Source: a virus
Strand: one strand, 5' to 3'
Virus record (IMG/VR): IMGVR_UViG_3300014501_000012
Location: 1-64,000 of that record
Length of the DNA stretch: 64,000 bases
Shown here: positions 1-64,000 of the stretch, one piece after another
Numbering within the stretch: the stretch's first letter is position 1
Layout: each line of letters begins with the position of its first letter
Made by a program: the position numbers and the translations under genes
Notes under the pieces: generated by a model
Told to the model about the DNA's origin: nothing
Databases searched by the model: none
Seen by the model: only the letters and a program-made list of their open reading frames with translations

Positions 1-1
1 G

Positions 2-154
2 CTATTCGACCGCTTCCGGTAAGGGGTCCTCCATGACGCAGACCATCCAGGCCCTAGCCAACTCGGGATCGTCCCTGGGCAGGTCCTCGTTACTGACCAT
101 CTCGGCCGCCCATTTCTGCTCAGCCTTGGTGGCTCGCTGCGTGACAAGGCCCAT
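2..154 (-). CDS. Hypothetical protein, 50 aa
   Basis: Short leftward frame from ATG at 154 to TAG at 2-4. The product is acidic toward the C-terminus and has no recognised domain. The predicted protein looks natural (mixed charged and aliphatic residues, ending PLPEAVE) and lies on the same strand as the next two leftward genes, so it probably closes that small operon. No strong ribosome binding site is visible before the ATG. It may be longer or be an artefact. Confidence 0.4.
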   Translation of the reverse strand: MGLVTQRATKAEQKWAAEMVSNEDLPRDDPELARAWMVCVMEDPLPEAVE

Positions 155-194
155 GCGGGGTCATATTAGCCAGGCCCGGATTGAAACTGACCCA

Positions 195-608
195 CTACCC
201 GAGCGTCGCCCGGCGTGACCCGTCGTCTGACGCTTCGAAGGAGGCGCCGCCGTCGTTCGTGACGATCCGTCCACCGAGCCCTTCCCACGTGGCCGGCTGG
301 ACGACGTACCCGAGCGCCGCCTCCCGGGCAACCGCCCGCTCCGCCCAGAGCCGGTCGAAAGCCTGCGCTCGCTCGATGGCCAGTTCCCGCGCCTCGTCGG
401 CCGTGATGTTCGGGCCCCAGTTCGACCCCGGGGTGATCCCGAGCCACCAGCCCTCGGGGTCCTGGCGGTCGTCGAGCAGCCCGCCGTAGGTGGTCACCCC
501 GCTCTCCTCGTCGACGTCGACGAAGAACGCCAGCTGCCCCGGATGCCGGCGGGGCGGAGTTCCGGGAGTCGGGGCTCCTCCCAGGAGGTCAACCGGCGGT
601 TCTTCCAC
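195..608 (-). CDS. Hypothetical protein, 137 aa, possibly the frameshifted second half of the upstream gene
   Basis: Leftward frame starting at GTG 608, with GGAGG 8 nt upstream. From about residue 25 the translation looks like a genuine globular protein (GQLAFFVDVDEE, then a helical Ala/Glu/Arg segment); the first 25 residues are Pro/Gly-rich and less convincing. It overlaps the gene at 494-787 by 115 bp, in the -1 frame. The good-looking part begins just where the upstream frame stops looking natural, near a run of four G. The two may be one gene split by a single-base deletion or read through by frameshifting. No family recognised. Confidence 0.5.
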   Translation of the reverse strand: MEEPPVDLLGGAPTPGTPPRRHPGQLAFFVDVDEESGVTTYGGLLDDRQDPEGWWLGITPGSNWGPNITADEARELAIERAQAFDRLWAERAVAREAALGYVVQPATWEGLGGRIVTNDGGASFEASDDGSRRATLG

Positions 609-787
609 CCGCTCGGCCTCCGCTTGGGCTTGGGCTCTCCGCACTCGTGGTCCGGGAGCTTCGCCGTGACGGTGACGATCAGCGCCCCGTCGGGATCGAG
701 CGTCCCCGAGCCGTGGGCCTCGATCGGGACCGTGACGTCCTCGAGGCAGGCGGGGCACTTGGCGGTGACACTGGCGACGATCGCCAT
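494..787 (-). CDS. Small zinc-ribbon-like protein, 97 aa
   Basis: Leftward gene from ATG 787, with an excellent GAGGAGG ribosome binding site 5 nt upstream. The N-terminus has a CPAC pair at residues 11-14 and a later Cys at 49, suggesting a small metal-binding beta protein. The last 15 or so residues (Ser/Thr/Arg-rich) look out of frame, whereas the -1 frame of the same DNA becomes convincing there (see 195-608). It is the first gene of a leftward unit driven from the promoter at 812-823. Function unknown. Confidence 0.6.
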   Translation of the reverse strand: MAIVASVTAKCPACLEDVTVPIEAHGSGTLDPDGALIVTVTAKLPDHECGEPKPKRRPSGWKNRRLTSWEEPRLPELRPAGIRGSWRSSSTSTRRAG

Positions 788-859
788 CGGGTCCTCCTCG
801 GGCTTGGGAATGGGTAGACCCTACCGCGACAGACGGTCGTGACTATGGTGGAGCCCGAA
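788..859. promoter_or_regulatory. Divergent promoter region with GGGTAGACCC repeat
   Basis: Holds one copy (812-821) of the recurrent inverted repeat GGGT-AG-ACCC. Read leftward it gives TAGGGT (823-818), a TANNNT -10 box, followed by a leader and the GAGGAGG of the 787 gene. Rightward, TATGGT at 844-849 lies 10 nt before ATG 860. The same repeat recurs at five other sites in the window. Confidence 0.5.
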
Positions 860-1504
860 ATGAGCGACCGCGACACGGCAGGCATGGAAACCGCGACGCC
901 AATTGAGACCGCGCCGCTGACCCCCTGGCAGGAGAACCGCCGGGCCACCGAGAAGCGCCGGAAGGCCGAGGCGATCGCTCGCAGACAGAAGCGCGAAGAG
1001 GACCAGCGCCTCGTGCTCTCGGCCATGGCGGCGACCGGCGGCGCGTCGGTCCGGGAGATCGGCCGCCAGCTCGGGTGGTCGAAGGACAAGGTCTGGCGTA
1101 CCTACAACGCCGCTCTCCGCGAGCAGAAAGAGGAGGTCATCGGAGCATTCCGCGATCGCCAGCTCGATCGGCTCGACCACCTCATCCGCCGGAACTGGCG
1201 CATCGCCCACGGTACTGACGAGTCGATGGCCGTGCGGGCCAGCTATGTCATCGCCCGTCTGATCTCCGAGCAGAACAAGCTCCGGGGCGCCTACCCGCCG
1301 GTCGAGCTCGACATCGGCGTCGGCGCCGGCCAGGGTGCTCGCACAGTCTCGTTCGCCTCGGTCGCGGCGAAGCTCTCGGAGGCCCGGGAGCGGTTCGAGG
1401 CCCAGAAGCGGGACGGCGTGATCGACGTCGCCTCGGAGGTGGTCGACCAGCCGGCGCTCACGAACGGGAACACGAACGGGAGCGTGCCGAGCCCAGAGGC
1501 GTAG
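860..1504 (+). CDS. Terminase small subunit-like HTH protein, 214 aa
   Basis: Start chosen at ATG 860 because GGAG lies 6 nt before it; in-frame GTG 839 and ATG 845 are alternatives. After a charged Lys/Arg/Glu N-terminus there is a helix-turn-helix (about residues 55-82, including VREIGRQLGWSKDKVWRTYN). A helical region follows of the type seen in small terminases (DRQLDRLDHLIRRNW, then SEQNKLRGAY). That architecture suggests DNA recognition for packaging. It lies 6.8 kb upstream of the large terminase, which is farther than usual, so another HTH regulator remains possible. Confidence 0.55.
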   Translation: MSDRDTAGMETATPIETAPLTPWQENRRATEKRRKAEAIARRQKREEDQRLVLSAMAATGGASVREIGRQLGWSKDKVWRTYNAALREQKEEVIGAFRDRQLDRLDHLIRRNWRIAHGTDESMAVRASYVIARLISEQNKLRGAYPPVELDIGVGAGQGARTVSFASVAAKLSEARERFEAQKRDGVIDVASEVVDQPALTNGNTNGSVPSPEA

Positions 1505-1529
1505 GTACAGCACGTGCTAGTGTAGGTAC

Positions 1530-1796
1530 ATGAACAAACCCACGGTCCTGACCGAAGCGGAGAAGATCATCAACGGGCCGCGCCGAGACGCGTACGGCGA
1601 TGCCGTGGAGTCCTTCGATGCGATCGCCGTCGGCTGGGCGGTCATCCTCGGCGCTGGGGTCACTGGCACCCAGGTCGCTCTTTGCATGGACTGGCTCAAG
1701 ACCTGTCGATTCTTGTCCGCCAAGGACCGGGACTCCCTGGTGGACAAGGGCGGCTACACGGCCCTCGCGGCGAGGCTGGCCGGGATCGACCCCTGA
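1530..1796 (+). CDS. DUF6378-like protein, 88 aa
   Basis: Recognised as DUF6378-like from the order of conserved segments: an N-terminal EAEKIINGPRRDAYGD, a central helix, then VALCMDWLKTCR and DKGGYTALAARLAG. The family is common in actinophages and other phages; its function is not established. TAGTGT at 1518-1523 lies 6 nt before the ATG and there is no good ribosome binding site, so the transcript may be leaderless. The stop overlaps the next start (TGATG). Confidence 0.75.
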   Translation: MNKPTVLTEAEKIINGPRRDAYGDAVESFDAIAVGWAVILGAGVTGTQVALCMDWLKTCRFLSAKDRDSLVDKGGYTALAARLAGIDP

Positions 1797-2092
1797 TGGC
1801 CAACACCAGACTTCGCAACGTCCGGGTCGACGATGAGACCTGGGACCGGGCGAAGGCGTACGCCAAAAGCCGCGGGGTCCCGCTGTCCTCGATGATCGTC
1901 GACTTCCTCCGGTCGATCGACGGGGCGACCCGAATCGACGTTCCACGTGGAACATTGGCGGCACCGCCAGAGTCAACAATGGCGAAGAGTGGCGAGCCCG
2001 CCAAAGTCCCGGCACCCAGATTCAGCGATCGCGCCCGACCGGCCAAAGGTCCAAGCGACTTCAAGCCTCAGCCGAAGCCGGGGAAAGGGTAG
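1796..2092 (+). CDS. Ribbon-helix-helix DNA-binding protein, 98 aa
   Basis: Starts in a TGATG overlap with the DUF6378 gene, so it is translationally coupled. Residues 1-43 fit a CopG/Arc-type ribbon-helix-helix: a beta strand (TRLRNVRVD), helix one (DETWDRAKAYAKSRG), a turn (VPLSS) and helix two (MIVDFLRSID). The remaining half is Pro/Lys-rich and probably disordered. A small repressor or accessory DNA-binding role is inferred. The stop codon lies inside a GGGTAGACCC repeat (2087-2096), so the gene end is embedded in a regulatory site. Confidence 0.65.
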   Translation: MANTRLRNVRVDDETWDRAKAYAKSRGVPLSSMIVDFLRSIDGATRIDVPRGTLAAPPESTMAKSGEPAKVPAPRFSDRARPAKGPSDFKPQPKPGKG

Positions 2093-2125
2093 ACCCGAGA
2101 GACGCCGGCGCGGTAGGGTAGACCC
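2087..2125 (+). promoter_or_regulatory. Promoter with two GGGTAGACCC repeats before rtcB
   Basis: Two copies of GGGTAGACCC (2087-2096 and 2116-2125), 29 bp start to start. The second overlaps TAGGGT (2114-2119), a TANNNT -10 box. It is followed by the CCCAAGGAGG leader that this phage uses at most of its repeat-bearing promoters, then GTG 2146. The paired sites suggest repressor or activator binding. Confidence 0.55.
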
Positions 2126-2145
2126 GTTTCCCAAGGAGGTCCCCA

Positions 2146-3333
2146 GTGCCGAAACACATCGACAACGTGCTCTCATGGGCGTCCGATGTCGAGGACGCCA
2201 CGATCGAGCAGGCGGCCAAGGCCAGCCGACTCCCGTTCGTCCGCGGGCACCTGGCCCTCATGCCCGATGCCCATGTCGGGATCGGGGCGACGGTGGGCTC
2301 CGTAATCCCGACCGAGGGAGCGATCATCCCTGCCGCCGTTGGAGTGGACATCGGGTGCGGCATGATCGCAGCCGACGTGGGACTCACCGCCGAGCGGTTG
2401 CCGGACGACCTCGGTCCGCTGCTGTCAGCGATCGAGGAGTCGATCCCGGCCGGAGTCGGGAAGGGTCGGGACAAGGACATCCCGGGCTCTGGGCGAGTGT
2501 TCATGCCGCGGGCGCTGACTGAGGCGGTTGCCTTCAAGTACATGGGCGACCGCCATCGGGCCATCGCCGCGAACCAGCTCGGAACGCTTGGGTCGGGGAA
2601 CCACTTCGTCGAGGTCTGTCTCGACGAGCGCGGCCTGGTCTGGGTCGTTCTGCACTCGGGCAGTCGGGGCGTCGGAAATAAGCTCGCTCAGCACCACATC
2701 CAAATCGCTCGGGGTCTGATGAAGGACTACTTCATCGAACTCGAGGACCCGGACCTGGCCTACCTCGTCCAGGGCAAGCCGGAGTTCGACGCCTACATCG
2801 CCGATATGAACTGGGCTCAGGACTACGCGCTGGAGAACCGCGAGGCCATGATGCGGTTCGCCCTCAGCGCGTTGGCCGATGCTTGCGAGATGACCGACGA
2901 GGAGCGCGAGGGGCCGGTCGACACCGTGAACTGCCACCACAACTTTACTCGCCGCGAGCACCAGGTCGGTCGCAACATGTGGATCACGCGCAAGGGGGCG
3001 ATCGGGGCGCGGGCCGGGCAACGGGGTGTGATCCCGGGGTCGATGGGCACCTCCAGTTACATCGTCCACGGCCTGGGCAACCCAACGTCGTACTACTCAT
3101 GTTCGCACGGGGCCGGGCGGCGGATGTCCCGGAGCAGGGCGCGCAAGGAGCTGACGGTCGACTCGCTGCGTGAGCAGATGGGCGACCGGACCTGGAACGC
3201 CGACAAGGCCGAGGCCCTGCTCGACGAGCACCCAGACTCGTACAAGTCGATCGATCAGGTCATGGCCGACCAAGCTGACCTCGTGGCGATCGACCATACG
3301 CTGCACCAGGTTCTGAATTACAAGGGGGCATGA
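2146..3333 (+). CDS. rtcB: RtcB-family RNA ligase, 395 aa
   Basis: Near full-length RtcB (395 aa; cellular enzymes are about 400-480). RtcB joins 2',3'-cyclic phosphate RNA ends to 5'-OH ends using GTP and Mn2+. Visible motifs in order: metal-binding GVDIGCGM (residues 66-73, Cys71), GSGNHFVEV near 150, HSGSRGVGN, NCHHNFTRRE, and SCSHGAGRRMSR around 318-329, containing the His that is guanylylated in the family. Starts at GTG 2146 with AAGGAGG. In a phage it could repair tRNA or mRNA cut by host anticodon nucleases or toxins; that role is inferred. Confidence 0.93.
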   Translation: MPKHIDNVLSWASDVEDATIEQAAKASRLPFVRGHLALMPDAHVGIGATVGSVIPTEGAIIPAAVGVDIGCGMIAADVGLTAERLPDDLGPLLSAIEESIPAGVGKGRDKDIPGSGRVFMPRALTEAVAFKYMGDRHRAIAANQLGTLGSGNHFVEVCLDERGLVWVVLHSGSRGVGNKLAQHHIQIARGLMKDYFIELEDPDLAYLVQGKPEFDAYIADMNWAQDYALENREAMMRFALSALADACEMTDEEREGPVDTVNCHHNFTRREHQVGRNMWITRKGAIGARAGQRGVIPGSMGTSSYIVHGLGNPTSYYSCSHGAGRRMSRSRARKELTVDSLREQMGDRTWNADKAEALLDEHPDSYKSIDQVMADQADLVAIDHTLHQVLNYKGA

Positions 3334-3518
3334 TGGGCCTACTCGACCAGCTCCGCTCTCTGGCGTTGGAGTCCGAGCACGCCCTGACGGTGATGGCGGC
3401 GCTCGCCGGGAACCTCGACCATCTGGGGTGCTGTCGTTACCCTGGGGATCTGCTCGATCCTTACCGGTTCGCATTCATGCACGACCAGGCCGTCGAGATG
3501 ATCGGGTGGGGGTCGTGA
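3330..3518 (+). CDS. Hypothetical protein, 62 aa
   Basis: Starts at an ATGATG that overlaps the rtcB stop, so it is translationally coupled to rtcB. The product is small and mostly helical, with a leucine-rich N-terminal half (LLDQLRSLALESEHALTVM). No family recognised. It ends in a GTGA overlap with the next gene. Its position directly behind rtcB makes an accessory role in RNA repair possible, but nothing in the sequence proves it. Confidence 0.55.
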   Translation: MMGLLDQLRSLALESEHALTVMAALAGNLDHLGCCRYPGDLLDPYRFAFMHDQAVEMIGWGS

Positions 3519-3721
3519 CCGACCGCATGGTCACGGTCTCGGGCAAGGTCCCGCTCGCCGTCCGCAAAGAGATCGAGGACGAGGCGACCGCGGCCGGGCA
3601 GCGATCGAGCGAGTGGGTGCGCGGCGCGATCATGGAGAAGCTCGCTCGGCGAGACCGCCAGAAAGCGGCGACCGACGCTGCGAAGGGGACGGGCGTGGGG
3701 AACAGCCCAGCGGCGTTCTGA
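3515..3721 (+). CDS. Ribbon-helix-helix-like protein, 68 aa
   Basis: Start placed at GTG 3515, overlapping the previous stop (GTGA). A longer in-frame start upstream would run through the preceding gene and is less likely. The sequence TVSGKVPLAVRKEIEDEA, then GQRSSEWVRGAIMEKLARRD, fits a short ribbon-helix-helix fold. The tail is Lys/Ala-rich. Possibly a transcriptional regulator. It is the second RHH protein of this block. Confidence 0.55.
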   Translation: MTDRMVTVSGKVPLAVRKEIEDEATAAGQRSSEWVRGAIMEKLARRDRQKAATDAAKGTGVGNSPAAF

Positions 3722-3722
3722 C

Positions 3723-3947
3723 ATGGCGGATATTTCCCCAGGCGTCGTCGTGTCTTGTTGCCCGTGGTGTGGGAGCCACCCCGACACGGTGGAGGTCAAG
3801 CCGATCCTCTATGACGTGGTCGCTGGGCCCGATCGTTGCCTACCCGCCGCCCGATGCACAGGATCACCGTCGAGCCATGTGGCCACCCGATCAGTGGATA
3901 CGAGTACGGCGGGTGGACCTGTCCCGGAGCGGACACCGTGCTGGTGA
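3723..3947 (+). CDS. Small zinc-ribbon protein, possibly only its N-terminal half genuine
   Basis: ATG 3723 is 2 bp after the preceding stop. The first 43 or so residues contain a CCPWCG knuckle followed by a beta-rich segment (TVEVKPILYDVV) and look real. The remainder is Ser/Thr/Pro-rich and reads like an out-of-frame shadow. A different frame (3854-3961) becomes convincing just there and supplies more Cys and His residues. Either two overlapping small genes or one zinc-ribbon gene broken by a frameshift. Confidence 0.45.
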   Translation: MADISPGVVVSCCPWCGSHPDTVEVKPILYDVVAGPDRCLPAARCTGSPSSHVATRSVDTSTAGGPVPERTPCW

Positions 3948-3961
3948 TGGTGAGACCGTGA
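3854..3961 (+). CDS. Tiny Cys/His protein, 35 aa
   Basis: Frame from ATG 3854 to TGA 3959-3961. The product reads naturally (VEPCGHPISGYEYGG, then WTCPGADTVLVMV) with a CGH and a later Cys, as in small zinc-binding peptides. Its stop overlaps the next gene's GTG in the GTGA arrangement seen throughout this block, which supports it. It lies inside the 3' part of the 3723-3947 frame in another phase and could be the missing C-terminal half of that protein. Confidence 0.4.
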   Translation: MHRITVEPCGHPISGYEYGGWTCPGADTVLVMVRP

Positions 3962-4203
3962 CCGAAGGCCCGGTCGCCCGCCCCGTCATCCACGCCGCGC
4001 ACTCGGGTGACCGGGCGTACCTGGCCCGGAGCCTGGAGACGGGCGAGGAGGCGATCATCGTCACTCGACTGGCGATCATCCCGCCCGCTGCCCAATGGGC
4101 CAATGGCCGAGGCGACCCCGCTGCAGCTGGGCGGCACAGCGTCCCGCACACGGCGCGGCCGACAGAAGATCCGTTCCGGAAGAAAAGGAAGGTCCAACGG
4201 TGA
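3958..4203 (+). CDS. Hypothetical protein, 81 aa
   Basis: Start chosen at GTG 3958, overlapping the preceding stop; upstream in-frame sequence belongs to another gene's shadow. The N-terminal 50 residues are mixed alpha/beta (AYLARSLETGEEAIIVTRLA); the C-terminus is Pro/Arg/Lys-rich. No domain recognised. The stop overlaps the next GTG. Confidence 0.5.
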   Translation: MTEGPVARPVIHAAHSGDRAYLARSLETGEEAIIVTRLAIIPPAAQWANGRGDPAAAGRHSVPHTARPTEDPFRKKRKVQR

Positions 4204-4367
4204 CCACCGACTACGCGCCCACGTGCAAGGCACCGCGCGGCAAGGGTCCGCGAACGAAGCGCCAGGCGTACAAGGAGCGGCGGCGCGTCGCCCACGAGAT
4301 CCGCTCGGAGAAGCGCCGCGAGCAGGCGCGTGAGGACGACCGGGCGTTGAAGGCGAGGGTGGGGTGA
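4200..4367 (+). CDS. Small highly basic protein, 55 aa
   Basis: GTG 4200 overlaps the previous stop. About one third of residues are Lys or Arg, in a helical C-terminal stretch (HEIRSEKRREQAREDD). The N-terminus has one Cys. The composition suggests nucleic-acid binding, but no fold is recognised. Confidence 0.5.
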   Translation: MTTDYAPTCKAPRGKGPRTKRQAYKERRRVAHEIRSEKRREQAREDDRALKARVG

Positions 4368-4612
4368 CCCTCCACGATTTGGGGATAGCGATTGGGGCCA
4401 CCCTCATCCTGGTCGGGTGGGTCGGCTTCGGATTCCTGATCGGTCAGGCCATGGTTCGTCGGCTGCGAGCCGACAACGAGCAGACGATCAAGCCCTGGAG
4501 CCCGGCCCAACTCGGAGTCGTCCTGGTCTGCTGCATCGTGTTTGCCCCGGTGGTGATCCTGGTGGTCGTGGTCATGGCGGTCCTGTCGATGATCGGTACG
4601 GCGGTGAAGTGA
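4364..4612 (+). CDS. Small membrane protein, two TM helices, 82 aa
   Basis: GTG 4364 overlaps the previous stop. Two hydrophobic helices are obvious: about residues 8-27 (IGATLILVGWVGFGFLIG) and about 50-75 (VVLVCCIVFAPVVILVVVV). A short polar, basic loop separates them. No family recognised. A membrane-stress, holin-like or exclusion role cannot be told apart from sequence. It is followed by another tiny hydrophobic peptide. Confidence 0.6.
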   Translation: MTLHDLGIAIGATLILVGWVGFGFLIGQAMVRRLRADNEQTIKPWSPAQLGVVLVCCIVFAPVVILVVVVMAVLSMIGTAVK

Positions 4613-4686
4613 TCGACGTCTTCGTCGTCCCGCTGATCGTCTCCTGGCTGGCGCTCACGGTCGTCTTCGGCGGGAAGGCCCAGTGA
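4609..4686 (+). CDS. Tiny hydrophobic peptide, 25 aa
   Basis: GTG 4609 overlaps the previous stop and its TGA overlaps the next GTG, fitting the chain of 4-bp overlaps in this operon. The product is essentially one membrane helix (VFVVPLIVSWLALTVVF) with a short basic tail. It could be a real membrane peptide or just a translational coupler between its neighbours. Confidence 0.4.
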   Translation: MIDVFVVPLIVSWLALTVVFGGKAQ

Positions 4687-5414
4687 CCAAAGCGCAGTTC
4701 GGCCAACGTCTGCGGATCGCTCGCACCGACGTCAGGTACTACTCGAAGCATCGTCGGTGGATGGCGATGGCCCGGTCGGTCGCCCTGGTCCTGTTCTGCG
4801 GGTGGATCTCCGAGACCTGCCAGGAGTGCGGACGACGCCATCACCTGCTCTGGCACTCGCCCCAGCCGTTGTGGGACGAGCTGATCGGGCGACCGGGCGG
4901 GATCCTCTGCCCGCGGTGCTTCGACGCCAAGGCCAGAGCAACCGGCATCTGGACGCTCTGGACGCCGATGGTCGTGAGGCGCCAGGGCGTGGCGACCACG
5001 AACTGGTGGCACGACCCGGTTCGCGACCGCCTGCTCATGGGCGAGCCCGATCCGCACTACTTCGACGAGGAGAAATCGAACGACCCCCAGGGTCACTGGG
5101 GTGACATCGCCTTCGTCCTCGGATGGGATCTCGCGTCGTACTATCCGGACTCGAACCGATCGAAAGCCCTGCCACCGAAGCCCGGCGTCGTCGAACTGGC
5201 GGTGACCTACCTTGAGGCCCGAGCGGCGGCTGACGAGTGCAGGTGCGACCAGGAGCTCGGGCTCTGCCACCACATGATCGAGGCGAACCACGCGAGCGCC
5301 GACTGGCACTCCTACGTCGACGCGCTGGGTGGCGACAGCGGCGAGCACGACGTGGCCCTGGCCGTGGCCGCGCTCGGTCGGAGATCCATGGCCTCACCCC
5401 CGCTACAGGGGTAG
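4683..5414 (+). CDS. Cys/His-rich hypothetical protein, 243 aa
   Basis: GTG 4683, coupled to the previous frame. Contains CQECGRRHH near residue 45 and CPRC near 77, which together could bind one zinc. A tryptophan-rich region follows (WTLWTPMVV, TTNWWHDP), then a C-terminal part with CRCDQELGLCHHMIE around 180-195, a second candidate metal site. No named family recognised. It ends just before a strong promoter region and closes the operon that starts with rtcB. Confidence 0.6.
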   Translation: MTKAQFGQRLRIARTDVRYYSKHRRWMAMARSVALVLFCGWISETCQECGRRHHLLWHSPQPLWDELIGRPGGILCPRCFDAKARATGIWTLWTPMVVRRQGVATTNWWHDPVRDRLLMGEPDPHYFDEEKSNDPQGHWGDIAFVLGWDLASYYPDSNRSKALPPKPGVVELAVTYLEARAAADECRCDQELGLCHHMIEANHASADWHSYVDALGGDSGEHDVALAVAALGRRSMASPPLQG

Positions 5415-5423
5415 GGTCTACCC
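5401..5423 (+). promoter_or_regulatory. Promoter with CGCTACAGGGGTAG and GGGTCTACCC elements
   Basis: Combines two recurrent elements: CGCTACAGGGGTAG (5401-5414, a near inverted repeat) and GGGTCTACCC (5414-5423), overlapping the -10-like TAGGGT (5412-5417). A leader with AAGGAGG follows, then ATG 5453. The same pair of elements stands before the YqaJ gene at 56372-56401, so these two units may be co-regulated. Confidence 0.55.
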
Positions 5424-5452
5424 GTAGAAACTCCCCCAAGGAGGGATGCCGA

Positions 5453-6148
5453 ATGATCGTGGGCAGTCTCGTCTACGCAGTGGTGGTCGTGGTGGTCGTG
5501 TTCGCCACCGCCATCGTCGCTATGCGTCACGAGAACAGTCGGAACCAGCGCCTCGCCGACGCGGTGGGCGCTCCGGACAGGTCCCGCCGGCTTGCTCTCC
5601 TCAAAGAGGTCAACCGCCCGATCGAGGAGGTCGTGGCCAAGGCCGAGCGCCGGGCGATCACGCAATGGAACGAGGAGCACGACAGCGACCAGCAGGTCGA
5701 ACTTCCGGGCGTGGCCGTGCCAGTCCTCCCGCCGGGGGTGTCGGCAATGTGGGCCGACGGCAGCACGACTCCTCTTCTGACCGAACTGACCCCGTGGGAT
5801 CAGCACTACGGCGTTGCCGGGGCTTGCGGGGACAAGGCGATCACCGAGAAGGGGCCGGGCCACGTCCACACCACCCGGGGCGGCGTGTCCTACCGCTGCT
5901 GGTACGGTTCCCTGGGCCCGGCTCCACCGCGGGGCGACTCGATCAGCTCCCCGCCCGTCACGGAACGGCCAGCTCCACCCAGGCCATCCGAGGCCCAGCG
6001 GCTTGCCGACGCGCGGGAACGCAAAGTGAAGGCCGACGAGTCTCGTCGGCGCGCCGAACGTCGAGCAGGCATGGTGCGAGGTCGAGGTCCGGCACCGACG
6101 GTCCCACCAGCGCCGGCTCCGCCACCGCCCGAGGTGACGTTCCGGTGA
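5453..6148 (+). CDS. Membrane-anchored hypothetical protein, 231 aa
   Basis: ATG 5453 lies 9 nt after AAGGAGG. ATG 5446, in another frame, is closer to the ribosome binding site but opens a shadow frame. Residues 2-22 form a hydrophobic helix (VGSLVYAVVVVVVVFATAIV), then a charged helical region, a middle part with two Cys (GACGD, YRCWYG), and a Pro/Arg-rich, probably disordered C-terminus. Likely a membrane-tethered protein with a cytoplasmic domain. Function unknown. It overlaps the next gene by 4 bp. Confidence 0.65.
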   Translation: MIVGSLVYAVVVVVVVFATAIVAMRHENSRNQRLADAVGAPDRSRRLALLKEVNRPIEEVVAKAERRAITQWNEEHDSDQQVELPGVAVPVLPPGVSAMWADGSTTPLLTELTPWDQHYGVAGACGDKAITEKGPGHVHTTRGGVSYRCWYGSLGPAPPRGDSISSPPVTERPAPPRPSEAQRLADARERKVKADESRRRAERRAGMVRGRGPAPTVPPAPAPPPPEVTFR

Positions 6149-6840
6149 GCCCGGCCCTGAGCGTGCAAGCAAGGATGAACCAGGCGGCGCGCCAGCGTGC
6201 CCGGTCCCGCGCCCGACGTCGGGTCGCCACCCTGCACCGGACCGAGTTCCATGTCCTCCTCGACGAGGTCCCGCGCCCGGTGAAGTCCGGGGACATCGCC
6301 CGGTGTATGCGCGAGATCTGTCGAAGCCACCCGGAGGACTTCGCTCGGGCCCAGAAGGTGGAGCGGGCGAAGGAGATGATGCCCCCGGCGCGTCAGACGA
6401 CGTGCGGCACGCTCGCCGGGCGGAGGAAGCACTACCGACACCACGAGCCGGTTTGCGAGTTGTGCCAGCGAGCGTGGCTGGCGACGCTTCCCTGGCGCAC
6501 GTGCAAAACGTGTGACCGGCCCTATCAGAGCGAGCGCCGCGTTTATTGCTCGACCGACTGCCAACAGCTCTACATGTACCTTCGCTACTTCGAGGCTCCC
6601 TGGCGGACCTGGGTCAACCGGGCGCGCTACGTGCTCAAATACCCAAAGCGGGCGAAGCCATGGGAGGTTGACCACGCCCGACGGGTGCTGGCGGAGTTCG
6701 AGGCGACGGGGAAGGTCGAGCGGCGACGCACGCTTCCACGAGGCGTCAAAGCGCCGGCCGCCGTAGCCTTGGCGAAGAAGATCGGGATCGACCTCGGTGA
6801 GGCGATCGAACGAGTGGAGGCGAAGGCGAATGTGGTGTGA
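6145..6840 (+). CDS. Zinc-ribbon protein, 231 aa
   Basis: GTG 6145 overlaps the previous stop. An Arg-rich N-terminus (QRARSRARRR) precedes a helical part, then CELC near residue 107 and CKTC...YCSTDC around 122-143, the C-x2-C...C-x3-C zinc knuckle widespread in phage small DNA-binding or HNH-associated proteins. No HNH catalytic motif is visible. The Lys-rich C-terminus could also contact nucleic acid. A DNA- or RNA-binding role is inferred. Confidence 0.6.
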   Translation: MSPALSVQARMNQAARQRARSRARRRVATLHRTEFHVLLDEVPRPVKSGDIARCMREICRSHPEDFARAQKVERAKEMMPPARQTTCGTLAGRRKHYRHHEPVCELCQRAWLATLPWRTCKTCDRPYQSERRVYCSTDCQQLYMYLRYFEAPWRTWVNRARYVLKYPKRAKPWEVDHARRVLAEFEATGKVERRRTLPRGVKAPAAVALAKKIGIDLGEAIERVEAKANVV

Positions 6841-7252
6841 CGACCCGACGTGCGAGCCGTGCGTCGAAGCGAAGTTCCTGCTGGCCGAGGAGCGATCCCG
6901 GCTCAAGTCCGGGGTGATCGTCGCGTCTGGTGGGATCGCTGCTCCCGTTGGCCCCTACGGCCTCCCATGGGGCCTCGCGGTCGCGGACGCCTACCCGTGG
7001 CGGTCGGTCCCGACGCCCCTGGGTCGCCCGTACCTCGATGCTCTCGGCGCCTTCCCGGCGTTCACAGCCAAGCGCGGTGGGATCACGTTCGTCCGGACGC
7101 CGCTGTTCACTGCCGACGGTGGCGCCCCGGTGAAGATCCACCGTCAGCGTCGACGCCCGCTGTCGAGGTGGTGGAACCGGCACTGGCCCTACGCTCGTAT
7201 CCGGGTTCTCCGGGCGGCGCTCGTGGCGTCGCGGGAACGAGAGGAGTGGTAG
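6830..7252 (+). CDS. Capsid-fragment-like protein, 140 aa
   Basis: ATG 6830 lies 11 bp inside the preceding gene. An N-terminal CDDPTCEPC cluster is followed by residues 28-85 that resemble a segment of the major capsid protein (25958-28261). VASGGIAAPVGPY matches VASGGLAAPVEPY, then LAVAD against LAVSD, and a KRGGITFV against ERGGIRLV, in the same order with similar spacing. The C-terminus is Arg/Trp-rich. It lies far from the capsid gene. Possible roles are a minor capsid component, assembly modulator or relic of a duplication; all inferred. Confidence 0.6.
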   Translation: MWCDDPTCEPCVEAKFLLAEERSRLKSGVIVASGGIAAPVGPYGLPWGLAVADAYPWRSVPTPLGRPYLDALGAFPAFTAKRGGITFVRTPLFTADGGAPVKIHRQRRRPLSRWWNRHWPYARIRVLRAALVASREREEW

Positions 7253-7674
7253 TGCATAGCTGGATTCTTCCGAGCGATGGCGACAGAGAAGTCCCGCACG
7301 TACTCGACCCGCCGGTTAACCGGTGGAACGTTGGGACCGAATCGGCTGATCTCCTGCGTGAACAGGCATATCTGATCGAACGAGGCGTCCGTCCCCTGGC
7401 GGCGACTGGCACCTGCGGAGACAGAACCCCCGATTCGGTCGTTCAAGAACTGCACGGCGGGGCGGCTGGTGCCCGGGTGATCCCCTTCGCCCTTCCGGGT
7501 GGCATCTGTGGCTACGCCTCCCACGCCTGGGTGGTTGATCTGGTCCGGTGGGCCGACTCAGGGCCAAGGGTCCAACGCGACCGTATCCTGGGCCTACTCC
7601 TGGGCTACAAGCCCGATGCCATCCGGCAGTTCGAGGAGTTGGGCAGTACCCTCGGTCCATTCGACCAGGAATGA
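7252..7674 (+). CDS. Hypothetical protein, 140 aa
   Basis: GTG 7252 shares its first base with the previous TAG, and GAGAGGAG upstream is a good ribosome binding site. The product is a soluble alpha/beta protein with segments such as ADLLREQAYLIERGVRP and HAWVVDLVRWAD. No family recognised. It is the last gene before a fresh promoter at 7713. Confidence 0.5.
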   Translation: MHSWILPSDGDREVPHVLDPPVNRWNVGTESADLLREQAYLIERGVRPLAATGTCGDRTPDSVVQELHGGAAGARVIPFALPGGICGYASHAWVVDLVRWADSGPRVQRDRILGLLLGYKPDAIRQFEELGSTLGPFDQE

Positions 7675-7728
7675 ACTGATGGACACCACTCCCCGAGCTA
7701 CCTGCTGGCGAGTAGTGTGGCGAGAGCG

Positions 7729-8223
7729 ATGGCAGATGGCACCGGGGACGACTTTCGGCTGGAGGTCCTGCGCTCAGTGCGCCGGATCCTGGCCGATGCC
7801 GAATCCGAGGTCTATCACCTCGTCCGGTGGCTGGAGCACAATCGCCCGAAGCCGACCCCAACCCGTGCAGTAGTCACCATCACAGGAGGAATCATGGGAG
7901 CACCCACAATCACCGTCGACACCACCGGCCTCACCGCCACCCTCGGGTTCGAGGACGACCACGGCGACGCGGCCGACGCGCCGGCCGGTTCGGCCGTGTC
8001 CTGGAGCGTCGACGACACCGCGGTCCTGACCGTGGCGCCCGACGCCACCAACCCGTTCGAGGCGGACCTGACGGTCGTCGCCGAAGGGACCGCCAACCTC
8101 TCGGCCACGCTCACCGGGGCGTTCGAGGCTGACGGGGTGACGCCGATCGCCAACCCCGCGGCCGTGGCGCTGAACGTCGGCGCTGGTCCTGCCGAGCAGG
8201 CCGTGGTCACGCTGGCCGACTGA
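7729..8223 (+). CDS. Ig-like domain protein, 164 aa
   Basis: Start placed at ATG 7729, 10 nt after TAGTGT (7713-7718), a probable leaderless start. An internal ATG at 7894 with AGGAGG could start a shorter 109-aa product containing only the beta domain. Residues 1-50 are helical (LEVLRSVRRILADAESEVYHL). From about 58 onward the sequence fits a bacterial Ig-like (Big2-type) fold: GSAVSWSVDDTAVLTVAPD, then TVVAEGTANLSATLTG. Such domains commonly decorate phage capsids or tails. A virion role is inferred. Confidence 0.6.
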   Translation: MADGTGDDFRLEVLRSVRRILADAESEVYHLVRWLEHNRPKPTPTRAVVTITGGIMGAPTITVDTTGLTATLGFEDDHGDAADAPAGSAVSWSVDDTAVLTVAPDATNPFEADLTVVAEGTANLSATLTGAFEADGVTPIANPAAVALNVGAGPAEQAVVTLAD

Positions 8224-8325
8224 GGACACCATGAAGGCGTGCCCGTCACGCCATTGGGATGCGGAGAGGGGCGGCTTGGCTGACGGTCAGGCCGTCTCTC
8301 CGCGTCCGGGGGTAGCCTCCACCCG
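8224..8325 (+). terminator. Hairpins and promoter before the large terminase gene
   Basis: Two inverted repeats follow the Ig-like gene: GGCGTG-CCCGT-CACGCC (8236-8252), and a longer one with arms GCGGAGA and TCTCCGC (about 8260-8303). They could end the upstream transcript. TAGCCT at 8313-8318, 7 nt before GTG 8326, is then a -10-like box for the terminase. A 32-codon frame from ATG 8231 (GAGG upstream) to TGA 8327-8329 also spans the gap. It is Arg/Ser-rich and probably not a gene. Confidence 0.45.
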
Positions 8326-9885
8326 GTGACGACGATCACGGCTGAGGTTGACGGCCAGGACATGACCTGGCTCCTGGAGATGGACCCGGACGATCCGGAG
8401 TTCCGCCGGTACTACTACGAGGTCCTGGGGTCCGACGAGGAGCGCGCCGCGCTCGACGCGTGGCTCGAGAGTCGATCGCCGAAGAGGGCGTTCGCCCTGC
8501 TGGGGTACGAGCCACTCCCCAAGCAGTGGATCCTCCACAACCTCGCGCCCTACGCCGAGGGCGGCCCGTTCGACGTTCTCTACGGAGGCTCCGCTGGTTC
8601 GGCCAAATCAATGTCACTGCTGATGGAGGCACTGGCCTGGGCCTACCGGGTCCCGGGCATCGAGGTCTGGCTCGTGCGACGAACCTACCCGCAGCTCTAC
8701 GACTCGTTCATCGCCGTGCTCGAGGAGCGCAACTTCGCCCACGCGCTCGGCACGCGTTGGAACTCGAGCAAGCACAGTCTGCACCTGGCGAACGGCTCAA
8801 TCCTCCGGTTCCGCCACGCCCGGAACCTGGCCGACGCCGCGGACCTTCTCTCAGCTTCGTGCCAGCTCCTCGTTCTCGACGAGCGGACGACACTGCTCCC
8901 GATAGTGGTCGACAAACTGTCATCCCGCGTTCGATCGGCCGATTCGGACATCCCAGTCATCGGAATTAGATCGGGTAGCAATCCAGGAGACATCGGCCAC
9001 TCACGGGTCAAGGAGGACTTCATCGACCCATCCCCACTGGGACTCGAGCGCATCCCGGTCAAGATGAAGTCCGGCCGGCGAGCCGATCGGTTCTTCATCC
9101 CAGCCAAGCCCGGCGACAACCCGTATCTGGACGAGTCGTACTACGACCGGCTCTCACTCTTGCCGCTCGACATGCAGATCGCCTACCTCGAAGGTGACTG
9201 GTCGAAGTTCGAGGGCATGGCGTTTCCCGACTGGTCACCGAGCATCCACGTGGTGACGCCCGAGGAGTGCCCTATCGACATGGATTCGGTCCGTGCGGTT
9301 GGCGTTGACTACGGACTGGTGGCCCCGTTCTGCGCGCTATGGGGGGCCAAGGCGGCGGACAACACGATCGTCATCTACCGCGAGTTGTACGAGGTGGGGT
9401 TGACGCCCACCGAGCAGGCCGAACTCATCCTCGCCAGCGAGGCAGAAGGCGAGCGAACGCGCCAGCACCCGGTCCCGGTTTACCTTGACCCATCGTGCTG
9501 GATCCGCCAGCCCAACTCGCCCAAACCCTTCGGCAACGAACCGCCGAAGGGGTCGATCGCCGACGAGTACAAGCAGGCCGGCCTCCCAGTCCAGCGCGCC
9601 TACAACGACCGGATCGGTGGGAAGCGCCTGGTGGCCGCCGGCCTCAAGGTTCAAAAAGACGGGCGCCCGCGGCTGCTTGTGTACTCGACCTGCTCGAATC
9701 TGATCCGCACACTGCCGGGGTTGCCGCGGGACAAGACCCGGCCGGAGGACGTCGACACCGACGCGGAAGACCATGCATACGACGGGAGCCGGTATCTGCT
9801 CGGCGGCCTCACGGGCAAGCGCCGGGGCAAGGCCCGTACGTTCGGCGAGGAACAACGCTCGACGAGGGCGTCTTCGGTAGGGTAG
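8326..9885 (+). CDS. Terminase large subunit, 519 aa
   Basis: ATP-driven DNA packaging motor and nuclease. Residues 87-95, GGSAGSAKS, are the Walker A loop (a variant with Ala before Lys). CQLLVLDE near 178-185 is Walker B, followed by a coupling region with RSGSNPGD (about 213-220). The C-terminal nuclease begins at AVGVDYG near 325, with later acidic residues (EDVDTDAEDHAYDG). Length is normal for the family. It starts at GTG 8326 without a ribosome binding site, behind a -10-like box. Codons at both ATPase motifs are unusually AT-rich for this gene. Confidence 0.93.
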   Translation: MTTITAEVDGQDMTWLLEMDPDDPEFRRYYYEVLGSDEERAALDAWLESRSPKRAFALLGYEPLPKQWILHNLAPYAEGGPFDVLYGGSAGSAKSMSLLMEALAWAYRVPGIEVWLVRRTYPQLYDSFIAVLEERNFAHALGTRWNSSKHSLHLANGSILRFRHARNLADAADLLSASCQLLVLDERTTLLPIVVDKLSSRVRSADSDIPVIGIRSGSNPGDIGHSRVKEDFIDPSPLGLERIPVKMKSGRRADRFFIPAKPGDNPYLDESYYDRLSLLPLDMQIAYLEGDWSKFEGMAFPDWSPSIHVVTPEECPIDMDSVRAVGVDYGLVAPFCALWGAKAADNTIVIYRELYEVGLTPTEQAELILASEAEGERTRQHPVPVYLDPSCWIRQPNSPKPFGNEPPKGSIADEYKQAGLPVQRAYNDRIGGKRLVAAGLKVQKDGRPRLLVYSTCSNLIRTLPGLPRDKTRPEDVDTDAEDHAYDGSRYLLGGLTGKRRGKARTFGEEQRSTRASSVG

Positions 9886-9889
9886 TGCG

Positions 9890-10234
9890 GTGGCCGTGGA
9901 TGACGTGGAGATCAATGGTCCGGGGTGGCTCGCCGCCCTCGACCAGGCATACGCCTCTCTCGACGGGGTGATCCGGCGGATCGTTCGGGAGGAACTGGCC
10001 GGGCGGACACTCGAGGCGATCAAGGTCCTCGGACCGGTCGCCGAAGGCTCGGTCATCGTGCTGCCCGACGACATCGAAAGCAACATGGACGAGACCATGG
10101 CGCTCCTGATCGACAAGATCGGGCACAAGCGGTTCGTCGTGCTTCTGATCGGTCGTAGGGGCAGCGTGCCGGCGTTGTTCGGTCCGGAGGATCTCAAGGA
10201 AGCGATCAGGGCGGTGGCGAGGGCGGGCGAGTGA
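9890..10234 (+). CDS. Hypothetical protein, 114 aa
   Basis: GTG 9890 lies 6 nt after TAGGGT (9878-9883), suggesting a leaderless transcript. The product is mixed alpha/beta with segments DGVIRRIVREELAGRTLEAI, GSVIVLPDDI and KRFVVLLIGRRG. No domain recognised. It sits between terminase and portal, a place where small packaging or head proteins are common. Confidence 0.6.
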   Translation: MAVDDVEINGPGWLAALDQAYASLDGVIRRIVREELAGRTLEAIKVLGPVAEGSVIVLPDDIESNMDETMALLIDKIGHKRFVVLLIGRRGSVPALFGPEDLKEAIRAVARAGE

Positions 10235-10614
10235 CCGACGACGACATCATCGATCCCTACGCCGACGTCCAGGGCGAGAACCCGGACGAGGTGGTCGAGG
10301 ATGACCAGGACGACCTCGAGGAGAACACGGACAAGACCGGGGTCGTGTGGGTCAACGGGGCGACGACCAAGACCCAGCGACGCAAGCGCCGGCCGCGGCC
10401 GAAACTCCGTCGACGGGGGAATACCAAGGCGGACTCGGCGGACGAAGCCCGACGAGACGCCCTCGTCCGGGCGACCGGGCGCGGGGTCCTGGTCGGCCCG
10501 GAGGCGGCCAGTTGGCGAACCCAGATGGAACTCGGGAACCGATCGAAGGCCGCGGCCCTGCTCTCGGACGGCACGCTCACGCACAACTCCGGGTCGGGGT
10601 TCGGAGCGTGCTGA
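10231..10614 (+). CDS. Hypothetical acidic/basic protein, 127 aa
   Basis: GTG 10231 overlaps the previous stop. The first 35 residues are strongly acidic (DPYADVQGENPDEVVEDDQD). Residues 50-70 are strongly basic (TQRRKRRPRPKLRRRG) and the end is neutral. The charge segregation suggests an intrinsically disordered linker or assembly protein. No homologue recognised. Its 3' end overlaps the next small gene by 7 bp. Confidence 0.55.
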   Translation: MTDDDIIDPYADVQGENPDEVVEDDQDDLEENTDKTGVVWVNGATTKTQRRKRRPRPKLRRRGNTKADSADEARRDALVRATGRGVLVGPEAASWRTQMELGNRSKAAALLSDGTLTHNSGSGFGAC

Positions 10615-10784
10615 CCGGCGCTCTGGTCGTGATCACGCTCATGGTCCTGTTCGCGATCCTGGCGGCGAGCATGATGAACCCACCTCGTCACGGTGGCAAG
10701 CGTCCACCCAACCCCCCACCGCGGCCCGTAGCCTCGAGCCGCGTGCCCCGGCCACCGCAGGGCTCGGGCGAGAGGAGACGCTGA
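10608..10784 (+). CDS. Small membrane protein with Pro-rich tail, 58 aa
   Basis: GTG 10608 lies inside the end of the preceding gene. One membrane helix (residues 2-22, LTGALVVITLMVLFAILAAS) is followed by a Pro/Arg-rich tail. TAGCCT occurs within its coding region, which could drive the next genes. Function unknown. Confidence 0.45.
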   Translation: MLTGALVVITLMVLFAILAASMMNPPRHGGKRPPNPPPRPVASSRVPRPPQGSGERRR

Positions 10785-10894
10785 TGGCGAAGAAAGTCAG
10801 CCATTCGAGGCGCCCGAAACGACCGAAGCGGGGCTCGGTGAGCCGGGCCAAGGGCTTGAAGAAGGTCAAGATCCGGACGATCGTCGGCAAGTAA
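10784..10894 (+). CDS. Tiny basic protein, 36 aa
   Basis: ATG 10784 in a TGATG overlap, with GAGAGGAG upstream as a good ribosome binding site. The product is almost half Lys/Arg (HSRRPKRPKRGS, then KGLKKVKIRTIVGK). Resembles small nucleic-acid-binding phage peptides by composition only. Confidence 0.5.
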   Translation: MAKKVSHSRRPKRPKRGSVSRAKGLKKVKIRTIVGK

Positions 10895-10946
10895 CGCCGG
10901 GGGCATTACCTTTCTCCCATCCAGCGAGCATGTACCCTCAGAGGTC

Positions 10947-11300
10947 GTGACGATCCTCGCACTGGTCCTCGCTGCGTTCGCCGTCATGCGGGTGACCCGG
11001 CTGGTGACGACCGACGAGGTCGCCCAACCCCTGCGTCTGGCGCTCGTCCGGCGGTTCCCTCCGAGCACGAAGCCCCTGATCCAGCCCCAGACCGGCGACG
11101 AGGTCGAGGGTGCCGCGGTGTTCGCTCCCCACTGGGTCGTAGTGCTGCTCTCGTGCGGCTGGTGCCTGTCGTTCTGGCTCGCCCTCGTGGCCGTGATCGC
11201 CCTGCACTTCGCCGGGTGGCTCAACTCCTGGGCGCTCGTAGCACTCGCTTGGCTGGCCGTGGCGGGGGCCGCGGGGATCCTGTTCGACTACTCGACGTGA
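10947..11300 (+). CDS. DUF1360-like membrane protein, 117 aa
   Basis: GTG 10947, 8 nt after TACCCT (10933-10938). Membrane helices at about 1-15, 62-90 and 92-112. The CGWC pair at residues 70-73, followed by LSFWLAL, and the early RVTRLVTTDE segment are characteristic of the DUF1360 family found beside phage portals and in Gram-positive genomes. Function unknown. It is immediately upstream of the portal gene. Confidence 0.7.
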   Translation: MTILALVLAAFAVMRVTRLVTTDEVAQPLRLALVRRFPPSTKPLIQPQTGDEVEGAAVFAPHWVVVLLSCGWCLSFWLALVAVIALHFAGWLNSWALVALAWLAVAGAAGILFDYST

Positions 11301-11310
11301 GGGGCGACTG

Positions 11311-14300
11311 ATGGCTCCTCGGAGCACGCGGACGAAGACGCCTCCGATCGACGCCGCGTCAACGGTCACCACGCCGAAGACCCCGGCCAAGCGCGCCAGC
11401 ACGAAGACGCTGGCCGAGCGAAAGACCCAGAACGCCGCCGATGTCCTCCGGGCCTACACCGCGTCGACGTCCAGGGAGGTCGAGCGCGTCAACCAGGTGC
11501 TCACCGCGGCGGCGGAGATCCTCGAGCCCGGCGCGAGCCCCGGGGACTACGGCGGACGGCCGAACGCGGCGACGCGGACTTGGCAACACGCTGCGTGGGG
11601 CTACGGGCGCTCTGTTCCCGAACTCGGCGCGGCACAGATGTTCGTCGGCAACTGCCTGTCACAGATCCAGCTCGCCGTCGGGAAACGAAGCCCGGACGGC
11701 TCGACCGAGATGGGGTTCGACGGCGACGAGCCGGTCGAGGGGCTTGACTCGAAGCTCGCCAACCAAGCGGCCGAACTGATCTCCCAGATTCGGGGCCCGA
11801 CCGGCGGCCAGTCCGAGGTCCTGCGGTCATTCGGCGAGAAGGTTTTCGTGATAGGAGAATGTTACGTAGTCCCTGAGCAACTGCCTTCGGGGAAGGTCTT
11901 CCAGGTCATGTCGACCCAGGAGCTGATGCCCGAGGGCAACGAGTGGGTGTACTACCCGGGCCCGGGGTTCAAGACTCGGCCGCTCGCCGAGGGCACAACC
12001 CCGATCCGCGTCTGGCGCCGGGACGGGCAGTACGGGATGATTGCCACCTCTTCGGTCCAGTCGTCGCTGGAGGTCCTCGAGGAGCTGGTCGTCCTCACTC
12101 GGCTAGTCCGCGCCAGCGCCATCTCCCGCATGGCCGTCGCGGGGATCTTGTTGCTCCCCGACGAGCTCGACTTCCCCGAGGAAGAGGCTGGCCCCGACGG
12201 GAACATGAGCGAGGCGCGCAACCCAGTTGCCGTCGACATCATCAACAACGGGTCGAAGGCGATCGACGACCCCGCGTCGGCCGCCGCGTGGATGCCGTTC
12301 GTTCTCCAGGCTCCGGGCGAGATCCTCCAGCACGTCAGGCACGTCCCGTTCCAGACCGACGACCAGGAGAATGTGATCAAGCGGACCGAGGCGTTGCAAC
12401 GCCTGGCCCAAGGATTAGATCTTCCAGTAGAAATCGTAATGGGCCATCAGTGCGTCGATCACCAAACCGAGATCCTGACTACTCGCGGGTGGCTTTCCAA
12501 CGACGAAGTTCAGGCCGGCGACACGGCGTTGACTCTCAACCACGAGACTGGCGCATCGGAGTGGCAACCGGTCGACGCCGTGCACCACTACAACGTGGTG
12601 GACGAACGGATGCTCTCGATCGAACGCAGGTCGCACTCGTCGCTCACTACCGCCAACCATCGGTGGCCGGTCATATCTCACGGATGGGGCAAGCGACGTT
12701 GGAAGACATCCGAGACGCTCTCGACCGATACCGACATCATCTGCGCTGCGCCGCACCAGACCTTCGACCCCGAGCCGAAGTGGTCCGATGACCTCGTGGA
12801 ACTAGTCGCCTGGTACTACACCGAGGGCACCGACATCCGGGCCGGATCAGCCGTCATCTATCAGTCAATGAAAGCCAATCCGGTGCATGTCGCCCGGATA
12901 CGGGCCACTCTCACCAGCCTGGTAGGACCCCCGACCGAGTCGATGCACGATGCCTCGCGATCTCGGGCCCAATGCACGTTCCCCGGTTGCGAGTGGCTCG
13001 TGCACAGCCACGGCCTCTGCGATGCCCATCGGGCTCAGCGAATCCAGGGAATTCCCCTGCGGCCTGTGCGTCGTACCACCGATCCGCCCGCACCAAAGGA
13101 AGCAGTGCCGGCCTGGCGGGAGTCGGCACCTAACGATCGGGGAATGGTCCTGTTCCACCTGAACAAGACCCTGGCTGATCACGTGCGCGTGCTAGCTCCC
13201 GCCAAGGTCCCGTCAGGCGAGTTCATTCGGTCGCTCTCTAAGGCCCAACTAGAGCTGTTCATAGAACGGTCGGTGGACGGGGATGGGTGTCGGATCGGCG
13301 ATGGCGACTCGATTCAGTTCCACCAGGCGGACCAGCGGCGAACCGACGCCTTCGAGCTTGCATGCGTACTTGCCGGGCGAGCGGTGACGCGTCGAACGGG
13401 AATATCCACTGGTGGGTTTAAGGACTCGGTTCGTCACCAGGTGGTCACCCGGTCCAATGACGTGGTGTCTATAAGGCCTGGACGGGAATGGGTCACCTAC
13501 ACCGGTCAGGTATGGTGCCCCACCACCGGCAACGGAACCTGGCTCGCCCGGCGCAAGGGCACCGTGTACTTCACAGGGAATAGCACAACGTTCGCCAACG
13601 CCGCCCAAGTCAGCCAGGACACTTTCAATCTCCACATCAAGCCAACGATCCAACTCTTCTGCGACGCGCTCACGATCACCTACCTCTGGCCCGCGATCGC
13701 GATCGCCCGCGGGATCACACCGGAGACCATCGCCGTCTCGGGCTATCCGGCGGACATCCTGACGGTGGGCGTGACGTTCGACGCGTCGAAGCTCATCAGC
13801 CGGCCCGACCGCGCCAAGGACATCATCGACCTGTACATCCACGACATGACGTTCTCCGCAGTGAAGATCTCAGAGGCGCGTGAGGCGGTCGGACTCGACC
13901 CCGATGGCGGGCCCGACGACGACGAGATCTCCAAGCGTGTCGACGCCTACCGCCTGGGCCGGATCCGAGAGGTCATAGCGGGCCCAGTCGACGACGCGGC
14001 GGTCCCGATCCAAGACGCCTCGGCGGGCAAGGCGGTGGTCCCGGGTCAGTCCGCCGGGTCCAAACTCATCGGCCAGGAAGCCCCGTCAGCCTCGACGTCC
14101 GGGGCCGAGAGTGAGGCGGTCGTTGACAAGACGGCGATCCAGGATGCCGAGGACTCCTCGACGAGCGTCCGGACGTCCACTCCCCTCGCCGAACGCATAG
14201 CAGGGGCGGCGGAGATCGTCGCCGAGCGCGCCGTCGAGCGCGTCGGGGCGAAGCTCCGGAGCAAGTCCCGCGGCAACGCCTTCTCCGAGGCCGAGCGCGC

Positions 14301-14580
14301 CGCGTGCTCGGGGGTCGCCAACGCCAAGCTTCCGCGGGTGCTCGGCAGGGAGATCGTCGAGCGGATCGTGGGGAACACCGACGAGCTGATGCTGGCCGAA
14401 CTCAAGCATCTGGCGAAGAAGATCGAGGAGTGGGCGACGGCCGACGATCATCCAGACCCCCCGGCCGTGGTCAGCGAGGCGGCGTGCATAGCCATCGAGG
14501 CCGCCCGGGCATGGCTCTACGCCGACCCCGAGCCGATCGACCCCGCCCGGTTCTCGACCCTTGAGCAGGCATCGGTCTGA
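11311..14580 (+). CDS. Portal protein interrupted by an intein (1089 aa precursor)
   Basis: The extein (712 aa after splicing) forms the dodecameric portal ring through which DNA enters the head. GEKVFVIGECYVVPEQL near 175-190, GLDLPVEIVMGHQ at 368-380 and QDTFNLHIKPTIQLF after the intein are portal-like. The precursor is interrupted after Gln380 by a 377-residue intein (381-757) and resumes at Ser758. The extein C-terminus is helical and Ala/Glu-rich. ATG 11311 with GAGGGG 6 nt upstream. Codons just before the intein are unusually AT-rich. The neighbours (terminase, MuF-like protein, protease) fit. Confidence 0.9.
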   Translation: MAPRSTRTKTPPIDAASTVTTPKTPAKRASTKTLAERKTQNAADVLRAYTASTSREVERVNQVLTAAAEILEPGASPGDYGGRPNAATRTWQHAAWGYGRSVPELGAAQMFVGNCLSQIQLAVGKRSPDGSTEMGFDGDEPVEGLDSKLANQAAELISQIRGPTGGQSEVLRSFGEKVFVIGECYVVPEQLPSGKVFQVMSTQELMPEGNEWVYYPGPGFKTRPLAEGTTPIRVWRRDGQYGMIATSSVQSSLEVLEELVVLTRLVRASAISRMAVAGILLLPDELDFPEEEAGPDGNMSEARNPVAVDIINNGSKAIDDPASAAAWMPFVLQAPGEILQHVRHVPFQTDDQENVIKRTEALQRLAQGLDLPVEIVMGHQCVDHQTEILTTRGWLSNDEVQAGDTALTLNHETGASEWQPVDAVHHYNVVDERMLSIERRSHSSLTTANHRWPVISHGWGKRRWKTSETLSTDTDIICAAPHQTFDPEPKWSDDLVELVAWYYTEGTDIRAGSAVIYQSMKANPVHVARIRATLTSLVGPPTESMHDASRSRAQCTFPGCEWLVHSHGLCDAHRAQRIQGIPLRPVRRTTDPPAPKEAVPAWRESAPNDRGMVLFHLNKTLADHVRVLAPAKVPSGEFIRSLSKAQLELFIERSVDGDGCRIGDGDSIQFHQADQRRTDAFELACVLAGRAVTRRTGISTGGFKDSVRHQVVTRSNDVVSIRPGREWVTYTGQVWCPTTGNGTWLARRKGTVYFTGNSTTFANAAQVSQDTFNLHIKPTIQLFCDALTITYLWPAIAIARGITPETIAVSGYPADILTVGVTFDASKLISRPDRAKDIIDLYIHDMTFSAVKISEAREAVGLDPDGGPDDDEISKRVDAYRLGRIREVIAGPVDDAAVPIQDASAGKAVVPGQSAGSKLIGQEAPSASTSGAESEAVVDKTAIQDAEDSSTSVRTSTPLAERIAGAAEIVAERAVERVGAKLRSKSRGNAFSEAERAACSGVANAKLPRVLGREIVERIVGNTDELMLAELKHLAKKIEEWATADDHPDPPAVVSEAACIAIEAARAWLYADPEPIDPARFSTLEQASV
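12451..13581 (+). mobile_element. LAGLIDADG-containing intein in the portal gene
   Basis: Residues 381-757 of the precursor. Block A begins at Cys381 (CVDHQTEILTTRGW). Block B is SLTTANHRWPV, with TTANH at 446-450. LVELVAWYYTEGT (495-507) and LELFIERSVDGDG (647-659) are the two LAGLIDADG-type motifs of the homing endonuclease. Block F is VWCPTTGNGTWL, and the intein ends VYFTGN before extein Ser758. The penultimate residue is Gly rather than the usual His, which some active inteins tolerate. A C-x4-C...C-x2-H zinc cluster (555-573) lies within the endonuclease. Splicing looks possible and homing plausible. Confidence 0.9.
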
Positions 14581-15152
14581 TGGGGAAGGCATCGCGCAGG
14601 CGACCGAGGACCGACACGGACGTCCTCAACAGCGGGTGGCCGCTGCTCCTGCACCCGAACCGGCTGCTCTCGACGGTCTGCCTCCCGATCGCCACCTTCG
14701 ACGACGGGCTGGCGTACCTCGTCGACCAACTGGTCAAGGCCATGCGCGTGACCCACGGGATGGGCGTCGCCGCCCCCCAGGCGGGCGAGCCCTGTCGGGT
14801 CTTCGTCTGGACCCAGGATGCCAAGGAGTGGGCGATCGTGAACCCCGAGATCGTCGAGGCCGACGGCGAGCAGATCGGGCGCGAGGAGTGCCTGTCGATG
14901 CCCGGGGTCGACCTCCAGGTGGCCCGGTCGATGCGGGTGGTCATGCGCGGGTTCGACATCGAGGGGACGGAGATGGAGCGCGAGGGGACGGGCCTGACCG
15001 CCCGAACCTGGCAGCACGAAATCGACCACCTCGACGGGGTGATGATGCTCGACCGGGTCAACCGCCAGCTTCGACGCAACGCCGAGCGCCAGTGGGAGAA
15101 GAGGCGGGTCCCGCACTCCGGAACCCGGGCCCGGACGAGGGTGTCGGCATGA
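14580..15152 (+). CDS. def: Peptide deformylase, 190 aa
   Basis: Removes the formyl group from nascent N-terminal Met. All three metal motifs are present: GMGVAAPQ (60-67), EECLS (102-106, Cys104 a metal ligand) and HEIDH (146-150). Length and order match bacterial deformylases. The C-terminus has an Arg-rich tail. ATG 14580 overlaps the portal stop (TGATG), so it is co-translated with a virion gene. Phage deformylases are known mainly from marine cyanophages, where they may help process host or phage proteins; here the role is inferred. Confidence 0.92.
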   Translation: MGKASRRRPRTDTDVLNSGWPLLLHPNRLLSTVCLPIATFDDGLAYLVDQLVKAMRVTHGMGVAAPQAGEPCRVFVWTQDAKEWAIVNPEIVEADGEQIGREECLSMPGVDLQVARSMRVVMRGFDIEGTEMEREGTGLTARTWQHEIDHLDGVMMLDRVNRQLRRNAERQWEKRRVPHSGTRARTRVSA

Positions 15153-15640
15153 GGCGGCTCACCAGCCAGCCCGAATGCACGACGGTGGGGATCGCCTTGG
15201 GGTTGCTGCCCGAAGGGTGGCGTCACCTTGTGGAGGACGTCGACGTCGCCATCGGTATCGACCCGGCGTTCGTGGGTTTGCACGACTACGACCTGACGAC
15301 GTTCGACTTCGACGACGAGCCCTGGGATGCCCACTACAAGGATCTTCCGCACATCGTCGGTGAAGAGCACCAGTGGATGTTGCCGATCTCTGCGCGGTGT
15401 CTCACCGTGGTGCTGCCTCTCGGCGTGGGAGTCAAAGGCGTGGTTCACGAGTTGGGGCATGTCCTGTGCCGCCTGGTGCCATGGAGTTGGACCCCGGCAG
15501 GCTGTACGCCCTACGGCCGGACCGACCGTGAAGAGGCATTCGCCGAGGCGGTCTCGTCCTGGTGCGTACCTGCGTACGAGCCCGACTATTGGGACCGCGA
15601 CAGCGAGGCCATCATGCGGAACCTTGAGGTGGCCGCATGA
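15149..15640 (+). CDS. HExxH zinc metallopeptidase-like protein, 163 aa
   Basis: ATGA overlap with the deformylase gene. HELGH at 100-104 followed 25 residues later by REEAFAEAVSSW is the zincin arrangement (two His ligands, catalytic Glu, third Glu ligand). The first 90 residues are acidic and unassigned. A predicted neutral metallopeptidase or a catalytically dead homologue. Its coupling to deformylase suggests joint action on N-termini or on a virion protein, which is inference. No signal peptide. Confidence 0.7.
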   Translation: MRRLTSQPECTTVGIALGLLPEGWRHLVEDVDVAIGIDPAFVGLHDYDLTTFDFDDEPWDAHYKDLPHIVGEEHQWMLPISARCLTVVLPLGVGVKGVVHELGHVLCRLVPWSWTPAGCTPYGRTDREEAFAEAVSSWCVPAYEPDYWDRDSEAIMRNLEVAA

Positions 15641-16410
15641 GCCGACGACTGATCCCGGCCGCGCAGGTTGACGAGTGGGCAGCCCAACTCCAGGCGGCGG
15701 TCGACCGCGCCCTCGACGCCCAGCGGGACGCGGTCCTGCGCGTGCTCGGTGCGCACGGGATCCAGCTCTCAGTCACGGCCGCGTCGAAGAAGGGCCGTGC
15801 CGCCGGCCTGACCGGGGTCGTGGCGTTCACGGTCTGGGACCAGGACCAGTGGGCGAAGCTTGTCGATGCCCAGATCCAGCCCGTCGCCCAGAGCGTGGCA
15901 GACGACGCGGTGGTCGTGGCGTCGTCGAACGTCTCGACCTCGACCGCCGGAATGCCCTCGAATGCCGACGCGATCTCGGCCGCCATCGCGTCCGCGGCCA
16001 TCGCCTCGGGCGCGTATCTCGGCCAGCGGATGAACAACGCCGCGGCCAGTTCAACCGATCCATCGGACGACATCGCCGATGTCCTGGCCACGTCTTCGGC
16101 GATCGTCGGGGGCGTGGTCGCCGGCATGGCCCTCGCCGCTGCGAACTCGGCCTCGGGCGACGTCTCGCAGTTCGTGACCTCGACCACGGGCGTGCTCGCC
16201 ACCCACTCGTGGAACAGCGTCCTGGGAGAGACCACGAGGCCCTGGCACGCCGACGCCGACGGGCAGGAGGTCCCGGTCGGCCAGCCATTCATCGTCGACG
16301 GCGAAGAGATGATGTACCCCGGGGACTCGGCGGGCTCGGACGAGAACACGATCAACTGCCAGTGCTGGGAAGAGGTCGACGGCCTCGATTCGGGCCAGGC
16401 CGCAGCATGA
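15637..16410 (+). CDS. MuF-like head morphogenesis protein, 257 aa
   Basis: ATGA overlap. The C-terminal part carries the minor head protein signature of the Mu gpF / SPP1 gp7 family: ETTRPWHADADGQEVPVGQPF, then MYPGD and TINCQCWEEVD at the end. The middle is Ala/Ser-rich helical. These proteins sit inside the head near the portal and may be ejected with DNA. The portal - MuF - protease gene order supports the call. Confidence 0.8.
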   Translation: MSRRLIPAAQVDEWAAQLQAAVDRALDAQRDAVLRVLGAHGIQLSVTAASKKGRAAGLTGVVAFTVWDQDQWAKLVDAQIQPVAQSVADDAVVVASSNVSTSTAGMPSNADAISAAIASAAIASGAYLGQRMNNAAASSTDPSDDIADVLATSSAIVGGVVAGMALAAANSASGDVSQFVTSTTGVLATHSWNSVLGETTRPWHADADGQEVPVGQPFIVDGEEMMYPGDSAGSDENTINCQCWEEVDGLDSGQAAA

Positions 16411-16468
16411 TACCGCCGACCCACCGACCTGATGTGCCAGACTTCCAAACGTCGAGGAGGCAATGACC

Positions 16469-18772
16469 ATGCGCCAGATGTGGGGTCCGTTCACGCGTCG
16501 CGAGCACCCCGGGGTGCCCGCAGATCACTTCCTGCCTGCCTGCGGCCGCCACGCCGCGGTCGATCACCGAGGCCGGATCACTGCCCTGGTGGCTGATGGC
16601 CCCGACCCTGGTCCGATGGTGTTCGGAGCGATCCCGCTGAGCGCCGGACCGTCGGACACCACCGACGCGGCGTGGGACGGCGGAGCCCAGGAGAAGAACC
16701 TCAACAACGAGGACGGCAAGGCCGAGTACCGCCAGATGTACGCCTGGGTCGATTCGGACGCTGACCAGGACACAAAGTCGGCCTACTCGTTCCCGCATCA
16801 CATGGTCGATGGTGACGGCAAGGTCGGAGCGGCCAACACCACGGCCTGCTCGAGCGGGATCGGGGTTCTGAACGGCGGGCGCGGGGTCTCGGTCAAAGAC
16901 GCCGACTGGTTCGATGACCGGGCCGGGATCTTCAAGCACCTGGTAGCCCACCTCTCGGCCTCCGGGGTCAAGGACGAGGACCTGCCGAAGCTCGACGACA
17001 TGACCGTGGTCGACGAGCGCGAAGCCCTGGTGGTCCGACTGATCGCCACGGGCAAGCTGGACGATGCCGGCATGGCCGAGCTGCTCACCGAGGACTCGAT
17101 CCTCCACGACCCGGACAACGCCCGCCTCACCGAGTACGTCGTCGCCTGCGAGACGCCCGACACCACGACCACGATCACGAGGATCGAGACCGGCGAGCAA
17201 CTGGCGGAGAAGCTCGCCGAACTGCGCGAACGCCAGGGCGAGACCCCGCGGATCAAGGTCAAGCTCGCCGCCTTCGACGACCTCGAGGTCGAGATGGCGA
17301 TCCACTGGGACCCCGAGGTCTGGGACGAGTCCTGGGTCAACGAGGACGGGACGATCGGACGCAAGGGTGCCTTCGTCTCGAACGGTCCCGAGACCCCGTT
17401 CGCCATGGTCGCGGCCGGCGGGGATCTTCCACAGCTCGTGGACAACCCCGGAGCGCCCTGGCACGCCATCTTGTGCGTCGAGGGCCTGCGGACCGACGAG
17501 GATCCAGGCCGGGAGATCATGCCCATGGCCTGCGAGTTCCCCGACCTTCCGGTCTCGCTCCGCCTCCAGATCCACGACGAGGGCGGTCACTGGGGCGCGG
17601 TCACCTGCGGGCGCATCGACACCATGGAGCGCCAGGACATGCAGGGCTACAACGCCATCGCAGGAGCGGGGGTCTTCGGGACTGACGAGCACGGCCAGCT
17701 CGCCCAGTTGCTCGTGACCGAGCAGACCCAGCGGTTCATCTCGATCGATCCCCGGGCGGTCACGGTCGAGGTGGTCGAGGTCGAGATCAACACCTCGGGG
17801 ATTTACGACGGCTACGACGACGAGTGCGAGCCCGACCTGTACGACTGGTGGATGCGCTACACCAGCCTCACGATCGGCGCGGCCACCATCGTGGCAACCC
17901 CGGCCTTGCAGCAGGCGGTGATCACCCTCGCCGACGTGCCGCTTCCCGAGACCCCGATCGCCATCGCCAACGCCCAGACCTCGACCGTCGTGGCCTCGGC
18001 GGGCCCGCTCGCACCTCCCGGGGCGTGGTTCGAGGACCCGGCGTTCCACGTCGGAGATCCCCGCCTCGTCCGCCAGGCCGACGGGCACTACGCCTGCCCG
18101 CTGACGGTCGACGACGACGGCCGGGTCTACGGCCACGCGGCCTACTGGGGCTCGAAGCACACGGGGTTCCCCGGACGCACGGTCCATCCCCCGCACTCCC
18201 CGACGTACGCGTACTTCACCACCGGCCACGTCAAGACGGCCGAGGGCAAGGTCGTGCCGGCGGGCCAGGTCACGATGGGCTGCGGACACGCGACGACCGA
18301 CCTCGACCAACGCCGGGCGGTCGCCCACTATGACGGCGGGTACGGCGCGATCCAGATGGCGGACATCCAGGCGGGCGAGGACGACTTCGGGATCTGGGTG
18401 GCGGGCTCGCTCCGCTCGGACGTGACCGAGACCGACATCGCCAAGTTCCGGGCTCAGAACCTCTCGGGTGACTGGCGGACGGTGGCGGGCACGCTGCACA
18501 TGGTCGCCTGCCTGGCCGTCCCGGTGCCGGGGTTCCCGATCTCCCGCGAGTCCCTGATCGCGGCCGGGGCCGAGGTCATCGACTCCCACGCGGCACGCGC
18601 CGGGGTAGACCCCGAGGACCACGACGTCGTTCTTTCGCTCGTCGCGGCCGGACGGGTCCACCGGGCTCCTCCCGAGGAACGGTTGCAGCGCCTCGAGCAC
18701 CAGATGGACTCGATGCGGGCCCGCGAGCGGCGTGAGAGCGTGCTGGCCGACCTGCGGGGTCTGTCGGCATGA
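16469..18772 (+). CDS. Capsid maturation protease-like protein, 767 aa
   Basis: Start placed at ATG 16469, 8 nt after GAGGAGG; ATG 16463 is only 2 nt from it. The N-terminus has PHHMVDGDGKVGAANTTAC and a helical region. The C-terminal half has RVYGHAAYWGSKHTGFPGR, HSPTYAYFTTGHV, TMGCGHATTDL, AHYDGGYGA and DFGIWVAGSLRSDV, the conserved order seen in actinophage capsid maturation proteases. The end is helical, possibly scaffold-like. It would cleave the scaffold or capsid N-terminus during head assembly. Large for the family because of a roughly 300-residue middle section with no recognised fold. Confidence 0.75.
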   Translation: MRQMWGPFTRREHPGVPADHFLPACGRHAAVDHRGRITALVADGPDPGPMVFGAIPLSAGPSDTTDAAWDGGAQEKNLNNEDGKAEYRQMYAWVDSDADQDTKSAYSFPHHMVDGDGKVGAANTTACSSGIGVLNGGRGVSVKDADWFDDRAGIFKHLVAHLSASGVKDEDLPKLDDMTVVDEREALVVRLIATGKLDDAGMAELLTEDSILHDPDNARLTEYVVACETPDTTTTITRIETGEQLAEKLAELRERQGETPRIKVKLAAFDDLEVEMAIHWDPEVWDESWVNEDGTIGRKGAFVSNGPETPFAMVAAGGDLPQLVDNPGAPWHAILCVEGLRTDEDPGREIMPMACEFPDLPVSLRLQIHDEGGHWGAVTCGRIDTMERQDMQGYNAIAGAGVFGTDEHGQLAQLLVTEQTQRFISIDPRAVTVEVVEVEINTSGIYDGYDDECEPDLYDWWMRYTSLTIGAATIVATPALQQAVITLADVPLPETPIAIANAQTSTVVASAGPLAPPGAWFEDPAFHVGDPRLVRQADGHYACPLTVDDDGRVYGHAAYWGSKHTGFPGRTVHPPHSPTYAYFTTGHVKTAEGKVVPAGQVTMGCGHATTDLDQRRAVAHYDGGYGAIQMADIQAGEDDFGIWVAGSLRSDVTETDIAKFRAQNLSGDWRTVAGTLHMVACLAVPVPGFPISRESLIAAGAEVIDSHAARAGVDPEDHDVVLSLVAAGRVHRAPPEERLQRLEHQMDSMRARERRESVLADLRGLSA

Positions 18773-19113
18773 GCGACGGAGCGACGGCGGTGGGAGCGGG
18801 CACGGAAGCAGCGATGGCGGAGATCGCCGACCTGGGCGGCGTGGCCGCGGTGGCGATGGTCGGTGGCAAGCAGGTCGACTGGGAGCCGGCGGAGAAGCCC
18901 TGCGAGCACCGGAACCTGTTCAACCAACGGGTGGTCGTGGCCGCGGTCACGCTTGAAGCCGACGAGAAGACCGGCCCGATCGACCACTGGGAGGCGACCC
19001 TGGCCGTCCGGTGTGCCGAGTGCGGGTCTGCGTTCGACGTCGAGCTCGACACGGCCGCCCTCCGGACCGAGGGCAAGACGATCTTCGTCCGACTCCATCC
19101 ATCCGCCGACTGA
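18769..19113 (+). CDS. Hypothetical protein with Cys pairs, 114 aa
   Basis: ATGA overlap with the protease. The N-terminus is Ala/Gly-rich. Later PCEHRN and AVRCAECGSAF give C-x-H and C-x2-C pairs that could form one zinc site in a beta-rich fold. Function unknown. It is the last gene of the portal-protease translation unit, before a new leader at 19114-19162. Confidence 0.55.
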   Translation: MSDGATAVGAGTEAAMAEIADLGGVAAVAMVGGKQVDWEPAEKPCEHRNLFNQRVVVAAVTLEADEKTGPIDHWEATLAVRCAECGSAFDVELDTAALRTEGKTIFVRLHPSAD

Positions 19114-19162
19114 CCTCGGCGAGTACCATCCGCCAACATCGACCCAGGAGGGCCCGAAGAAC

Positions 19163-20392
19163 ATGACGCAGACCGCAACCGCCGCCCCGGTCGCACCAGC
19201 TATTCCGGGGGCACCGACGCCTGACGGGCTCCCGATCGACGCTGACCTGATCCTGGTCGAACTCGGGAATGCCAAGCCCACAAAGACCACCTTCTGCGAC
19301 TGGGACGGGGTGGCACCGGCCGTGACCTACGTCTACATCCCGACAGGGAAGGACCACTTCCCCGAAGGCCACCACGGCTACGTCCAGGCGGTCGACCCCC
19401 AGGTCAACGGTCAGGCGATTCGCCGGCACGTCGAGCACGCGGCCTACGAACTGGGAGGCGTCACGCACCTCCCGGGCCATGAGCCCGTCCTCGTGATCGT
19501 CTCGGCCGACGGAGTGTGGAAGAACCACTCGGAGCCCGCGACGACCCCGGAGTGGGTCTGGTCGAACAACCCCGAGACCCAGCGCCTCGTCGCCGAGTTC
19601 TTCGCCTGCCCCCAGGGTCGCCCGGCCGACGTCGAGATGACGCACTTCACCACGGCCGGGCCTCCGGGGGTCTCACCTCCGCCCGACGACGGGATCGCTC
19701 CGGGGGCCAACTTCGAGATGAACGCCCTGATCACCCAGAACGGGCGGGACACTCAGGCCCGGACCTTCGGGGGGCCTGGCGGGACGTCCGGCACCAGCAC
19801 CACGGCACCGGGAGCCACCAGCATGACGCTGGACGACCAGACGGCGCCGGGTAGCACCACGGCGTGGACGAACATGCGGGTGATCCGCGGGGCGGTGTGG
19901 GCGCAGATCATCTCCAACACCAACGCGACGCCTCCTGTGTTGACGGTGGACCGCTGGTACAACTTCGCCACTCCGGGCGGCGCGGCGGGCTCGACTCCTG
20001 CGGCCGGCGTCTACGGGATCATCGGGGGACCTGCCCCGTCCTGGGTCATCGGCCTCTCGACATCGACCACGTCTCTGCCGACATCCGCGGGAGCATGCAC
20101 GAACACAGTCCTCCCGGGCCCCGAGATCACCACGTCAGGCGGGGGTCTGGTTCGCCAGATCTGCCCGTGGGCGCACACGGCCTCGGCCGCCACGACCACG
20201 CTGACGCCGATCTTCACCGCCAATGGGTCGGATACGCTGCCGGTCACGATCGGCTCGATCGGGGTCTTCAACTCGATGGTCGTCTCCGATGGCACCGGGA
20301 CGATGTTCTTCAACACGCTGCTCACGACGCCGGCAACGCTGTCGAGCATCGGCGATCAGCTCACGCTCACGGAGACGATCTCGGGATCGTAG
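19163..20392 (+). CDS. Putative virion protein, beta-rich, 409 aa
   Basis: ATG 19163, with AGGAGG upstream and TACCAT in the 49-bp leader as a candidate -10 box. Residues 1-170 are a distinct mixed domain (DADLILVELGNAKPTKTTF, HVEHAAYELGG). From about 190 the sequence is Gly/Ser/Thr-rich beta structure ending VTIGSIGVFNSMVVSDGTGT, like phage surface or fibre domains. Located between protease and capsid, so it could be a head decoration or head fibre protein. The role is inferred from position and composition. Confidence 0.55.
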   Translation: MTQTATAAPVAPAIPGAPTPDGLPIDADLILVELGNAKPTKTTFCDWDGVAPAVTYVYIPTGKDHFPEGHHGYVQAVDPQVNGQAIRRHVEHAAYELGGVTHLPGHEPVLVIVSADGVWKNHSEPATTPEWVWSNNPETQRLVAEFFACPQGRPADVEMTHFTTAGPPGVSPPPDDGIAPGANFEMNALITQNGRDTQARTFGGPGGTSGTSTTAPGATSMTLDDQTAPGSTTAWTNMRVIRGAVWAQIISNTNATPPVLTVDRWYNFATPGGAAGSTPAAGVYGIIGGPAPSWVIGLSTSTTSLPTSAGACTNTVLPGPEITTSGGGLVRQICPWAHTASAATTTLTPIFTANGSDTLPVTIGSIGVFNSMVVSDGTGTMFFNTLLTTPATLSSIGDQLTLTETISGS

Positions 20393-20417
20393 GTCCTGGT
20401 AGAGACCGATTCTGCCC

Positions 20418-23400
20418 ATGCTGACCTTCCCCGACATAGAACTCCCACCGACGTTCCCGGCCCAGGCGGGGCTCGACACACAGGGCCTCCAGGCCATCAC
20501 GGCGTTCGCCGCGGGTGGCGGGGTCCTCAGCGGTTGCGGGGTGACCGCGCAGTCCTCACCGAACATGACCGTCCAGGTCGCGGCCGGGATACTGGCCGTC
20601 GCTGGGACCGCCTACTCAGTGGGCGCGGTGGGTTCGCTCGCCATCGCGGCTGCGAGCACGACCGATCGCAAGGACGTGGTGATCTATCGCGTGGGCACGG
20701 GGGTCATGGTGCTGCAAGGAACGCCCTGCGGGACGGCCGGGTGGACCGCCACCTCGTCCAACCCCAACTACCCGGTGAAGCCCGCTCTGACCTTCACGAC
20801 GGACCTCCTGCTGGCCGAGATCTACGTCGAAGGAACTGGGGCCACGGCTACGACCTCGATCACGACCGGCAACATCGTGGACCAGACGCTCACGATCGCC
20901 ATGCCGCCGTTCACGGCCGGGGGCGACCTCACCGGCACGTTCCCGGCACCGACGATCAAGGCAAGCGTTGCGCTCACGGGCGCACCGACCGCCCCCACGC
21001 CGCCGATCTCTGACTCAAGCACCAGACTCGCCACCACGGCGTTCGTGAGTGCTCTGGTCGATGGGGCCGACTACAAGGCGGCGCGCCAACTCGCAACCAC
21101 CGCAGCCCTTCCGACCAACACCTATGCCAACGGGGCGTCGGGGGTGGGAGCAACACTGACCGGCGTCGACCTTACGGGCGCGGCGCTCGTCATCGACGGG
21201 ACGAGCAACCCCGCTATCGGCACGACTGTTCTCGTCAAGAACGAGGTGGCGGGAGCGCACAACGGGGCCTACGTCGTCCAGACCGTGGCGGCAGTCGGCA
21301 CCGCGTGGGTGCTGATCCGGGCGACCGACTACAACCAGGCAGCGGAGATGGCGCCGGGCGATGCGTTCTACATCTACGGCGGATCGAGTGGAGGCAACCT
21401 CTCGACCACCTGGGTGATGAACCAGTCAGCGGCGATCACGGTCGGAACCACCGCCCTGACCTTCGTGCAGATCCAGGGCATCGGCTCGATCACGAGCGGC
21501 GCGGGCATCACCATCACCGGCACGTCAATCGCAATGACGACTCCACCGCTGACACCGGGAGCCACGCAAACGGCCAACTTCACCGCCCTGGCTAACCTTT
21601 TCTACCCGATCAACACGACGGCGGGGACGTTCACCGGCACGCTCCCGGCTGCTCCCGCCAATGGCACCGTCGTCGGATTCAAGATCACCGTCTCCACCAC
21701 TCCAGCGACCATCTTCACAGTGGCGGCGGGTGGGAGCGACGTACTCAACGTCGCGGGGACCACCTCGGCCACGATCAAGGTATTCGGTGAGGTCCAGCAG
21801 TGGATCTACTTCTCCGGTGTCTGGTACGCGTACGTCAGCACGCCCGTGGGGCAGCTCGACCTTCGGTACCCGTTGAACACGGCGACACCTGGCGGCGATC
21901 TCGCAGCAGCCGGATCGACCTACGCTGTCCCGCTGCTCTCGGCCACGGCGAATGTAAAAGCGATCATTGAGGCGAACTCAACGCCGTTCCCGCTCCCCGG
22001 CGCGGTTGACTTCATGGGGCACTCCTACATGGGCGCCACGGACCTCGGACTACCCGAGCCCATGATGCAGGCGAAGTATGTGGCCTCCCGCATCGCGGCG
22101 GCGCTCGGTGCTACGCCTGACTCGGTTACCTCTTTTACCCAGGGGGGCGGCCGCCTCCTCTCCACCGACACTGACGGTTGTGGGTGGGGCACAGCGTTGC
22201 AGCGTTGGCTTCCGCCCACGGCCGTCGGTCTCGCTGCGCAGTCTGGCGGGGCGTACCAACTCGGCGGCCAGGTCAATCCGCCCCTCCCGGCCACGAGCCT
22301 GCCCACATTCGTCGGGCTGCACGGCATAAACGACGTGGTCTATCCCTTCGGTGGCGGCTTCACGCCGTTCACAGCGTCGGCCAATGGTTCGGGGACTCTC
22401 ACGAGTTCGACCAATCTCTCGTCGACTGGCAGTTACCTGGCTGGTCGTATTGGAGGCAACGGCATCCAGGTCGGGGATTACCTCTTGGGCGCTGGTATCC
22501 GCGGCGCGGCCCAGGTGGCAAGTGTGACCTGGAACGGGTCAAACCTCACGACAATCGTTCTCACAACGGTCGGACAGAACACGGCCCCCTCTACCAGCGT
22601 CTCTTACAACCTGATCCCCAATAACTTCGCCACCCAGGGAAAGGCGGCGATCATAAATGCCGCATCGGCCGTCGTCCAGCGACGGGTTGCGGGGGCCATC
22701 GTCCGTTCCGACGACGCGGCGATCACGTACTCAGGGACCTGGACGACGGTCACGCAGAATGGTGGCAACACCGGGCCGACCATCCGACAATCCATTGTCA
22801 ACAACTCGGCGCTCAGCTACACCTTCCCCGCCACGCACCCTGGCGGCATGGTGGGGTTCATCTTCGTCGGCACCAACGACCTCGACGCGTCGGGCTGCAC
22901 CGTGACGGCGGGAGGCACGAGCGCCGCGGGCGTACTCGGCGCCGTCACCACGGTGGGACGCGCTGGGTGGTGCGGGTTGAATGCCCCGGTCCTGGTAAGG
23001 ATCAAGACAACCGCCGCCGACGCGGGCAAGACGATCACATTCACATTCGGCACCGGAAGCGGCGGCACGCCGGTTCTCCAGTTCGACTCAATCAACTTCG
23101 ATGCGCAGTACCAATCACCCGTCATTCTGGTGACGCAGCCCCTCGTCGTCCCCGACTTTGACGGCGCCGCTGACCCGGTAACCAACATCCCAGCCCTGAA
23201 CGCTGCTCTCGCTCGGGTCGTCACGAACTTCCAGACAGCCCCAGCGGGTGGGTTCCCCGCCATCGGCCCGATCACCCCGGCCTACACGAACGTCGTGCTG
23301 GCGGACTTCGCCACGGAGATCAACAAGAAGTCGTTCTACCTCGGGTCATCCATCCTCGCCACGGGGAGCACGTCGTCAAGTGTGACCCTGGTCGGTCAGC

Positions 23401-24413
23401 GCACCACGACGCAAGGCGACCAACTGCCTCCGTACGCGGGACAGCAGCTCGGGATTTCGTGCAACAACGTCGGGGACCTGAACGAAGTGGTGTTCGTGAC
23501 CTCGGTCGCCGCAGGGTCGCCCGTGACTATCGGCGGGAGCACCTACCCGACGTGGACCGTCAACATGAACCGCAACATCAACCCGTCCGGGTTTGCGGCA
23601 TTTCAGCAGAACGCCGCCACTGGCTCTATCACGTCGCTGGTCTCCCCGGTCGCCGACGTGATGTGGATGGGACCCGATTACATCCACCCCGGAGACGTGG
23701 GTGCGGCCCTCATCGCCAGCAACGTGCTCCAGGCGTACCAGTCGGTTCCGACCACCGCCAACCCCGATTTCATCGCTGCCAGCGGCCAGCGTTGGCTCCA
23801 GGGGCGCACGACTCCGTATCCGCGTGCTCTCGACGGCGGCATTTGGACGCCCAAAGGCATCGAGGGGACTTTCACCCCCGTCGCCAACACCGTCTATGCC
23901 ATGCGCTACTACGCGTCCGAATGGCAGCTCATCACAGGGGTAGGCGTGAGCGTCGTCGCCCAGCAGGGCAACCTTATGTACGCGGCGTTCCTGCTCGATA
24001 CGTCGAACGGGTCGTATCCGGGGATGGTCATCTGTGACTTCGGGTTGGCTGACGTGGCGCTCAGCTCCAACACGAGCCTCGGCCTTCTCGCTAGTGGCGG
24101 CGACGAGTACCTGCTCGCTCCCGGCTCGTACTGGGTCGCGGTCGGATTCAATAGCGCCACGGTGTCAACGGTCCGCGGGGTCGCGACACGCACCGATGAG
24201 CCGAACGTGGACTGGATCTCCCTGACAGAACTCAACACAGAGGCGACCACCTACGGGAAGCAGGGTTACACCTGGACTCCTGCAACGACGGGGGCGGCGA
24301 TCACCAGCATGGCCGTAGCCGGGACACCAGCGCCAATCGTGGGCGGAACCACCGCGCAAATGCCCCGCATCTGGGTCCAAAGGACCGTCCAGAAGTACAA
24401 CTTCGCCGGATGA
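20418..24413 (+). CDS. Fibre protein with SGNH esterase domain, 1331 aa
   Basis: The N-terminal 150 residues match fibre-base proteins (NMTVQVAAGILAVAGTAYSV, DVVIYRVG). A fibre collar segment (TRLATTAFVSALV, about 205) follows, then a repeat common in fibres (GVGATLTGVDLTGAALVIDG, VLVKNEVAG). From about 530 there is an SGNH hydrolase: MGHSY (nucleophile Ser near 535), HGINDV near 635, and DYIHPGD near 1085, supplying the Asp-His pair. A beta domain splits the hydrolase around 645-900. Probably deacetylates or cleaves host surface glycans. Its position inside the head module, before the capsid gene, is unusual. Confidence 0.75.
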   Translation: MLTFPDIELPPTFPAQAGLDTQGLQAITAFAAGGGVLSGCGVTAQSSPNMTVQVAAGILAVAGTAYSVGAVGSLAIAAASTTDRKDVVIYRVGTGVMVLQGTPCGTAGWTATSSNPNYPVKPALTFTTDLLLAEIYVEGTGATATTSITTGNIVDQTLTIAMPPFTAGGDLTGTFPAPTIKASVALTGAPTAPTPPISDSSTRLATTAFVSALVDGADYKAARQLATTAALPTNTYANGASGVGATLTGVDLTGAALVIDGTSNPAIGTTVLVKNEVAGAHNGAYVVQTVAAVGTAWVLIRATDYNQAAEMAPGDAFYIYGGSSGGNLSTTWVMNQSAAITVGTTALTFVQIQGIGSITSGAGITITGTSIAMTTPPLTPGATQTANFTALANLFYPINTTAGTFTGTLPAAPANGTVVGFKITVSTTPATIFTVAAGGSDVLNVAGTTSATIKVFGEVQQWIYFSGVWYAYVSTPVGQLDLRYPLNTATPGGDLAAAGSTYAVPLLSATANVKAIIEANSTPFPLPGAVDFMGHSYMGATDLGLPEPMMQAKYVASRIAAALGATPDSVTSFTQGGGRLLSTDTDGCGWGTALQRWLPPTAVGLAAQSGGAYQLGGQVNPPLPATSLPTFVGLHGINDVVYPFGGGFTPFTASANGSGTLTSSTNLSSTGSYLAGRIGGNGIQVGDYLLGAGIRGAAQVASVTWNGSNLTTIVLTTVGQNTAPSTSVSYNLIPNNFATQGKAAIINAASAVVQRRVAGAIVRSDDAAITYSGTWTTVTQNGGNTGPTIRQSIVNNSALSYTFPATHPGGMVGFIFVGTNDLDASGCTVTAGGTSAAGVLGAVTTVGRAGWCGLNAPVLVRIKTTAADAGKTITFTFGTGSGGTPVLQFDSINFDAQYQSPVILVTQPLVVPDFDGAADPVTNIPALNAALARVVTNFQTAPAGGFPAIGPITPAYTNVVLADFATEINKKSFYLGSSILATGSTSSSVTLVGQRTTTQGDQLPPYAGQQLGISCNNVGDLNEVVFVTSVAAGSPVTIGGSTYPTWTVNMNRNINPSGFAAFQQNAATGSITSLVSPVADVMWMGPDYIHPGDVGAALIASNVLQAYQSVPTTANPDFIAASGQRWLQGRTTPYPRALDGGIWTPKGIEGTFTPVANTVYAMRYYASEWQLITGVGVSVVAQQGNLMYAAFLLDTSNGSYPGMVICDFGLADVALSSNTSLGLLASGGDEYLLAPGSYWVAVGFNSATVSTVRGVATRTDEPNVDWISLTELNTEATTYGKQGYTWTPATTGAAITSMAVAGTPAPIVGGTTAQMPRIWVQRTVQKYNFAG

Positions 24414-24417
24414 TGAT

Positions 24418-24459
24418 ATGAGCTACGGCACCACCGCCTACGGCACTAGCCCCAGATAG
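24418..24459 (+). other. Micro-frame of 13 codons, possible remnant N-terminus
   Basis: ATG 24418 to TAG 24457-24459 encodes SYGTTAYGTSP after Met. It resembles the first residues of the tail protein at 43525 (PFGTDPHGDAPYGDSS), which then continues into DxALTTD repeats. The neighbouring gene at 24787 also consists of such repeats, so this may be a leftover start of a related gene. The stop overlaps a TAGGAT -10-like box. Confidence 0.25.
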
Positions 24460-24468
24460 GATGACGAG

Positions 24469-24783
24469 ATGCCAGTAGACCTCAGCGGAATAGCCGACAT
24501 CACCCAGTTGGAGTCCATCGCCTACAAGCAGATGCGCGTGATCGCGGCGGGACAGCAGGCCCAAGAGGTTCTCCAGGCGTGCGAGGGCCGGATAGCCCAG
24601 ATCCAGGGTGAGCAGCGGGAGGCGGCGGCACTTGAGGCGAAGCGGCTGTACGACGAGACGCTGGCTCAGACGAAGCCCCCACCGCGGGCCGAGCGCCGGA
24701 TCAAGCCCGTGAAGGCGGCGAAGAAGGCGCGCCCGGTGAAGAAGGCCGCCAAGAAGGTGGCAGCAGCCCGAAAGCGGACGTAG
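24469..24783 (+). CDS. Hypothetical helical protein with basic tail, 104 aa
   Basis: ATG 24469, 6 nt after TAGGAT (24457-24462), probably leaderless. Residues 5-65 are a long amphipathic helix region (ESIAYKQMRVIAAGQQAQE and onward), possibly a coiled coil. The last 30 residues are a Lys/Ala-rich histone-H1-like tail (KKARPVKKAAKKVAAARKR) able to bind DNA. It may be an internal head protein or DNA-binding factor; inferred. Confidence 0.55.
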   Translation: MPVDLSGIADITQLESIAYKQMRVIAAGQQAQEVLQACEGRIAQIQGEQREAAALEAKRLYDETLAQTKPPPRAERRIKPVKAAKKARPVKKAAKKVAAARKRT

Positions 24784-24786
24784 CTC

Positions 24787-25482
24787 ATGGCGGCGGGCCT
24801 GCTCGGGCAGGGCCTCTTGGGACAGATGCTCCTCGGCGCGCACAACGCCGGGAACATCTCGGCCACCATCTCGGATTCGGCCCTCACCTCGGACGCGCTG
24901 AGCAGCAACGTCCAACTCCCTCGCTCGTTGTCCGAGAGCGCGGCGACCTCGGACGGGGTCGGGCGCACGATCCATCTCACCTCGTCTGTCTCGGACACCT
25001 CCCTCACCCCCGACGCCGTCGCCGCGGGGTCTCCCCGCACGCGCACAACGGCCGACTCGTCGCTAACGACGGATACCGCGGCCCGGCTCGCCGGCCTCGT
25101 TCGGGCGCTGGCCGATGCCTCGCTGACCGCTGACTCCGTTGCGACGCGTTTGGCCCTGGCCCGGGTCCTGACCGAGGCGGCTCTGACGCAGGACCAGTTG
25201 GTCCAGACCTTCGCGAGAATCCTGGCCGATAGTGCTCTCACGACCGACACGGTGTCAGCACACTCCGGGATCGCCCGAGCCCTGTCCGAAGACGCTCTCA
25301 CCGCTGACTCCGTGCTGTTCGTGGTGAGGGTCGCGAGCGGCATCATCGGATGGGAGTTGGGGCTCGCCCAGAGTCAGTGGCGGTTCGGGTTCGCCCAGGG
25401 CCAGTGGCACGTCGGGCCGGCCGTCTGCCAGTGGCGCGTCGGGAAGGTCGCACCCGTCGCCTTGCTGGTGGTGCGAAGCTAA
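24787..25482 (+). CDS. Repeat protein of about eight ALTxDxV units, 231 aa
   Basis: After MAAGLLGQGLLGQMLLG, the protein is eight degenerate repeats of about 22 residues with the core SDSALTSDALS, ADSSLTTDTAA, ADASLTADSVA, ADSALTTDTVS and so on. The end carries three short repeats of the form GxAQxQW (LAQSQW, FAQGQW, AVCQW). No catalytic motif. The same ALTTD repeat opens the tail protein at 43525. Regular spacing suggests an elongated fibrous or solenoid surface structure. No good ribosome binding site, so perhaps coupled to the gene 3 bp upstream. Confidence 0.6.
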   Translation: MAAGLLGQGLLGQMLLGAHNAGNISATISDSALTSDALSSNVQLPRSLSESAATSDGVGRTIHLTSSVSDTSLTPDAVAAGSPRTRTTADSSLTTDTAARLAGLVRALADASLTADSVATRLALARVLTEAALTQDQLVQTFARILADSALTTDTVSAHSGIARALSEDALTADSVLFVVRVASGIIGWELGLAQSQWRFGFAQGQWHVGPAVCQWRVGKVAPVALLVVRS

Positions 25483-25486
25483 CGCC

Positions 25487-25816
25487 ATGCCCCAACACCA
25501 ACTCCGGTCCTCGCTCGAGAAGTTCCTGATCCCGGTGGACCTGTTGATCACCGAGGGCGCCAACCCCGACACGTCCCTCGACGTCGTCCAGTTCCAGTTC
25601 ATCTACGGCGGCCTTCCCCCGCGGTCCCAGCCGGTAGAGGGCGACTGGGTCGACGGGTTCTGGATCACGTCCGAAGTCGGGACTCTCCTGGCCGGGATCC
25701 TGGTCGGGCCGGGCGGGACGGTCACGCTCGAGAAGGGGGTCTACGCAGCCTGCATGAGGATCATCGACAACCCGACGGTGCCCGTGAAGGCGCCCGACAC
25801 GCTCACGATCACCTGA
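25487..25816 (+). CDS. Hypothetical protein, 109 aa, likely virion-associated
   Basis: ATG 25487, 4 bp after the repeat protein. A beta-rich small protein with LIPVDLLITEGANPDTS, VQFQFIYGG and a final VKAPDTLTIT, which resembles the C-terminal strands of small phage decoration or fibre-associated domains. No catalytic motif. Its place just before the capsid gene would suit a decoration protein, which is only an inference. Confidence 0.5.
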   Translation: MPQHQLRSSLEKFLIPVDLLITEGANPDTSLDVVQFQFIYGGLPPRSQPVEGDWVDGFWITSEVGTLLAGILVGPGGTVTLEKGVYAACMRIIDNPTVPVKAPDTLTIT

Positions 25817-25825
25817 CCATGCGTG

Positions 25826-25844
25826 ACACGGGACGCGCCCGTGT
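25826..25844 (+). terminator. Hairpin before the capsid gene
   Basis: A perfect 7-bp stem, ACACGGG-ACGCG-CCCGTGT, lies 10 bp after the previous stop and is followed by a short T/A-containing stretch. It could end the fibre-gene transcript or protect the capsid mRNA 5' end. The remaining leader to GTG 25958 holds no other clear element except GGAGG. Confidence 0.5.
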
Positions 25845-25957
25845 GCTTTACTTCCAGCCCAAGGACACAGTCCCCGCGTAGGACCCCGGCCCGGCCGGCG
25901 GAGAAGTGCGGACCCACAGGGTGCCGGTCAGTTCCGTTTCGAGCTGGAGGTCCCGTC

Positions 25958-28261
25958 GTGGGTGAGTCCTTGAAGAACCGTTTCGGTCAGATCGACGAGC
26001 AGGGTCGCATCGTCGCCCTCGTCGCCGAAGGCCTCCCGGCATGGCCGGACGACGGCAACCTGTCGGAGTTCACCGACGAGCAGCTGGCCGAGGTCGAGGC
26101 GGCTCTTCTCACCGAGAGCGCCGAGATCATGGGTGCCGGCGACGATGCCGACATCGATCGGGCGGAGCAGATCGTCGAGCGCGTGGGTGCTCTTCGCACC
26201 GAAGCCGCGACCCGGATGGCCGCGGCCGACGAGCCCGAAACCAGCCCTGAGCTGGAGGAACTGGCGGCCCTGAGCGACGAGGACCGTGCGGCCGTCGTCC
26301 AGTACGCAGCCGACGTGGCCGCCATCCCACCGCCCGCCGACGAGGACGCCGCCCTCGCCCGCCGGCGCGACGCCCTCGCCCGCCTGGGCGACCTGACCCC
26401 GCCCCCGGCGCCGGAACTCCAGGGCCTGAGCCACGAGGCCGCCGCCTCCTACGCCGAGGCAACCGCCGCTGGCATGGCCCGTGGGTTTGCCCCCGTGGTC
26501 GAGGCCCTGACCACGGCCGCGACCGCCCTGGCCACGGCCAACACCCCGCCCGCCCCCGGAACGACCATCACCGCCCGCGAGCTGGGGCGCTACCGTCCCT
26601 CGCAGTTCGCTCCGGCCGCCGGGACCCCCGAGGCCCCGCGTCCCCGCGGCCATCTCGTCCACCGAGGAGATGTCGCCGGGATGGCCATGGGCGCTGAGTT
26701 CACCTCGATGCGCCAACTGGTCGACGCCTTCGTCACCCGCCACCGGACCATCGGCCAGTCGGCGGCCGAGGACGAGCAAGTCCTGATCGCCTCCTACCAG
26801 CAGGACGACCCTCCGCCCGAGCGCGACCTCCGCCACATGAGCGACAGCCGCGAGGTGCGCCAGATGATCGACCGGGTGGTGGGACCCGATGCCATGGGCC
26901 GCGACCCGTGGAACCTCAGCCGGGAGGTCCCGATCAGCCGGGGCGGCATCGCCGTGACCGACTCAGAGGCCCTGGTGGCCTCCGGGGGCCTGGCCGCGCC
27001 GGTCGAGCCGTACTACCCCCAGCTGGTCCTCGCTGTCTCGGACCGCCCGGGGCTCGGATCGATGCCCGGGTTCATCACCGAGCGCGGAGGCATCCGGCTG
27101 GTGCTCCCGCCCAACCTCAACACGCTGGCGAACGCCGTCGCGCCGGGGACGTTCGCCGACGGCGTGGCCGCGACCTCGACTGCCTGGACCTCGGCCACCG
27201 CTGAATTCACCGACGCCGACGTTGGGCAGCCGATCATCGGCACCGACATCCCCGCCGGGACGATCATCAACTCGGTGACCAACGGCACGACCCTCGTGCT
27301 GTCGGCGGCCACCACCGCCTCGGCCACCGGCCTGACGTTCTACCTGCCCTCGCGCAACCCGACCAACCTCGGAGGCCCCGTGGGGAAGGTCACCGCGGCC
27401 CAGGACGCGGCCGGACCGCCGAACTCGGTCAAGTTCACCTACGACGTCGCGAACGGGACGCAGGTCGAGCACGACGTGTACTCGGTCTACACGTCCCTCC
27501 AGTTCGGCAACCTGACGGCGCGGACGTTCCCCGAGCAGGTCGAGGCGAACATCCGCCTCGCCAACGCCCTGGCCGCCCGCGTCGCCGAGACGGCGATGCT
27601 GGACTACATCACCGGCTGGTCGACCCTGATCACGGCGGCCAAGACCTTCGGCACCGCCCGCCAACTGCTCGCCCAGTTCGAGCACATGGCGGCGATGTAC
27701 CGGAACAACAACCGGATGGACCCCGCCGCCGTGCTGCGTTTGGGCATCCCGGCCTGGGCGCTCAACGCCATGCGTTCGGACTACATCTCGTCCTTCATCG
27801 GGGGAGCGGAGAACTGGGGACTGTCGGACGAGGAGCTGAACTCCTGGTTCGCCGACCGCAACATCCTCCCGTTCTTCTACCTGGACGGGCCGTCGGACAT
27901 CTCCCAGCTCTTCCCGGTCATCGGGTCGGGCGCGATCAACACCGGGGGGACGAATACCGCCACCCCGGTCGCGCTGCCGGACTACCCGGGACAGGGAGCG
28001 ACGACCTCGTTCCGGACCAAGGTCGTCTCGTTCATGTGGGCCGAGGGGACGTGGCTCGGGTTGACGACGGGCGAGCTCAACATCGGGCTCGTGCGGGACT
28101 CGATCTTGAACTCGAGTAACAGATTCCGTAACTTCGAGGAAGTATGGGAATCGCCTGCGTTCGTCGGGCTCCAGTCCCTCCGCTGCGTTCACACCGTCGC
28201 CGCCGACGGCACCTACGGTGCGGCCGTGTCGATCACGCTCGGTGTCGGGTCCGGCCTGTAA
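25958..28261 (+). CDS. Major capsid protein with N-terminal scaffold-like region, 767 aa
   Basis: GTG 25958, with GGAGG 7 nt upstream; longer in-frame starts lack support. Residues 1-260 are acidic and helical (Ala/Glu/Asp-rich), typical of a delta/scaffold domain removed by the protease. The HK97-type capsid domain starts near 310 (GGIAVTDSEALVASGG) and includes FGNLTARTFPEQVEANI, FEHMAAMYRNNNRMD, PAWALNAMRSDY and the conserved end RDSILNSSNRFRNFEEVWES. A roughly 65-residue beta module (about nt 27160-27350) is inserted after RGGIRLVLPPNL. The same module recurs in five other virion proteins. Codons at the RDSILN motif are AT-rich. Confidence 0.88.
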   Translation: MGESLKNRFGQIDEQGRIVALVAEGLPAWPDDGNLSEFTDEQLAEVEAALLTESAEIMGAGDDADIDRAEQIVERVGALRTEAATRMAAADEPETSPELEELAALSDEDRAAVVQYAADVAAIPPPADEDAALARRRDALARLGDLTPPPAPELQGLSHEAAASYAEATAAGMARGFAPVVEALTTAATALATANTPPAPGTTITARELGRYRPSQFAPAAGTPEAPRPRGHLVHRGDVAGMAMGAEFTSMRQLVDAFVTRHRTIGQSAAEDEQVLIASYQQDDPPPERDLRHMSDSREVRQMIDRVVGPDAMGRDPWNLSREVPISRGGIAVTDSEALVASGGLAAPVEPYYPQLVLAVSDRPGLGSMPGFITERGGIRLVLPPNLNTLANAVAPGTFADGVAATSTAWTSATAEFTDADVGQPIIGTDIPAGTIINSVTNGTTLVLSAATTASATGLTFYLPSRNPTNLGGPVGKVTAAQDAAGPPNSVKFTYDVANGTQVEHDVYSVYTSLQFGNLTARTFPEQVEANIRLANALAARVAETAMLDYITGWSTLITAAKTFGTARQLLAQFEHMAAMYRNNNRMDPAAVLRLGIPAWALNAMRSDYISSFIGGAENWGLSDEELNSWFADRNILPFFYLDGPSDISQLFPVIGSGAINTGGTNTATPVALPDYPGQGATTSFRTKVVSFMWAEGTWLGLTTGELNIGLVRDSILNSSNRFRNFEEVWESPAFVGLQSLRCVHTVAADGTYGAAVSITLGVGSGL

Positions 28262-28264
28262 GCC

Positions 28265-28313
28265 CTCCCCTCTCGGGGCAGAGGCCCAAGCAACCACGAG
28301 AAGACGAGGGGAG
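28265..28313 (+). promoter_or_regulatory. Inverted repeat covering a ribosome binding site
   Basis: CTCCCCTC (28265-28272) is the exact complement of GAGGGGAG (28306-28313). The second arm is the ribosome binding site of the gene at 28325. The stem would hide the site right after the capsid stop codon, so it may lower translation of the downstream gene or stabilise the capsid mRNA 3' end. Confidence 0.4.
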
Positions 28314-28324
28314 GTGATGACCAG

Positions 28325-29725
28325 ATGGCAGTCCAGGAGTTCTCAGCCGTAACAGGGCTCGACTTCACCCTGGAGACTCCGGTCCCGCTGGTCTCACCGC
28401 CCCTCTCGCTCCTTGGCGAGGCCCGGTCGCTGATCGACCTGGCGGGGATGTACGCCCGCCGGCAGGCGGCGTTGGAGAAGATCCAGTCCGGGGCCGAGCA
28501 ACTCGAGGCCTACGACCGCGACGGGGTCGTGGGCGACGACGACCAGCCGGGCGAGGCAGACAGCCTCGAGGACACGGTCAAGGCGCTCGAGCAGCAGATG
28601 TCCGAGTGGACGCGTGAGTTCGAGACCTGGGACGACGGCATCGCCCGGATGCAGGGCTGGGAGCAGGCGATCCAGTACCTCCCCGAGCTGGGCAACGCCG
28701 AGTCGATGTCGGTCTTCGCCCCGGGCACGGTCCCGCCCGTCGGCTCTGCGCTGGCATCGGGTGCGACGAAGCAGACCGGGTCCAACCAGGAGCCGTTCTA
28801 CTGGTACGACCCGTTCGTCGCGGTAGGCCGCGACAGCCGGTCGCTTTTCGGGTGGCCGAACACCGACTTCGCCTCGCGGCTCCAGCGGTGCCAGCGCGCC
28901 CTCCTCGCCCACGAGTCGTGGCAGGCCGAGTACGAGTTCTGGACGGGCACACAGGTCCCGACGAACTACCACCTCTCGGCGAGCCCGAGCACGGCCGTGG
29001 TCAGTCCCCACCGGACGATCGATGCCTGGCCGAACCCCCTCGCCCCGCCCGGGACGACGCTCGGAACCCCCGAGAGCCTGAGCGACTCGCTCGCCGCCCT
29101 CGACCAGTCGATCGCCAACGCCGACGCCGGCACGGGGATGATCCACGCCTCGTGCTACCTCGTCCAGAAGTGGGCGCAGGTCTACCCGTACCTCCGGGAC
29201 CCGTCGGGGAACATCCGGACGGTGAACAACAACCTGATCGTCCCCGGCTACGGCTACCCCGGGACCGGGCCGGACCAGGCGAGCCGGTCGGTGACCGACG
29301 TGGTCACGACGGACGGAAGCCCCGACATCACCTCGGCCTCGGCCGCCTTCACGGACCTCGACATCGGCCGCCCGATCAACGAGACCGACGCCGGGGGTCA
29401 CATCCCGGCCGGCGCGGTGATCCTCACGGTGACGAGCCCCACCGCCGCCGTCCTGAGCGTCCCGGCCACGGGAGCGGCCACGGGGATCGATGCGACGCTT
29501 CCGGGGGTCGGGGGCAACGCGACGGGGTCGGTCGTCCAGTGGGCCTACGCGACGGAGATGGTTTTCCACCTCCAGGGCGACATCGTCTCGTACCCGTCCG
29601 ACCTCCGCGAGATCTCGCCGGCCTTGTACCACAACTCGGCCGACATCCGCGTCGAGCGGTCCCACGCTCTGCTCACCAACCGGCTCCTCCGGGCAGCCGT
29701 CGCCGTCGACACGTCCACCACGTAA
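28325..29725 (+). CDS. Putative capsid-associated virion protein, 466 aa
   Basis: ATG 28325 after GGGGAGG. Residues 60-110 are a charged helical stretch (KALEQQMSEWTREFETWDDG). A mixed region follows (FYWYDPFVAVGRDSR, TNYHLSASPSTAVV), then IVPGYGYPGTGPD. The inserted beta module starts at SRSVTDVVTTDG (about residue 320-395), followed by VQWAYATEMVFHLQGDIV and RSHALLTNRLLRAAVAV. Proteins with the last segments follow the capsid gene in several actinophages; the function is not established. Most likely structural. Confidence 0.6.
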   Translation: MAVQEFSAVTGLDFTLETPVPLVSPPLSLLGEARSLIDLAGMYARRQAALEKIQSGAEQLEAYDRDGVVGDDDQPGEADSLEDTVKALEQQMSEWTREFETWDDGIARMQGWEQAIQYLPELGNAESMSVFAPGTVPPVGSALASGATKQTGSNQEPFYWYDPFVAVGRDSRSLFGWPNTDFASRLQRCQRALLAHESWQAEYEFWTGTQVPTNYHLSASPSTAVVSPHRTIDAWPNPLAPPGTTLGTPESLSDSLAALDQSIANADAGTGMIHASCYLVQKWAQVYPYLRDPSGNIRTVNNNLIVPGYGYPGTGPDQASRSVTDVVTTDGSPDITSASAAFTDLDIGRPINETDAGGHIPAGAVILTVTSPTAAVLSVPATGAATGIDATLPGVGGNATGSVVQWAYATEMVFHLQGDIVSYPSDLREISPALYHNSADIRVERSHALLTNRLLRAAVAVDTSTT

Positions 29726-29737
29726 GGAGAAGCAACC

Positions 29738-30898
29738 ATGGCCACAAATGGTCCAGTGCAAATCCAAGGCTGCGCATACCGGTTCGCCCGGCTCGCGGCC
29801 GACGGCTCGATCGTCAGCTCCTCGTCGGCGATGATCCAAGACGACCGCCCGCTGGTGAAGATCGACATGAAGCCCGAGCTCGAAGAGGGCGTCGAGATCA
29901 CCCCCAAGTCGGCGTGTGGCGTCCCGGTGATCTCGTACAAGGACTGCAACCGGTACAAGCGGTGGACGATCGGCGTGACCCTCGGCGACTGGGACCCCGA
30001 GCAGTTGGAGCTCGTCGGGCAGGGCGCCGTCATCACCGCGCCGGGATCGTCCGGGCGCGCCTTTGCCGACGGCGTGGTGACGATCAACGACGCCATCGTG
30101 ACCTCCGCCGCCGACGCGGCGTTCACGGCGGACGACGTCGGGCGCCCGATCACCGACGCCGGGTTCACCGTGGCCTCGTGCACCACGGCCAGCACCTCGG
30201 CCGACGTCACGACCACGGGGACGTTCGACACTGACGGGGTCTCGGCGGGCATGACCGTGACCGGGACGGGGATCGCCACCGGGACCTTCGTCCTGAGCGC
30301 GAACTCCCAGACCGACCTCACGCTCAGCCAGCCGGCGACGGCCAGCGGCACGGTCACCCTGACCTTCTTCATCCTCCCCGCCGGGAACTACATCGCCGAG
30401 GTCTTCTCGGCGACCGAGGCCCGGATGAACTTCATCGCTCTCAAGACCGGGGCGGCCCTGACGCTCACCCTCGGATCGCAGGCGGTGTCCACGATCGGGT
30501 ACCAGTACCCGCGGCTGCTCGCCGTCGAGTGCCCGTTCGGGATCTCGATCGAGGTCTGGTCGAAGCTGATCGTGCGCGGCACCGGCTACCAGGGCACCAC
30601 GCCCTACCCCTCGGCCGGCACGGCGGAGATCCCCGGATCGGCCTACGTGCGGACCGGCATCTTCCGCGCCTTCCTCTGGCACGGAGCGCGCACGATCGAG
30701 AACAAGGAAGCCGGCCCGATGTTCGAGGGCTGGGCGATCGAGAACCCGAACTTCGGCACGGGTCCGGCCGACGACTGGCGCGTCACCGCTCTGCCGGCTG
30801 ATGGCGAGCCGGTCCCGACGATCGCCTGGTGCAACGAGATGGCGGACTTCGAGCTGCCCACTCCGCTCCAGCCCGGGTACCAGACTCTTCCGATCTGA
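29738..30898 (+). CDS. Putative virion protein, candidate major tail protein, 386 aa
   Basis: ATG 29738 with AAGGAG. The N-terminal part (LAADGSIVSSSSAMIQDDRP, ITPKSACGVPVISYKDC, WTIGVTLGDWDPEQLELV) and the C-terminal part (RLLAVECPFGISIEVWSKL, FRAFLWHGARTIENKEAG) look like one compact beta domain. It is split by an inserted beta module at about residues 108-215 that starts FADGVVTINDA. A tube-protein role fits its size and place after the capsid genes, but a head protein is also possible. Confidence 0.5.
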   Translation: MATNGPVQIQGCAYRFARLAADGSIVSSSSAMIQDDRPLVKIDMKPELEEGVEITPKSACGVPVISYKDCNRYKRWTIGVTLGDWDPEQLELVGQGAVITAPGSSGRAFADGVVTINDAIVTSAADAAFTADDVGRPITDAGFTVASCTTASTSADVTTTGTFDTDGVSAGMTVTGTGIATGTFVLSANSQTDLTLSQPATASGTVTLTFFILPAGNYIAEVFSATEARMNFIALKTGAALTLTLGSQAVSTIGYQYPRLLAVECPFGISIEVWSKLIVRGTGYQGTTPYPSAGTAEIPGSAYVRTGIFRAFLWHGARTIENKEAGPMFEGWAIENPNFGTGPADDWRVTALPADGEPVPTIAWCNEMADFELPTPLQPGYQTLPI

Positions 30899-30927
30899 TT
30901 CCCACCAACTGATCCCGAGGAGGATCC

Positions 30928-31878
30928 ATGCCCGATTTCGCGAACCCACCCCTCTGGGCGTCCCAGCCGGTACCCGGACAGGTCCCGGTCTACGCCCCTG
31001 ATGCTCTCGTCCCGACGAGTCCCGGGGTCTACGGCGACGGCTCGGACGGTGTCGTCACGTTCGACGGGACCACGACCATTCTCGGGCTCGTACCGTCGAG
31101 CGAGGTCTACACGTTGACCCGCGACCTCTATCTGGCGGGATGCACGATCAACGCCGGGGTGACGATCATCACCGCGGGGTTCCGGATCCTCTGCAACGGC
31201 CCGGTGGTTCACAACGGCGCGATCGAGTGGAACGGGAACGCCGGGGCGCTCGGCACGGGATCTGCTGGAACCGCGGGAGCGGCTCTCACCGCTGCGATCG
31301 TCGGCGGTGCGACCGCGGGTGGCGCGGGCTCAGCGACCAACGGTGCCAACGGCGCTGCGGGGCCCGCCAGTTCGTTCGGTGGCAACGGTGGGTCGGCCGG
31401 CATCGGCAGCGGTGGCACGGCCGGGGTCCACGCCTCGGTGACTGCCATGACCGCGGCGCACGGCTCGATTCGCTCGCTCCCCAACGCCCTGCTTGCGGTC
31501 GGCCAGGCCGGGGGAACGATCTCCCAGGCGACTGGCGGCGCTGGTGGCGGTGGAGGCGGCGGTGACGCCACGAACTTCGGAGGGGGCGGAGGTGGTGGCG
31601 GCGGTGTCGTCGTCCTGATCGCTCTGAGCATCTCGGGGACCGGGACGATCTCGGCGAACGGGGGCAAGGGCGGAGGCGGCGCGACGGCCGGGAACTGTGG
31701 AGGCGGCGGTGGAGGAGGCGGCGGCCTCGTGGTCGTGGTCTCGGGAACCGTCTCGGGCGCGACCGTCGACGGGCTGACCGTCACCGCGACCGGTGGTGCC
31801 GGCGGGGCGCTCTCGGGCACGGGCTCGGCAGCCGGTTCGGCCGGGGCAGCCGGCACGGTTCTCCTCCTCGCCGCGTAA
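30928..31878 (+). CDS. Glycine-rich adhesin-like protein, 316 aa
   Basis: ATG 30928 with GAGGAGG. The N-terminal 90 residues include TLTRDLYLAGCTINAGVTI, a beta-helix-like start. From about 100 the protein is Gly/Ala-rich, with three blocks of 7-10 consecutive Gly (GGAGGGGGGGDA, FGGGGGGGGGVVV, CGGGGGGGGGLVV) separated by short hydrophobic strands. This pattern is like the polyglycine-sandwich receptor-binding tips of T-even gp38-type adhesins. A host-recognition role is inferred. Its place before the connector genes is odd. Confidence 0.55.
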   Translation: MPDFANPPLWASQPVPGQVPVYAPDALVPTSPGVYGDGSDGVVTFDGTTTILGLVPSSEVYTLTRDLYLAGCTINAGVTIITAGFRILCNGPVVHNGAIEWNGNAGALGTGSAGTAGAALTAAIVGGATAGGAGSATNGANGAAGPASSFGGNGGSAGIGSGGTAGVHASVTAMTAAHGSIRSLPNALLAVGQAGGTISQATGGAGGGGGGGDATNFGGGGGGGGGVVVLIALSISGTGTISANGGKGGGGATAGNCGGGGGGGGGLVVVVSGTVSGATVDGLTVTATGGAGGALSGTGSAAGSAGAAGTVLLLAA

Positions 31879-31918
31879 TCACCCGCCGAAGTTCGGCACC
31901 ACATAGGATCGAGAACCA

Positions 31919-32557
31919 GTGGGACTCACCGATTCGGTACTCGAGGACCTGTCCGCAGCCGTCACCCGGGACAGCCCGTTCTCGAATCCCGCCATGTGGA
32001 TGGCCCTGTTCAACCAGGACCCGGGGCCCGGGGCGGGACTCGTGGGCGAGATCACGAACGGCACGGGGGTCGAGGCGCGCCAGCTCGTCACGTTCTCCGG
32101 ATCCGACGGGACGGACTCGAGCACCGCGGCCGATACCTTCACCGTGCCGAGCGGGAGCACCGTGACCTGGATCGGGTTCTTCGACCTCCAAACGGGAGGG
32201 GCTTTCCTCGGGGGCTTTCCTCTTGTCGGCGCTCAGCAATTGGCGATCGGGATCTCGGGCGCGGCCACGATCTACGCGCCGGGCCACGGTCGGTCGATAG
32301 GAGATCCCGTCAGGTGCTTCACCGTGCCCGGCATCACCTCGTCGATCCCCGGCGGCCTGGCAGCCGACACCGTCTACTTCGTCCAGTCCGTCACCGCCAA
32401 CACCCTCACGCTCTCGGCGACCGACGTCGGCGCGGCGATCGACCTGATCTCGTCCGGGGCGTTCAGCTTCGCCCTCGACGACAGCCAGACCTTCGCGCTC
32501 ACGGGCAACTTGGTCTTCCCCGCCACCTCGGGCGTCGTGTACGAGACGGCGTCGTGA
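31919..32557 (+). CDS. Virion protein with beta domains, 212 aa
   Basis: GTG 31919, 9 nt after TAGGAT (31904-31909), leaderless-looking. Residues 20-95 include NPAMWMALFNQDPG and VTWIGFFDLQTGGAFLGG, a beta domain frequent in phage structural proteins. Residues 120-180 (HGRSIGDPVRCF, ADTVYFVQSVTANTLTLSAT) are a second small module known from many phage and bacterial surface proteins. Probably a head-tail region decoration or fibre. It overlaps the adaptor gene by 4 bp. Confidence 0.55.
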   Translation: MGLTDSVLEDLSAAVTRDSPFSNPAMWMALFNQDPGPGAGLVGEITNGTGVEARQLVTFSGSDGTDSSTAADTFTVPSGSTVTWIGFFDLQTGGAFLGGFPLVGAQQLAIGISGAATIYAPGHGRSIGDPVRCFTVPGITSSIPGGLAADTVYFVQSVTANTLTLSATDVGAAIDLISSGAFSFALDDSQTFALTGNLVFPATSGVVYETAS

Positions 32558-33426
32558 CGGTGGCCCTGCCGGCGACCGCCGGCCAAGCCCAGTCGGTCCA
32601 CATCCTCAACCCCTGGTGCGAGGAGGACGACCTCCCGGCCGGCCGGCTCCGCAACGTCACCGACGTCGACCGCCAGACGATGATCCTCGCCGCCACCGAG
32701 ACCCTCTACCGCTTGAGCGGTCGCCAGTACCGGTCGGGCCGCTCGATCATCCGCCCGACCCCGATCGGCGGGGCCTACGGGAACCAGAGCTACCTCTACC
32801 CCTACTCGTCGATGTCGGGTTACGGCGCGGCGTGGGGATTCGCCGCTGGGTGGGCGTGGTCGGCGGTGGGCATGGGGTGGTGGCAGAACGGACAGGACCT
32901 CTCCGAGGTCGTCCTGCAGGGTCCGGTCCAGCGGATCAACGACGTGATGGTGAACGGGACGAGCCTCGGCCCCTGGCCACCGGCCAACTCGAACTACACG
33001 CTTTATGACGGACGGCGGCTGATTCGCAACACCGACGGGGCCGGTCAGAACGTCGGCGCGTGGCCGTGGAACCAGCAGCTACAACTCCCGCTCACCGAGC
33101 CCGGAACCTGGGGGATCGACTACGACTGGGGCCAGTCGCCCGGCGCGATGGGCAAGGCCGCGTGCATCGCGTTGGCGACCGAGTTCATCCTCGCGCTGAC
33201 CGGGACCTCGAACGTCCTCCCCCAGCGCGTGGTCTCGGTCGCGTCGCAGGGCGAGACGATCCTGGTCGGTGATCCGCTCGCGTACATACGGGAGGATCTG
33301 ACGGGCGTCCCGATGGTCGACATTTTTCTCAACAGTGTGAACCCCTTTAAATTGCGGCGCAGGGCAGCTTTTCTCAGTCCCAATTCTGTGCAAGGGCGCG
33401 AGCAGACCGGGTTCCCCACGCCGTGA
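32554..33426 (+). CDS. Head-to-tail adaptor protein, 290 aa
   Basis: GTG 32554 overlaps the previous stop. The N-terminus has WCEEDDLPAGRLRNVTDVDR, followed by AATETLYRLSGRQY and GRSIIRPT, the pattern seen in actinophage head-tail connector proteins. The middle is Tyr/Trp/Gly-rich. The C-terminal region has IALATEFILALTG and then MVDIFLNSVNPFKLRRRAAF, a conserved connector ending. It would bind the portal and start the neck. Codons for the last motif (33310-33395) are strikingly AT-rich compared with the rest of the gene. Confidence 0.7.
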   Translation: MTVALPATAGQAQSVHILNPWCEEDDLPAGRLRNVTDVDRQTMILAATETLYRLSGRQYRSGRSIIRPTPIGGAYGNQSYLYPYSSMSGYGAAWGFAAGWAWSAVGMGWWQNGQDLSEVVLQGPVQRINDVMVNGTSLGPWPPANSNYTLYDGRRLIRNTDGAGQNVGAWPWNQQLQLPLTEPGTWGIDYDWGQSPGAMGKAACIALATEFILALTGTSNVLPQRVVSVASQGETILVGDPLAYIREDLTGVPMVDIFLNSVNPFKLRRRAAFLSPNSVQGREQTGFPTP

Positions 33427-33773
33427 GCGAACCCATCACCAAGGGCCGGCGACTCCAGCCGATCGTGGAGGTCGACGGGAAGCGGCACCTTCCCGAGCTC
33501 GAGCACCCGGGCGACTACTGCGGCCCCATCACGGGCTACAACGGCCCGGGGCAAGAGGCCTGCTTCTTCCTCAAGCCGAACGCCCGCGACGCCGACGCCC
33601 CGGCCCGGGCACGCTCAGTGCAGCACGTCCTATTCCCACCGCACACCTACCGGGAGTGCCCTGACGGAAGCCTCGAGATCCGCAACAGCATCGGCGACAC
33701 AGCCGGCGACGACAAGACGAGCGACGGCTGGCACGGCTACCTCGACGAGGGTCACGTCTGGCGGCAGGTGTGA
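33423..33773 (+). CDS. Hypothetical neck-region protein, 116 aa
   Basis: GTG 33423, overlapping the previous stop. Contains CGPITGYNGPGQEACFF, then VLFPPHTYRECPDGSLEIR and a final DGWHGYLDEGHVW. This string of motifs recurs in actinophage proteins encoded among the head-tail joining genes, but no function is assigned. It ends in a GTGA overlap. Confidence 0.55.
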   Translation: MSEPITKGRRLQPIVEVDGKRHLPELEHPGDYCGPITGYNGPGQEACFFLKPNARDADAPARARSVQHVLFPPHTYRECPDGSLEIRNSIGDTAGDDKTSDGWHGYLDEGHVWRQV

Positions 33774-34117
33774 GCACCCAGCTACTCGTCGTAGAGCCGT
33801 TCCCCCCCAAACCCCGGGAACCCGGGATGATGTGGCGATACCCGCCGGGCGACATCGACGGGCGCGAGTGCTGGTGGATCGAACTGCCCCCCGACTCACG
33901 CATCGGGACGCCGGGGCATCCGGGGAACCTCTCGTGGCGAACGACCGACCGGGCCTCGGAGCCCCCGCACGAGATGTGGGACGTATCAGGCACTCCGCCG
34001 CTCTTGACGGTCACGCCCTCGATCGACGTGGAGTGCTGGGTGATCCGCGGCGGCAAGACCGTCCGTGACGGGTCGTACTGGCACGGACACATCACCAATG
34101 GAGTGTTCACGCCGTGA
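33770..34117 (+). CDS. Hypothetical neck-region protein, 115 aa
   Basis: GTG 33770, 4-bp overlap. A Pro/Trp-rich protein with GRECWWIELPPDSRIG, LSWRTTDRASEPPHE and DGSYWHGHITNGVF. Probably a beta-rich small structural or chaperone protein of the neck. No named family recognised. Confidence 0.5.
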   Translation: MSTQLLVVEPFPPKPREPGMMWRYPPGDIDGRECWWIELPPDSRIGTPGHPGNLSWRTTDRASEPPHEMWDVSGTPPLLTVTPSIDVECWVIRGGKTVRDGSYWHGHITNGVFTP

Positions 34118-34362
34118 CGTGGGACGACACCGCCCGCCACCCCGATCCGCCGTACTGGTATCGGGCCGTTTACCGACGCCTGACCGGGTGGAACTGGACG
34201 AACCTCGTCACCCAGGTTGACGGGGACCAGCGCACCTGGCTGAATCCGGCGCAGCAGCCGATCCGAACGCTGCTTGCTGACTGGGCGCGCAACCGCATTT
34301 TCCGACGCTACCTGCGGCACTTGGGGCGCACGGTGAGTCAGATCATCGGTCAAAAGGGATGA
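34114..34362 (+). CDS. Hypothetical protein, 82 aa
   Basis: GTG 34114, 4-bp overlap. Aromatic and basic (WYRAVYRRLTGWNW, ARNRIFRRYLRHLGRT). Probably helical in its C-terminal half. Unknown role in the head-tail joining cluster. Confidence 0.5.
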   Translation: MTWDDTARHPDPPYWYRAVYRRLTGWNWTNLVTQVDGDQRTWLNPAQQPIRTLLADWARNRIFRRYLRHLGRTVSQIIGQKG

Positions 34363-34366
34363 CTCC

Positions 34367-34948
34367 ATGACCGACCTCACCGGCACGATCACGTTCCCAC
34401 CGGGCCAGTGGATCCCGAACGTCGACCAGGTCACCTCGAGCGCGGCGACGCTGCTGGCGATCGCCGGGAAGGTTCTCGACTCCTACGGCCTGGGGGATCC
34501 CTACGAGCGGCGTGTGTTCCTCCACGGGGCGGAGAGCCGGTGGAACGTCACCGACCCACCCCAGTCCCAGTTGATCGTCCGCCTGGAGAAGATGCACTTC
34601 GGGAAGGCCGGCCAGGAGCAGTACCAGTTCGAGGACGGGATGATGGGGAAGTACGCCCAGCGCGTGATCGTCTACCAGGTCGAGGTCGTCAATCCCTGGC
34701 CGCAGTTCCAGGGGAACATTGCCGTGGCTCCCCCCGACGGGGACGCCCTCGAGTTCGCCGCCCAGGGGCTCTGGCGCGACGGGCTGATCGTCTGGTCGGC
34801 ACTCGCCGCGACCTCACTCGGCGGGGTCAAGGTCAACCCCCCGGTCGGACCGATCGCCCAGGACAAGATCCTCGTCGGGCCGATGACGCCGGTCGGTCCG
34901 TCAGGCCCGCTCGCCGGGCTCTCCACCGAGGTCCGGGTCGCCTTTTGA
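34367..34948 (+). CDS. Putative tail terminator or tail completion protein, 193 aa
   Basis: ATG 34367 shortly after the previous stop. Mixed alpha/beta with DPYERRVFLHGAESR, QLIVRLEKMHFGK, RVIVYQVEVVNPWPQ and a final GPLAGLSTEVRVAF. Size and place, between connector and tail assembly genes, fit a tail terminator that caps the tube, but no decisive motif is visible. Its last 48 bp are overlapped by an antisense gene. Confidence 0.45.
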   Translation: MTDLTGTITFPPGQWIPNVDQVTSSAATLLAIAGKVLDSYGLGDPYERRVFLHGAESRWNVTDPPQSQLIVRLEKMHFGKAGQEQYQFEDGMMGKYAQRVIVYQVEVVNPWPQFQGNIAVAPPDGDALEFAAQGLWRDGLIVWSALAATSLGGVKVNPPVGPIAQDKILVGPMTPVGPSGPLAGLSTEVRVAF

Positions 34949-35425
34949 GGTCGGGGCGAGAGCGCCTTCCCGGCGCGCTCTGGCCACCCACTTATCCGCG
35001 CCCGACCGGCTGATCTTCCACCGCTCCGCGATCGCTACCACCGGGGCCCGTCCCTCTTCGACCGCCTGGCGGTAGCACCCGGCCACCCGCTGCCAGTGGT
35101 GGGGCCCGTACGTCCGGGGCCTCCCTCGTCTGCCTGTTCCGGCCAGATCGACCCCAGATCTCTCCTGGGCCAGGTAGCGGTCCACCAGGTCCCCGATGGT
35201 GACGCTCCCGACGTCTGAGGCCCGGAGCGCCGTAGGGGGCCAAGGAGCGGCCTCTCCGAGGACATCTGCGGCGGGCCCCGGATCGGTCCGAGCCTGGAAC
35301 GGGGGCTCGGTGAAGATCTCGAGCCCGACGATGGCGGAGACGCCTGCCCGCCCGGCCACGTGGACGCCCACCCAGAGCGGCCCGTCGTCGGGATCGGGCC
35401 ACCGGGTCCAGAATGAATCTCGCAT
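34901..35425 (-). CDS. Antisense HTH protein in the tail module, 174 aa
   Basis: The only leftward gene between 0.8 and 49 kb. Start at ATG 35425, 7 nt after TAGGGT (35438-35433) inside a GGGTCTACCC repeat, probably leaderless. The N-terminal half is a small beta domain (LWVGVHVAGRAGVSAIVGL). The C-terminal half has HHWQRVAGCYRQAVEEGRAP followed by VVAIAERWKISRSGADKWV, a helix-turn-helix common in actinobacterial and actinophage proteins. The 3' end overlaps the sense gene at 34367-34948. Its own promoter and opposite orientation suggest a moron, perhaps a regulator expressed independently of late genes. Confidence 0.65.
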   Translation of the reverse strand: MRDSFWTRWPDPDDGPLWVGVHVAGRAGVSAIVGLEIFTEPPFQARTDPGPAADVLGEAAPWPPTALRASDVGSVTIGDLVDRYLAQERSGVDLAGTGRRGRPRTYGPHHWQRVAGCYRQAVEEGRAPVVAIAERWKISRSGADKWVARARREGALAPTSKGDPDLGGEPGERA

Positions 35426-35426
35426 C

Positions 35427-35501
35427 GGGTCTACCCTACGCCCAATATAGGGGAGGACCCCGGAGCCCGTTTCGGGAAGTCCGGGGGTCCATGCTGGTCC
35501 G
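35427..35501. promoter_or_regulatory. Promoter of the antisense gene and a strong hairpin
   Basis: GGGTCTACCC at 35427-35436 overlaps the leftward -10-like TAGGGT. Beside it, 35455-35490 forms a nested hairpin: outer arms GGACCCCGGA and TCCGGGGGTCC, inner arms CCCG and CGGG around TTT. It may be a terminator for leftward or rightward reading; no T tract follows. Confidence 0.5.
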
Positions 35502-35705
35502 GTGAGTCCTCCAGCTTCGGGAAGCGTCCGGGTTTTCGCCCAGTGCGGCGTCGGCCCGCTGCGTCCCCTCCGGTGGGGGGACATCCCATCGAACCACCCA
35601 CAGCTCGAGGGCTGGCTCGTCGGGGGGCTCGTGACGCTCAAGGGGCTGCGCGGAGAGGGACCGCCCGACCACCTTCGGGCCGGCTGCTGCGGGAGCAACC
35701 GGTGA
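35502..35705 (+). CDS. Hypothetical protein, 67 aa
   Basis: GTG 35502 to TGA 35703-35705, overlapping the next gene's GTG. Residues SVRVFAQCGVGPLRPLRWG and LEGWLVGGLVTLKGL look natural. Two Cys near the end. It restarts rightward coding after the antisense gene. Unknown function. Confidence 0.45.
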   Translation: MSPPASGSVRVFAQCGVGPLRPLRWGDIPSNHPQLEGWLVGGLVTLKGLRGEGPPDHLRAGCCGSNR

Positions 35706-36178
35706 GCGACAGCTCGCCGATCACGATCGACCACGTCGACGTCAAGGTCCTCCCGGGCGACCTGGTCGCGTCGGCCGCCGCCGTCGGTCCGCTCTGGCGG
35801 GAGTTCGGGTACAAGATCCTCGCCGCGTCGAAGGCCGACAGCCCGGTCGGTCCCGGACGCAACCGGACGGGTGGTGGAGGATCTGGCCAGAGTCTCCGGG
35901 GCTCGCTCAACGTCCGCTTCGAGTTCGGCGACGACCCGCGCATCGGGATCTACTCGGCCAAGACCGTCGGGGATAAGAATTACTCGCTCCTCGACATCGT
36001 GGTCTCGGGGACGCCCCCGCACCCGATCGACCCGGTCACGGCCAAGGTCCTCCGGTTCAAGTCCAAGGGCACGGTGGTGTTCGCCGGGCACGTCAACCAT
36101 CCGGGGACCAAGGCCAACCCCTTCGTCCAGAAAGCCATGGTCGCAATCACGAACGAAGCCGGCGGCATCACCGCCTGA
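35702..36178 (+). CDS. HK97 gp10-like neck/tail completion protein, 158 aa
   Basis: GTG 35702, overlapping the previous stop. Features of the HK97 gp10-like family: a central PVGPGRNRTG segment preceding SLRGSLNVRFEFGDDPRIGI, then YSLLDIVVSGTPPHPI, and a C-terminal GHVNHPGTKANPFVQKAM. These proteins join head and tail or complete the tail top. Position immediately upstream of the tail assembly chaperones agrees. Confidence 0.65.
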   Translation: MSDSSPITIDHVDVKVLPGDLVASAAAVGPLWREFGYKILAASKADSPVGPGRNRTGGGGSGQSLRGSLNVRFEFGDDPRIGIYSAKTVGDKNYSLLDIVVSGTPPHPIDPVTAKVLRFKSKGTVVFAGHVNHPGTKANPFVQKAMVAITNEAGGITA

Positions 36179-36191
36179 CGAGAGGAGAGCA

Positions 36192-36560
36192 ATGAGCCCA
36201 GTGAAGGTGTTCGAGGTCGCGGCGAAGAACGCCGAGGTCGAACAGGGGGAAGTCGAGGACTCGGGCGAGCAGTTCCGGATCGAGTGGAAGCACCCGACGG
36301 ACGCGACGGTCTCGGGGCATGAGGATTTCGTCTGCTACCCCAACCGCGTGACGTCGTTCGCCGTCCTCCAACTCGCGGGGACCGACCTCGGGGCGATCTT
36401 CAAGATCTTCCGCCAGGCGATGGAGCCCGTGGATTACGCGCGGTTCGAGGCCTGCTGCGAGGACAAGACCCACGAGGTCGAGATGGACAAGCTCATCGAG
36501 ATCGTGGCGTGGATCGCGGAGGTCACCACGGGCGTCCCTGGGAAGGGGTCCAGCTCCTAA
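36192..36560 (+). CDS. Tail assembly chaperone, short form (gpG-like), 122 aa
   Basis: ATG 36192 with GAGGAG. A small acidic protein (EVEQGEVEDSGEQFRIEW, LAGTDLGAIFKIFRQAM, EDKTHEVEMDKLIEIVAWI) placed just upstream of the tape measure gene and overlapping a second frame. This is the classic arrangement for gpG/gpGT chaperones that wrap the tape measure. The likely slip site GGGAAGGGG is at 36540-36548, shortly before the stop. Confidence 0.75.
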   Translation: MSPVKVFEVAAKNAEVEQGEVEDSGEQFRIEWKHPTDATVSGHEDFVCYPNRVTSFAVLQLAGTDLGAIFKIFRQAMEPVDYARFEACCEDKTHEVEMDKLIEIVAWIAEVTTGVPGKGSSS

Positions 36561-36910
36561 CGAGTTGGGCCCAAACGAACTGGGCGTGGATCGATTCGCT
36601 GCTCTTGGAGAAGGGGCTCAACCCGTTCGAGGTCCCCTGGCCGAGGCTGGCGAACTTCATCTTCACCCAGTGGGTCGGGAGTATCTGGGACGACGAGGAG
36701 CGAGCGGACGTGATCAAGTCACTCAGTTGGCCGGAGGACGAGATGCAGGGAGCGCAGGGGCAGGACCGGTCGGTCCGGGCCGGCGCGCAGGCGCTCGGGC
36801 TGAACCCCGACCAGATGGTGGCCAACGCGTGGGAGCAGCGCCAGCTCGCGCTCCAGCGCAAGGCGGCGACTGAGGGCATGGCGGCGCGGGCCGAGGAGCC
36901 GACCGGGTGA
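36509..36910 (+). CDS. Tail assembly chaperone, frameshifted C-terminal part (gpT-like)
   Basis: Open frame lying in -1 phase to the chaperone upstream. It has no convincing start of its own (the first start-like codon is GTG 36509), so it is probably reached by -1 slipping near GGG AAG GGG (36540-36548). There GGG can re-pair one base back and continue as GTC CAG. The translated part reads LLTSWAQTNWAWIDSLLLEK, then PRLANFIFTQWVGSIWDD, followed by a helical tail. The fusion 36192-36910 would be the long chaperone. The stop overlaps the tape measure start. Confidence 0.65.
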   Translation: MDRGGHHGRPWEGVQLLTSWAQTNWAWIDSLLLEKGLNPFEVPWPRLANFIFTQWVGSIWDDEERADVIKSLSWPEDEMQGAQGQDRSVRAGAQALGLNPDQMVANAWEQRQLALQRKAATEGMAARAEEPTG

Positions 36911-39900
36911 CGATCGTCGGCGAGGGGATCATCTGGCTCAGGCCGTCGACGGCGGGCTTCGCCGAGGAGGCCGAGGGCAAGCTCAAGTCCTCGCTCGCGT
37001 TCTTGGGCGGCGGGAGTTCGGTCGTGGGCGGGATCGTGGCCGGGACCCTCGCGGCCGGCGCGGCCGTCACCATCGTCACGGCGAAGATGGCGATGGACTT
37101 CCAGAGCGCCGAGGCCAAGCTCTCGGGAACCGCGGACATCTCAGCGAAGGCCGCGGCCAAGATCGGGACGGCCTTCCTCAACACGATGGGGTCCTCGGCG
37201 TTCTCCGGCGAGACCCTTCTCAAGGCGTACACCCCGGTCTCGGCCCAACTCGCCCGGGTCGAAGGCCGGACCCTCTCGGCCACGCAGGCGACCCGGTTCA
37301 TGGCGGTCGCGTCGGATCTGGCGAAGGCCTCGGGTAAGGATCTCAACACCTCGACCTCGACCCTCGCCCAGACCTTGTTCACGTTCGGCATACGGACGAA
37401 GGACGCCGCGGGCGCGGCGAACCTCCTCTTCAACGCCGCCCGGATCACGAACACCCCGATCGACTCCCTCTCGAACATCATCGACAAGCTCCACGCGAAA
37501 CTCGGGACCCTCGCGCCGACCTTGAAGGACACGGCCTCGATCATCGCCCTCCCCTCGGTCGCCGCGCTCGGGAGCCGCGGGGCGATGCAGGTCAGTTCCG
37601 CCCTCGAGCACCTCCTGACCCAGGCGTCGGCGACCTCGTCGGGGATCACGAAGGCCGTGACCGCGGCCCAGGCGAAACTCACGACGGCGAGCGCCGACGT
37701 CGCCAAGGCCCAGCTCAAACAGCAGCAGGCCCAGGAGGAGGTCACCGCGTCGGGGACGAACACCCTCGCCCAGCAGATCAAAATGTCAAACGCCCAGGAC
37801 GCGGTCACCGCGGCGGTCGGGAAGCAGACCCTCGCGCAGCAGGCCCTCACCGCGGCGCAAGGGGACAACGTCGCGGGATCGACCCAGGCCAAGGCGCTCC
37901 TCGACCAACTCGGCCTGTCGTCCCTCTACGTCCACGGGAAGTTCGTCGGGCTCCGCGAGGTCATCGCGACCTTGGGCCCACGGCTCGCGGCGATGACCGA
38001 GCAGAATCGGAACCTCGCCCTGCAAACCCTCTTTGGGACCGGCGCCGCTCAGGTCATGGGGCACGTGCTCGCGGGTGGCGTGACCGCTTTCGACAAGTCC
38101 ACGGCGGCGGTGTCCCGACACAACGCGCTCGCCCACGCGGCGGCGGCGATCGCCAAGACCCTCTTCGGACAGCTCGACGTGCTCCGGGCGTCCGTCGAGG
38201 ACGTCGCGGTCAAGCTCGGACAGATGCTCCTCCCGTACATCCAGAAGTTCGTCCACCTTCTGACCGAGGGCTTCGGGTGGGCGTTGAAACACAAGGAGGT
38301 GATGATCGCTCTGGCCGGGGTTCTTGCCGGCATCGTTGTCGGCTCACTCATGGCCGTCGCAGCGGCGTTGCTCGCGGTCGACGTCGCCGGGCTTCCGATC
38401 TGGTTGATCGCCGCCGCGATCGCCGCGCTGGCCGTGGGCGTGTTCGAGGCCTACAAGCACATCCCGGCTTTCCGGGACGAGGTCCACAAGCTCGGCGACG
38501 ACATCAAACGGATCAACTGGAAGGACGTCGAACGGGACGTGAAGTCCTTCGCCAAGGTCGTGGGCAAGGATCTGACCGAGGCCTTCCGCGACGCCTCGGC
38601 GTGGCTGAAAGAGGGGATGAAGATCTTCGACGCGCTCCCGGGTCCGCTCAAGGACATCGTCTCGCCGATCCTCGGGATCGTCGTCGCCGTGAAATTCGTT
38701 GCCCAGCACTGGAAGGCGGCCTTCACCGATATTGACCACGCGACACGGGACTTCGTCGGCGGTCTCGAGGCCGCGTGGCGGGACTTCCTCGACCCGATCG
38801 TCCAATGGGTCGTGGATTTTTGGCACTCGCTCGTGAACTTCTGGCACACCTACGGCGGGGAGATCACCCGGATCACCCGCGGGCTGTTCGGCCTGATCGA
38901 ATCCGTCGTCCGGACCTTCATCCACGTGACGACCGACATCTCGAAGGCCCTGTTCGACCTGCTCATCCCGATCTTCCGCGCCGGGTGGGCACTCGTCAAG
39001 GGCGTCTTCCAGGCGGCCTGGGACTTGATCGTGGGCGTGGTCAAGGTCGCGTGGCGGACGGTCGAGGGCGTCATGGAGGTGGCGAAGGACGTCGTGCTCG
39101 GGATCTTCGAGATCTTCGTCTCGCTCCTGACCGGGCACTGGTCGAAGGCCTGGAAGGCGCTCGTCCATATGGTGGTCTCGGTCAAGAGCGACATCGTCAA
39201 CGCAGCCAAGGGCGTCCTCGAGGCCGTGCTCAACGCCGTCGGCCGGGCCGCCCTCGATCTCTACAAGGGGGCGTTCGCTGCGGGGAAGGATCTGGTGATG
39301 GGATTGTGGAAGGGGATCAAGGAGGCCGCGCATCTGGCGACCGACGCCGTGAAGTCCGTCGGCCACGGGATCCTCTCGGCGGCCAAGTCCGTGCTCGGGA
39401 TCTTCTCGCCCTCGATCCACTTTCAGGAGTACGGGAAGGGAACCATGCAGGGCCTGGCCAAGGGGATCCGGGACAACGCGAACCTCCCCCAGGCCGAGCT
39501 CAACAAGCTCAACCTCCACATCGCACCGAAGGACAAGCAGAAGGCGGTCGACTGGTTCAAGGACGTCGCCAAACTCGCCAAGCAGAACCACGAAAGCGCC
39601 GGATCAGCGGCCGGTCAGCTCGCCCACCTCTTCGGCGCCGGCCCGTCGGGGTCTGACGCGGCGAAGAAGGCTGCGACCCAGCTCAAGCAACTCACCGAGG
39701 CGATCACACTCCGCAAGTACCTCCAAGCGATGGCCCACCAGAACCACCAGGATGTGACGGCCGGGAACAAGACAAGCCGCGACGGGTCGAGCCAGGTCGG
39801 CAAGCACGTCGACATGGCATCACTCCACGCGATGACCAACCACCGTCAACTCCTCGACGAGCAGAAAACTCAGACGGCGATCCTCCGCCAGTTGAAGATC

Positions 39901-40005
39901 GACGGGGAGAAGCCGAAGAAGATCACGATCAAGGGGATGCCCGGAACGACCACGGGGGCCGGTAGCAACGCGGTCGGGGCGATCGCTTCGGGGACGATCC
40001 GATGA
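36907..40005 (+). CDS. Tape measure protein, 1032 aa
   Basis: GTG 36907, overlapping the chaperone stop. Longest gene of the tail module. An N-terminal helical domain carries ITNTPIDSLSNIIDKLHAK. There is a Gln/Ala-rich coiled coil around 240-310, hydrophobic segments about 464-515 (IALAGVLAGIVVGSLMAVAA, LPIWLIAAAIAALAVGVF), and long amphipathic helices. SVLGIFSPSIHFQEYGKG near 830 is a typical tape-measure motif. It sets tail length and may cross the host membrane during DNA entry. By the family rule of about 1.5 angstrom per residue, this predicts a tail near 150 nm. Confidence 0.9.
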   Translation: MTIVGEGIIWLRPSTAGFAEEAEGKLKSSLAFLGGGSSVVGGIVAGTLAAGAAVTIVTAKMAMDFQSAEAKLSGTADISAKAAAKIGTAFLNTMGSSAFSGETLLKAYTPVSAQLARVEGRTLSATQATRFMAVASDLAKASGKDLNTSTSTLAQTLFTFGIRTKDAAGAANLLFNAARITNTPIDSLSNIIDKLHAKLGTLAPTLKDTASIIALPSVAALGSRGAMQVSSALEHLLTQASATSSGITKAVTAAQAKLTTASADVAKAQLKQQQAQEEVTASGTNTLAQQIKMSNAQDAVTAAVGKQTLAQQALTAAQGDNVAGSTQAKALLDQLGLSSLYVHGKFVGLREVIATLGPRLAAMTEQNRNLALQTLFGTGAAQVMGHVLAGGVTAFDKSTAAVSRHNALAHAAAAIAKTLFGQLDVLRASVEDVAVKLGQMLLPYIQKFVHLLTEGFGWALKHKEVMIALAGVLAGIVVGSLMAVAAALLAVDVAGLPIWLIAAAIAALAVGVFEAYKHIPAFRDEVHKLGDDIKRINWKDVERDVKSFAKVVGKDLTEAFRDASAWLKEGMKIFDALPGPLKDIVSPILGIVVAVKFVAQHWKAAFTDIDHATRDFVGGLEAAWRDFLDPIVQWVVDFWHSLVNFWHTYGGEITRITRGLFGLIESVVRTFIHVTTDISKALFDLLIPIFRAGWALVKGVFQAAWDLIVGVVKVAWRTVEGVMEVAKDVVLGIFEIFVSLLTGHWSKAWKALVHMVVSVKSDIVNAAKGVLEAVLNAVGRAALDLYKGAFAAGKDLVMGLWKGIKEAAHLATDAVKSVGHGILSAAKSVLGIFSPSIHFQEYGKGTMQGLAKGIRDNANLPQAELNKLNLHIAPKDKQKAVDWFKDVAKLAKQNHESAGSAAGQLAHLFGAGPSGSDAAKKAATQLKQLTEAITLRKYLQAMAHQNHQDVTAGNKTSRDGSSQVGKHVDMASLHAMTNHRQLLDEQKTQTAILRQLKIDGEKPKKITIKGMPGTTTGAGSNAVGAIASGTIR

Positions 40006-41123
40006 ACAGCGCCGGCTACCCGACCTATCTGGTCAACGGCGCGGTCTCGGTCAACAGCGGGGTCGCCGACGAGAACGGGTCGTTCTGGTACCTCGACGGG
40101 GAGATCGCCGGGTGGGACTCGCCGGACATGCGCCAGACGATGCTCACGCGGATCGGCAACACGCCCTCGGCCGACGGGGAGATCGCGGCGGACAACCACT
40201 ACCGCGGCCGATCGCTGGTCTTCACCCTCATCGCCGAGTGCGCGTCCGAGGCCGCCCGGGAAGCGTCTCGCCTCCTCCTGGCCGGCGCGCTGGACCTGAT
40301 CAGCACCACCGGGACGTTCCTGGCCGAGGAGGTGATCCCCAAACAGGTCTCGATCATCCGCTCGGGGAACTCGAACCAGGGCAAGCTTGTGATGACCGAC
40401 TGTGGCTTCGCCATGAAGAACGCCACCGAGGCCCTGTCGCGCACCGTCACCGATGCCGTGACCACGGGCAGTTCGGAGAACCTGGTCAGCGCGTCGGCGA
40501 ACTTCGGGACGGGTGACATCGGGCAACCGGTGACGGGGACGAACATCCCGCCCGGCACCGTGGTCGTCTCGATCACGTCCACGATCGAGGTCGTGATGTC
40601 GAACGAGGCCACCGCGTCAGGGAGCGACCAGACGGTGACGATCGGCGGGTACCCGGGCTTCCCCGTCGGGACCGTCGTGTGGCTGCTCAAGGCCGAGATC
40701 GAGATCTACGCGCAGGACCCCCGGAAATACTCGCCCGTCCCCAACGAGGCACCGTTCGAGTCGAACGTGGCGATGGTGACGAACGAGGGGAACACCGCCA
40801 CCCAGAACGCGGTGATCACGATCGAGGTGACCGGAGGCGGGGACGGTCCGTTCCACATCGAGATCGTCAGCGTCGCCGACATGGAGTTGCTCGTCCCCCC
40901 GCTCCCGGCCGGCGCGCCCGCCCTCGATCCGATCCCGACCGAACTCGTGGTCGACCTCTACAACAAGACCATCACCGACGGGGAGGAACGCAGCTACTAC
41001 TACCTGCGGAACCTCCAGACCCCGTGGCTCACGATTCCCCCGGGGGTCTGGGCGGTCTCGATCAGCGGGGCGGGCGGCAGCAACATCCCCGGGAGCGTCG
41101 TCAGTTACTCGGCGTGGATCTGA
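40002..41123 (+). CDS. Distal tail (Dit-like) protein with inserted beta module, 373 aa
   Basis: ATG 40002 overlaps the tape measure stop (ATGA). The first 145 residues contain SFWYLDGEIAGWDSPDMRQ and RSLVFTLIAECASEAAREAS, as in siphovirus distal tail proteins. A beta module starting SRTVTDAVTTGSSEN (about 147-217) is inserted. Then LLKAEIEIYAQDPRKYSP, a hallmark of this family, and a C-terminal galectin-like beta region (PTELVVDLYNKTITDG, WLTIPPGVWAVSISG). It forms the hub joining tube and tail tip. Confidence 0.75.
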   Translation: MNSAGYPTYLVNGAVSVNSGVADENGSFWYLDGEIAGWDSPDMRQTMLTRIGNTPSADGEIAADNHYRGRSLVFTLIAECASEAAREASRLLLAGALDLISTTGTFLAEEVIPKQVSIIRSGNSNQGKLVMTDCGFAMKNATEALSRTVTDAVTTGSSENLVSASANFGTGDIGQPVTGTNIPPGTVVVSITSTIEVVMSNEATASGSDQTVTIGGYPGFPVGTVVWLLKAEIEIYAQDPRKYSPVPNEAPFESNVAMVTNEGNTATQNAVITIEVTGGGDGPFHIEIVSVADMELLVPPLPAGAPALDPIPTELVVDLYNKTITDGEERSYYYLRNLQTPWLTIPPGVWAVSISGAGGSNIPGSVVSYSAWI

Positions 41124-41126
41124 TCC

Positions 41127-42575
41127 GTGGCCCGCGTCCGCGTCAACAACCAGTTCGGGTTTCTCGGGGCTGACCCCGGTATCAGCGGAACCACGCTGAC
41201 CTTCGGCGCGGCCCCCGTTCCCCCGTTGCCCACCCTCACTGGCGAGGACTACATACCGTTCACCCTTGACGCTCTGTCTGACCGGTTCGAGATCGTTCAC
41301 CTGGTCGCGCCCTACACGTCGGGAGATCTGACCGGGCCGATGGTGCGGGAGGCCGAGGATGCCGTCAACTTCCCCGCGGTCGCCCACAACCTGCCGGCGA
41401 CGTGGAAGGCGTGCCCCACGGCCCTCGACTACAGCGCCACGATCTTCAACGTCCTCTACTACGGGGCCGATCCGACTGGGGTGAACGACAGCACTGCGGC
41501 GTTCCAGGCGGCGATCAACGACGCCACGGCCAACGCTGGGTCAGACGCGCTCGGTCCGGTCTACGTGCCAGCCGGCAAGTACAAGATCAGCGGCACGCTC
41601 ACGGTGGAGAACGTGATCGGGTTCCGCATCTACGGGGACGGTAAGTGGCTGACGTTCATTCAACCCACCACGGCGCTCGCGGGTCTGGCCGTGTTCAGGC
41701 TCCAGGACTGTGACTCCCCGGCGTTCGAGGAGATGAACGTCGCCGGGAACTCGAGCGGCGCACCGCTTTACCTGCTCCAGTTCAACGTTGGCAACCCGAT
41801 CCTGCTGGTCAACACCCGGGCCTTCGTCAAGAGCGTGTTCTTCGGATCCTCGAGCGCCGGGAGTGCGACGAACGGGATCGCGTGGACGACATCGGGACCG
41901 GACGACAACAACGATCAGTCGGTGGTTCTCGACTGCGACTTCTACAACATGACGAACGCCTACTACATCGGGCACTCGAACTCCGAGCAACACACGTTCA
42001 TCGGCGGCACCACGAATGTGACGGGGGCGACCGTCCTCTGCGCCGGGGGTGGGTACAAGATGATCAGCACGGTCATCATTAACACCTCGGGGACGATGTT
42101 CGAGTTCGGGGCCGGGACCTACCGGCGCGGGACGGAGATCATCGGGGTCAGCTCAGAACAGTCCGGCGCCTGGGTGAACGCCGTCACGGGGGCGATCGGA
42201 CTCAACCTGCGGATGGTCGGGTGCGTGTGTGACGGAGCACCGGCCAGCTCGACGCCAATCAACTTCGAGGCGGACATCACGTCCCACTTCCGGGCGACCA
42301 ACTGCGATTTCGTCAGCGGGCAGACGGGAACGATCCTCAACTTTCCCACAGCGGCTCTGTCGTCGTTCACTGACTGCACCCTGGACTGCTACTCGATCAC
42401 CTTCGACTCGGCGCTGAACCTAATCGGCAACCTGTTCCTCGCCGGAAACGTGACGATGACCAACGGCGGTTCGGGGGTCTATCTGGGATTCGCCAACACC
42501 GGGGGCAACGTGCCGGACAGCGACCTGAGCGCAGATGATCTCATCGCTCCCTTCCTCAACCAAAACTACTTCTAA
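41127..42575 (+). CDS. Tailspike-like protein with right-handed beta-helix, 482 aa
   Basis: GTG 41127. The N-terminal 105 residues form an attachment domain. NVLYYGADPTGVNDSTAAF followed by QAAINDATANAG is the signature that opens pectate-lyase-3-type beta-helices of tailspikes and polysaccharide-degrading phage enzymes. The rest is short repeating strands (MISTVIINTSGTMFEFGAG, FRATNCDFVSG). Catalytic residues are not identifiable by eye. Probable role: binding or depolymerising host surface polysaccharide. Confidence 0.75.
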   Translation: MARVRVNNQFGFLGADPGISGTTLTFGAAPVPPLPTLTGEDYIPFTLDALSDRFEIVHLVAPYTSGDLTGPMVREAEDAVNFPAVAHNLPATWKACPTALDYSATIFNVLYYGADPTGVNDSTAAFQAAINDATANAGSDALGPVYVPAGKYKISGTLTVENVIGFRIYGDGKWLTFIQPTTALAGLAVFRLQDCDSPAFEEMNVAGNSSGAPLYLLQFNVGNPILLVNTRAFVKSVFFGSSSAGSATNGIAWTTSGPDDNNDQSVVLDCDFYNMTNAYYIGHSNSEQHTFIGGTTNVTGATVLCAGGGYKMISTVIINTSGTMFEFGAGTYRRGTEIIGVSSEQSGAWVNAVTGAIGLNLRMVGCVCDGAPASSTPINFEADITSHFRATNCDFVSGQTGTILNFPTAALSSFTDCTLDCYSITFDSALNLIGNLFLAGNVTMTNGGSGVYLGFANTGGNVPDSDLSADDLIAPFLNQNYF

Positions 42576-42584
42576 GGAGCCACA

Positions 42585-43001
42585 ATGGGAACGTCCATCA
42601 ACCCATCCCCGGCGTTCGCGTCGGCCCAGGTCCGTTCGGCTGCCGTGACCCTGAGTCTCACCGCTGACACGCTGGGAAGCACCCCAACGCACGGCCAGGT
42701 GCTGTTAGCCGCGGGTAATAGCGGGACGAAGATCAGGCAACTGGTGTTCATGGCTACGGGTGAGACCGTGGCTGGACTAGTCGGTGTCTATCTCGACCGA
42801 GGTGGGATTTTTACGCTTGAGGACACCGTGCTCGTGCCGGGCGGCATCACCCCTTCAACGACGGTCGCTCCGTGGCGCCTCGCCCGCCCGTACCCGGCCC
42901 TGCTCATGCCCCCCTATGCCCTCATCACCTCCTCCCTCATCGTCACGTCCTTCGTCGCCAACCAGCCCATGCAGGTGCACGCGTTCGGAGGAGACTTCTA
43001 A
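42585..43001 (+). CDS. Putative tail-tip structural protein, 138 aa
   Basis: ATG 42585 with AAGGAG. A beta-rich, Ser/Thr/Val-rich protein (VRSAAVTLSLTADTLG, IRQLVFMATGETVAGLVGV, ALITSSLIVTSFVANQPM). It shares the last base with the next gene's start (TAATG). Likely a fibre-associated or tail-tip domain. No motif identifies it further. Confidence 0.55.
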   Translation: MGTSINPSPAFASAQVRSAAVTLSLTADTLGSTPTHGQVLLAAGNSGTKIRQLVFMATGETVAGLVGVYLDRGGIFTLEDTVLVPGGITPSTTVAPWRLARPYPALLMPPYALITSSLIVTSFVANQPMQVHAFGGDF

Positions 43002-43525
43002 TGAGCGACGGGATGGCTGGGAACGTGGGTGACGGGTTCTCCATCGAGCCACCGTTCCCCAACACCGAGCCCGTGTACCAGGGCGTTCTAACGCTCGACC
43101 CAACGTCCGAGACCTTCCTCCGCTGGTCGCCGTTCCTCGCGCTGCCCCCACAGTTCCAAACGTTGACAGCCAACGGGGCGGTCACGATCGACGCGGCGAT
43201 GGGGGACGTCATCGTCAACCTCGAGGCGAACGCCACGAGCACTACCATCGTCAACTCGCTCTACAACGAGGACCAGTATCCAGGGTACTCACCGCGGCCG
43301 GGTCAACTCCTGAGGGTCACCTTCGTGCAAGATGCCACGGGTGGCCGCACCTACGCGTGGCCCTCCAACTGCGCCTTCGGCGCGGGCGTGACCACGACGT
43401 CGCCGATCGTGACCGTCGCGGCGGGAGCACCCACCGACACGGTGGCCCTCTCTCAGACCTCGGTCCTGTTTCGTTGGGACGGGACCACGTGGCAGGAGAT
43501 GTCCAGAGCGGTGAGCGTCGGGTAG
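43001..43525 (+). CDS. Putative tail-tip structural protein, 174 aa
   Basis: ATG 43001 in a TAATG overlap. A beta-sandwich-like sequence with GDVIVNLEANATSTTIVNS, GQLLRVTFVQDATGGRTYAW and a final VLFRWDGTTWQEMSRA. The last is a frequent closing motif of phage and bacterial fibre head domains. Virion role inferred. Confidence 0.55.
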   Translation: MSDGMAGNVGDGFSIEPPFPNTEPVYQGVLTLDPTSETFLRWSPFLALPPQFQTLTANGAVTIDAAMGDVIVNLEANATSTTIVNSLYNEDQYPGYSPRPGQLLRVTFVQDATGGRTYAWPSNCAFGAGVTTTSPIVTVAAGAPTDTVALSQTSVLFRWDGTTWQEMSRAVSVG

Positions 43526-45699
43526 TGCCCTTCGGTACCGATCCCCACGGGGACGCTCCCTATGGCGACTCGTCCTCGGAGGGGGCGGTCTTCCCGAGCA
43601 TCGTCACCGACGACGCGCTGACGACCGACTCGTGCGGGGGTGGAGTGGTGCTGGCGCGCCCGACCACCGACACGGCCCTGACTACCGACACTCTGTTCGA
43701 TCACGCCGTCTCGGTGAGCGACACGGCCCTGACCACGGACGCGGTCGGGGTGGGGAAACACTTCGCACGGCTCTCCCCGGACGTCTCGTACACGACCGAC
43801 GGGCTCCTCGGTCCGATCGTCTTCGTCTCGGTCCGCTGCCTGACCCGCGTCGTGGTCTCGGTCGCTTGCTACCGTCCACTCCCGCCGCCCCAGCCCGTCC
43901 CCGGGCCGAGCGGTCTGCACGACTATGAGGTGATCACCTGCGACCAGTTCGGGGTCGCCTACGGAGAGATCGTCACGGCCGTCCCGACTCAGATCGACTG
44001 GGACCTTGACGACCTCGGATCGGTCCTGATCGACATCGACATCCTCGACCCGAGCCTCTTGAACCTCCTCCCGCAGTCGGCGATCCCGGCCGTGCGTGAG
44101 ATCCAGATCTGGCGCGACCAGTCGTTGATCTTCTGGGGCCTCCCGATCTCGGCCACCTACGACGCGTCACAGGTCCACCTCACGTGCTCGGGCCATCTCT
44201 GGTTCCTCTCCACGAGGAACTTCGGCCCGGTGATCACCGAGTACCTGACCAACCCCCAGTTCGAGCAGGGCTTCCTCGATTGGGTCCCGGTCGGGGTCAC
44301 GAGTTCGATCGAGGACGCCCGGGCCGGCGGGATCGTGGCCCTCGGTCGGTACGCTGCGCGGCTCACCCAGTCCAGCGCCAACGAGGACACGTACATCCAC
44401 CAGATCCTCACCGGGATCTCCGCGCCGCCAGAGGAGTCGACCTTCTTCGACCTCGCCGCCTGGCTCTACATTGACCCCGCCTACGCGTCCCCCGGACCGG
44501 CGCTCGACCAGCGCGGGCTCTTCATCCAGTCGGTCATCGGATCGACCGTCCAGGACTTCGAGTTCGAGACGATCACGGCCTCGACCGTCATCGGTCAGTG
44601 GGTGCGTTTGGAGACGGGGATCCTCGTCGAGGCCGGGACGACGGTGGACCTCGACATCCGGCTCTACGCGCCGGGGGGTTCGGTCATCTGGGACGCCGTA
44701 CAACTCACGGTCGAGGAGTCGGTCGGGTCGACGCTCGCGGGCTCCGATGTCTATTTCATCATCCTCGAGATCCTCCAGTACGCCCAGGACCCGACACGCG
44801 GGAAGTCCAACGTGAACCTCCCCGTGATCGGAGCGAACACAGGGGTCGTCCTCCAGCGCAACTACCAGTTCTCGGACAACGGCGGGATCCTCGACGCGCT
44901 CAACGAGTTCCCCACGATCGGCGCGTGCGACTTCGAGGTGACCTACGACGAGACCGGTCACTTCCGCGGGTTCCAGGTGTTCTCCCCGGCGAAGGGCTCG
45001 GTCAAGTACAACGCGGCGATCGAGATGGACCTGGGCCAGGTCACCGACCTCCAGGGCGCGGTCGACGGCTCGCAGGTGGGGACGGCCGTCCGATACCTCG
45101 GCCAGGGCTCGACCGGTTCGTCGGCCGAGATCGGGTTCGCCAACTTCCCCTGCTATCTGGGTGGGCGTGTCTCGGGCGTCGCCGTCCTCGTCCAGGGATC
45201 GACCACGGCCCAGGCGGGCGACATCGACTTCACCGCCCTCGACGTAGGACAGGGGATCTACTGCCAGACCCCGGGGGTGATCCCCGTCGGGACGGTCATC
45301 GTCGAGGTCCTGAGCGCGACCGAGGCCGTGATGTCGAACCCATCGGCGATCACGGCCAACCCCTCGGTGATCGGTATCGGCGGGATCATCATCGACTCCG
45401 TGCAATCGGCGATGCCCGACCAGATGATCGACACCCTCCAGGCCTCGGCCGAGCAGATGTTGGCCCTGACCCAACGCCCGCAGAACCTCCCGACGCCGAA
45501 GATGCGCGCCGACGGGCCGGCGGGACTCTTCGGGAAAGTCGAGACCGGTGACGTCCTCCCGGTGATGTTCAACTACGGCTGGTGTACCTTCGGCCCGGTC
45601 TACATGCGCCTCGTGACCCTGACCCTCTACCCACCGACCGAAGAGTTGGAGTTCACCTTGAACCTTCCGGGGACGCTCTCGACCGTGGGGGGTGGCTGA
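43525..45699 (+). CDS. Tail-tip hub protein (Gp37-like), 724 aa
   Basis: GTG 43525 overlaps the previous TAG. The N-terminus begins PFGTDPHGDAPYG and then carries four ALTTD-type repeats like the protein at 24787. From about 135 the tail domain starts: LHDYEVITCDQFGVAYGEI, IDIDILDPSLLNLLP and REIQIWRDQSLIFWGLPIS, typical of siphovirus tail proteins of the ReqiPepy6 Gp37 type. An inserted carbohydrate-binding-like segment (YLTNPQFEQGFLDW, about 240-400) is followed by DVYFIILEILQYAQDP. A further beta module lies at about 550-625. Likely the baseplate hub. Confidence 0.7.
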   Translation: MPFGTDPHGDAPYGDSSSEGAVFPSIVTDDALTTDSCGGGVVLARPTTDTALTTDTLFDHAVSVSDTALTTDAVGVGKHFARLSPDVSYTTDGLLGPIVFVSVRCLTRVVVSVACYRPLPPPQPVPGPSGLHDYEVITCDQFGVAYGEIVTAVPTQIDWDLDDLGSVLIDIDILDPSLLNLLPQSAIPAVREIQIWRDQSLIFWGLPISATYDASQVHLTCSGHLWFLSTRNFGPVITEYLTNPQFEQGFLDWVPVGVTSSIEDARAGGIVALGRYAARLTQSSANEDTYIHQILTGISAPPEESTFFDLAAWLYIDPAYASPGPALDQRGLFIQSVIGSTVQDFEFETITASTVIGQWVRLETGILVEAGTTVDLDIRLYAPGGSVIWDAVQLTVEESVGSTLAGSDVYFIILEILQYAQDPTRGKSNVNLPVIGANTGVVLQRNYQFSDNGGILDALNEFPTIGACDFEVTYDETGHFRGFQVFSPAKGSVKYNAAIEMDLGQVTDLQGAVDGSQVGTAVRYLGQGSTGSSAEIGFANFPCYLGGRVSGVAVLVQGSTTAQAGDIDFTALDVGQGIYCQTPGVIPVGTVIVEVLSATEAVMSNPSAITANPSVIGIGGIIIDSVQSAMPDQMIDTLQASAEQMLALTQRPQNLPTPKMRADGPAGLFGKVETGDVLPVMFNYGWCTFGPVYMRLVTLTLYPPTEELEFTLNLPGTLSTVGGG

Positions 45700-46277
45700 T
45701 GGCGAACGACACCGGCCCGCTCGGTGGGTCAGGACCCGTCACCCGGCCGAACCTCGGCCTCGCCGCCATCCGGGCGCGGTTCGAGAACATCGAGCGCCGG
45801 CTGTCCCTCCGAGAGAGGAACCGAACACCCGAACCCCTCCCGCTGCACCTGGCCGCGTCGAACGCTGGCCCGGTGAGCCAGGCCCAGCACGGCCACGGCG
45901 TGGTCTACTCCGAGCCCCAGGGGATGTTCGTCCCGAGCCCGGTGCTGGCCGAACTCCCGTTCCACATGCCCGGGCCTCTTAGTCTCGCCACCTCCCCGCC
46001 GCTGCACGCCCGCTACGCCTGCTCGATCACGGGCATCGCCGCGGACCTCGGGGTGTTCTCGACCGACGTCGAGTTCGAGGTGCTGGTGAACGGGACGATG
46101 GTCTACACGATCAACCAGACGTCCCAGAGCACGGGACTGATCCCGGTCGCGCCCACCGCGCTCGTCGCCTACACCGACCTCATCACCGTCCAGACGACGT
46201 CGATCGGCACGGGGAACTCGGATCTTGTGGTCCACGTCGAGCTCGGGGTCGTGGTCGGGACGACGCCCGGCCCGTGA
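45699..46277 (+). CDS. Minor tail protein, 192 aa
   Basis: ATG 45699 in a TGATG overlap. A short helical N-terminus (LAAIRARFENIERRLSL), then a segment with LPFHMPGPLSLATSPPLHAR, and a C-terminal beta domain (VEFEVLVNGTMVYTINQTSQ, DLVVHVELGVVVGTTP). It resembles small tail-tip proteins in which a coiled coil holds a beta head. Function inferred from position. Confidence 0.55.
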   Translation: MANDTGPLGGSGPVTRPNLGLAAIRARFENIERRLSLRERNRTPEPLPLHLAASNAGPVSQAQHGHGVVYSEPQGMFVPSPVLAELPFHMPGPLSLATSPPLHARYACSITGIAADLGVFSTDVEFEVLVNGTMVYTINQTSQSTGLIPVAPTALVAYTDLITVQTTSIGTGNSDLVVHVELGVVVGTTPGP

Positions 46278-46280
46278 CAC

Positions 46281-47348
46281 GTGGGTAACTTCACCGTCTA
46301 CACGACGTCCGACCTCAACACCTGGACGCAGCAGACCACCCCGGCCGACAGCGCGTCCTTCCCGCAGGCGCTGTGCATCTCCGAGGGCGCCGGTCTTTTC
46401 GTCGTCGGCGGCCGTGGGTTCGGGGCCGTCACGGGCCCCCCGATCATGTATTCGTCAGACGGGGTCACGTGGAACTTCCCTAGCGGAAGCGGGTTCACCT
46501 CGACCGACCTGGTGGAGGCCATCGCCTGGAACGGGAGCTTGTTCGTCGCGGTGGGGAACTTCGGCCCGAGTGGGTACACGGCGGCCACCTCCCCGGATGG
46601 GATCACCTGGACGATCCAGCCGGTGGGAACGTCGGGCAGCACCTGGTCCTGGCTTGCCTGGTGCGCGGGCCCGGACATCTTCATGGCCTGGGCGACTGAT
46701 CCGGGTAACGCGTTCACCTCCCCCGATGGCGTCACCTGGACGGCGGTGCCAGGAGCCCCTACGTACATGAACGGTGGATTCACCTGGGACGGGTCTGGTC
46801 TCGGGGTGTGGGGGAACTCTTACAGGGGAGGAGGTGCCGCCGGCACCACGGACACCACGACCTTCGCCGTCATCGGTGGGCTGGCTCTCAACCTATACAC
46901 GGAGGCGGTCGGTTGGATCGGCGGCCAGTGGGTACTCACGGGGCCAAACTTCGACGGCCCCACTCTCCCTTCCGTGCAGATATCTCCTGACACGCTCACG
47001 TGGACAGCGGTAGCGACGCCCATGGACGGGAACCAGTTCCCCCGGAACGCAGTAGTCGACGGGGATGGCCTCGCGGTGATCCTGGCCACGGGAGCCAACT
47101 TCGGCGACATCACCTGCATGAGCAGTTCGGACGATGGCGCTAGCTGGTCGTCCCACTACTCCCCCTTCGACTATCCGGGGTCAGGCGGGAGCAACAGCTG
47201 CAGGGATGCCCTCTGGACGGGGACCGAGTGGATCGTGGTCGGGTTCGTCCGATCCCCGGCCCCTCCGCCGGTCATCCCCTGGCACGTGGGCCAGGTCGGC
47301 TTCGGAGCGAACACCGGGACCGACTGGCTGGTGGGGGTCAACCCCTGA
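46281..47348 (+). CDS. Beta-propeller receptor-binding-like protein, 355 aa
   Basis: GTG 46281. Multiple Asp-box-like repeats, each closing a propeller blade: TTSDLNTWTQ, SSDGVTWNF, TSPDGITWTI, TSPDGVTWTA, SPDTLTWTAV, SSDDGASWSS. Between them are FVVGGRGFG, LFVAVGNFG and GQWVLTG strands. That fits a six- or seven-bladed sialidase-like propeller, without the catalytic Arg triad being evident. In a tail module this is most likely a glycan-binding receptor protein. Confidence 0.65.
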   Translation: MGNFTVYTTSDLNTWTQQTTPADSASFPQALCISEGAGLFVVGGRGFGAVTGPPIMYSSDGVTWNFPSGSGFTSTDLVEAIAWNGSLFVAVGNFGPSGYTAATSPDGITWTIQPVGTSGSTWSWLAWCAGPDIFMAWATDPGNAFTSPDGVTWTAVPGAPTYMNGGFTWDGSGLGVWGNSYRGGGAAGTTDTTTFAVIGGLALNLYTEAVGWIGGQWVLTGPNFDGPTLPSVQISPDTLTWTAVATPMDGNQFPRNAVVDGDGLAVILATGANFGDITCMSSSDDGASWSSHYSPFDYPGSGGSNSCRDALWTGTEWIVVGFVRSPAPPPVIPWHVGQVGFGANTGTDWLVGVNP

Positions 47349-47377
47349 TCCTCAGTGCCAGGTCTATGCTCAGCGCC

Positions 47378-47812
47378 GTGACCCCCAAGAACTCCGCGGA
47401 GGGCGACGGCGAACAAGGCCTCGTATCGGCTCCCCTCGACGAGCCTGACGCGGACGGGGGCACGGAGGAGGATGCCGCGGAGGGCGCGGACCCCGCGGCT
47501 CAGCCCACATCAGATCCCCCGGTCGATGACGGGCTTCAGGCCGAAGAGGCTCCCGATGCCGTCGAGGAGCCGGCGGAATCCGCGCCCGCGGTGTCCTCCG
47601 AGCCCGACGAGGGATCGATCCAGGTCCCGCTCAACGCTGACGGCGTGGGGTCGGTGCGCGTCCCGGTCAACTGCATGGAGATCCTCGACGTCCGCGGCGA
47701 CGGGATGCGGACCTGCACCTGGAACTCCGTCCCCCGCCACCCCGAGCTGACCCGCGTCACGCTCGCGGGCGAACCCTTCGCTACGATCTCGATCACCGTC
47801 CTCACCCGATAA
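47378..47812 (+). CDS. Acidic-linker plus beta-domain protein, 144 aa
   Basis: GTG 47378, 7 nt after TATGCT (47365-47370); ATG 47366 is in frame but overlaps the -10-like box. Residues 5-85 are Glu/Asp/Ala/Pro-rich and likely disordered. The last 60 form a compact domain (GSIQVPLNADGVGSVRVPV, MEILDVRGDGMRTCTW). Unknown function, probably a virion accessory protein. Confidence 0.5.
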   Translation: MTPKNSAEGDGEQGLVSAPLDEPDADGGTEEDAAEGADPAAQPTSDPPVDDGLQAEEAPDAVEEPAESAPAVSSEPDEGSIQVPLNADGVGSVRVPVNCMEILDVRGDGMRTCTWNSVPRHPELTRVTLAGEPFATISITVLTR

Positions 47813-47823
47813 GGAGAACCCGA

Positions 47824-48543
47824 ATGTCCGACACGACAGGAACACCCCCAGCAGGTTCGCAGCCCCTCGCCGGCCCACCGGGCTCCGACCCGACCGAAGC
47901 CCTGACCGGAGCGGGCAAGCCCGCCGAGGGCGCGCCGGAAACGATGGCGGCCGGCCAGCCTCCAGCGGGCGACGGGGTCGAGTCCCTGACGGGATCCGGA
48001 GCCCCGGCCGAAGGCGACGGACTGGCGGACGAGCCGGCGGATCCGGCCGAGGTCGAGGCGCTTGAGGTCGACATCCAGACCGACGCCGAGGGGACCGGGT
48101 GGGAGATCATCGACGAGCCCCTCGCCGGCCTCGTGGCGACCCTCCCCGCCGGGGAGCAGGGGTCGGTGGCTCTCACCGCCCCCGAGGGCGACCCCGAAGG
48201 CAAGGAGTCGGCGTGCGTGACGGTGACCGGGGCCGCGCCGAACTCGGTCGTGATCGTCACCGTGACCGAGGGCGAGACGCCCCCGGCCCTCCCGCCCCAA
48301 CCCGAGCCCGTCCCTGCAGGCGGAGTCCACACGATCCAGGACAACGTCACCGACCCGGAGAACCCGCGCACGGTCCAGGCCGAGGGCATCACCGTCCAGG
48401 ACAACGTCTCGTGGGCCGACGAGGAGAAGGAAGAGGACCGGGTCCTGACCGAGCGCACCGTCCAGGCCGACGGGACCACGAGCGACCACCGACCCCTTCC
48501 GCCCGTCGACGCCGACGAGGAGCCCGCCGCCGAGGACGAGTGA
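47824..48543 (+). CDS. Acidic low-complexity protein, 239 aa
   Basis: ATG 47824 with AAGGAG. The first 85 residues are Gly/Pro/Ala/Glu-rich and disordered. A short beta segment follows (SACVTVTGAAPNSVVIVTVT). The C-terminal quarter has repeated phrases (TIQDNVTDPENPRTVQAEG, TVQDNVSWADEE, TVQADGTTSD). It shares its acidic-linker style with the preceding gene. Probably part of the tail-tip or fibre system; inferred. Confidence 0.5.
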   Translation: MSDTTGTPPAGSQPLAGPPGSDPTEALTGAGKPAEGAPETMAAGQPPAGDGVESLTGSGAPAEGDGLADEPADPAEVEALEVDIQTDAEGTGWEIIDEPLAGLVATLPAGEQGSVALTAPEGDPEGKESACVTVTGAAPNSVVIVTVTEGETPPALPPQPEPVPAGGVHTIQDNVTDPENPRTVQAEGITVQDNVSWADEEKEEDRVLTERTVQADGTTSDHRPLPPVDADEEPAAEDE

Positions 48544-49076
48544 GCACCACCATCGTCGTCCTGGGGCTCTGGACCCCACCGGGCGGCGCGGTCCCTCCCG
48601 ACGGAGAGATCACCTTCCAGCTCGACCAGGACCTGATCGACCTCGCGACGGGCGAGACGATCTTCGCCCAGACCATCCCGTCACCCCTCGTCCTCGGGGC
48701 CATCGCCCAACCCCTGGTGGCGAACGACGCCGGGGTGAGCCCGACGAACAGCCAGTACCGGGTCGACGAGAACCTCCTGGGCGCGCCGGAGCAGAGCTAC
48801 TACGCCACCGTCCCGGCGGTTCCCCCGGGCTCGCGGTCGATCACCGACGGGGCGATGACGGTCGGGTCACAGATCCTCGAGTCGGCCACGGCCAACTTCA
48901 CCAGCGCCGACGTGGGGGCCTTCCTCTTCGCCCCGTTCCTGCCGATCGCGGTGACAGTCCAGTCGGTGATCGACTCCGCCCACGCCTCGCTCACGAGCGC
49001 CCCGAGTGAGAATCTTTCGAGCCTGCCGGTCCTGATCGGGGCCTCGGTCCTGCTGTCGGCTATCCGGCCGACGTAG
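48540..49076 (+). CDS. Fibre-base domain protein with beta module, 178 aa
   Basis: GTG 48540 overlaps the previous stop. Residues 15-95 match a domain common at the base of phage fibres (EITFQLDQDLIDLATGETI, PLVANDAGVSPTNSQYRVDE, SYYATVPAVPPG). It is followed by the recurrent module, here starting SRSITDGAMTVGSQI and continuing ANFTSADVGAF. Last gene of the rightward late unit; it converges with the leftward operon 4 bp later. Confidence 0.6.
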   Translation: MSTTIVVLGLWTPPGGAVPPDGEITFQLDQDLIDLATGETIFAQTIPSPLVLGAIAQPLVANDAGVSPTNSQYRVDENLLGAPEQSYYATVPAVPPGSRSITDGAMTVGSQILESATANFTSADVGAFLFAPFLPIAVTVQSVIDSAHASLTSAPSENLSSLPVLIGASVLLSAIRPT

Positions 49077-49079
49077 GAC

Positions 49080-49322
49080 TCATTCCCAGGCCCATACCGC
49101 CCACAGGGCGCCGTCGGGATCGAACACCATCTCAGTCCAGAACCCGGTGTATCCACCACGGTGCGGTTGCTCCGTGTACGGGGGTTCTTCACCTTCGCGG
49201 ATGTACAGGAGCGTGGACCCTTCCGGTGGGGCATCGACTGTCGACCGAGACACAGCTAGATGCGTGTGAAAAGGAATGGACGCTCGGGTGAGCATGGCCA
49301 CCACCTGCTCCAGGTCGCTCAC
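49080..49322 (-). CDS. Hypothetical protein, 80 aa
   Basis: Leftward, GTG 49322 in a 4-bp overlap with the preceding gene. Mixed alpha/beta: LEQVVAMLTRASIPFHTHL, STLLYIREGEEPPY, GFWTEMVFDPDGALWAVWAW. It reads like a small globular domain but is not recognised. Last gene of the leftward operon, ending 4 bp from the convergent tail gene. Confidence 0.55.
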   Translation of the reverse strand: MSDLEQVVAMLTRASIPFHTHLAVSRSTVDAPPEGSTLLYIREGEEPPYTEQPHRGGYTGFWTEMVFDPDGALWAVWAWE

Positions 49323-49552
49323 GGCTTCGCCGTCCGATCGAGCGACCGCCGCACGGTCAACCGGGTCACGCCCGCCCACTCGGCGACGTCCTCCTGGCGC
49401 ACGCCCGGGATCGACATCGCCAGAGCGAACGCGTCGTCCATGGCCGCGCGTCGCATGAGGACGACGGCGCGCCCGTCGTTGAAACGCTTCCCCGCCGCGG
49501 CCACCTGAGCCTTCGCCGCGGCCAGGGTCTTTTCCTTCTCGGTCTTTGTCAT
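49319..49552 (-). CDS. HTH DNA-binding protein, 77 aa
   Basis: Leftward, ATG 49552, 4-bp overlap. A basic coiled N-terminal helix (KTEKEKTLAAAKAQVAAAG) and a C-terminal helix-turn-helix (GVRQEDVAEWAGVTRLTVRRSL). Similar small HTH proteins occur in phages and as antitoxin-like regulators. Possibly regulates this operon. Confidence 0.6.
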   Translation of the reverse strand: MTKTEKEKTLAAAKAQVAAAGKRFNDGRAVVLMRRAAMDDAFALAMSIPGVRQEDVAEWAGVTRLTVRRSLDRTAKP

Positions 49553-49845
49553 CGGTCCTCCGTGTCGTTGGCATAGCGATGCTCGATCTCAATCTGACGC
49601 CCGATCGTGACGAGTGCGTGGACTAACGGATCGGATAAGAGCAGATCATCAAGGCGCCCCTGGTCACCGCTGCGGATGATCTCTTCGATGTGGCGCACCC
49701 TCAGAGCGGCGTCAGACGGCTCGGCTCCGGTTAGTCCGCCCATGCAGCGCCTTCCTTGCCACTCATTGGCGTAGCGGGACGATCCGTGGGTCCATACGTC
49801 GCCCAGGTAACGAATCGGCAGCTCGCAATTCTTGCAAAGATTCAC
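49549..49845 (-). CDS. Small zinc-ribbon-like protein, 98 aa
   Basis: Leftward. GTG 49845 with GGAGG 4 nt upstream; overlaps its neighbours by 4 bp. The N-terminus has CKNCELPIRYLGDVWTHG with one further Cys (RRCMGG), a possible metal site. The rest is helical (ALRVRHIEEIIRSGDQGRL, VHALVTIGRQIEIEHRY). No family recognised. Confidence 0.55.
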   Translation of the reverse strand: MNLCKNCELPIRYLGDVWTHGSSRYANEWQGRRCMGGLTGAEPSDAALRVRHIEEIIRSGDQGRLDDLLLSDPLVHALVTIGRQIEIEHRYANDTEDR

Positions 49846-50192
49846 CGGTCCTCCGTCTCTGTCGGTGTTCGGTCTGGAAAACAGAACTCGGGGAGATTGT
49901 CGTAGTTGCGCAGCCACCCGCAGGCCCACTCAAAGGAACCGGGAACCGGCAGGTGGAACGCCGTCTTTTCAGGAGACAGCTTATGCAGTCCGCAGACGCC
50001 ATCTTCACGGCTTGGTCGTCCAGCGCACCCACTCAGGTGCCATTCGCAACCCTCCATGTGGCAGTGCGGATTGACAAGGCCCTTGAATCCGAGCGGCGGG
50101 TTCGGACACATGAACGCGTCGAGCCCTTCGTAGTGGCACGGGTCGCCGTTCGGGCATGGGCAGGTCGCATCACCGTGCGGGCACTCAGCCAT
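49842..50192 (-). CDS. Cys/His-rich protein, 116 aa
   Basis: Leftward, ATG 50192. Thirteen Cys and several His in clusters: CPHGDATCPCPNGDPCHYEG, MCPNPP, HCHMEGCEWHLSGC, VCGLH. This strongly suggests two or three zinc sites. Similar short Cys-rich proteins are common in actinophage accessory regions, with unknown function. Confidence 0.6.
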   Translation of the reverse strand: MAECPHGDATCPCPNGDPCHYEGLDAFMCPNPPLGFKGLVNPHCHMEGCEWHLSGCAGRPSREDGVCGLHKLSPEKTAFHLPVPGSFEWACGWLRNYDNLPEFCFPDRTPTETEDR

Positions 50193-50568
50193 CGGATCCC
50201 TCTCCCCCTGTCCGGGCGCTCACCTTTTCCCAGTTTCGGTGGTACCGGCCGCACCGGTACTCGCCCGGCTCGAACGAGCCTGTTGCCAAGACGATCTGTA
50301 GGGCCGTCTCGGTCTGCTTATGCAACTCCCACAGCGGAGCACGCCAGGCGGCGTCATCGTCCGTGTCGTAGAGCACCGGGCGCCCAAGGATCTCGGCTAT
50401 GTCCCGGTGGATGTTCCCGTTGCCATAGGGGCGTTTGCCGTCGATGGCGGGCGCTCCCCACTCAGTCTCTTCCCAGCGAACGTAGGCCGCTCGGAGCAGC
50501 TTGACGTGGTCCTCCGTGAGCGTGAAGGTCTTCCAACCCCCTATTGGATCCACCTCGGGTTCACCCAT
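50185..50568 (-). CDS. Hypothetical protein, 127 aa
   Basis: Leftward. ATG 50568 lies 8 bp inside the previous gene; GTG 50586 in frame is an alternative. Contains FTLTEDHVKLLRAAYVRWEE, YGNGNIHRDIAEILG and LWELHKQTETALQIVLATGS, a soluble helical protein. The C-terminus (YRCGRYHRNWEKVSA) has one Cys. Function unknown. Confidence 0.55.
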   Translation of the reverse strand: MGEPEVDPIGGWKTFTLTEDHVKLLRAAYVRWEETEWGAPAIDGKRPYGNGNIHRDIAEILGRPVLYDTDDDAAWRAPLWELHKQTETALQIVLATGSFEPGEYRCGRYHRNWEKVSARTGGEGSDG

Positions 50569-50974
50569 CCTCGCCCCTTCGTCCACTCCCACCGCATCGC
50601 CCGCACAGATCCTCAGTCGTCTCCCGGTTCCCGAAGCTGTCGGGTGGACCTGAGTGGTACTGGTGGCCCTGGCCTTCGCAGGCGGGGCAATCGTCGACTC
50701 CGAGATCGGCAAGCAGCGACAGCCCCTCTGCGTGGTCTTCTGTGCAGGCGGGCCAAAGGTCCATGTGGTACTCCCCGCAGCGCGCCTCTTCGGCGGCGTC
50801 GATATAAGCGACCAGGCGGGATCTTTGGTCGTGGTAGGCATCCCACCCGATGGCGTCCAGCGCGGCCGTGGCGAGTTCTTCGGGCACGACTTCGACAAAG
50901 CCGTCGTAGAACGCGTCCGCTATCGCTTGCAGGATCTTGTCGATCGCCTCGCGTCGGTCCGCGGGGGTGCTCAC
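50561..50974 (-). CDS. DnaJ-type zinc-finger protein, 137 aa
   Basis: Leftward, GTG 50974. A helical N-terminal domain (REAIDKILQAIADAFYDGF, VVPEELATAALDAIGW), then two CxxCxGxG-like knuckles, CPACEGQG and CGRCGGSG, separated by about 23 residues. This is the cysteine-rich motif of DnaJ and related chaperones or RNA-binding proteins. No J domain is present. May be a zinc-dependent protein-protein adaptor. Confidence 0.6.
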   Translation of the reverse strand: MSTPADRREAIDKILQAIADAFYDGFVEVVPEELATAALDAIGWDAYHDQRSRLVAYIDAAEEARCGEYHMDLWPACTEDHAEGLSLLADLGVDDCPACEGQGHQYHSGPPDSFGNRETTEDLCGRCGGSGRRGEDG

Positions 50975-51255
50975 TAGCCCTCCTTCATATCCGTGCAACC
51001 GCACACGGGACACGCGTACAGGAGACCGTTGGCCAGCCGAAGATGGGTGACCGACCAGTGGCCGCATTGGCACATGAACCCGACGATCCGACTGAGCCCG
51101 AGCAAGTCGTCCCGCTCGACCTCTTCGAGGACCGACACCTGACCGGCCAAGAACCCCTCGCAGTACTCGTCGGAGTAGTCCGAGATGTCAACACCGATCG
51201 GGTCCGTCTTCGCCCGCGCCCGTAGCTTCGCAAACTGCTCGGTCAGTCCTCTCAC
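50974..51255 (-). CDS. Hypothetical zinc-binding protein, 93 aa
   Basis: Leftward, GTG 51255, 4-bp overlap; its TAG shares a base with the next GTG. An N-terminal helix (LTEQFAKLRARAKTD), then EEVERDDLLGLSRIVG, and a C-terminal MCQCGHWSVTHLRL, YACPVCGCTDM, which supplies two Cys pairs for a zinc ribbon. Function unknown. Confidence 0.55.
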   Translation of the reverse strand: MRGLTEQFAKLRARAKTDPIGVDISDYSDEYCEGFLAGQVSVLEEVERDDLLGLSRIVGFMCQCGHWSVTHLRLANGLLYACPVCGCTDMKEG

Positions 51256-51602
51256 GACGCCACCCGTTGCCGCGCCAACTTGACCGCCTCGTCGTGGCCC
51301 TTGTCGAGCAGGACCGCCTCGACCTCGCGGAGGACCGCGTCGTTCACGTCGTCCTCGTCGAGGAGGTGGAGTACGGCGACCGAGTACGGCCCGTCGGGGT
51401 AGCGGTCGAAGGCCTCGGCGCGGATGTACCCGAGCCCGAGAAGCCACCGGTCGACCGGTGCCTGGTTGTTCGTGTCGGACCATCCGCCGATCTCGAACGT
51501 CTCCTCGACGGTCCCGGCTTCGTTCGTGACGACGTACCGGGAGAACGTCTGCTCGTCGTCCTCGTCGCGCTCGATGCCGAGCCGGTAGGCGGTGCTGGTC
51601 AT
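51252..51602 (-). CDS. Hypothetical protein, 116 aa, first gene of leftward operon
   Basis: ATG 51602 with CCCCCAAGGAGG in its leader, the same leader type as other repeat-promoter genes. Alpha/beta: TSTAYRLGIERDEDDEQTF, TVEETFEIGGWSDTNNQ, SVAVLHLLDEDDVNDAVLR, EVEAVLLDKGHDEAVKLA. No named family recognised. Expressed from the TATACT promoter at 51636-51649. Confidence 0.6.
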   Translation of the reverse strand: MTSTAYRLGIERDEDDEQTFSRYVVTNEAGTVEETFEIGGWSDTNNQAPVDRWLLGLGYIRAEAFDRYPDGPYSVAVLHLLDEDDVNDAVLREVEAVLLDKGHDEAVKLARQRVAS

Positions 51603-51635
51603 GGGTTCCTCCTTGGGGGTGGAATGCTTGGTGAC

Positions 51636-51649
51636 TACTAGTATACATG
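51636..51649 (-). promoter_or_regulatory. Leftward TATACTAGTA promoter
   Basis: Read leftward, CATGTATACTAGTA contains the -10 box TATACT (51645-51640), followed by a leader with CCCAAGGAGG and ATG 51602. GTATACTAGTA occurs at three other places (55609-55620, 55705-55719, 58764-58774), each just upstream of a gene. Confidence 0.65.
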
Positions 51650-51738
51650 ACGGGAGGGGCCAGGGCCAGAGGCACCCCGGGGACCTGGATAAACACCCTC
51701 CCACCGCCCCCGGGTGCTGCCCCATAGACTCAGCGGCG

Positions 51739-52704
51739 ATGACCGAGACCGACCTCGCTCCCCCGAACGTGGGTGCTCCCCAGGGGCACTATGGGGTGGA
51801 CGTCAGCTCGAACAACGCCCACCCGATCGACTGGCCGGCGGTCGCCACCTACCTGCGCGGACTCGGGGGTGGCCAGCCCTTCGCCATCATCAAAGTCAAC
51901 GAGGGGACGGGCTACGTCAACCCCGACTTCGCAGCGGACCTGGCTGCAGCTCGAGCGGCAGGCTTCGCCACGGCGGGCTACCTCATGGATCAGGCGTCGG
52001 CCAGCGTGTCAGCCGAGGAGGCGCTGTACCGAAAGATCGCCGGGGTGCTGCCGCAGACCGACGACGACGAGGAGCCCCAGGGCGACTCACCCGCCCAGTA
52101 CGCCGCTCACCTGGCGGCTCTGGTTGCTCAGGACCCAGCCGCGCCGCAGTACGACAACCAGTCGGAGGTGGCCGCTGGGTTTCCCGAGGGCGCCGGGCTT
52201 TGGCTCGCGGAGTACAACGGGCAGCCGGGGAGCGTCAGTCACCCGTGTCTCATGCACCAGTACAGTTCGTCCGCTTCGATCCCGGGCACCGCGGGCCAGT
52301 TCGACCTCAACATCTGGCTAGGGAGCGGCGGGCAGTTTGCAGCGTTCTTCGGGACCGCACCGCCCGCCCCCGGCCCGAATCCCAACCCCGTACCGACCAG
52401 CACCCAGGAGGACGACATGATCTGCACTGACCCCGAGAGCGGGGACCTGATGGCGACCGACGTCAACGGCGCGCTGTATGCCGACATCCCGTCGCTCACG
52501 AACGGGAACCTCATTGACCACCCGAACTTTGACGCGGGCGACGCGGAGAGTGGGAACCAGAACCCGTGTATCGGCATCACGCCGTGGAAGGACCCGAGTG
52601 GCAAGTGGGGGTGGACGTTCGTGACCAAGCCCACGTCGGGCGCCGGGGGCTTCGGCCCATACGACCGATACAACTTCGGGCGCGACGGGCAGCCCAACAC
52701 GTAG
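51739..52704 (+). CDS. GH25-like lysozyme endolysin, 321 aa
   Basis: ATG 51739, 8 nt after TAGACT (51725-51730), leaderless-looking. Residues 15-225 match glycoside hydrolase family 25: GVDVSSNNAHPIDW (Asp21 start motif), FAIIKVNEGTGYVNPDF (Glu55), GFATAGYLMD, an acidic LPQTDDDEE (104-112) in place of the usual DxE strand, LWLAEYNG, and HQYSSSASIPG with FDLNIW. A Pro linker (PAPGPNPNPVP) leads to an unrecognised 90-residue C-terminal domain, likely wall-binding. It would cut peptidoglycan glycan strands. Confidence 0.8.
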   Translation: MTETDLAPPNVGAPQGHYGVDVSSNNAHPIDWPAVATYLRGLGGGQPFAIIKVNEGTGYVNPDFAADLAAARAAGFATAGYLMDQASASVSAEEALYRKIAGVLPQTDDDEEPQGDSPAQYAAHLAALVAQDPAAPQYDNQSEVAAGFPEGAGLWLAEYNGQPGSVSHPCLMHQYSSSASIPGTAGQFDLNIWLGSGGQFAAFFGTAPPAPGPNPNPVPTSTQEDDMICTDPESGDLMATDVNGALYADIPSLTNGNLIDHPNFDAGDAESGNQNPCIGITPWKDPSGKWGWTFVTKPTSGAGGFGPYDRYNFGRDGQPNT

Positions 52705-52708
52705 CCCG

Positions 52709-52897
52709 ATGAGCGCCAACGACATCATCGCCGTGAGCGCCATGATCTCCGCCGTCGCCGCGTGCATCGCCGCGGTGGCGACTCTGCGTGGCAACGGCCG
52801 GACTGGGCGCCATCTCCACGCTCAGGACGCCGCTCTCGTCCAAGCTGGAGTGATCGAACCCGTCGTCCTGCCAGCAGATCAGAAGGGATCGACCTGA
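52709..52897 (+). CDS. Small membrane protein, 62 aa
   Basis: ATG 52709, 4 bp after the lysin. One N-terminal membrane helix (IIAVSAMISAVAACIAAVATL), then a basic and finally a polar tail. Position within the lysis cassette suggests a holin, antiholin or accessory membrane protein. It is one of several candidates here. Confidence 0.55.
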   Translation: MSANDIIAVSAMISAVAACIAAVATLRGNGRTGRHLHAQDAALVQAGVIEPVVLPADQKGST

Positions 52898-53514
52898 TGG
52901 TAAAGGGCAACACGCCTCCCGGTCCTGGTGTCGACGCGTCCGGCCAAGCCGTGATTGACCCTACCGCCAACGTCATCGCGATCCTGACAGCGGCGGTCGA
53001 TCGGCAGGACGATCTTCGGGACCTCGGGTTCAGCTGTATCCGGGAGGTACAAGCACTCCAGCGTGAGTTCGACAAGGAACGCCGTGAGTTTGCCCACGAG
53101 ATCAGAGCGGCTGAATCTGCTCGCATCGACGCCATCCGAACCGTCGATGTTGCTGCCGTCCAGCGGGCGGCGGAGGTGGCCGCCGAGGCCGTGCAGACGC
53201 TCGCGGCTCAGGTCCCGATCACCGCCGAGGCTGTCCGGACGTCTCTTGCCGCCGCGCTCGGCCCGATCCTGAACGACATTGGCGAGTTGCGGAAGGTGCA
53301 ATACGAGCAACAGGGGCAGAAGGCTGCTGGTGATGATCCGATGGTGCGGGCGCTGGCCGAGTTCCGGCAGTTCATGATCGAGACACAAACACAGAAGGAC
53401 GTGGCGGTCGAGCAGAAGGGATCGAACCAATGGGGGATCGGGCTCGCCGTGATCGGGTTCCTGTCGTTCGCTTCGATCATGACATCCGTCGTCGTACTTA
53501 TCATCCACGGATAG
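52897..53514 (+). CDS. Coiled-coil, C-terminally membrane-anchored protein, 205 aa
   Basis: ATG 52897 in a TGATG overlap. A long charged helical region (VQALQREFDKERREFAHEI, then Ala/Val-rich heptads to about 125) is followed by a C-terminal membrane helix at about 181-203 (GIGLAVIGFLSFASIMTS). Such tail-anchored coiled-coil proteins often lie beside phage holins. Possible roles are spanin-like or holin regulator; not determined. Confidence 0.55.
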   Translation: MVKGNTPPGPGVDASGQAVIDPTANVIAILTAAVDRQDDLRDLGFSCIREVQALQREFDKERREFAHEIRAAESARIDAIRTVDVAAVQRAAEVAAEAVQTLAAQVPITAEAVRTSLAAALGPILNDIGELRKVQYEQQGQKAAGDDPMVRALAEFRQFMIETQTQKDVAVEQKGSNQWGIGLAVIGFLSFASIMTSVVVLIIHG

Positions 53515-53524
53515 GGAGAAACTT

Positions 53525-53791
53525 ATGGGACCACTGAGTGCAGTAGCCGGAATCGGTTGGCTGATCTTTTTCGGAGGTATCCAGATCGGATGGTGGGCGA
53601 CGGACAAGCCTGCCGTACTTGGCTGGGTGTCCATCATTGCCGCGGCACTGATCGCGCTTGATCTGTTCTGGCACCACGGGCGCGAATGGTTCGGCCGTAA
53701 GCGGTCCGAGTCGGGCCAGGTCGTCACCGTGCTCGTGGTGATCTTGATCGTCATCGTGATCTGCATCCTGCTCGGGGTCGTCGTCCGCTGA
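53525..53791 (+). CDS. Putative holin, three TM helices, 88 aa
   Basis: ATG 53525 with GGGAGA. Hydrophobic helices at about 4-25 (LSAVAGIGWLIFFGGIQIGW), 30-48 (AVLGWVSIIAAALIALDLFW) and 66-87 (VVTVLVVILIVIVICILLGV), with a basic loop between the last two. Size and topology fit a class I holin that would release the GH25 lysin. Neighbouring membrane proteins could do this instead. Confidence 0.55.
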   Translation: MGPLSAVAGIGWLIFFGGIQIGWWATDKPAVLGWVSIIAAALIALDLFWHHGREWFGRKRSESGQVVTVLVVILIVIVICILLGVVVR

Positions 53792-54249
53792 TGGTCGACA
53801 CCCCGCCAGTCGAGGACAAGCCCATCCCGTTGTGGCAGACGTTGACCGTCATCGGGTACGTGGTCGCGGTCATCGGGATCACCGTCGGACTCGGCATCGC
53901 CTGCGGATGGGAGTGGCTGTGGCAGCGGATCCTCGCGGATTTCTGGCCGTTGGACAACGCGCACGTCGCCCCCAACATCCTGGCCTCGGTCATCCAGTAC
54001 ACGGTGATAGCGATCGCCGTGGTCCTGCTCTGGCCGACGGTTCGCAGGCGGATCCACAAGTTCGTTGACGCCAAGGTCCAACATGTCAAGGACCACGTGA
54101 CCGAGAGCCACCGGAAGCTGGCCGCCCACGTGACCGCTGAGCACGACGCCATCCATGAGAGGTTTGACCATCTACACGAGCACTTGAAGATCCCCCCGTT
54201 GCCAGAGGGCAAAGGGGTTCGCCCACCACGACCCGAGGAGAAACCATGA
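53791..54249 (+). CDS. Membrane protein with charged tail, 152 aa
   Basis: ATG 53791 overlaps the previous stop. Two membrane helices (about 17-40, LTVIGYVVAVIGITVGLGIA; about 63-82, ILASVIQYTVIAIAVVLLW). A His/Lys/Glu-rich helical cytoplasmic tail follows (HVKDHVTESHRKLAAHVTA). Possibly a second holin component or membrane anchor. The ATGA overlap couples it to the peptidase gene. Confidence 0.55.
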   Translation: MVDTPPVEDKPIPLWQTLTVIGYVVAVIGITVGLGIACGWEWLWQRILADFWPLDNAHVAPNILASVIQYTVIAIAVVLLWPTVRRRIHKFVDAKVQHVKDHVTESHRKLAAHVTAEHDAIHERFDHLHEHLKIPPLPEGKGVRPPRPEEKP

Positions 54250-55457
54250 ACACCGTCCGCCGCATCCCCGAGCTCATCGTCCCAGGCAAGCGCCTCGGGC
54301 GACACGTCAACCACGACGACCGCTCGCTGGCCTACGCGCTCCCCGAGGCCGACACCGTGGTCAGCGTCCAATGGTCCCGGGTCATCCCAATTTTGGATCA
54401 GGGGGCCGTCGGCGCCTGTACTGGCAACGCATGCACCGGGATCCTTGGGACCGTGCCCGATTATCGGGACCTCGCGGCCAAGCTCGCCGCTGGCCTGGTT
54501 CTCGACGAAGCCGAGGCTTTGACGCTGTACTCGGCGGCCGAGACGATCGACGGTGACGGCCCGTACCCGCCGAACGACAACGGGTCCTCGGGACTCTCGG
54601 TAGCTCAGGCGGCCAAGAACGCCGGGCTGTGCTCGGGCTACGTCCACGCCCTGAGCGTTGCCGGGGCCCACACCGCCATCCAGGCCGGCCCGTTCATGGT
54701 CGGCTCGGACTGGTACACGAGCTTCGACACCCCCGACCCCAACGGGCTTGTGGCGATCGCTCCCGGCGCCACCGTCCGCGGCGGCCACGAGTACGAGTGC
54801 ATCGGCTACGACGCGGCCAGCGACCTGTGGCACCTGGTCAACTCCTGGGGGACCACCTACGGCGTCGAGGGGCACTTCTACTACTCGACGGCCACCTTCG
54901 CCGATCTTCTCGCCAGCGATGGGGACGTGACCTCGTTGGTCCCGTTGAGCCTGCCTGCCCCCACGCCCTCCCCGGCGCCCGCTCCCCCGGCTCCTGCGCC
55001 GACGCCGAGCCCACCGCCATCCCCCGCACCAGTCCCAACCCCACCGCCGTCCGGGTGCAGCCCGTTCGGCTCGAACAGAGGAGCAGCCATGGCCGCCTAC
55101 CAGAACGCGACGGACGTCCCCGACCGCGTCATCGTTCCCTCGGTGCCGATCCCTTCGATCCCCCTGCCGACGTGGAGCGATCCGGCGTCGGTGACTGCCT
55201 TCATCATCTCGGCCACCACCCTCACGCTCGGCATCCTGACGATGTTGCACGTGACCGTCCCCGCGAGCGTGTCGAACAACGTCACCACGTGGGCGGGGCT
55301 CGCCGGAGTCGCCATCGCCGCGCTGGTGCCGGTGTTCAACTGGGTCCGGGTCCACCTCGGGAGCAAGGTGGCGATGCAGATGGGGGTCCCGGTGCGCAAC
55401 CGCTACGGGGCGGTCTATCTGACGCAGGGGCCTGCCAGACCATCCATACAGGGCTGA
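54246..55457 (+). CDS. Papain-like cysteine peptidase fused to a membrane domain, 403 aa
   Basis: ATG 54246, coupled to the previous gene. Residues 30-235 form a peptidase C1-like domain: PILDQGAVGACTGNACTG with nucleophile Cys58, GGHEYECIGYD with His181, and LVNSWGTTYG with Asn199. A Pro/Ala linker (about 237-270) follows, then a C-terminal part with two hydrophobic helices (AFIISATTLTLGILTMLHV, WAGLAGVAIAALVPVFNWV). An internal in-frame ATG 55089 with its own ribosome binding site could make the membrane part alone. It may cut wall peptides or a host protein during lysis; that is inference. Confidence 0.8.
   Translation: MNTVRRIPELIVPGKRLGRHVNHDDRSLAYALPEADTVVSVQWSRVIPILDQGAVGACTGNACTGILGTVPDYRDLAAKLAAGLVLDEAEALTLYSAAETIDGDGPYPPNDNGSSGLSVAQAAKNAGLCSGYVHALSVAGAHTAIQAGPFMVGSDWYTSFDTPDPNGLVAIAPGATVRGGHEYECIGYDAASDLWHLVNSWGTTYGVEGHFYYSTATFADLLASDGDVTSLVPLSLPAPTPSPAPAPPAPAPTPSPPPSPAPVPTPPPSGCSPFGSNRGAAMAAYQNATDVPDRVIVPSVPIPSIPLPTWSDPASVTAFIISATTLTLGILTMLHVTVPASVSNNVTTWAGLAGVAIAALVPVFNWVRVHLGSKVAMQMGVPVRNRYGAVYLTQGPARPSIQG
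55089..55457 (+). CDS. Nested in-frame membrane protein, 122 aa, holin-like
   Basis: ATG 55089 lies in frame within the cysteine peptidase gene. AGAGGAG ends 5 nt before it, a better ribosome binding site than that of the full-length gene. The product would contain two membrane helices (VTAFIISATTLTLGILTML and WAGLAGVAIAALVPVFNW) and a basic C-terminus, typical of small phage holins. If used, one gene makes both a peptidase-holin fusion and a free holin-like protein. Confidence 0.45.
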   Translation: MAAYQNATDVPDRVIVPSVPIPSIPLPTWSDPASVTAFIISATTLTLGILTMLHVTVPASVSNNVTTWAGLAGVAIAALVPVFNWVRVHLGSKVAMQMGVPVRNRYGAVYLTQGPARPSIQG

Positions 55458-55470
55458 GAGTCCTCGCCGC

Positions 55471-55605
55471 TTAGCGGCGCGCCCAGCACGGGTCGTCCAT
55501 CTCCAGGTCCATCACGGCGATCCGGATCCGGAGGAGCGCCCTCTTGGCCTCGGGGCTCATGGCGTCCCACTGGGACTGGGTGGTCGGGGTTTCGATCGGG
55601 TTCAT
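55471..55605 (-). CDS. Small leftward protein, 44 aa
   Basis: ATG 55605 directly follows TATACT by 7 nt (AGTACCC between), so the transcript is probably leaderless. The product is helical (QWDAMSPEAKRALLRIR, then IAVMDLEMDDPCWARR). A conserved-looking promoter supports it despite its size. Function unknown; possibly a regulatory peptide. Confidence 0.55.
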   Translation of the reverse strand: MNPIETPTTQSQWDAMSPEAKRALLRIRIAVMDLEMDDPCWARR

Positions 55606-55753
55606 GGGTACTAGTATACACGGCCGACCCCCGAATACCAGGGGTTTCGACCAGAAATAGGCGGGAGTTTCTCCCCGTTTGCCCTGGTAATCGGGTGGGG
55701 ACCATGTATACTAGTACCCACCAGGCAGGACCCGACCCAAGGAGGAAGCCCAG
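55606..55753. promoter_or_regulatory. Mirrored divergent promoters with paired operators
   Basis: Two outward promoters are near copies of each other. Each reads CCCTGGTA-W-TCGGG, about 11 bp, then TGTATACTAGTACCC. The leftward copy has its operator-like box at 55630-55643 and TATACT at 55618-55613. The rightward copy has its box at 55682-55695 and TATACT at 55707-55712. CTGGTA lies 17 bp before each TATACT and may serve as the -35 element. The rightward leader carries CCCAAGGAGG and leads to ATG 55754. Confidence 0.7.
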
Positions 55754-56119
55754 ATGGGACTCGTAATCAGTGTTTGCAGGGAAGTCGAGACCGGAGATTG
55801 CACGGCTGGCGGGATCTCCGGTCGGCACGGCCGCCTGACCGTGGTCAACATCGACGGGCCGTTCGACCCGACGCCTGACGCGCCCGCCGTCGCCCTGATC
55901 GACGGGCATCGGCCCGGCGACAAGATCCTGGTCCCGGTCATCTCTAACGGCGTCGCGTACCAGCGCGTCAGCCCAGAGGGGTTCACGGGTCCGATGTTCG
56001 GCGGCAACTTCGGGGCCACCTCGGACAGCCGATTCGGTCGGGCGACGGGGATCTACGGCGCCATCCCGATCCACGACCGGTTCGAGACCCATGAGGTCTA
56101 TGCCGCGATGTCGGACTGA
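55754..56119 (+). CDS. Hypothetical protein, 121 aa
   Basis: ATG 55754 with AAGGAGG. A Gly/Asp-rich beta protein: LVISVCREVETGDCTAG, HGRLTVVNIDGPFDPTPD, GDKILVPVISNGVAYQRV, then a Gly-rich loop and IYGAIPIHDRFETHEVY. No family recognised. The strong mirrored promoter suggests an early-expressed or immunity-linked role. Confidence 0.6.
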   Translation: MGLVISVCREVETGDCTAGGISGRHGRLTVVNIDGPFDPTPDAPAVALIDGHRPGDKILVPVISNGVAYQRVSPEGFTGPMFGGNFGATSDSRFGRATGIYGAIPIHDRFETHEVYAAMSD

Positions 56120-56241
56120 CCCTCGGTAGCATCATGGCTGGGCCTTTCAGGAGGGGTCCCACGACGCGGGAGGTTCTTTCGAGGGACCTCCCGTTGTCGC
56201 GTGGGTGGTGTTACGATCCGCGGCCAGGGAACCGTCGCCAT
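56098..56241 (-). CDS. Possible small leftward gene, 47 aa
   Basis: ATG 56241 is preceded by CCCCAAGGAGG, the same leader found at seven other genes of this phage, which is the main support. The product is Pro/Arg-rich and unremarkable (RIVTPPTRQREVPRKNLP). The coding stretch contains a strong hairpin (56158-56205) and its 3' end overlaps the sense gene by 22 bp. Low confidence. Confidence 0.3.
   Translation of the reverse strand: MATVPWPRIVTPPTRQREVPRKNLPRRGTPPERPSHDATEGQSDIAA
56158..56205 (+). terminator. Large hairpin after the 55754 gene
   Basis: CGGGAGGT (56167-56174) pairs with ACCTCCCG (56186-56193) around an 11-base loop, and outer arms CCCACG and CGCGTGGG extend the stem. Just upstream, TAGCAT (56127-56132) could start a short transcript. 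Either a terminator for the 55754 gene or a small structured RNA. The next 165 bp up to 56371 show no convincing rightward gene. Confidence 0.5.
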
Positions 56242-56371
56242 AGCGGCGTTTCCTCCTTGGGGCGAGCGTCCGCTCTTCCGGGTTCGACGGGTCCTTTGCG
56301 GGTCGCCCAGCCAACTCCGGGGGGGCGGGCGTTCGCATGTCACACCCTCGTCGTAGGGTTGGTGCTGGCTC

Positions 56372-56401
56372 GCTACACCTGTAGCGGGTAGGGTCTACCC
56401 A
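56372..56401 (+). promoter_or_regulatory. Promoter of the recombination operon with two operators
   Basis: CGCTACA-CC-TGTAGCG (56372-56387) is a perfect inverted repeat. It is followed by TAGGGT (56390-56395) within GGGTCTACCC (56392-56401), then CCCAAGGAGG and ATG 56417. The same two elements occur together at 5401-5423, and the first alone at 62628-62641. Confidence 0.6.
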
Positions 56402-56416
56402 CCCAAGGAGGTGCCC

Positions 56417-57388
56417 ATGACCGTGACTAGCGAAGTGATCGACGCCCACGCCGAGGTCGTCGTCGAAGACACGACGAAGTTGGAGCGGCCCGAGTGGCTG
56501 GCTTTGCGCCGGCTCGGGATCGGCGGCTCCGACGCGGCGGCCGCTCTCTCGCTCAGCCCCTACGACTCGCGCTACGCCCTGTGGGTGGACAAGACCATGG
56601 GCGTCGACGACGAGGACAACGAGTCGATGTTCTGGGGGCGCCAGCTCGAAGAGGCCATCGGGCGCGGCTACGCCATCAAGACGGGCAAGGTCGTCGAGCG
56701 GTTCCCCAAGCTCCTGCGGTCTCGGCGGTGGCCCCACATGCAGGTGAACCTCGACTTCATCAACCCGGCCGAACTCGAGGTCGTCGAGGTCAAGAACACG
56801 GGGGCCCACATGGGCGACCTGTGGCAGGACGACGATGGCCGCCCGGTCGTCCCCCCGCACTACGCCATCCAAGGGCTGCACGAGCTGGCGGTGACCGGCT
56901 TCGAGCGCACCACGTTCCCCGTCCTCGTCGGTGGCAACCGGATGAAGATGGTCACCATCGAGCGCGACGACAAGGTCATCGAAGACCTGGCCGAGGCCGA
57001 GGCGGCGTTCTGGAAGCTCGTCGAAGAGAACACCCCTCCGGCCGTGGATGGCAGCCGGGCGACGTCGGAGACCCTCGCCGCCATCTACGGGGACCCCGAC
57101 CCCGACAGCATCATCGCCCTCGACGACTATCGCACCTCCGACGGGGAGTCGGTACCTGATCTGGTGAAGGGCTACAAAGACGCCGCCGCCCGAGTGAAGG
57201 CGGCGAAGGACGACCAGGACTACTACAAGAACAACCTTTTGGCGGCCATGGGTGACTTCGAGGTCGCCATCATCGGTGGCCATCCCGTCGTGACCTTCAA
57301 GAAGGTCGACAACGGGGGCTACACCAGCGTCGTTCAACCGTTCTCCTACCGCCGTATCAACACCAAACCCAAGGGAGCCCAGAAATGA
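56417..57388 (+). CDS. YqaJ-family phage nuclease (recombination exonuclease), 323 aa
   Basis: ATG 56417 lies 5 nt after AAGGAGG; GTG 56411 is too close to it. YqaJ viral recombinase motifs: RRLGIGGSDAAAALSLSPY (about 29-47), GRQLEEAIGRGYAIKTGK, an acidic-Lys catalytic strand LEVVEVKNTG near 120, and HYAIQGLHELAVTG near 150. The family degrades dsDNA 5' ends to give 3' tails for the partner annealase, here encoded immediately downstream with a 4-bp overlap. Confidence 0.88.
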   Translation: MTVTSEVIDAHAEVVVEDTTKLERPEWLALRRLGIGGSDAAAALSLSPYDSRYALWVDKTMGVDDEDNESMFWGRQLEEAIGRGYAIKTGKVVERFPKLLRSRRWPHMQVNLDFINPAELEVVEVKNTGAHMGDLWQDDDGRPVVPPHYAIQGLHELAVTGFERTTFPVLVGGNRMKMVTIERDDKVIEDLAEAEAAFWKLVEENTPPAVDGSRATSETLAAIYGDPDPDSIIALDDYRTSDGESVPDLVKGYKDAAARVKAAKDDQDYYKNNLLAAMGDFEVAIIGGHPVVTFKKVDNGGYTSVVQPFSYRRINTKPKGAQK

Positions 57389-58737
57389 CCACGACAGCGA
57401 CACCCACCGCCAGCACCGACTCGGTCGGCGCCGCCATCGCCGAGCGCCGCAACAGTCCTGAACGCGCCGGCAAGACGATGGCTGAGCACGTCCGGGACCA
57501 CCGCGAGGCGATCGCCAGCATGCTCGGTAGCGAGGCCAAGGCCGACCGATTTATCTCGGTCGCGTTGCACCACTACAACGAGAACGGGTCGCTCAAGAAC
57601 GTGACCATGCCGCTCACGATCCTGGGTGCCATCATGCGGGCGGCCTCGCTACGACTCGACTTCACGCTGGACACTTGCTACATCGGCCCGCGCAAGAAGA
57701 AGGTCGGCAGCGGGTGGGCCACCGTGGCGCAGTTCCAGCTCGGATACAAAGGAATCATCGACCTCGCTCGGCGGTCACAAGAAATCAAGGAGATCGTCGC
57801 GCGGCCCGTATACGCGGGCGAGCCCTTCCAGATCTGGACGGATGAACTAGGCGACCACATGCGCCACGAGCGTCACCCTGAGCTGCAAACCGGCGATATC
57901 CTTTTTCACTACTCGCTGGCCGTGTTCACGAACGGCGGCAGCAACATTCAGATCGCCACGCTGGAGGATGTCGCCAAGCGGCGCGAGGCGAGCGACATGG
58001 GAACGTCCGAGTACGGGCCGTGGGTCAAGTGGCCGGTCGAGATGGCCAACAAGACGGCTGTCAGGATGCAGTCACCGTGGCTCCCCCTCAGCGTGGAAGC
58101 CCGCCAGGGAATCGAAGCGGACGAGACGGTCGTCGAATACACTCCGAGCGGCTTCATCCGGGAGGCGCCGAGCCCGGCCGAGGAGCCTCAGCCCCCCGAC
58201 GGGCTGGACGCCGGGACCCCGACGCTCGGGCGCGAGAACGTCCTGGAGAACATCGTGGGCTACATGGAGGCGCTCGAGCCCAAGGACCGCAACGCCTGCG
58301 GGTCGTACCTCTTGCGTACCTACGGATCGCTCGACCGGGTCCCCGACGAGCAGTTGGCCACGGTCCTCGAGATCGCCCGAGACTGGGCGGAGAAGGGCCA
58401 GCCGGGCGGTGGCCCCCAGACGGCCTCAGATGCCCCAGGAGCCCCGGGGGGTGCCGAACCCCCGTCAGAGGCGCCAGCGGGGCGGGACGGTGCCGATCTG
58501 GGGGAGTCGGGGCAAACGGGCGACCCCCAGCCTGGGCCATCGGGCCGGATCGATGAAGACCTCCTCGACAAGACCCAGCGGGTGATCGAGACCTGGACAC
58601 CCGAGCAGGTGGACCGGATCAGCCGGGAGTGGGAGATCCCGGTGCAGGGCAAGATCGAGGCGCGCCGGCTCCGTCTCGTCGAGCGCCTGACCCGCGAGCG
58701 CCAGGCCGGGAACCAGGCGGCGATAGATCTCTTCTAG
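57385..58737 (+). CDS. recT: RecT-family single-strand annealing protein, 450 aa
   Basis: ATG 57385, coupled to the nuclease. The RecT core spans about 45-250: SEAKADRFISVALHHYNEN, TILGAIMRAASLRLDFTLDT, CYIGPRKKKVGSG, FQLGYKGIIDLARRSQEI, FHYSLAVFTNGGSNIQ, TSEYGPWVKWPVEMANKTA. A roughly 190-residue C-terminal extension, Pro/Gly-rich in its middle, is longer than usual for RecT and ends in a helical part. It pairs complementary ssDNA for recombination or end repair. Codons at GYKGII are AT-rich. Confidence 0.9.
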   Translation: MTTTATPTASTDSVGAAIAERRNSPERAGKTMAEHVRDHREAIASMLGSEAKADRFISVALHHYNENGSLKNVTMPLTILGAIMRAASLRLDFTLDTCYIGPRKKKVGSGWATVAQFQLGYKGIIDLARRSQEIKEIVARPVYAGEPFQIWTDELGDHMRHERHPELQTGDILFHYSLAVFTNGGSNIQIATLEDVAKRREASDMGTSEYGPWVKWPVEMANKTAVRMQSPWLPLSVEARQGIEADETVVEYTPSGFIREAPSPAEEPQPPDGLDAGTPTLGRENVLENIVGYMEALEPKDRNACGSYLLRTYGSLDRVPDEQLATVLEIARDWAEKGQPGGGPQTASDAPGAPGGAEPPSEAPAGRDGADLGESGQTGDPQPGPSGRIDEDLLDKTQRVIETWTPEQVDRISREWEIPVQGKIEARRLRLVERLTRERQAGNQAAIDLF

Positions 58738-58763
58738 GTCCCCGGCCCGATCTGGGCTCCCGC

Positions 58764-58774
58764 GTATACTAGTA
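58764..58774 (+). promoter_or_regulatory. TATACTAGTA promoter
   Basis: GTATACTAGTA with TATACT at 58765-58770. A leader with CCCAAGGAGG follows, then ATG 58805. Same family as the sites near 51640, 55613 and 55707, but without a clear copy of the CCCTGGTA box. Confidence 0.55.
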
Positions 58775-58804
58775 ACCATCCCCAAACCCAAGGAGGGAAA
58801 CCCC

Positions 58805-59068
58805 ATGAGACCAGTGCACCCGGAGGACAAGTCCGTCGTCGAGATCCTGCTACTCGGCGCGGCGGTCGGCGCGTTCATCACCGGGGCGGTCCTCGCCCTG
58901 GCGCTGTCGCCGGGGGAGATCGGCCCGGAGGTCGGGGTCTTCGTCGGTGGCGTCGCCGTGGCGGTGATGTTCGTCGGGCTCGCGCTCGCCGTCCACTTTC
59001 ACCGTCAGGCGCGGTTTGCTGAGGCCCGCGACTTCTGGGCGTGGAAGCGCCGCGGGCAGCTCCGGTGA
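58805..59068 (+). CDS. Small membrane protein, 87 aa
   Basis: ATG 58805 with AAGGAGG. Two hydrophobic helices (about 13-34, EILLLGAAVGAFITGAVLAL; about 40-62, VGVFVGGVAVAVMFVGLALA) and a basic C-terminus. Unknown function. Possibly superinfection exclusion or a membrane anchor for DNA processes, given the ParB-like neighbour. Confidence 0.55.
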   Translation: MRPVHPEDKSVVEILLLGAAVGAFITGAVLALALSPGEIGPEVGVFVGGVAVAVMFVGLALAVHFHRQARFAEARDFWAWKRRGQLR

Positions 59069-59778
59069 AAGCGGCGGTCATCCCGATCGGTCGGATCAAA
59101 CCCTCCGAGGTCAACCCCCGCTTCGAGCCCCGTGAACTCGAGGGCCTGACGCAGTCGATCCGGCAGTACGGGATCCTCGAGCCCCTGTTGGTCCGGGCGA
59201 TCCCGGGTGACCGGGAGCACGTCGAACTCGTCGCCGGTTCGCGCCGGCTGGCGGCAGCGAGACTCGCCCGGCTGAGCGAGGTCCCGGTTGTGTTCATGGC
59301 GGCGATGACCATCCCCGACCAGCGCGTCCTCTCGTTGACGGAAAACCTCCACCGGTTGGACATGACGCCGATCGAGAAGGGTGAGACGTACTTACAGATC
59401 GCCCGGGAGCGCGGGATCAACCAGACCGAGGTGGCGAAGCTCTGCTCCGTCTCCCCGTCCGAGGTGAGCAACTTCATCGGGCTCGTCCGGCGGGCCTGTC
59501 CCGAACTTCGGGAGGCGGCGCACCTAGGGACCGTCCCGCTTTACGTCGCCATGGAGTTGGTCAAGCTCCCCCACGAGCGCCAGCAGGCGCGACTGGCATC
59601 GAGGAAGACCAAACACAAGACCGGCCAGGAGCGGGTCCGCAACTCGGCGACGTCGGGGTACGAGCAGTACTCGGTCAATCTCGGGCGCGCCCGAAGCGCC
59701 TTCCTCAACGAGGACTGGGAGACGGCCGTGGAGTACCTGGAGAAAGCCGTGGCGATGTGCGAGCGGCGGTTAGCGTAG
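59065..59778 (+). CDS. ParB-like nuclease-domain protein, 237 aa
   Basis: GTG 59065 in a GTGA overlap. Residues 1-90 form a ParB N-terminal domain: IPIGRIKPSEVNPRF, LTQSIRQYGILEPLLVR, VELVAGSRRLAAARLA, VPVVFM. SLTENLHRLDMTPIEKGE and an HTH (RGINQTEVAKLCSVSPSEVS) follow, as in ParB/Spo0J proteins. No ParA is visible nearby, so plasmid-style partition is unproven; it may act as a transcription or replication factor. Confidence 0.82.
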   Translation: MKAAVIPIGRIKPSEVNPRFEPRELEGLTQSIRQYGILEPLLVRAIPGDREHVELVAGSRRLAAARLARLSEVPVVFMAAMTIPDQRVLSLTENLHRLDMTPIEKGETYLQIARERGINQTEVAKLCSVSPSEVSNFIGLVRRACPELREAAHLGTVPLYVAMELVKLPHERQQARLASRKTKHKTGQERVRNSATSGYEQYSVNLGRARSAFLNEDWETAVEYLEKAVAMCERRLA

Positions 59779-59782
59779 ATGC

Positions 59783-60097
59783 GTGGTGATGATCGCCCGA
59801 TTCCCCTGGCAGGCAGGAGCCATCTGCGAGGACGTCGACCTGTTCTACGGAGACGACCAGGACGCCCGGGAGGAAGCCCTCGCCACCTGCGCCCAGTGTC
59901 CGGTCATCGTCGAGTGCCGGGAATACGCGATCTACCACGAGGAGTTCGGAACGTGGGGTGGCACGTCCGAACGCTACCGACGGCGTTACCGGGCGCGCCA
60001 CGACATCGCGATCTCGTCCCCCCAGACGGTGTTCGACCTGAGCGAGCGGGCGCTGGCCCGACGCGCGGCGGCGGCCGCGGCAGCGGAAGCCTCCTGA
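59783..60097 (+). CDS. WhiB-family iron-sulphur transcription factor, 104 aa
   Basis: GTG 59783, 6 nt after TAGCGT (59771-59776), probably leaderless. The four Cys ligands of a 4Fe-4S cluster are in place (Cys15, then CAQC at 36-39, and Cys45), followed by FGTWGGTSERYRRRYR, the G-x-W-G-G turn and basic segment of WhiB proteins. The family is restricted to actinobacteria and their phages, so it is the best host indicator here. A phage WhiB from TM4 is known to interfere with host cell division control; this one may reprogram host transcription. Confidence 0.9.
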   Translation: MVMIARFPWQAGAICEDVDLFYGDDQDAREEALATCAQCPVIVECREYAIYHEEFGTWGGTSERYRRRYRARHDIAISSPQTVFDLSERALARRAAAAAAAEAS

Positions 60098-60109
60098 CCG
60101 GAGCGTCCC

Positions 60110-60334
60110 ATGGCTGACGAGGCCGCCCGCCTCCGCGACGTCGTCCAGGTCCTCGAGGAGGAACTGAACCTCACGGCGACGACCGCCGGGGACCTCCTGG
60201 GTTACATCGACGGGATCCTGCGCGAGGTCCACCGGACCCACCACGACGGGGCGACGAAGTGGAAGGACTGTCCGCGGTCGTTGTGTGAGCGCGGCCGGAT
60301 CTCGTTCGCCAAGCTCGGGATCGAGCCGACGTGA
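60110..60334 (+). CDS. Hypothetical helical protein, 74 aa
   Basis: ATG 60110. Mostly one long helix pair (RLRDVVQVLEEELNLTATT, LLGYIDGILREVHRTHHDG), with Cys near the end (CPRSLCERG). The C-terminus overlaps the exonuclease start by 4 bp. Unknown; could be a small regulator or subunit of the DnaQ-like protein. Confidence 0.5.
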   Translation: MADEAARLRDVVQVLEEELNLTATTAGDLLGYIDGILREVHRTHHDGATKWKDCPRSLCERGRISFAKLGIEPT

Positions 60335-61068
60335 CCGACCGCTGGCCAGCCGGGCTACTCGCTGGCTTCGACCTCGAGACCACCTCCGCCTCGCCGCACG
60401 AAGCCCTCCCCGTCTCCTACGCCATCGTCCGCTTCGACTTCGGCCAGCCGACAAAAGGCAAGACCGGACTCATCGACCCCGGCGTTGAGGTCCCCGAAGA
60501 GGCGACGAAGATCCACGGGATCACGACCGACCGCGTGCGGAGCGAGGGGCAGCCGATCGAGGAGGCGGTGCCCGAGATCTGCGCGACACTGCTCAAGGCC
60601 CGAGACGCCGGCGCGCCGATCGTCGGGATGAACATCGCCTACGACCTGACGATCATGGACCGCCTCTCGCGTCAGATCATGGGGACCCCGCTCCCCGACC
60701 TCGCCCCGGTGCTCGACCTCTACGTCATGGACAAGCACTACGACAAATGGCGGAAGGGAAAACGGACGCTCACCGACCTCGCCGCGCACTACGGGGTGGA
60801 GATGGGCGAGGCCCACGACGCGGTGGCCGATGTCGAAGCCGCCGTTCGATGCGTCCTGGCGCTCGTCGACAAGCACCCGGGCATCGCGCGCTTCGACCCG
60901 AAACACCTTCACGACTGGCAGGTGAAATGGAGCCTGGCGCAGAACGAGGACTTCTCGGCGTACCGGGTCAAGCAAGGCGGCAAGCCCCTCGACCCCTGGG
61001 ACTTCGGGTGGCCGATCCGCAACGCTCTCCCCGGATCGCCCGTGGATTCCGCGGCGGCGGAGGGCTAG
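60331..61068 (+). CDS. DnaQ-like 3'-5' exonuclease, 245 aa
   Basis: GTG 60331 in a GTGA overlap. DEDDh-type motifs: FDLETT (Asp14, Glu16), then IHGITTDRV, NIAYDLTIMDRL near 108-119, and HDAVADVEAAV near 155-165 with catalytic His and Asp. Length fits a stand-alone proofreading or DNA-repair exonuclease. No polymerase is seen in the window, so it may support the host polymerase or degrade DNA. Confidence 0.88.
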   Translation: MTDRWPAGLLAGFDLETTSASPHEALPVSYAIVRFDFGQPTKGKTGLIDPGVEVPEEATKIHGITTDRVRSEGQPIEEAVPEICATLLKARDAGAPIVGMNIAYDLTIMDRLSRQIMGTPLPDLAPVLDLYVMDKHYDKWRKGKRTLTDLAAHYGVEMGEAHDAVADVEAAVRCVLALVDKHPGIARFDPKHLHDWQVKWSLAQNEDFSAYRVKQGGKPLDPWDFGWPIRNALPGSPVDSAAAEG

Positions 61069-61094
61069 GGTCGCGCGGTCATCGAACGCGACGA

Positions 61095-61122
61095 AGGCTC
61101 CCCATTGCAGGACAGGGAGCCT
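61095..61122 (+). terminator. Hairpin after the exonuclease gene
   Basis: AGGCTCCC (61095-61102) and GGGAGCCT (61115-61122) form a perfect 8-bp stem with a 12-base loop, 26 bp after the stop codon. No T tract follows. TAGGGT at about 61066-61071 overlaps the stop region and could also start a transcript into the replication genes, making this an attenuator-like leader. Confidence 0.5.
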
Positions 61123-61150
61123 CCGCCAAAACCGCACGATGGAGGTGCGC

Positions 61151-61192
61151 ATGGAAAGCCTATCCGATCTGGCGGCGAGCATCCCTAAATGA
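61151..61192 (+). CDS. Possible 13-aa leader peptide of the initiator gene
   Basis: ATG 61151 with GGAGG 5 nt upstream encodes ESLSDLAASIPK after Met, then TGA at 61190-61192. The stop overlaps the ATG of the next gene (AAATGA). The downstream gene has no ribosome binding site of its own, so its translation probably depends on reading this peptide. Confidence 0.4.
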   Translation: MESLSDLAASIPK

Positions 61193-62058
61193 CGGCGAAG
61201 AAGCCGCAGGAGGGGGTCGTCCTCAAAACCAGGTTCGCCCAGGTCCCCGAATGGGTGGCCCTGCACCCCGCCATTCTCAAGCACCCTACGGCCCTGGCCG
61301 CCTACGTCCACCTCTTCCTGCTGGGAGATTTCAAGGCGCGGATCACCACCAGCGACTGGCGGGAGCTGAGCGACGTGACCGGGTGGTCGAAACCCACGGT
61401 CATGCGAGCGATGAAGGTGCTCCGGGATGCCGGGGTGGTGGTCAGGGAAGGGGCTGACCTGCGGCTGCCCATGGACCTCCCCGGTATCAAATCTGACACC
61501 GAAGCCCCAGATCTCGGTATCAAATCTGATACCGGACCGCGTCAGATCCGAGACCCGATCGCGTCAGATGTGAGACCCCCTCCTTTTAGTACAGAGAATT
61601 CAGAGGTTCCTCATAGTGTCGACGCTGTCGCGTCGACCGACATTCGGTCTCTGTGCGATCTTCTCTCCGAAGAAGTGGGCAGATACCTTGGCGATCCGAT
61701 CAAAGCACCAGCGGTCACTGCCCGGTGGACAAACGACATGCGGCTCCTACTTGAAAAGGGGCCTCTCCACCGAGCCAAGTCGGAAGTGATCGCACCTGAC
61801 CGGGTTCGTCGGTGCATTCGGGTCGTGTTCGATGAGTTGGCCGAACCAACTGGTAGCCGCGGGTTCTGTTGGGCGGCGCAGATCCGCTCCCCCGGCGCCC
61901 TTCGGGATCATTGGGATCAGGTCGCTGAGGCCGCCAAGCAATCACGAGCAACTGGGTCGAACGGCAAGAAAGATCCACTCCGCCGCGGCCTCCCTTCTCT
62001 CAGCGATCTGTGGAAAATCGCAGAGGGTGCCGATCAACAAAAGGAGCTGACCCCATGA
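61189..62058 (+). CDS. Winged-HTH replication initiator-like protein, 289 aa
   Basis: ATG 61189, coupled to the small leader peptide. Residues 10-90 look like a winged helix as in phage and plasmid initiators (AYVHLFLLGDFKARITTSDW, VTGWSKPTVMRAMKVLRDAG, VVVREGADLRL). A flexible middle (about 95-145) contains the repeat GIKSDT and is encoded by an iteron array. The C-terminal domain is helical (FDELAEPTGSRGFCWAAQI). The layout, DNA-binding domain - linker with origin - C-terminal domain, mirrors lambda O, and the next gene fits a helicase loader. Confidence 0.65.
   Translation: MTAKKPQEGVVLKTRFAQVPEWVALHPAILKHPTALAAYVHLFLLGDFKARITTSDWRELSDVTGWSKPTVMRAMKVLRDAGVVVREGADLRLPMDLPGIKSDTEAPDLGIKSDTGPRQIRDPIASDVRPPPFSTENSEVPHSVDAVASTDIRSLCDLLSEEVGRYLGDPIKAPAVTARWTNDMRLLLEKGPLHRAKSEVIAPDRVRRCIRVVFDELAEPTGSRGFCWAAQIRSPGALRDHWDQVAEAAKQSRATGSNGKKDPLRRGLPSLSDLWKIAEGADQQKELTP
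61483..61637 (+). other. Candidate replication origin: four iterons within the initiator gene
   Basis: Four 18-bp sites at 61483-61500, 61516-61533, 61538-61555 and 61560-61577. The first two read GGTATCAAATCTGAYACC; the last two are CGCGTCAGATNNGAGACC. Written in one orientation all share TCAGAT-NN-GA-N-ACC. Starts are 33, 22 and 22 bp apart, all multiples of 11, so the sites lie on one face of the helix. An AT-richer stretch follows (61579-61616, including TTTTAGTA and GAATTC), then a perfect inverted repeat, GTCGACG and CGTCGAC (61618-61637). Layout resembles the lambda origin. Confidence 0.65.
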
Positions 62059-62576
62059 CCATGATTCCTCAGGAAGATCCGAACCCTCGAGCACGGGCCG
62101 TGATCTCTACGCTGCGCCAGGCCGGGTGTCGGCCGGAGTTCGGATTCGACCAGGAGCAGGCCGAGGAACTATGGGAGACGAAGCTCGCCGCGTTCACGCT
62201 GCCCATGTGCGCGGCGGCGGCGAACGCCTGGATCGAGGCAGGCGACAGAGAGTTCCCGACTCTGGGCGAGTTGATGACGCTGGCCCAGGGCTTCGCCATA
62301 GCTGAGCGCGAGGAAGTGCAGCGGCGGGAGCGGATGAACCGGGACCCCTTAGCGATGGTTGTTTGCCCGGAGTGTTTCGACGAGCCAGTCGGGTGGGTCG
62401 AGGTGATCGAGCTGGCCGGCGCGAGGGCTCTGCGCCCGTGTTCGAGGTGTCTCCCCGATAGGTACCGAGCCTGGCGCGGCGGCCATTTCGCCCTAGGCCA
62501 CGACGAGGCCCGGTGCCGGGATACGTGGTGCGTCGAGACGGTGAGGCGGCGCAAGCATGGCCGAAAGGCTTCCTGA
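62055..62576 (+). CDS. Helicase-loader-like zinc protein, 173 aa
   Basis: ATG 62055 with AAAGGAG, overlapping the initiator stop. The N-terminal 85 residues are helical (ARAVISTLRQAGCRPEFGF, EELWETKLAAFTLPMCAAA, FPTLGELMTLAQGFA), similar in style to phage helicase loaders or G39P-like factors. The C-terminal half has CPECFDEPVGWVEV, CSRC and later Cys/His, a zinc ribbon. Next to an initiator with an origin, a P-like loader role is likely but not shown by a diagnostic motif. Confidence 0.55.
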   Translation: MTMIPQEDPNPRARAVISTLRQAGCRPEFGFDQEQAEELWETKLAAFTLPMCAAAANAWIEAGDREFPTLGELMTLAQGFAIAEREEVQRRERMNRDPLAMVVCPECFDEPVGWVEVIELAGARALRPCSRCLPDRYRAWRGGHFALGHDEARCRDTWCVETVRRRKHGRKAS

Positions 62577-62627
62577 CCAGTGAAAAGGGGCGACGCGCCG
62601 AGGAGGCACGAGAACCCCCATCGCCCG

Positions 62628-62644
62628 CGCTACAGGTGTAGTAT
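62628..62644 (+). promoter_or_regulatory. Promoter with CGCTACAGGTGTAG element
   Basis: CGCTACAGGTGTAG (62628-62641) runs into TAGTAT (62639-62644), a -10 box. A 30-nt leader with CCCAAGGAGG precedes ATG 62687. The element is the same as at 56372-56387 and, with one change, at 5401-5414. Confidence 0.6.
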
Positions 62645-62686
62645 CGGCGGAACGAACGGACCACCTACCCAAGGAGGGGGACCGCG

Positions 62687-63151
62687 ATGCAGACGATGTA
62701 CGACACCTACTCGAGCCGGGACGTGGTGAGGATCGCCGGGATCTCGTACCGGCAGCTCGACTACTGGGCGCGAATCGGGCTTGTCCCCGAACCCCAGCCG
62801 AGAATCCAGACCGGCGCGCCAGCATGGACTCGACAGCCGAGGACGTCCCGGCGCTGGACGCGGCGCTGGACGACCGAGGACCTGTTCTCCGTTGCCACGC
62901 TTGCCGAAGCCCGGAAGATGGTATCGATCGATGGGCTGCAAGCCGCGGCCGATCGCCTGTTCGCGATGGAGGTCGGGGAGTGGCGGTCCGCGGTCGAGTG
63001 TGACTCGCTGCTGGTGATCGCCTCGGATCTGGCGGTCGTGATCAATCGCGTCGACCTCGAAACCTTCTGCCGGGCGAAGGGCGCGTTCGTGGTCGTCCCG
63101 CTCGGCGCGGTCGTCCAGGACGTGACGCTCGGACTCCGGGTGGCGGCGTGA
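62687..63151 (+). CDS. MerR-like HTH regulator, 154 aa
   Basis: ATG 62687 with AAGGAGG. Residues 8-36 form a MerR-type winged HTH (YSSRDVVRIAGISYRQLDYW, ARIGLVPEPQP). An Arg/Trp-rich wing follows, then WTTEDLFSVATLAEARKMV, the helix that follows the wing in MerR proteins. The C-terminal beta region is unassigned (LLVIASDLAVVINRVDLE). Probably an autoregulated transcription factor, given the inverted repeat at its promoter. Confidence 0.75.
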   Translation: MQTMYDTYSSRDVVRIAGISYRQLDYWARIGLVPEPQPRIQTGAPAWTRQPRTSRRWTRRWTTEDLFSVATLAEARKMVSIDGLQAAADRLFAMEVGEWRSAVECDSLLVIASDLAVVINRVDLETFCRAKGAFVVVPLGAVVQDVTLGLRVAA

Positions 63152-63699
63152 GTTCCATGACAAAGGGCGAGCGCGCCGAGCTGAGGTCTGTAGTACGCGG
63201 TCAGTTCAAGGTGCTGCGTTCAGAGATTGGCCAGCGGGAGAAGGAACTACTGGCCGATACCGAGCACGGCATCGACGACCTCTTGAAAGCCGAAGAGGAC
63301 AAGGCCGAGTCAATCGCATTCCTTGTCCTCGAGGTCATGCGCGAGTGCAACCGCAAGATCAACGACCTTCTCTACGAGCACGGCTACCAGGCCAAATCCG
63401 GGACCGAGAAGGTTTGGGTGAAAGAACCAACCATGGACTTCGGAACCCGGACCAAGCGCAGCCAGTTGAAGTGGGGGGCGGTTGCCGAACTGAACCAGCG
63501 CGTGGCCGCGGCCAAGGTGATACTCGACCGACAAGAGCAAGACCTCCTTCGCAAGCTGGCGGTCGATGCGCTTGAGACAGAGGAGGCGCGTGCGTTCCTT
63601 GACTCCATCCCCACCGTTAGCGAGTTGGTACCGGCGACGCGGCTGGCGGAGTTGGAGAGGGCGTTGGACACCGGACCCACTGAGGTAGACGACATATGA
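63148..63699 (+). CDS. Hypothetical helical protein, 183 aa
   Basis: GTG 63148 in a GTGA overlap. Long charged helices (RSEIGQREKELLADTEHGI, EEDKAESIAFLVLEVMREC, RVAAAKVILDRQEQDLLRK), likely a coiled coil, with a short central beta part (KVWVKEPTMDFG). No family recognised. Its position behind the MerR-like gene suggests the same operon. Confidence 0.55.
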   Translation: MSSMTKGERAELRSVVRGQFKVLRSEIGQREKELLADTEHGIDDLLKAEEDKAESIAFLVLEVMRECNRKINDLLYEHGYQAKSGTEKVWVKEPTMDFGTRTKRSQLKWGAVAELNQRVAAAKVILDRQEQDLLRKLAVDALETEEARAFLDSIPTVSELVPATRLAELERALDTGPTEVDDI

Positions 63700-63995
63700 G
63701 CTTCCCCGACCCCACACCCGCGGGCCCCGAAGAGGATCGGACGATCGTGTACGTGGTCAAGGTCCGGTCGTTCGGCAACGGCGAGCAACCCCATGTCGCG
63801 GAGATGGCGAAGTTCGTTGCCCTCGGCCTCAACCGGACGGTCGGAATCGACCGGGTCGAGATCTGGAACGACGGGGCGAGGTTCACCTTCGACCCAGCGG
63901 CCTACGACGGAGAGCACGACACCGACGACGTCATCGCCATCGAGCGGCCCTACGCGCCGGCCGTCAACGGCCACGATCCGAAGGTCCCGTCGTGA
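63696..63995 (+). CDS. Hypothetical protein, 99 aa
   Basis: ATG 63696 overlaps the previous stop (ATGA). Small alpha/beta protein: TIVYVVKVRSFGNGEQPHV, AEMAKFVALGLNRTVGI, RVEIWNDGARFTFDP. Unknown function. Its TGA overlaps a GTG at 63992 that would start the next gene, cut by the window end. Confidence 0.55.
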   Translation: MSFPDPTPAGPEEDRTIVYVVKVRSFGNGEQPHVAEMAKFVALGLNRTVGIDRVEIWNDGARFTFDPAAYDGEHDTDDVIAIERPYAPAVNGHDPKVPS

Positions 63996-64000
63996 CACAA

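What the first reader, a model, noticed from the sequence alone, without database searches (positions are those of the whole stretch)
6830..7252. Small zinc-knuckle protein carrying a copy of a capsid segment
The 140-aa product contains VASGGIAAPVGPY, LAVAD and RGGITFV in the same order and similar spacing as VASGGLAAPVEPY, LAVSD and RGGIRLV of the major capsid protein encoded 19 kb away. The match stops at the point where the capsid has its inserted module. A truncated capsid piece fused to a CDDPTCEPC cluster could be a minor vertex protein, an assembly dosage regulator, or an anti-phage decoy that poisons competing capsids.
Basis: partly seen in the sequence, partly recalled or inferred. 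Interest (0 to 1): 0.68.

Follow-up and report, generated by a model that had tools for sequence, protein, structure and literature searches.

The report
Small protein echoing the phage capsid
A 140-residue phage protein of unknown function carries a diverged copy of the stretch where the phage's main shell protein is probably cut and docked during head assembly, so it is most likely a small protein packed into or onto the phage head; nothing quite like it was found in any other genome searched.

Summary
The ORF at 6830-7252 is a real gene in an actinobacteriophage-like 84.8-kb virus contig. Its residues 29-94 are genuinely related to the N-arm/first E-loop-strand segment of the phage's own major capsid protein (MCP). 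A profile of 16 MCPs picks only the MCP and this ORF out of 1051 window ORFs (E 3.5e-8; E 5.5e-7 when the window clade is left out), and both sequence blocks beat 20,000 shuffles. Four of 18 shared residues share codons, so this is no recent copy.

Three details in the finding fail. Spacing differs by 15 residues. The Cys cluster is not a zinc knuckle. The match ends about 10 residues before the MCP insert.

New lead: the same motif, [VIL]-x-A-[S/A]-G-G-x-x-x-P, also brackets the protease domain of this phage's MuF-protease. In many mycobacteriophages it is shared between the MCP and the MuF-protease linker, and it occurs in one small protein of phage Hendrix. It looks like a maturation-cleavage/docking element.

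Best reading: a small, basic head protein with an N-terminal propeptide that enters the procapsid by imitating the MCP N-arm. Vertex, size-control and decoy roles are untested. No stand-alone relative was found in any collection searched.

The parts
6830..7252 (+). P0001: 140-aa orphan gene with MCP N-arm-like segment
6830..6925 (+). residues 1-32: three-Cys start and predicted helix 9-26, net charge -2; proposed propeptide ending ...GVIVA|S
   Evidence: (low-confidence model); cleavage inferred
6914..6958 (+). block A (aa 29-43) VIVASGGIAAPVGPY, matches MCP N-arm ALVASGGLAAPVEPY
6989..7024 (+). 12-residue insertion AYPWRSVPTPLG absent from MCPs
7025..7102 (+). block B (aa 66-91) RPYLDALGAFPAFTAKRGGITFVRTP, matches MCP family RPVRDALPxFxADRGGIRFxxPP
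7139..7243 (+). basic Arg/Trp-rich C-terminal helix (aa 104-138; predicted helix 111-138, pLDDT about 80)
25823..28261 (+). major capsid protein (812 aa)
   Evidence: PHROG_777 major head protein E=1.9e-42
26969..27121 (+). MCP residues 383-433: N-arm/first E-loop-strand segment shared with P0001
16463..18772 (+). MuF/capsid maturation protease (769 aa)
   Evidence: homologous to the annotated MuF-protease of prophi_GD43-6 by alignment; lies between portal and MCP
17402..17431 (+). protease N-junction motif AMVAAGGDLP
17984..18016 (+). protease C-junction motif TVVASAGPLAP
6145..6840 (+). upstream HNH-like gene overlapping P0001
   Evidence: PHROG_5351 HNH E=1.5e-4
8326..9885 (+). terminase large subunit
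   Evidence: Pfam Terminase_3 E=2.1e-5, PHROG_2

Best explanation
P0001 is a small, basic minor head protein built around a diverged copy of the MCP N-arm and first E-loop strand. Shown: its residues 29-94 are related to that MCP segment, the relation is old, and the protein sequence was kept while the codons were not. Inferred: the motif [VIL]-x-A-[S/A]-G-G-x-x-x-P is the maturation protease's cut-and-dock element. In the MCP it lies at the junction of the long N-terminal (scaffold-like) region and the shell domain; in the MuF-protease it lies at both ends of the protease domain. P0001 would enter the procapsid, lose a 32-residue propeptide after IVA|S, and leave a 108-residue, +11 protein whose start lies along the shell lattice like an MCP N-arm and whose Arg/Trp helix faces DNA or another partner. 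Rough odds: homology 0.93, acts in or on the head 0.5, cut by the protease 0.4.
For: Homology; P0001 keeps the columns that are invariant in the 16 MCPs. Age and selection: 18 of 29 residues identical in the two blocks but only 4 of the 18 share a codon. Motif at both protease-domain junctions here, and in related forms in relatives L011, L114, L113, L005; 3 sites in the protease against 0.11 expected by composition, plus MVAAGG. Motif shared by MCP and MuF-protease linker in Godines, KayaCho and GD43-6, with 902 places in 563 phage records. Hendrix gp44 is another non-MCP carrier. Precedent: the SPN3US prohead protease removes 20- and 24-residue propeptides from minor head proteins and cuts itself at the same motif (PMC10052503).
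Against: No virion data, no cleavage data, and no protease specificity known for this family. The shared sequence runs 15 to 50 residues past the supposed cut, more than a protease needs, so docking alone could explain it. The gene sits among HNH/terminase genes, not in the head cluster. No relative of the stand-alone gene was found, so selection on the protein cannot be measured directly. The P0001 model is poor (mean pLDDT 55). Simple N-junction forms of the motif are missing in L113 and L005.
Confidence: 0.38

Rival explanations
1. Assembly modulator: P0001 uses its N-arm copy to occupy N-arm or E-loop sites and so tunes capsid size, MCP supply or a special vertex, as capsid-protein relatives do in satellites.
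For: Homologous segment is the N-arm, which contacts neighbours' E-loops in actinophage capsids (PMC10635136). SaPIbov5 Ccm, a capsid-protein homolog, takes over pentamers (PMC8569155); SaPI1 CpmB and the 80alpha scaffold appear to compete for the N-arm helix (statement in PMC12749128).
Against: P0001 lacks the HK97 fold, so it cannot form a capsomer; it sits in the phage's own genome; nothing specific points to size control.
Confidence: 0.2
2. Captured fragment: an MCP piece was moved next to an HNH-like endonuclease gene and fused to new ends; the ORF is expressed but its MCP-like part has little function.
For: HNH-like gene directly upstream; orphan status in all collections; no such gene in G005 (69.7 kb).
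Against: Family-invariant residues are kept although codons are scrambled, which implies long selection on the protein; the ORF is intact and coupled to its neighbours.
Confidence: 0.17
3. Decoy: the protein imitates the MCP N-arm to occupy a host sensor of capsid proteins, or to poison capsids of competing phages.
For: Bacterial sensors of MCP exist (CapRel, PMC9712102; a TIR-based system, PMC11312562; found).
Against: No evidence in sequence; no defence-related neighbours were recognised; the copied motif is also shared with the phage's own protease, which points to assembly.
Confidence: 0.08
4. Packaging accessory: a basic protein encoded between HNH and terminase that helps packaging, the MCP-like part docking the packaging machine on the shell.
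For: Position between the HNH-like gene and TerL; basic C-terminal helix; no small terminase gene was recognised.
Against: No family hit; two further genes lie between it and TerL.
Confidence: 0.12
5. Chance or convergent likeness with no common origin with the MCP.
For: Only about 55 aligned residues, with a 15-residue insertion.
Against: Two blocks in order, each beyond 20,000 shuffles with the full profile; only MCPs and P0001 hit in 1.0 Mb of related sequence.
Confidence: 0.05

Closest known systems
HK97-fold major capsid proteins of actinobacteriophages (PHROG_777; GMA2, Forza, Phendrix, Mimi, Hendrix)
   Same: N-arm/first E-loop-strand segment: VA[SA]GGxxAPxxxxY ... RPxxDALPxFxAxRGGIxFxxPP
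   Different: P0001 has none of the rest of the capsid protein, has a 12+3-residue insertion, a three-Cys start and a basic tail
MuF-capsid maturation protease fusions of mycobacteriophages (Godines, KayaCho, GD43-6)
   Same: carry the same MCP N-arm motif (VASGGWxAPSEQ) outside the MCP
   Different: only the first block is shared; P0001 also has the RGGI block and no protease domain
Hendrix gp44 (NC_047977, 254 aa, unknown function)
   Same: small non-MCP protein with an MCP N-arm-like motif near its start, encoded between terminase and portal
   Different: no RGGI block, acidic, unrelated outside the motif
SaPIbov5 Ccm (and SaPI1 CpmB)
   Same: an extra copy or competitor of a capsid assembly element encoded by a separate gene
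   Different: Ccm is a full HK97-fold capsid protein and both belong to satellites; P0001 is a fragment in the phage itself
Prohead-protease-processed minor head proteins (SPN3US gp45, gp225; T4 internal proteins, the latter from general knowledge)
   Same: small proteins with a short N-terminal propeptide and the protease's own motif; P0001 would be of this type
   Different: no sequence relation; processing of P0001 is not shown

Membership tests
HK97-fold major capsid protein | N-arm/first E-loop-strand motif of this subfamily | tested here: met
HK97-fold major capsid protein | complete fold: spine helix, P and A domains | tested here: not met
   140 aa; no alignment past residue 94; only E=0.19 to PHROG_777
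CCHC zinc knuckle | C-x2-C-x4-H-x4-C | tested here: not met
   C3-x4-C8-x2-C11, no fourth ligand nearby; no Pfam hit
Substrate of the capsid maturation protease | carries the motif found at the MCP scaffold/shell junction and at protease self-junctions | tested here: met
Substrate of the capsid maturation protease | is cut at the motif | not testable with these tools
   needs N-terminal sequencing or mass spectrometry
Internal or minor head protein (T4 IP / SPN3US gp45-like) | small basic mature protein with short N-terminal propeptide | tested here: inconclusive
   size and charge fit (+11 after residue 32); propeptide removal only inferred
Internal or minor head protein (T4 IP / SPN3US gp45-like) | present in virions | not testable with these tools
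   no proteomics; source is a metagenomic virus contig
Ccm-type capsid size redirector | capsid-protein homolog able to form capsomers | tested here: not met
   only the N-arm segment is present

The most novel reading that the evidence does not exclude
The MCP N-arm peptide serves as a portable tag in actinobacteriophages: separate proteins (the MuF-protease, P0001, Hendrix gp44) carry a copy of it to be built into, and cut within, the procapsid, and P0001 is a stand-alone cargo or shell protein made from little more than this tag plus a basic tail.
Probability: 0.25. Interest if true: 0.7.

Novelty: new variant of a known kind. Interest (0 to 1): 0.5.

Why it matters
How minor proteins are directed into actinophage heads, and where their maturation proteases cut, could not be found in the papers searched. 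A motif shared by the capsid protein, the protease that matures it and a separate small protein gives a testable cut-and-dock signal. It could be tested at once in cultured mycobacteriophages and could identify further head cargo by motif search.

Tried and rejected
P0001 relatives: none by tblastn in phages (E<=0.1, then only spurious at E<=10), plasmids, viral contigs or genome contigs, nor by two degenerate DNA patterns in viral contigs. The motif query on viral contigs gave only MCPs. The terminase route (80 loci) gave no P0001-like ORF. In relatives G001 and G003 the contig ends before the equivalent place, so absence there is not shown; G005 (69.7 kb, portal and a different terminase covered) lacks it. 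Predicted structures: MCP model unusable (pLDDT 35), P0001 poor, so no fold search was run. No solved structure by sequence or profile for this MCP subfamily. Nocardia phage NTR1 'tape measure' with the motif is a mislabelled MCP by profile score and position. Zinc knuckle rejected. Recent duplication rejected on codons.

Full report
WHAT IS THERE. The window is bases 1-64000 of an 84.8-kb IMG/VR virus record. Its gene order runs RtcB, HNH-like gene, the finding's gene, two small genes, terminase, portal, protease, fibre, major capsid protein (MCP), and its closest cultured relatives by MCP infect Arthrobacter, Gordonia and Microbacterium. The ORF at 6830-7252 encodes 140 residues (P0001). It starts with ATG behind GGAGG, overlaps the end of the HNH-like gene, and its TAG overlaps the GTG start of the next gene. 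Codon-position GC and codon usage are those of the phage's other genes, and the other five frames score worse. It is a real gene by layout and composition.

IS THE CAPSID LIKENESS REAL. BLASTP of P0001 against the MCP gives E=4e-8 for residues 26-91. I aligned 16 MCPs: the window's, three viral-contig relatives (L003, L004, L005) and 12 from named phages. A 54-column profile of the segment, run on all 1051 stop-to-stop ORFs of the window, finds the MCP and then P0001 (E=3.5e-8, 29.2 bits); the next ORF has E=0.07. The best of 20,000 shuffles of P0001 scores 11.4 bits. With only the 12 named-phage MCPs in the profile P0001 still has E=5.5e-7. Two blocks scored apart (VASGGxxAP and RGGI with its surroundings) are each unmatched by 20,000 shuffles with the full profile; with the 12 references alone, block A is matched by 54 and block B by none. 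In 105 loci, 1.0 Mb, nothing but MCPs and P0001 hits the profile. The likeness is therefore homology, or very close imitation, and not chance. It is not recent: of 29 aligned residues in the two blocks 18 are identical, and only 4 of those use the same codon. P0001 resembles the MCPs of the window clade most (VASGGLAAPVEPY).

DETAILS THAT DO NOT HOLD. The distance from VASGG to RGG is 51 residues in P0001 and 36 in the MCP; P0001 has 12+3 extra residues. The three cysteines do not make a zinc knuckle. The match ends near MCP residue 433; the MCP's inserted module (447-513, weakly related to a phage decoration protein in PDB 8eci, E=0.0018) begins some ten residues later.

WHAT THE SEGMENT IS. 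In the MCP it follows a long N-terminal region (about 380 residues, scaffold-like by inference) and starts the shell part: it is the N-arm and the first strand leading into the E-loop. That placement follows from the position of the conserved GG..P and RGGI elements relative to other HK97-type capsid proteins, which is my inference; no usable structure could be predicted or matched. In solved actinophage capsids the N-arm folds over a neighbour's E-loop (PMC10635136), and in phage D3 the first residues of the N-arm are flexible and may expose the cleavage site (PMC12749128).

THE MOTIF IS SHARED MORE WIDELY. Searching phages with an MCP motif gave more places than records. Following these up showed the same motif outside MCPs: in the MuF-protease of mycobacterial prophage GD43-6 (VASGGWAAPSEQEYE), in the MuF-proteases of Godines and KayaCho, and in the 254-aa Hendrix gp44 (LVAPSGWCAPSEQLYD). 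A query with the protease-linker version matches 902 places in 563 phage records, and most of the listed cluster-B records show two places. In the window's own protease the motif stands at the start (AMVAAGGDLP) and the end (TVVASAGPLAP) of the protease domain, and related forms stand at the same places in the relatives (AMVAAGAD, MTAAGAD; VTASGEP, VVASGAP, VTAAGGP, ITAAGD). The protease has three [VIL][VTI]A[SA][GA] sites against 0.11 expected from its composition, besides MVAAGG; most other genes have none. A motif at the scaffold/shell junction of the MCP and at both edges of the enzyme that cuts it is what a self-processing maturation protease's cut site would look like. Herpesvirus assemblin, from general knowledge, cuts V-x-A|S. 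But conservation runs far beyond a cut site, so docking is at least part of it.

BEST EXPLANATION. P0001 is most likely a small head protein with a 32-residue propeptide (net charge -2), the cut-and-dock element, the first E-loop strand, and a basic C-terminal helix (predicted helix 111-138, pLDDT about 80 in an otherwise poor model); the part after residue 32 has net charge +11. SPN3US provides a close functional parallel: its prohead protease cuts itself and removes 20- and 24-residue propeptides from minor head proteins (PMC10052503). Shown here: gene, homology, age, motif sharing. Inferred: cutting, docking, presence in the head. Rivals are an assembly modulator of the Ccm/Cpm sort (PMC8569155), a captured fragment, a packaging accessory, and the decoy.

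NOVELTY. No stand-alone relative was found in 50,697 phage records, 72,556 plasmids, viral contigs or genome contigs at the sensitivities used. Two of the nearer virus relatives are truncated before the equivalent locus, so the gene may be less rare than it looks; a third, 69.7 kb long, lacks it. I rate it a new variant of a known kind: capsid-protein-derived assembly helpers are known, but a stand-alone N-arm piece sharing its motif with the maturation protease I did not find described in the papers searched.

Noticed in passing
window 11311-14580 (portal, residues about 402-780): The portal gene carries an intein-like insertion (starts CVDHQTEILTTRGW, ends TGN|S) that is absent from the portals of relatives G005 and G003.
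   Followed up: partly
L113:736-3540: The terminase of relative G005 also carries an intein-like insertion (CLPAGTQIVMPDG ... VLVHN|C), and its terminase is unrelated by sequence search to the window's: the packaging module was swapped between relatives.
   Followed up: partly
window 25823-28261 and 16463-18772: MCP and MuF-protease share a second motif near their N-termini, GRI(T/V)ALVA(D/E)G, found in no other ORF of the sequences scanned; it may direct both into the procapsid.
   Followed up: partly
L116:17952-18716 (Hendrix gp44): A 254-aa acidic protein of unknown function carries an MCP N-arm motif near its start.
   Followed up: partly
window 27161-27361, 29330-29503, 40443-40634: The module inserted in the MCP (TSATAEFTDADVGQPI..IPAGTII) recurs in at least two other proteins of the phage and resembles a phage decoration protein (PDB 8eci).
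   Followed up: no
L119:787-2823 (Nocardia phage NTR1 Orf34): Annotated as tape measure protein but by profile score and position it is the major capsid protein.
   Followed up: yes
window 2146-3333: A gene for an RtcB-type RNA ligase, recognised by eye from its sequence.
   Followed up: no

What the first reader, a model, noticed from the sequence alone, without database searches (positions are those of the whole stretch)
61483..61637. Helically phased iteron array inside the initiator-like gene: a lambda-type replication origin in an actinophage
Four 18-bp sites share TCAGAT-NN-GA-N-ACC and start at 61483, 61516, 61538 and 61560. The intervals (33, 22, 22) are all multiples of 11, so the sites face one side of the helix. 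They lie in the codons for the flexible middle of a winged-HTH protein. An AT-richer stretch and a perfect 7-bp inverted repeat follow, and a loader-like gene comes next. In lambda, iterons also lie in the linker part of gene O, beside P. The repeats are read directly; origin function is inferred.
Basis: partly seen in the sequence, partly recalled or inferred. Interest (0 to 1): 0.85.

Follow-up and report, generated by a model that had tools for sequence, protein, structure and literature searches.

The report
In-gene replication origin of actinophage
Four spaced DNA sites inside a phage's own replication-starter gene, followed by an easily melted stretch, look like the place where this actinobacterial virus starts copying its DNA, laid out as in phage lambda; related starter genes from dozens of other phages carry comparable repeats in the same spot.

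Summary
The core TCAGATNNGANACC occurs four times in the 84.8-kb record, all inside gene 61189-62058; two copies are on the minus strand. The 18-bp sites are spaced 33, 22 and 22 bp. They lie in three reading frames, and 0 of 20,000 synonymous recodings give four copies, so the DNA itself is constrained. A 60% AT 40-mer follows at once (genome 33%), then an 8-bp inverted repeat (not 7). The next gene overlaps by ATGA, as lambda O/P do. The protein has a wHTH-type N-terminus and a C-terminal domain homologous to actinophage replication initiators (hhalign P 1.5e-9). Of 56 non-redundant relatives sharing that C-domain, 52 carry DNA repeats in the linker codons above synonymous shuffles (out-of-frame pairs 1606 vs 206 expected), and AT content peaks just 3' of them. 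A second family (68 genes) has 11-bp-phased arrays (449 pairs vs 25). Exact 11-bp phasing is common, not universal. Best reading: a lambda-type in-gene iteron origin, a new member of a known kind; its apparent generality among actinophage-type initiators is the interesting part. Origin function and the loader role of the next gene remain inferred; GC skew agrees here but not in relatives.

The parts
61189..62058 (+). Initiator-like gene, 289 aa: wHTH-type N-terminal part (about residues 15-90), linker (about 95-145), C-terminal domain (137-249) shared with actinophage replication initiators
   Evidence: PHROG 391 O-like 8e-5, PHROG 186 DnaD-like 4e-4; C-domain hhalign prob 96.3%, P 1.5e-9, score 61.5 vs shuffled max 20; AF2 secondary structure agrees but model confidence is poor
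61483..61500 (-). Iteron-like site 1, dyad GGTATCAAATCTGACACC (exact core on minus strand)
61516..61533 (-). Iteron-like site 2, dyad GGTATCA-AATC-TGATACC (perfect 7-bp arms; exact core on minus strand)
61538..61555 (+). Iteron-like site 3, CGCGTCAGATCCGAGACC
61560..61577 (+). Iteron-like site 4, CGCGTCAGATGTGAGACC
61580..61619 (.). AT-rich tract, candidate DNA-unwinding element
   Evidence: 60% AT against 33% genome-wide; among the joint second richest 40-mers in 84.8 kb; AT peaks at the same place, -60 to -40 bp before the C-domain codons, in 56 relatives
61618..61637 (.). Perfect inverted repeat, 8-bp arms, 4-nt loop
   Evidence: role unknown
62055..62576 (+). 173-aa gene overlapping the initiator by ATGA; candidate helicase-loader gene by position; CxxC pairs in its C-terminal half
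   Evidence: no family match; in relatives this position is taken by small W-motif proteins, AAA+ DnaC-like ATPases or a DnaB-like helicase

Best explanation
A lambda-type, host-dependent replication origin embedded in its own initiator gene. Dimers of the 61189 product would bind the four 18-bp dyads through the N-terminal wHTH (inferred). The bound sites, on roughly one face of the helix, would assemble an O-some-like complex that melts the AT tract at 61580-61619 (inferred). The C-terminal domain, shared with other actinophage initiators, would then recruit the product of 62055-62576 and/or the host DnaB-type helicase onto the open strand (inferred). No phage polymerase, primase or helicase was recognised in the gene scans, so the host replisome would do the synthesis (inferred, not exhaustively searched). 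Shown: the sites, their uniqueness, their constraint at DNA level, the AT tract, the gene overlap, the C-domain homology, and the recurrence of linker-coded repeats in relatives.
For: Four unique cores in 84.8 kb, all in this gene. DNA-level constraint: three codon frames, 0/20,000 synonymous recodings; out-of-frame repeats significant here and in lambda O, in none of 15 control genes. Same layout as lambda: four 18-bp iterons in gene O at spacings 20/24/23, AT tract after them, O/P ATGA overlap (PMC7466680). C-domain homologous to actinophage initiators. 52/56 non-redundant C-domain relatives carry linker repeats above synonymous shuffles; distances not divisible by 3: 1606 vs 206 expected; 22 bp: 191 vs 11. 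Relative L197 has four 22-bp repeats read in all three frames, then a purine- and AT-rich tract. AT excess peaks just 3' of the repeats in relatives (t = 7.8), and the AT-richest 40-mer lies 3' of the repeat centre in 40 of 56. GC-skew slope changes sign at 60.0-61.9 kb.
Against: No binding, footprint, autonomous-replication or read-depth data. GC skew does not mark the initiator in relatives consistently. Sites 3-4 are weaker dyads (5 of 9 pairs). AF2 models of both proteins are poor. The loader identity of 62055-62576 is inconclusive. The AT excess in linkers may partly reflect linker amino-acid composition; no synonymous control was run for it. The C-domain function (helicase or loader recruitment) is inferred by analogy with lambda O.
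Confidence: 0.8

Rival explanations
1. The sites are mainly an operator: the initiator (or another phage regulator) binds them to control transcription of its own operon, and replication starts elsewhere.
For: Dyad sites for a wHTH protein would suit an operator; a MerR-like gene (62687) lies nearby. Self-binding initiators often autoregulate (general knowledge).
Against: The sites lie about 300 bp inside the coding sequence, not at a promoter. Relatives with very varied N-terminal domains keep arrays at the same linker position with an AT tract 3' of them, as in lambda. Not mutually exclusive with an origin.
Confidence: 0.08
2. The sites are parS-like centromere sites for the ParB-like protein encoded at 59041-59778.
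For: A ParB_N/HTH_ParB protein lies 1.7 kb upstream, and ParB proteins bind dyads.
Against: No ParA was recognised. Arrays at the same linker position are found in relatives, including Phrann, whose listed genes around the initiator include no ParB. All four sites lie inside the initiator linker.
Confidence: 0.05
3. The repeats are a by-product of a repeated peptide (GIKSDT...GIKSDT) in a flexible protein linker, with no DNA role.
For: Sites 1 and 2 both encode GIKSDT in frame, and the 33-bp distance alone is only moderately unlikely under synonymous recoding (14 vs 3.0, p 0.008).
Against: Sites 3 and 4 repeat the core in two other frames encoding QIRDP and SDVRP; 0/20,000 synonymous recodings reproduce four cores; out-of-frame excess p<0.001; across relatives, out-of-frame repeats are about eightfold above synonymous expectation.
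Confidence: 0.02

Closest known systems
Phage lambda ori in gene O, with gene P (NC_001416)
   Same: Four 18-bp iterons in the linker codons of the initiator gene, dyad-like arms, AT tract on the loader side, ATGA overlap with the next gene (PMC7466680)
   Different: No significant full-length similarity to O (tblastn best E = 1; O-like PHROG match weak and limited to the HTH). Spacing 33/22/22 rather than 20/24/23. The AT tract is less extreme (60% over 40 bp vs 78% over 41 bp). The next gene shows no detectable similarity to known families.
Actinophage WSYVDDN initiators (PHROG 2149/1408; Phrann gp60 and relatives)
   Same: Some share the C-terminal domain (15 of 68 non-redundant genes carry its motif); in-gene arrays phased at 11 bp; ATGA overlap with a small next gene is the commonest arrangement
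   Different: Different N-terminal domain; iterons are short palindromes (CTCGCGAG, CTCCGGAG, TCACTGAG types) in two clusters, mostly followed by an 8-bp tandem array (GGGGAACA)n, which the window gene lacks
Lactococcal replisome organizers (TP901-1 ORF13, Tuc2009 Rep2009)
   Same: Initiator binds direct repeats inside its own gene that serve as the phage origin (PMC8965321)
   Different: Firmicutes phages; not compared by sequence here
Mycobacteriophage RepA prophage origins (Miko, Rachaly, Jeeves)
   Same: Actinophage initiator for which an origin within or beside the gene was proposed (PMC7157519)
   Different: RepA-like plasmid-type initiators; [quoted passage not shown] no in-gene iterons appear in the passages I read

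Membership tests
Lambda-type in-gene iteron origin (architecture) | Several similar sites of about 18 bp within the initiator gene, unique in the genome | tested here: met
Lambda-type in-gene iteron origin (architecture) | Repeats constrained as DNA, not only as protein | tested here: met
   lambda O as positive control, 15 negative-control genes
Lambda-type in-gene iteron origin (architecture) | AT-rich tract adjacent to the iterons, on the loader side | tested here: met
   61580-61619, 60% AT; same position in relatives
Lambda-type in-gene iteron origin (architecture) | Initiator binds the iterons and opens the tract; fragment replicates autonomously | not testable with these tools
   needs experiments
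Lambda O protein family | Significant full-length sequence similarity to O | tested here: not met
   O-like PHROG 391 E 8e-5, HTH stretch only, no stretch passing on its own; no Pfam family above its cut-off; tblastn best E = 1 to O-like genes
Actinophage replication initiators sharing the C-terminal domain | C-terminal domain homology | tested here: met
   hhalign P 1.5e-9, score 61.5 vs shuffled max 20
Actinophage replication initiators sharing the C-terminal domain | DNA repeats in the linker codons | tested here: met
   window gene; 52/56 relatives
WSYVDDN initiators (PHROG 2149/1408) | N-terminal WSYVDDNGVG domain and (GGGGAACA)n array | tested here: not met
   no PHROG 2149/1408 match to the window protein; no 8-bp array seen in the window gene
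Helicase loader (P, G39P or DnaC-like) for 62055-62576 | Sequence or fold similarity to a known loader | tested here: inconclusive
   no family match; hmmsearch within shuffled range; hhalign score 18.2 vs decoys up to 12.3; AF2 pLDDT 50

The most novel reading that the evidence does not exclude
In-gene iteron origins are the general rule for a large, mostly unstudied class of actinophage-type initiators: a conserved C-terminal domain stays, while the wHTH N-terminal half and the iteron array coded in the linker change together as one 5' cassette. A phage could then swap origin specificity by exchanging half a gene while keeping its helicase-recruiting half.
Probability: 0.5. Interest if true: 0.7.

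Novelty: new member of a known kind. Interest (0 to 1): 0.55.

Why it matters
In the papers I could search, the closest actinophage work placed prophage origins only within or beside repA, and I found no description of in-gene iterons in actinophages. If correct, this fixes the origin of this phage to about 150 bp and gives a recipe (repeats just 5' of a recognisable C-domain, AT tract 3' of them) for locating candidate origins in many others, each testable by cloning one short fragment. It also shows one gene region carrying two codes, protein linker and origin, in phages far from lambda.

Tried and rejected
Close relatives of the window protein: none by pattern scan in IMG/VR or GTDB genomes, none by tblastn in 50,697 phage records at E 1e-3; 397 actinobacterial genomes gave only spurious matches. 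RecE as an anchor gave no viral contig but led through distant tblastn hits to Phrann. AlphaFold2 without an alignment was too poor for fold searches. PDB sequence search gave nothing significant. Rfam none in 56-64 kb. GC skew as an origin marker: agrees in this record but fails as a general test in relatives. Strict 11-bp periodicity as a universal rule: spacings in C-domain relatives cluster at 9-11, 15 and 21-24 bp and no period dominates, so it holds for the WSYVDDN family and some others only. Homology of 62055-62576 to the small W-motif proteins: not significant.

Full report
Observation. The four 18-bp sites exist at the stated coordinates. The core TCAGATNNGANACC is exact at 61483 and 61516 on the minus strand and at 61542 and 61564 on the plus strand, and nowhere else in the 84,831-bp IMG/VR record of which the window is the first 64 kb. 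The first two sites are near-perfect dyads (GGTATCA-AATC-TGATACC at 61516); the last two are weaker. As 18-bp frames the spacing is 33, 22, 22. At 10.5 bp per turn the total of 77 bp is 7.3 turns, so 'same face' is approximate.

Chance and coding. The sites fall in three codon frames: GIKSDT twice in frame, then QIRDP and SDVRP. Synonymous-codon shuffles of the gene never gave four cores in 20,000 trials. Out-of-frame 12-bp repeats are 16 against 2.5 expected (0 of 1000 shuffles reach it). The same statistic on lambda O, where the iterons are experimentally known, gives 29 against 2.6, and none of 15 other genes of this phage is significant out of frame. The repeats are therefore constrained as DNA.

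Surroundings. A 40-bp stretch with 60% AT (61580-61619) starts 3 bp past the end of the last site; genome AT is 33% and only one AT island in the record is richer. An inverted repeat with 8-bp arms follows at 61618-61637. The initiator ends in ATGA overlapping the start of 62055-62576, as O and P do in lambda. RecE-, RecT-, ParB-, WhiB- and exonuclease-like genes precede it. No polymerase, primase or helicase was recognised in the gene scans and translations, but most genes were not searched against families.

The protein. The N-terminal half matches wHTH profiles and, weakly, O-like and DnaD-like phage initiators. No close relative exists in the collections searched. The C-terminal domain, residues 137-249, is homologous to that of actinophage replication initiators: hhalign probability 96.3%, P 1.5e-9, score 61.5, against at most 20 for shuffled copies (first seen).

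Relatives. Two surveys were made. First, the WSYVDDN initiator family (Phrann gp60 and relatives; 25 of the 26 genome loci are actinobacterial by title): in 68 non-redundant genes, near-repeats at 11 bp number 449 against 25 expected under synonymous shuffles and occur in 58 genes; at 22 bp 187 against 16. They form short palindromes in two clusters, around codons 60-80 and 120-140. Second, genes sharing the window protein's C-domain: 56 non-redundant genes outside the WSYVDDN type, with very varied N-terminal domains. Of these, 52 carry repeats in the region before the C-domain above synonymous shuffles; pairs at distances not divisible by three number 1606 against 206 expected; 22 bp gives 191 against 11; the repeats lie mainly 240 to 30 bp before the C-domain. 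AT content peaks 60 to 40 bp before the C-domain (t = 7.8), where the window's AT tract lies, and the AT-richest 40-mer is 3' of the repeat centre in 40 of 56. L197 is the clearest parallel: four copies of ACCCCGGCACAGATTTCCGC at 22-bp spacing, read in all three frames, then a purine- and AT-rich tract. The hosts of the second set were not determined.

Limits found. Spacing in the second set clusters at 9-11, 15 and 21-24 bp and no single period dominates, so strict 11-bp phasing is one solution among several; lambda itself uses 20, 24 and 23. GC skew in this record changes slope at 60.0-61.9 kb, but in eight relatives it does not mark the initiator consistently, so it is weak evidence. The small gene after the initiator occupies a position that in relatives is filled by small W-motif proteins, AAA+ DnaC-like ATPases or a DnaB-like helicase (identified from their sequences by eye), which argues for a loader role, but its own sequence could not be tied to them.

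Mechanism. The best reading is a lambda-type origin: dimers of the initiator on the dyads, opening of the AT tract, helicase loading through the C-domain and the next gene's product, host replisome thereafter. Binding, melting and loading are inferred. In-gene origins are established for lambdoid phages (PMC7466680) and lactococcal phages (PMC8965321); for mycobacteriophage RepA a location within or beside the gene was proposed (PMC7157519). Nine searches of the open literature turned up no description of in-gene iterons in actinophages; subscription papers were not covered. It works like a lambda origin; the protein is not shown to be a member of the lambda O family.

Noticed in passing
L004:15586-15617 (Phrann gp60) and L008-L123 initiator genes: Most WSYVDDN-family initiator genes carry an 8-bp tandem array (GGGGAACA)n around codons 140-160, just 3' of the 11-bp array (8-bp near-repeats in 55 of 68 genes; 1170 pairs vs 48 expected). 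Eight is not a multiple of three, so it is constrained as DNA; no paper found holds its sequence.
   Followed up: partly
61592-61601 and L007:565-574 (lambda 39164-39173): The window and lambda share the 10-mer CAGAGAATTC on the 3' side of their iterons, in or next to the AT tract. Probably coincidence.
   Followed up: no
L024, L028, L032, L106, L108, L110 and others: The slot after the initiator holds alternative proteins that look, from their sequences, like a DnaB-type helicase or AAA+ DnaC-type loaders in place of the small W-motif protein: apparent non-homologous replacement of loader genes.
   Followed up: partly
59041-59778 and 72182-73771: Two ParB_N-like proteins, the second apparently joined to a DNA methylase-like region, without a recognised ParA.
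   Followed up: no
L022: A WSYVDDN initiator on a 24-kb contig labelled Rugamonas rubra (a betaproteobacterium) amid otherwise actinobacterial hits: contamination or a real host jump.
   Followed up: no
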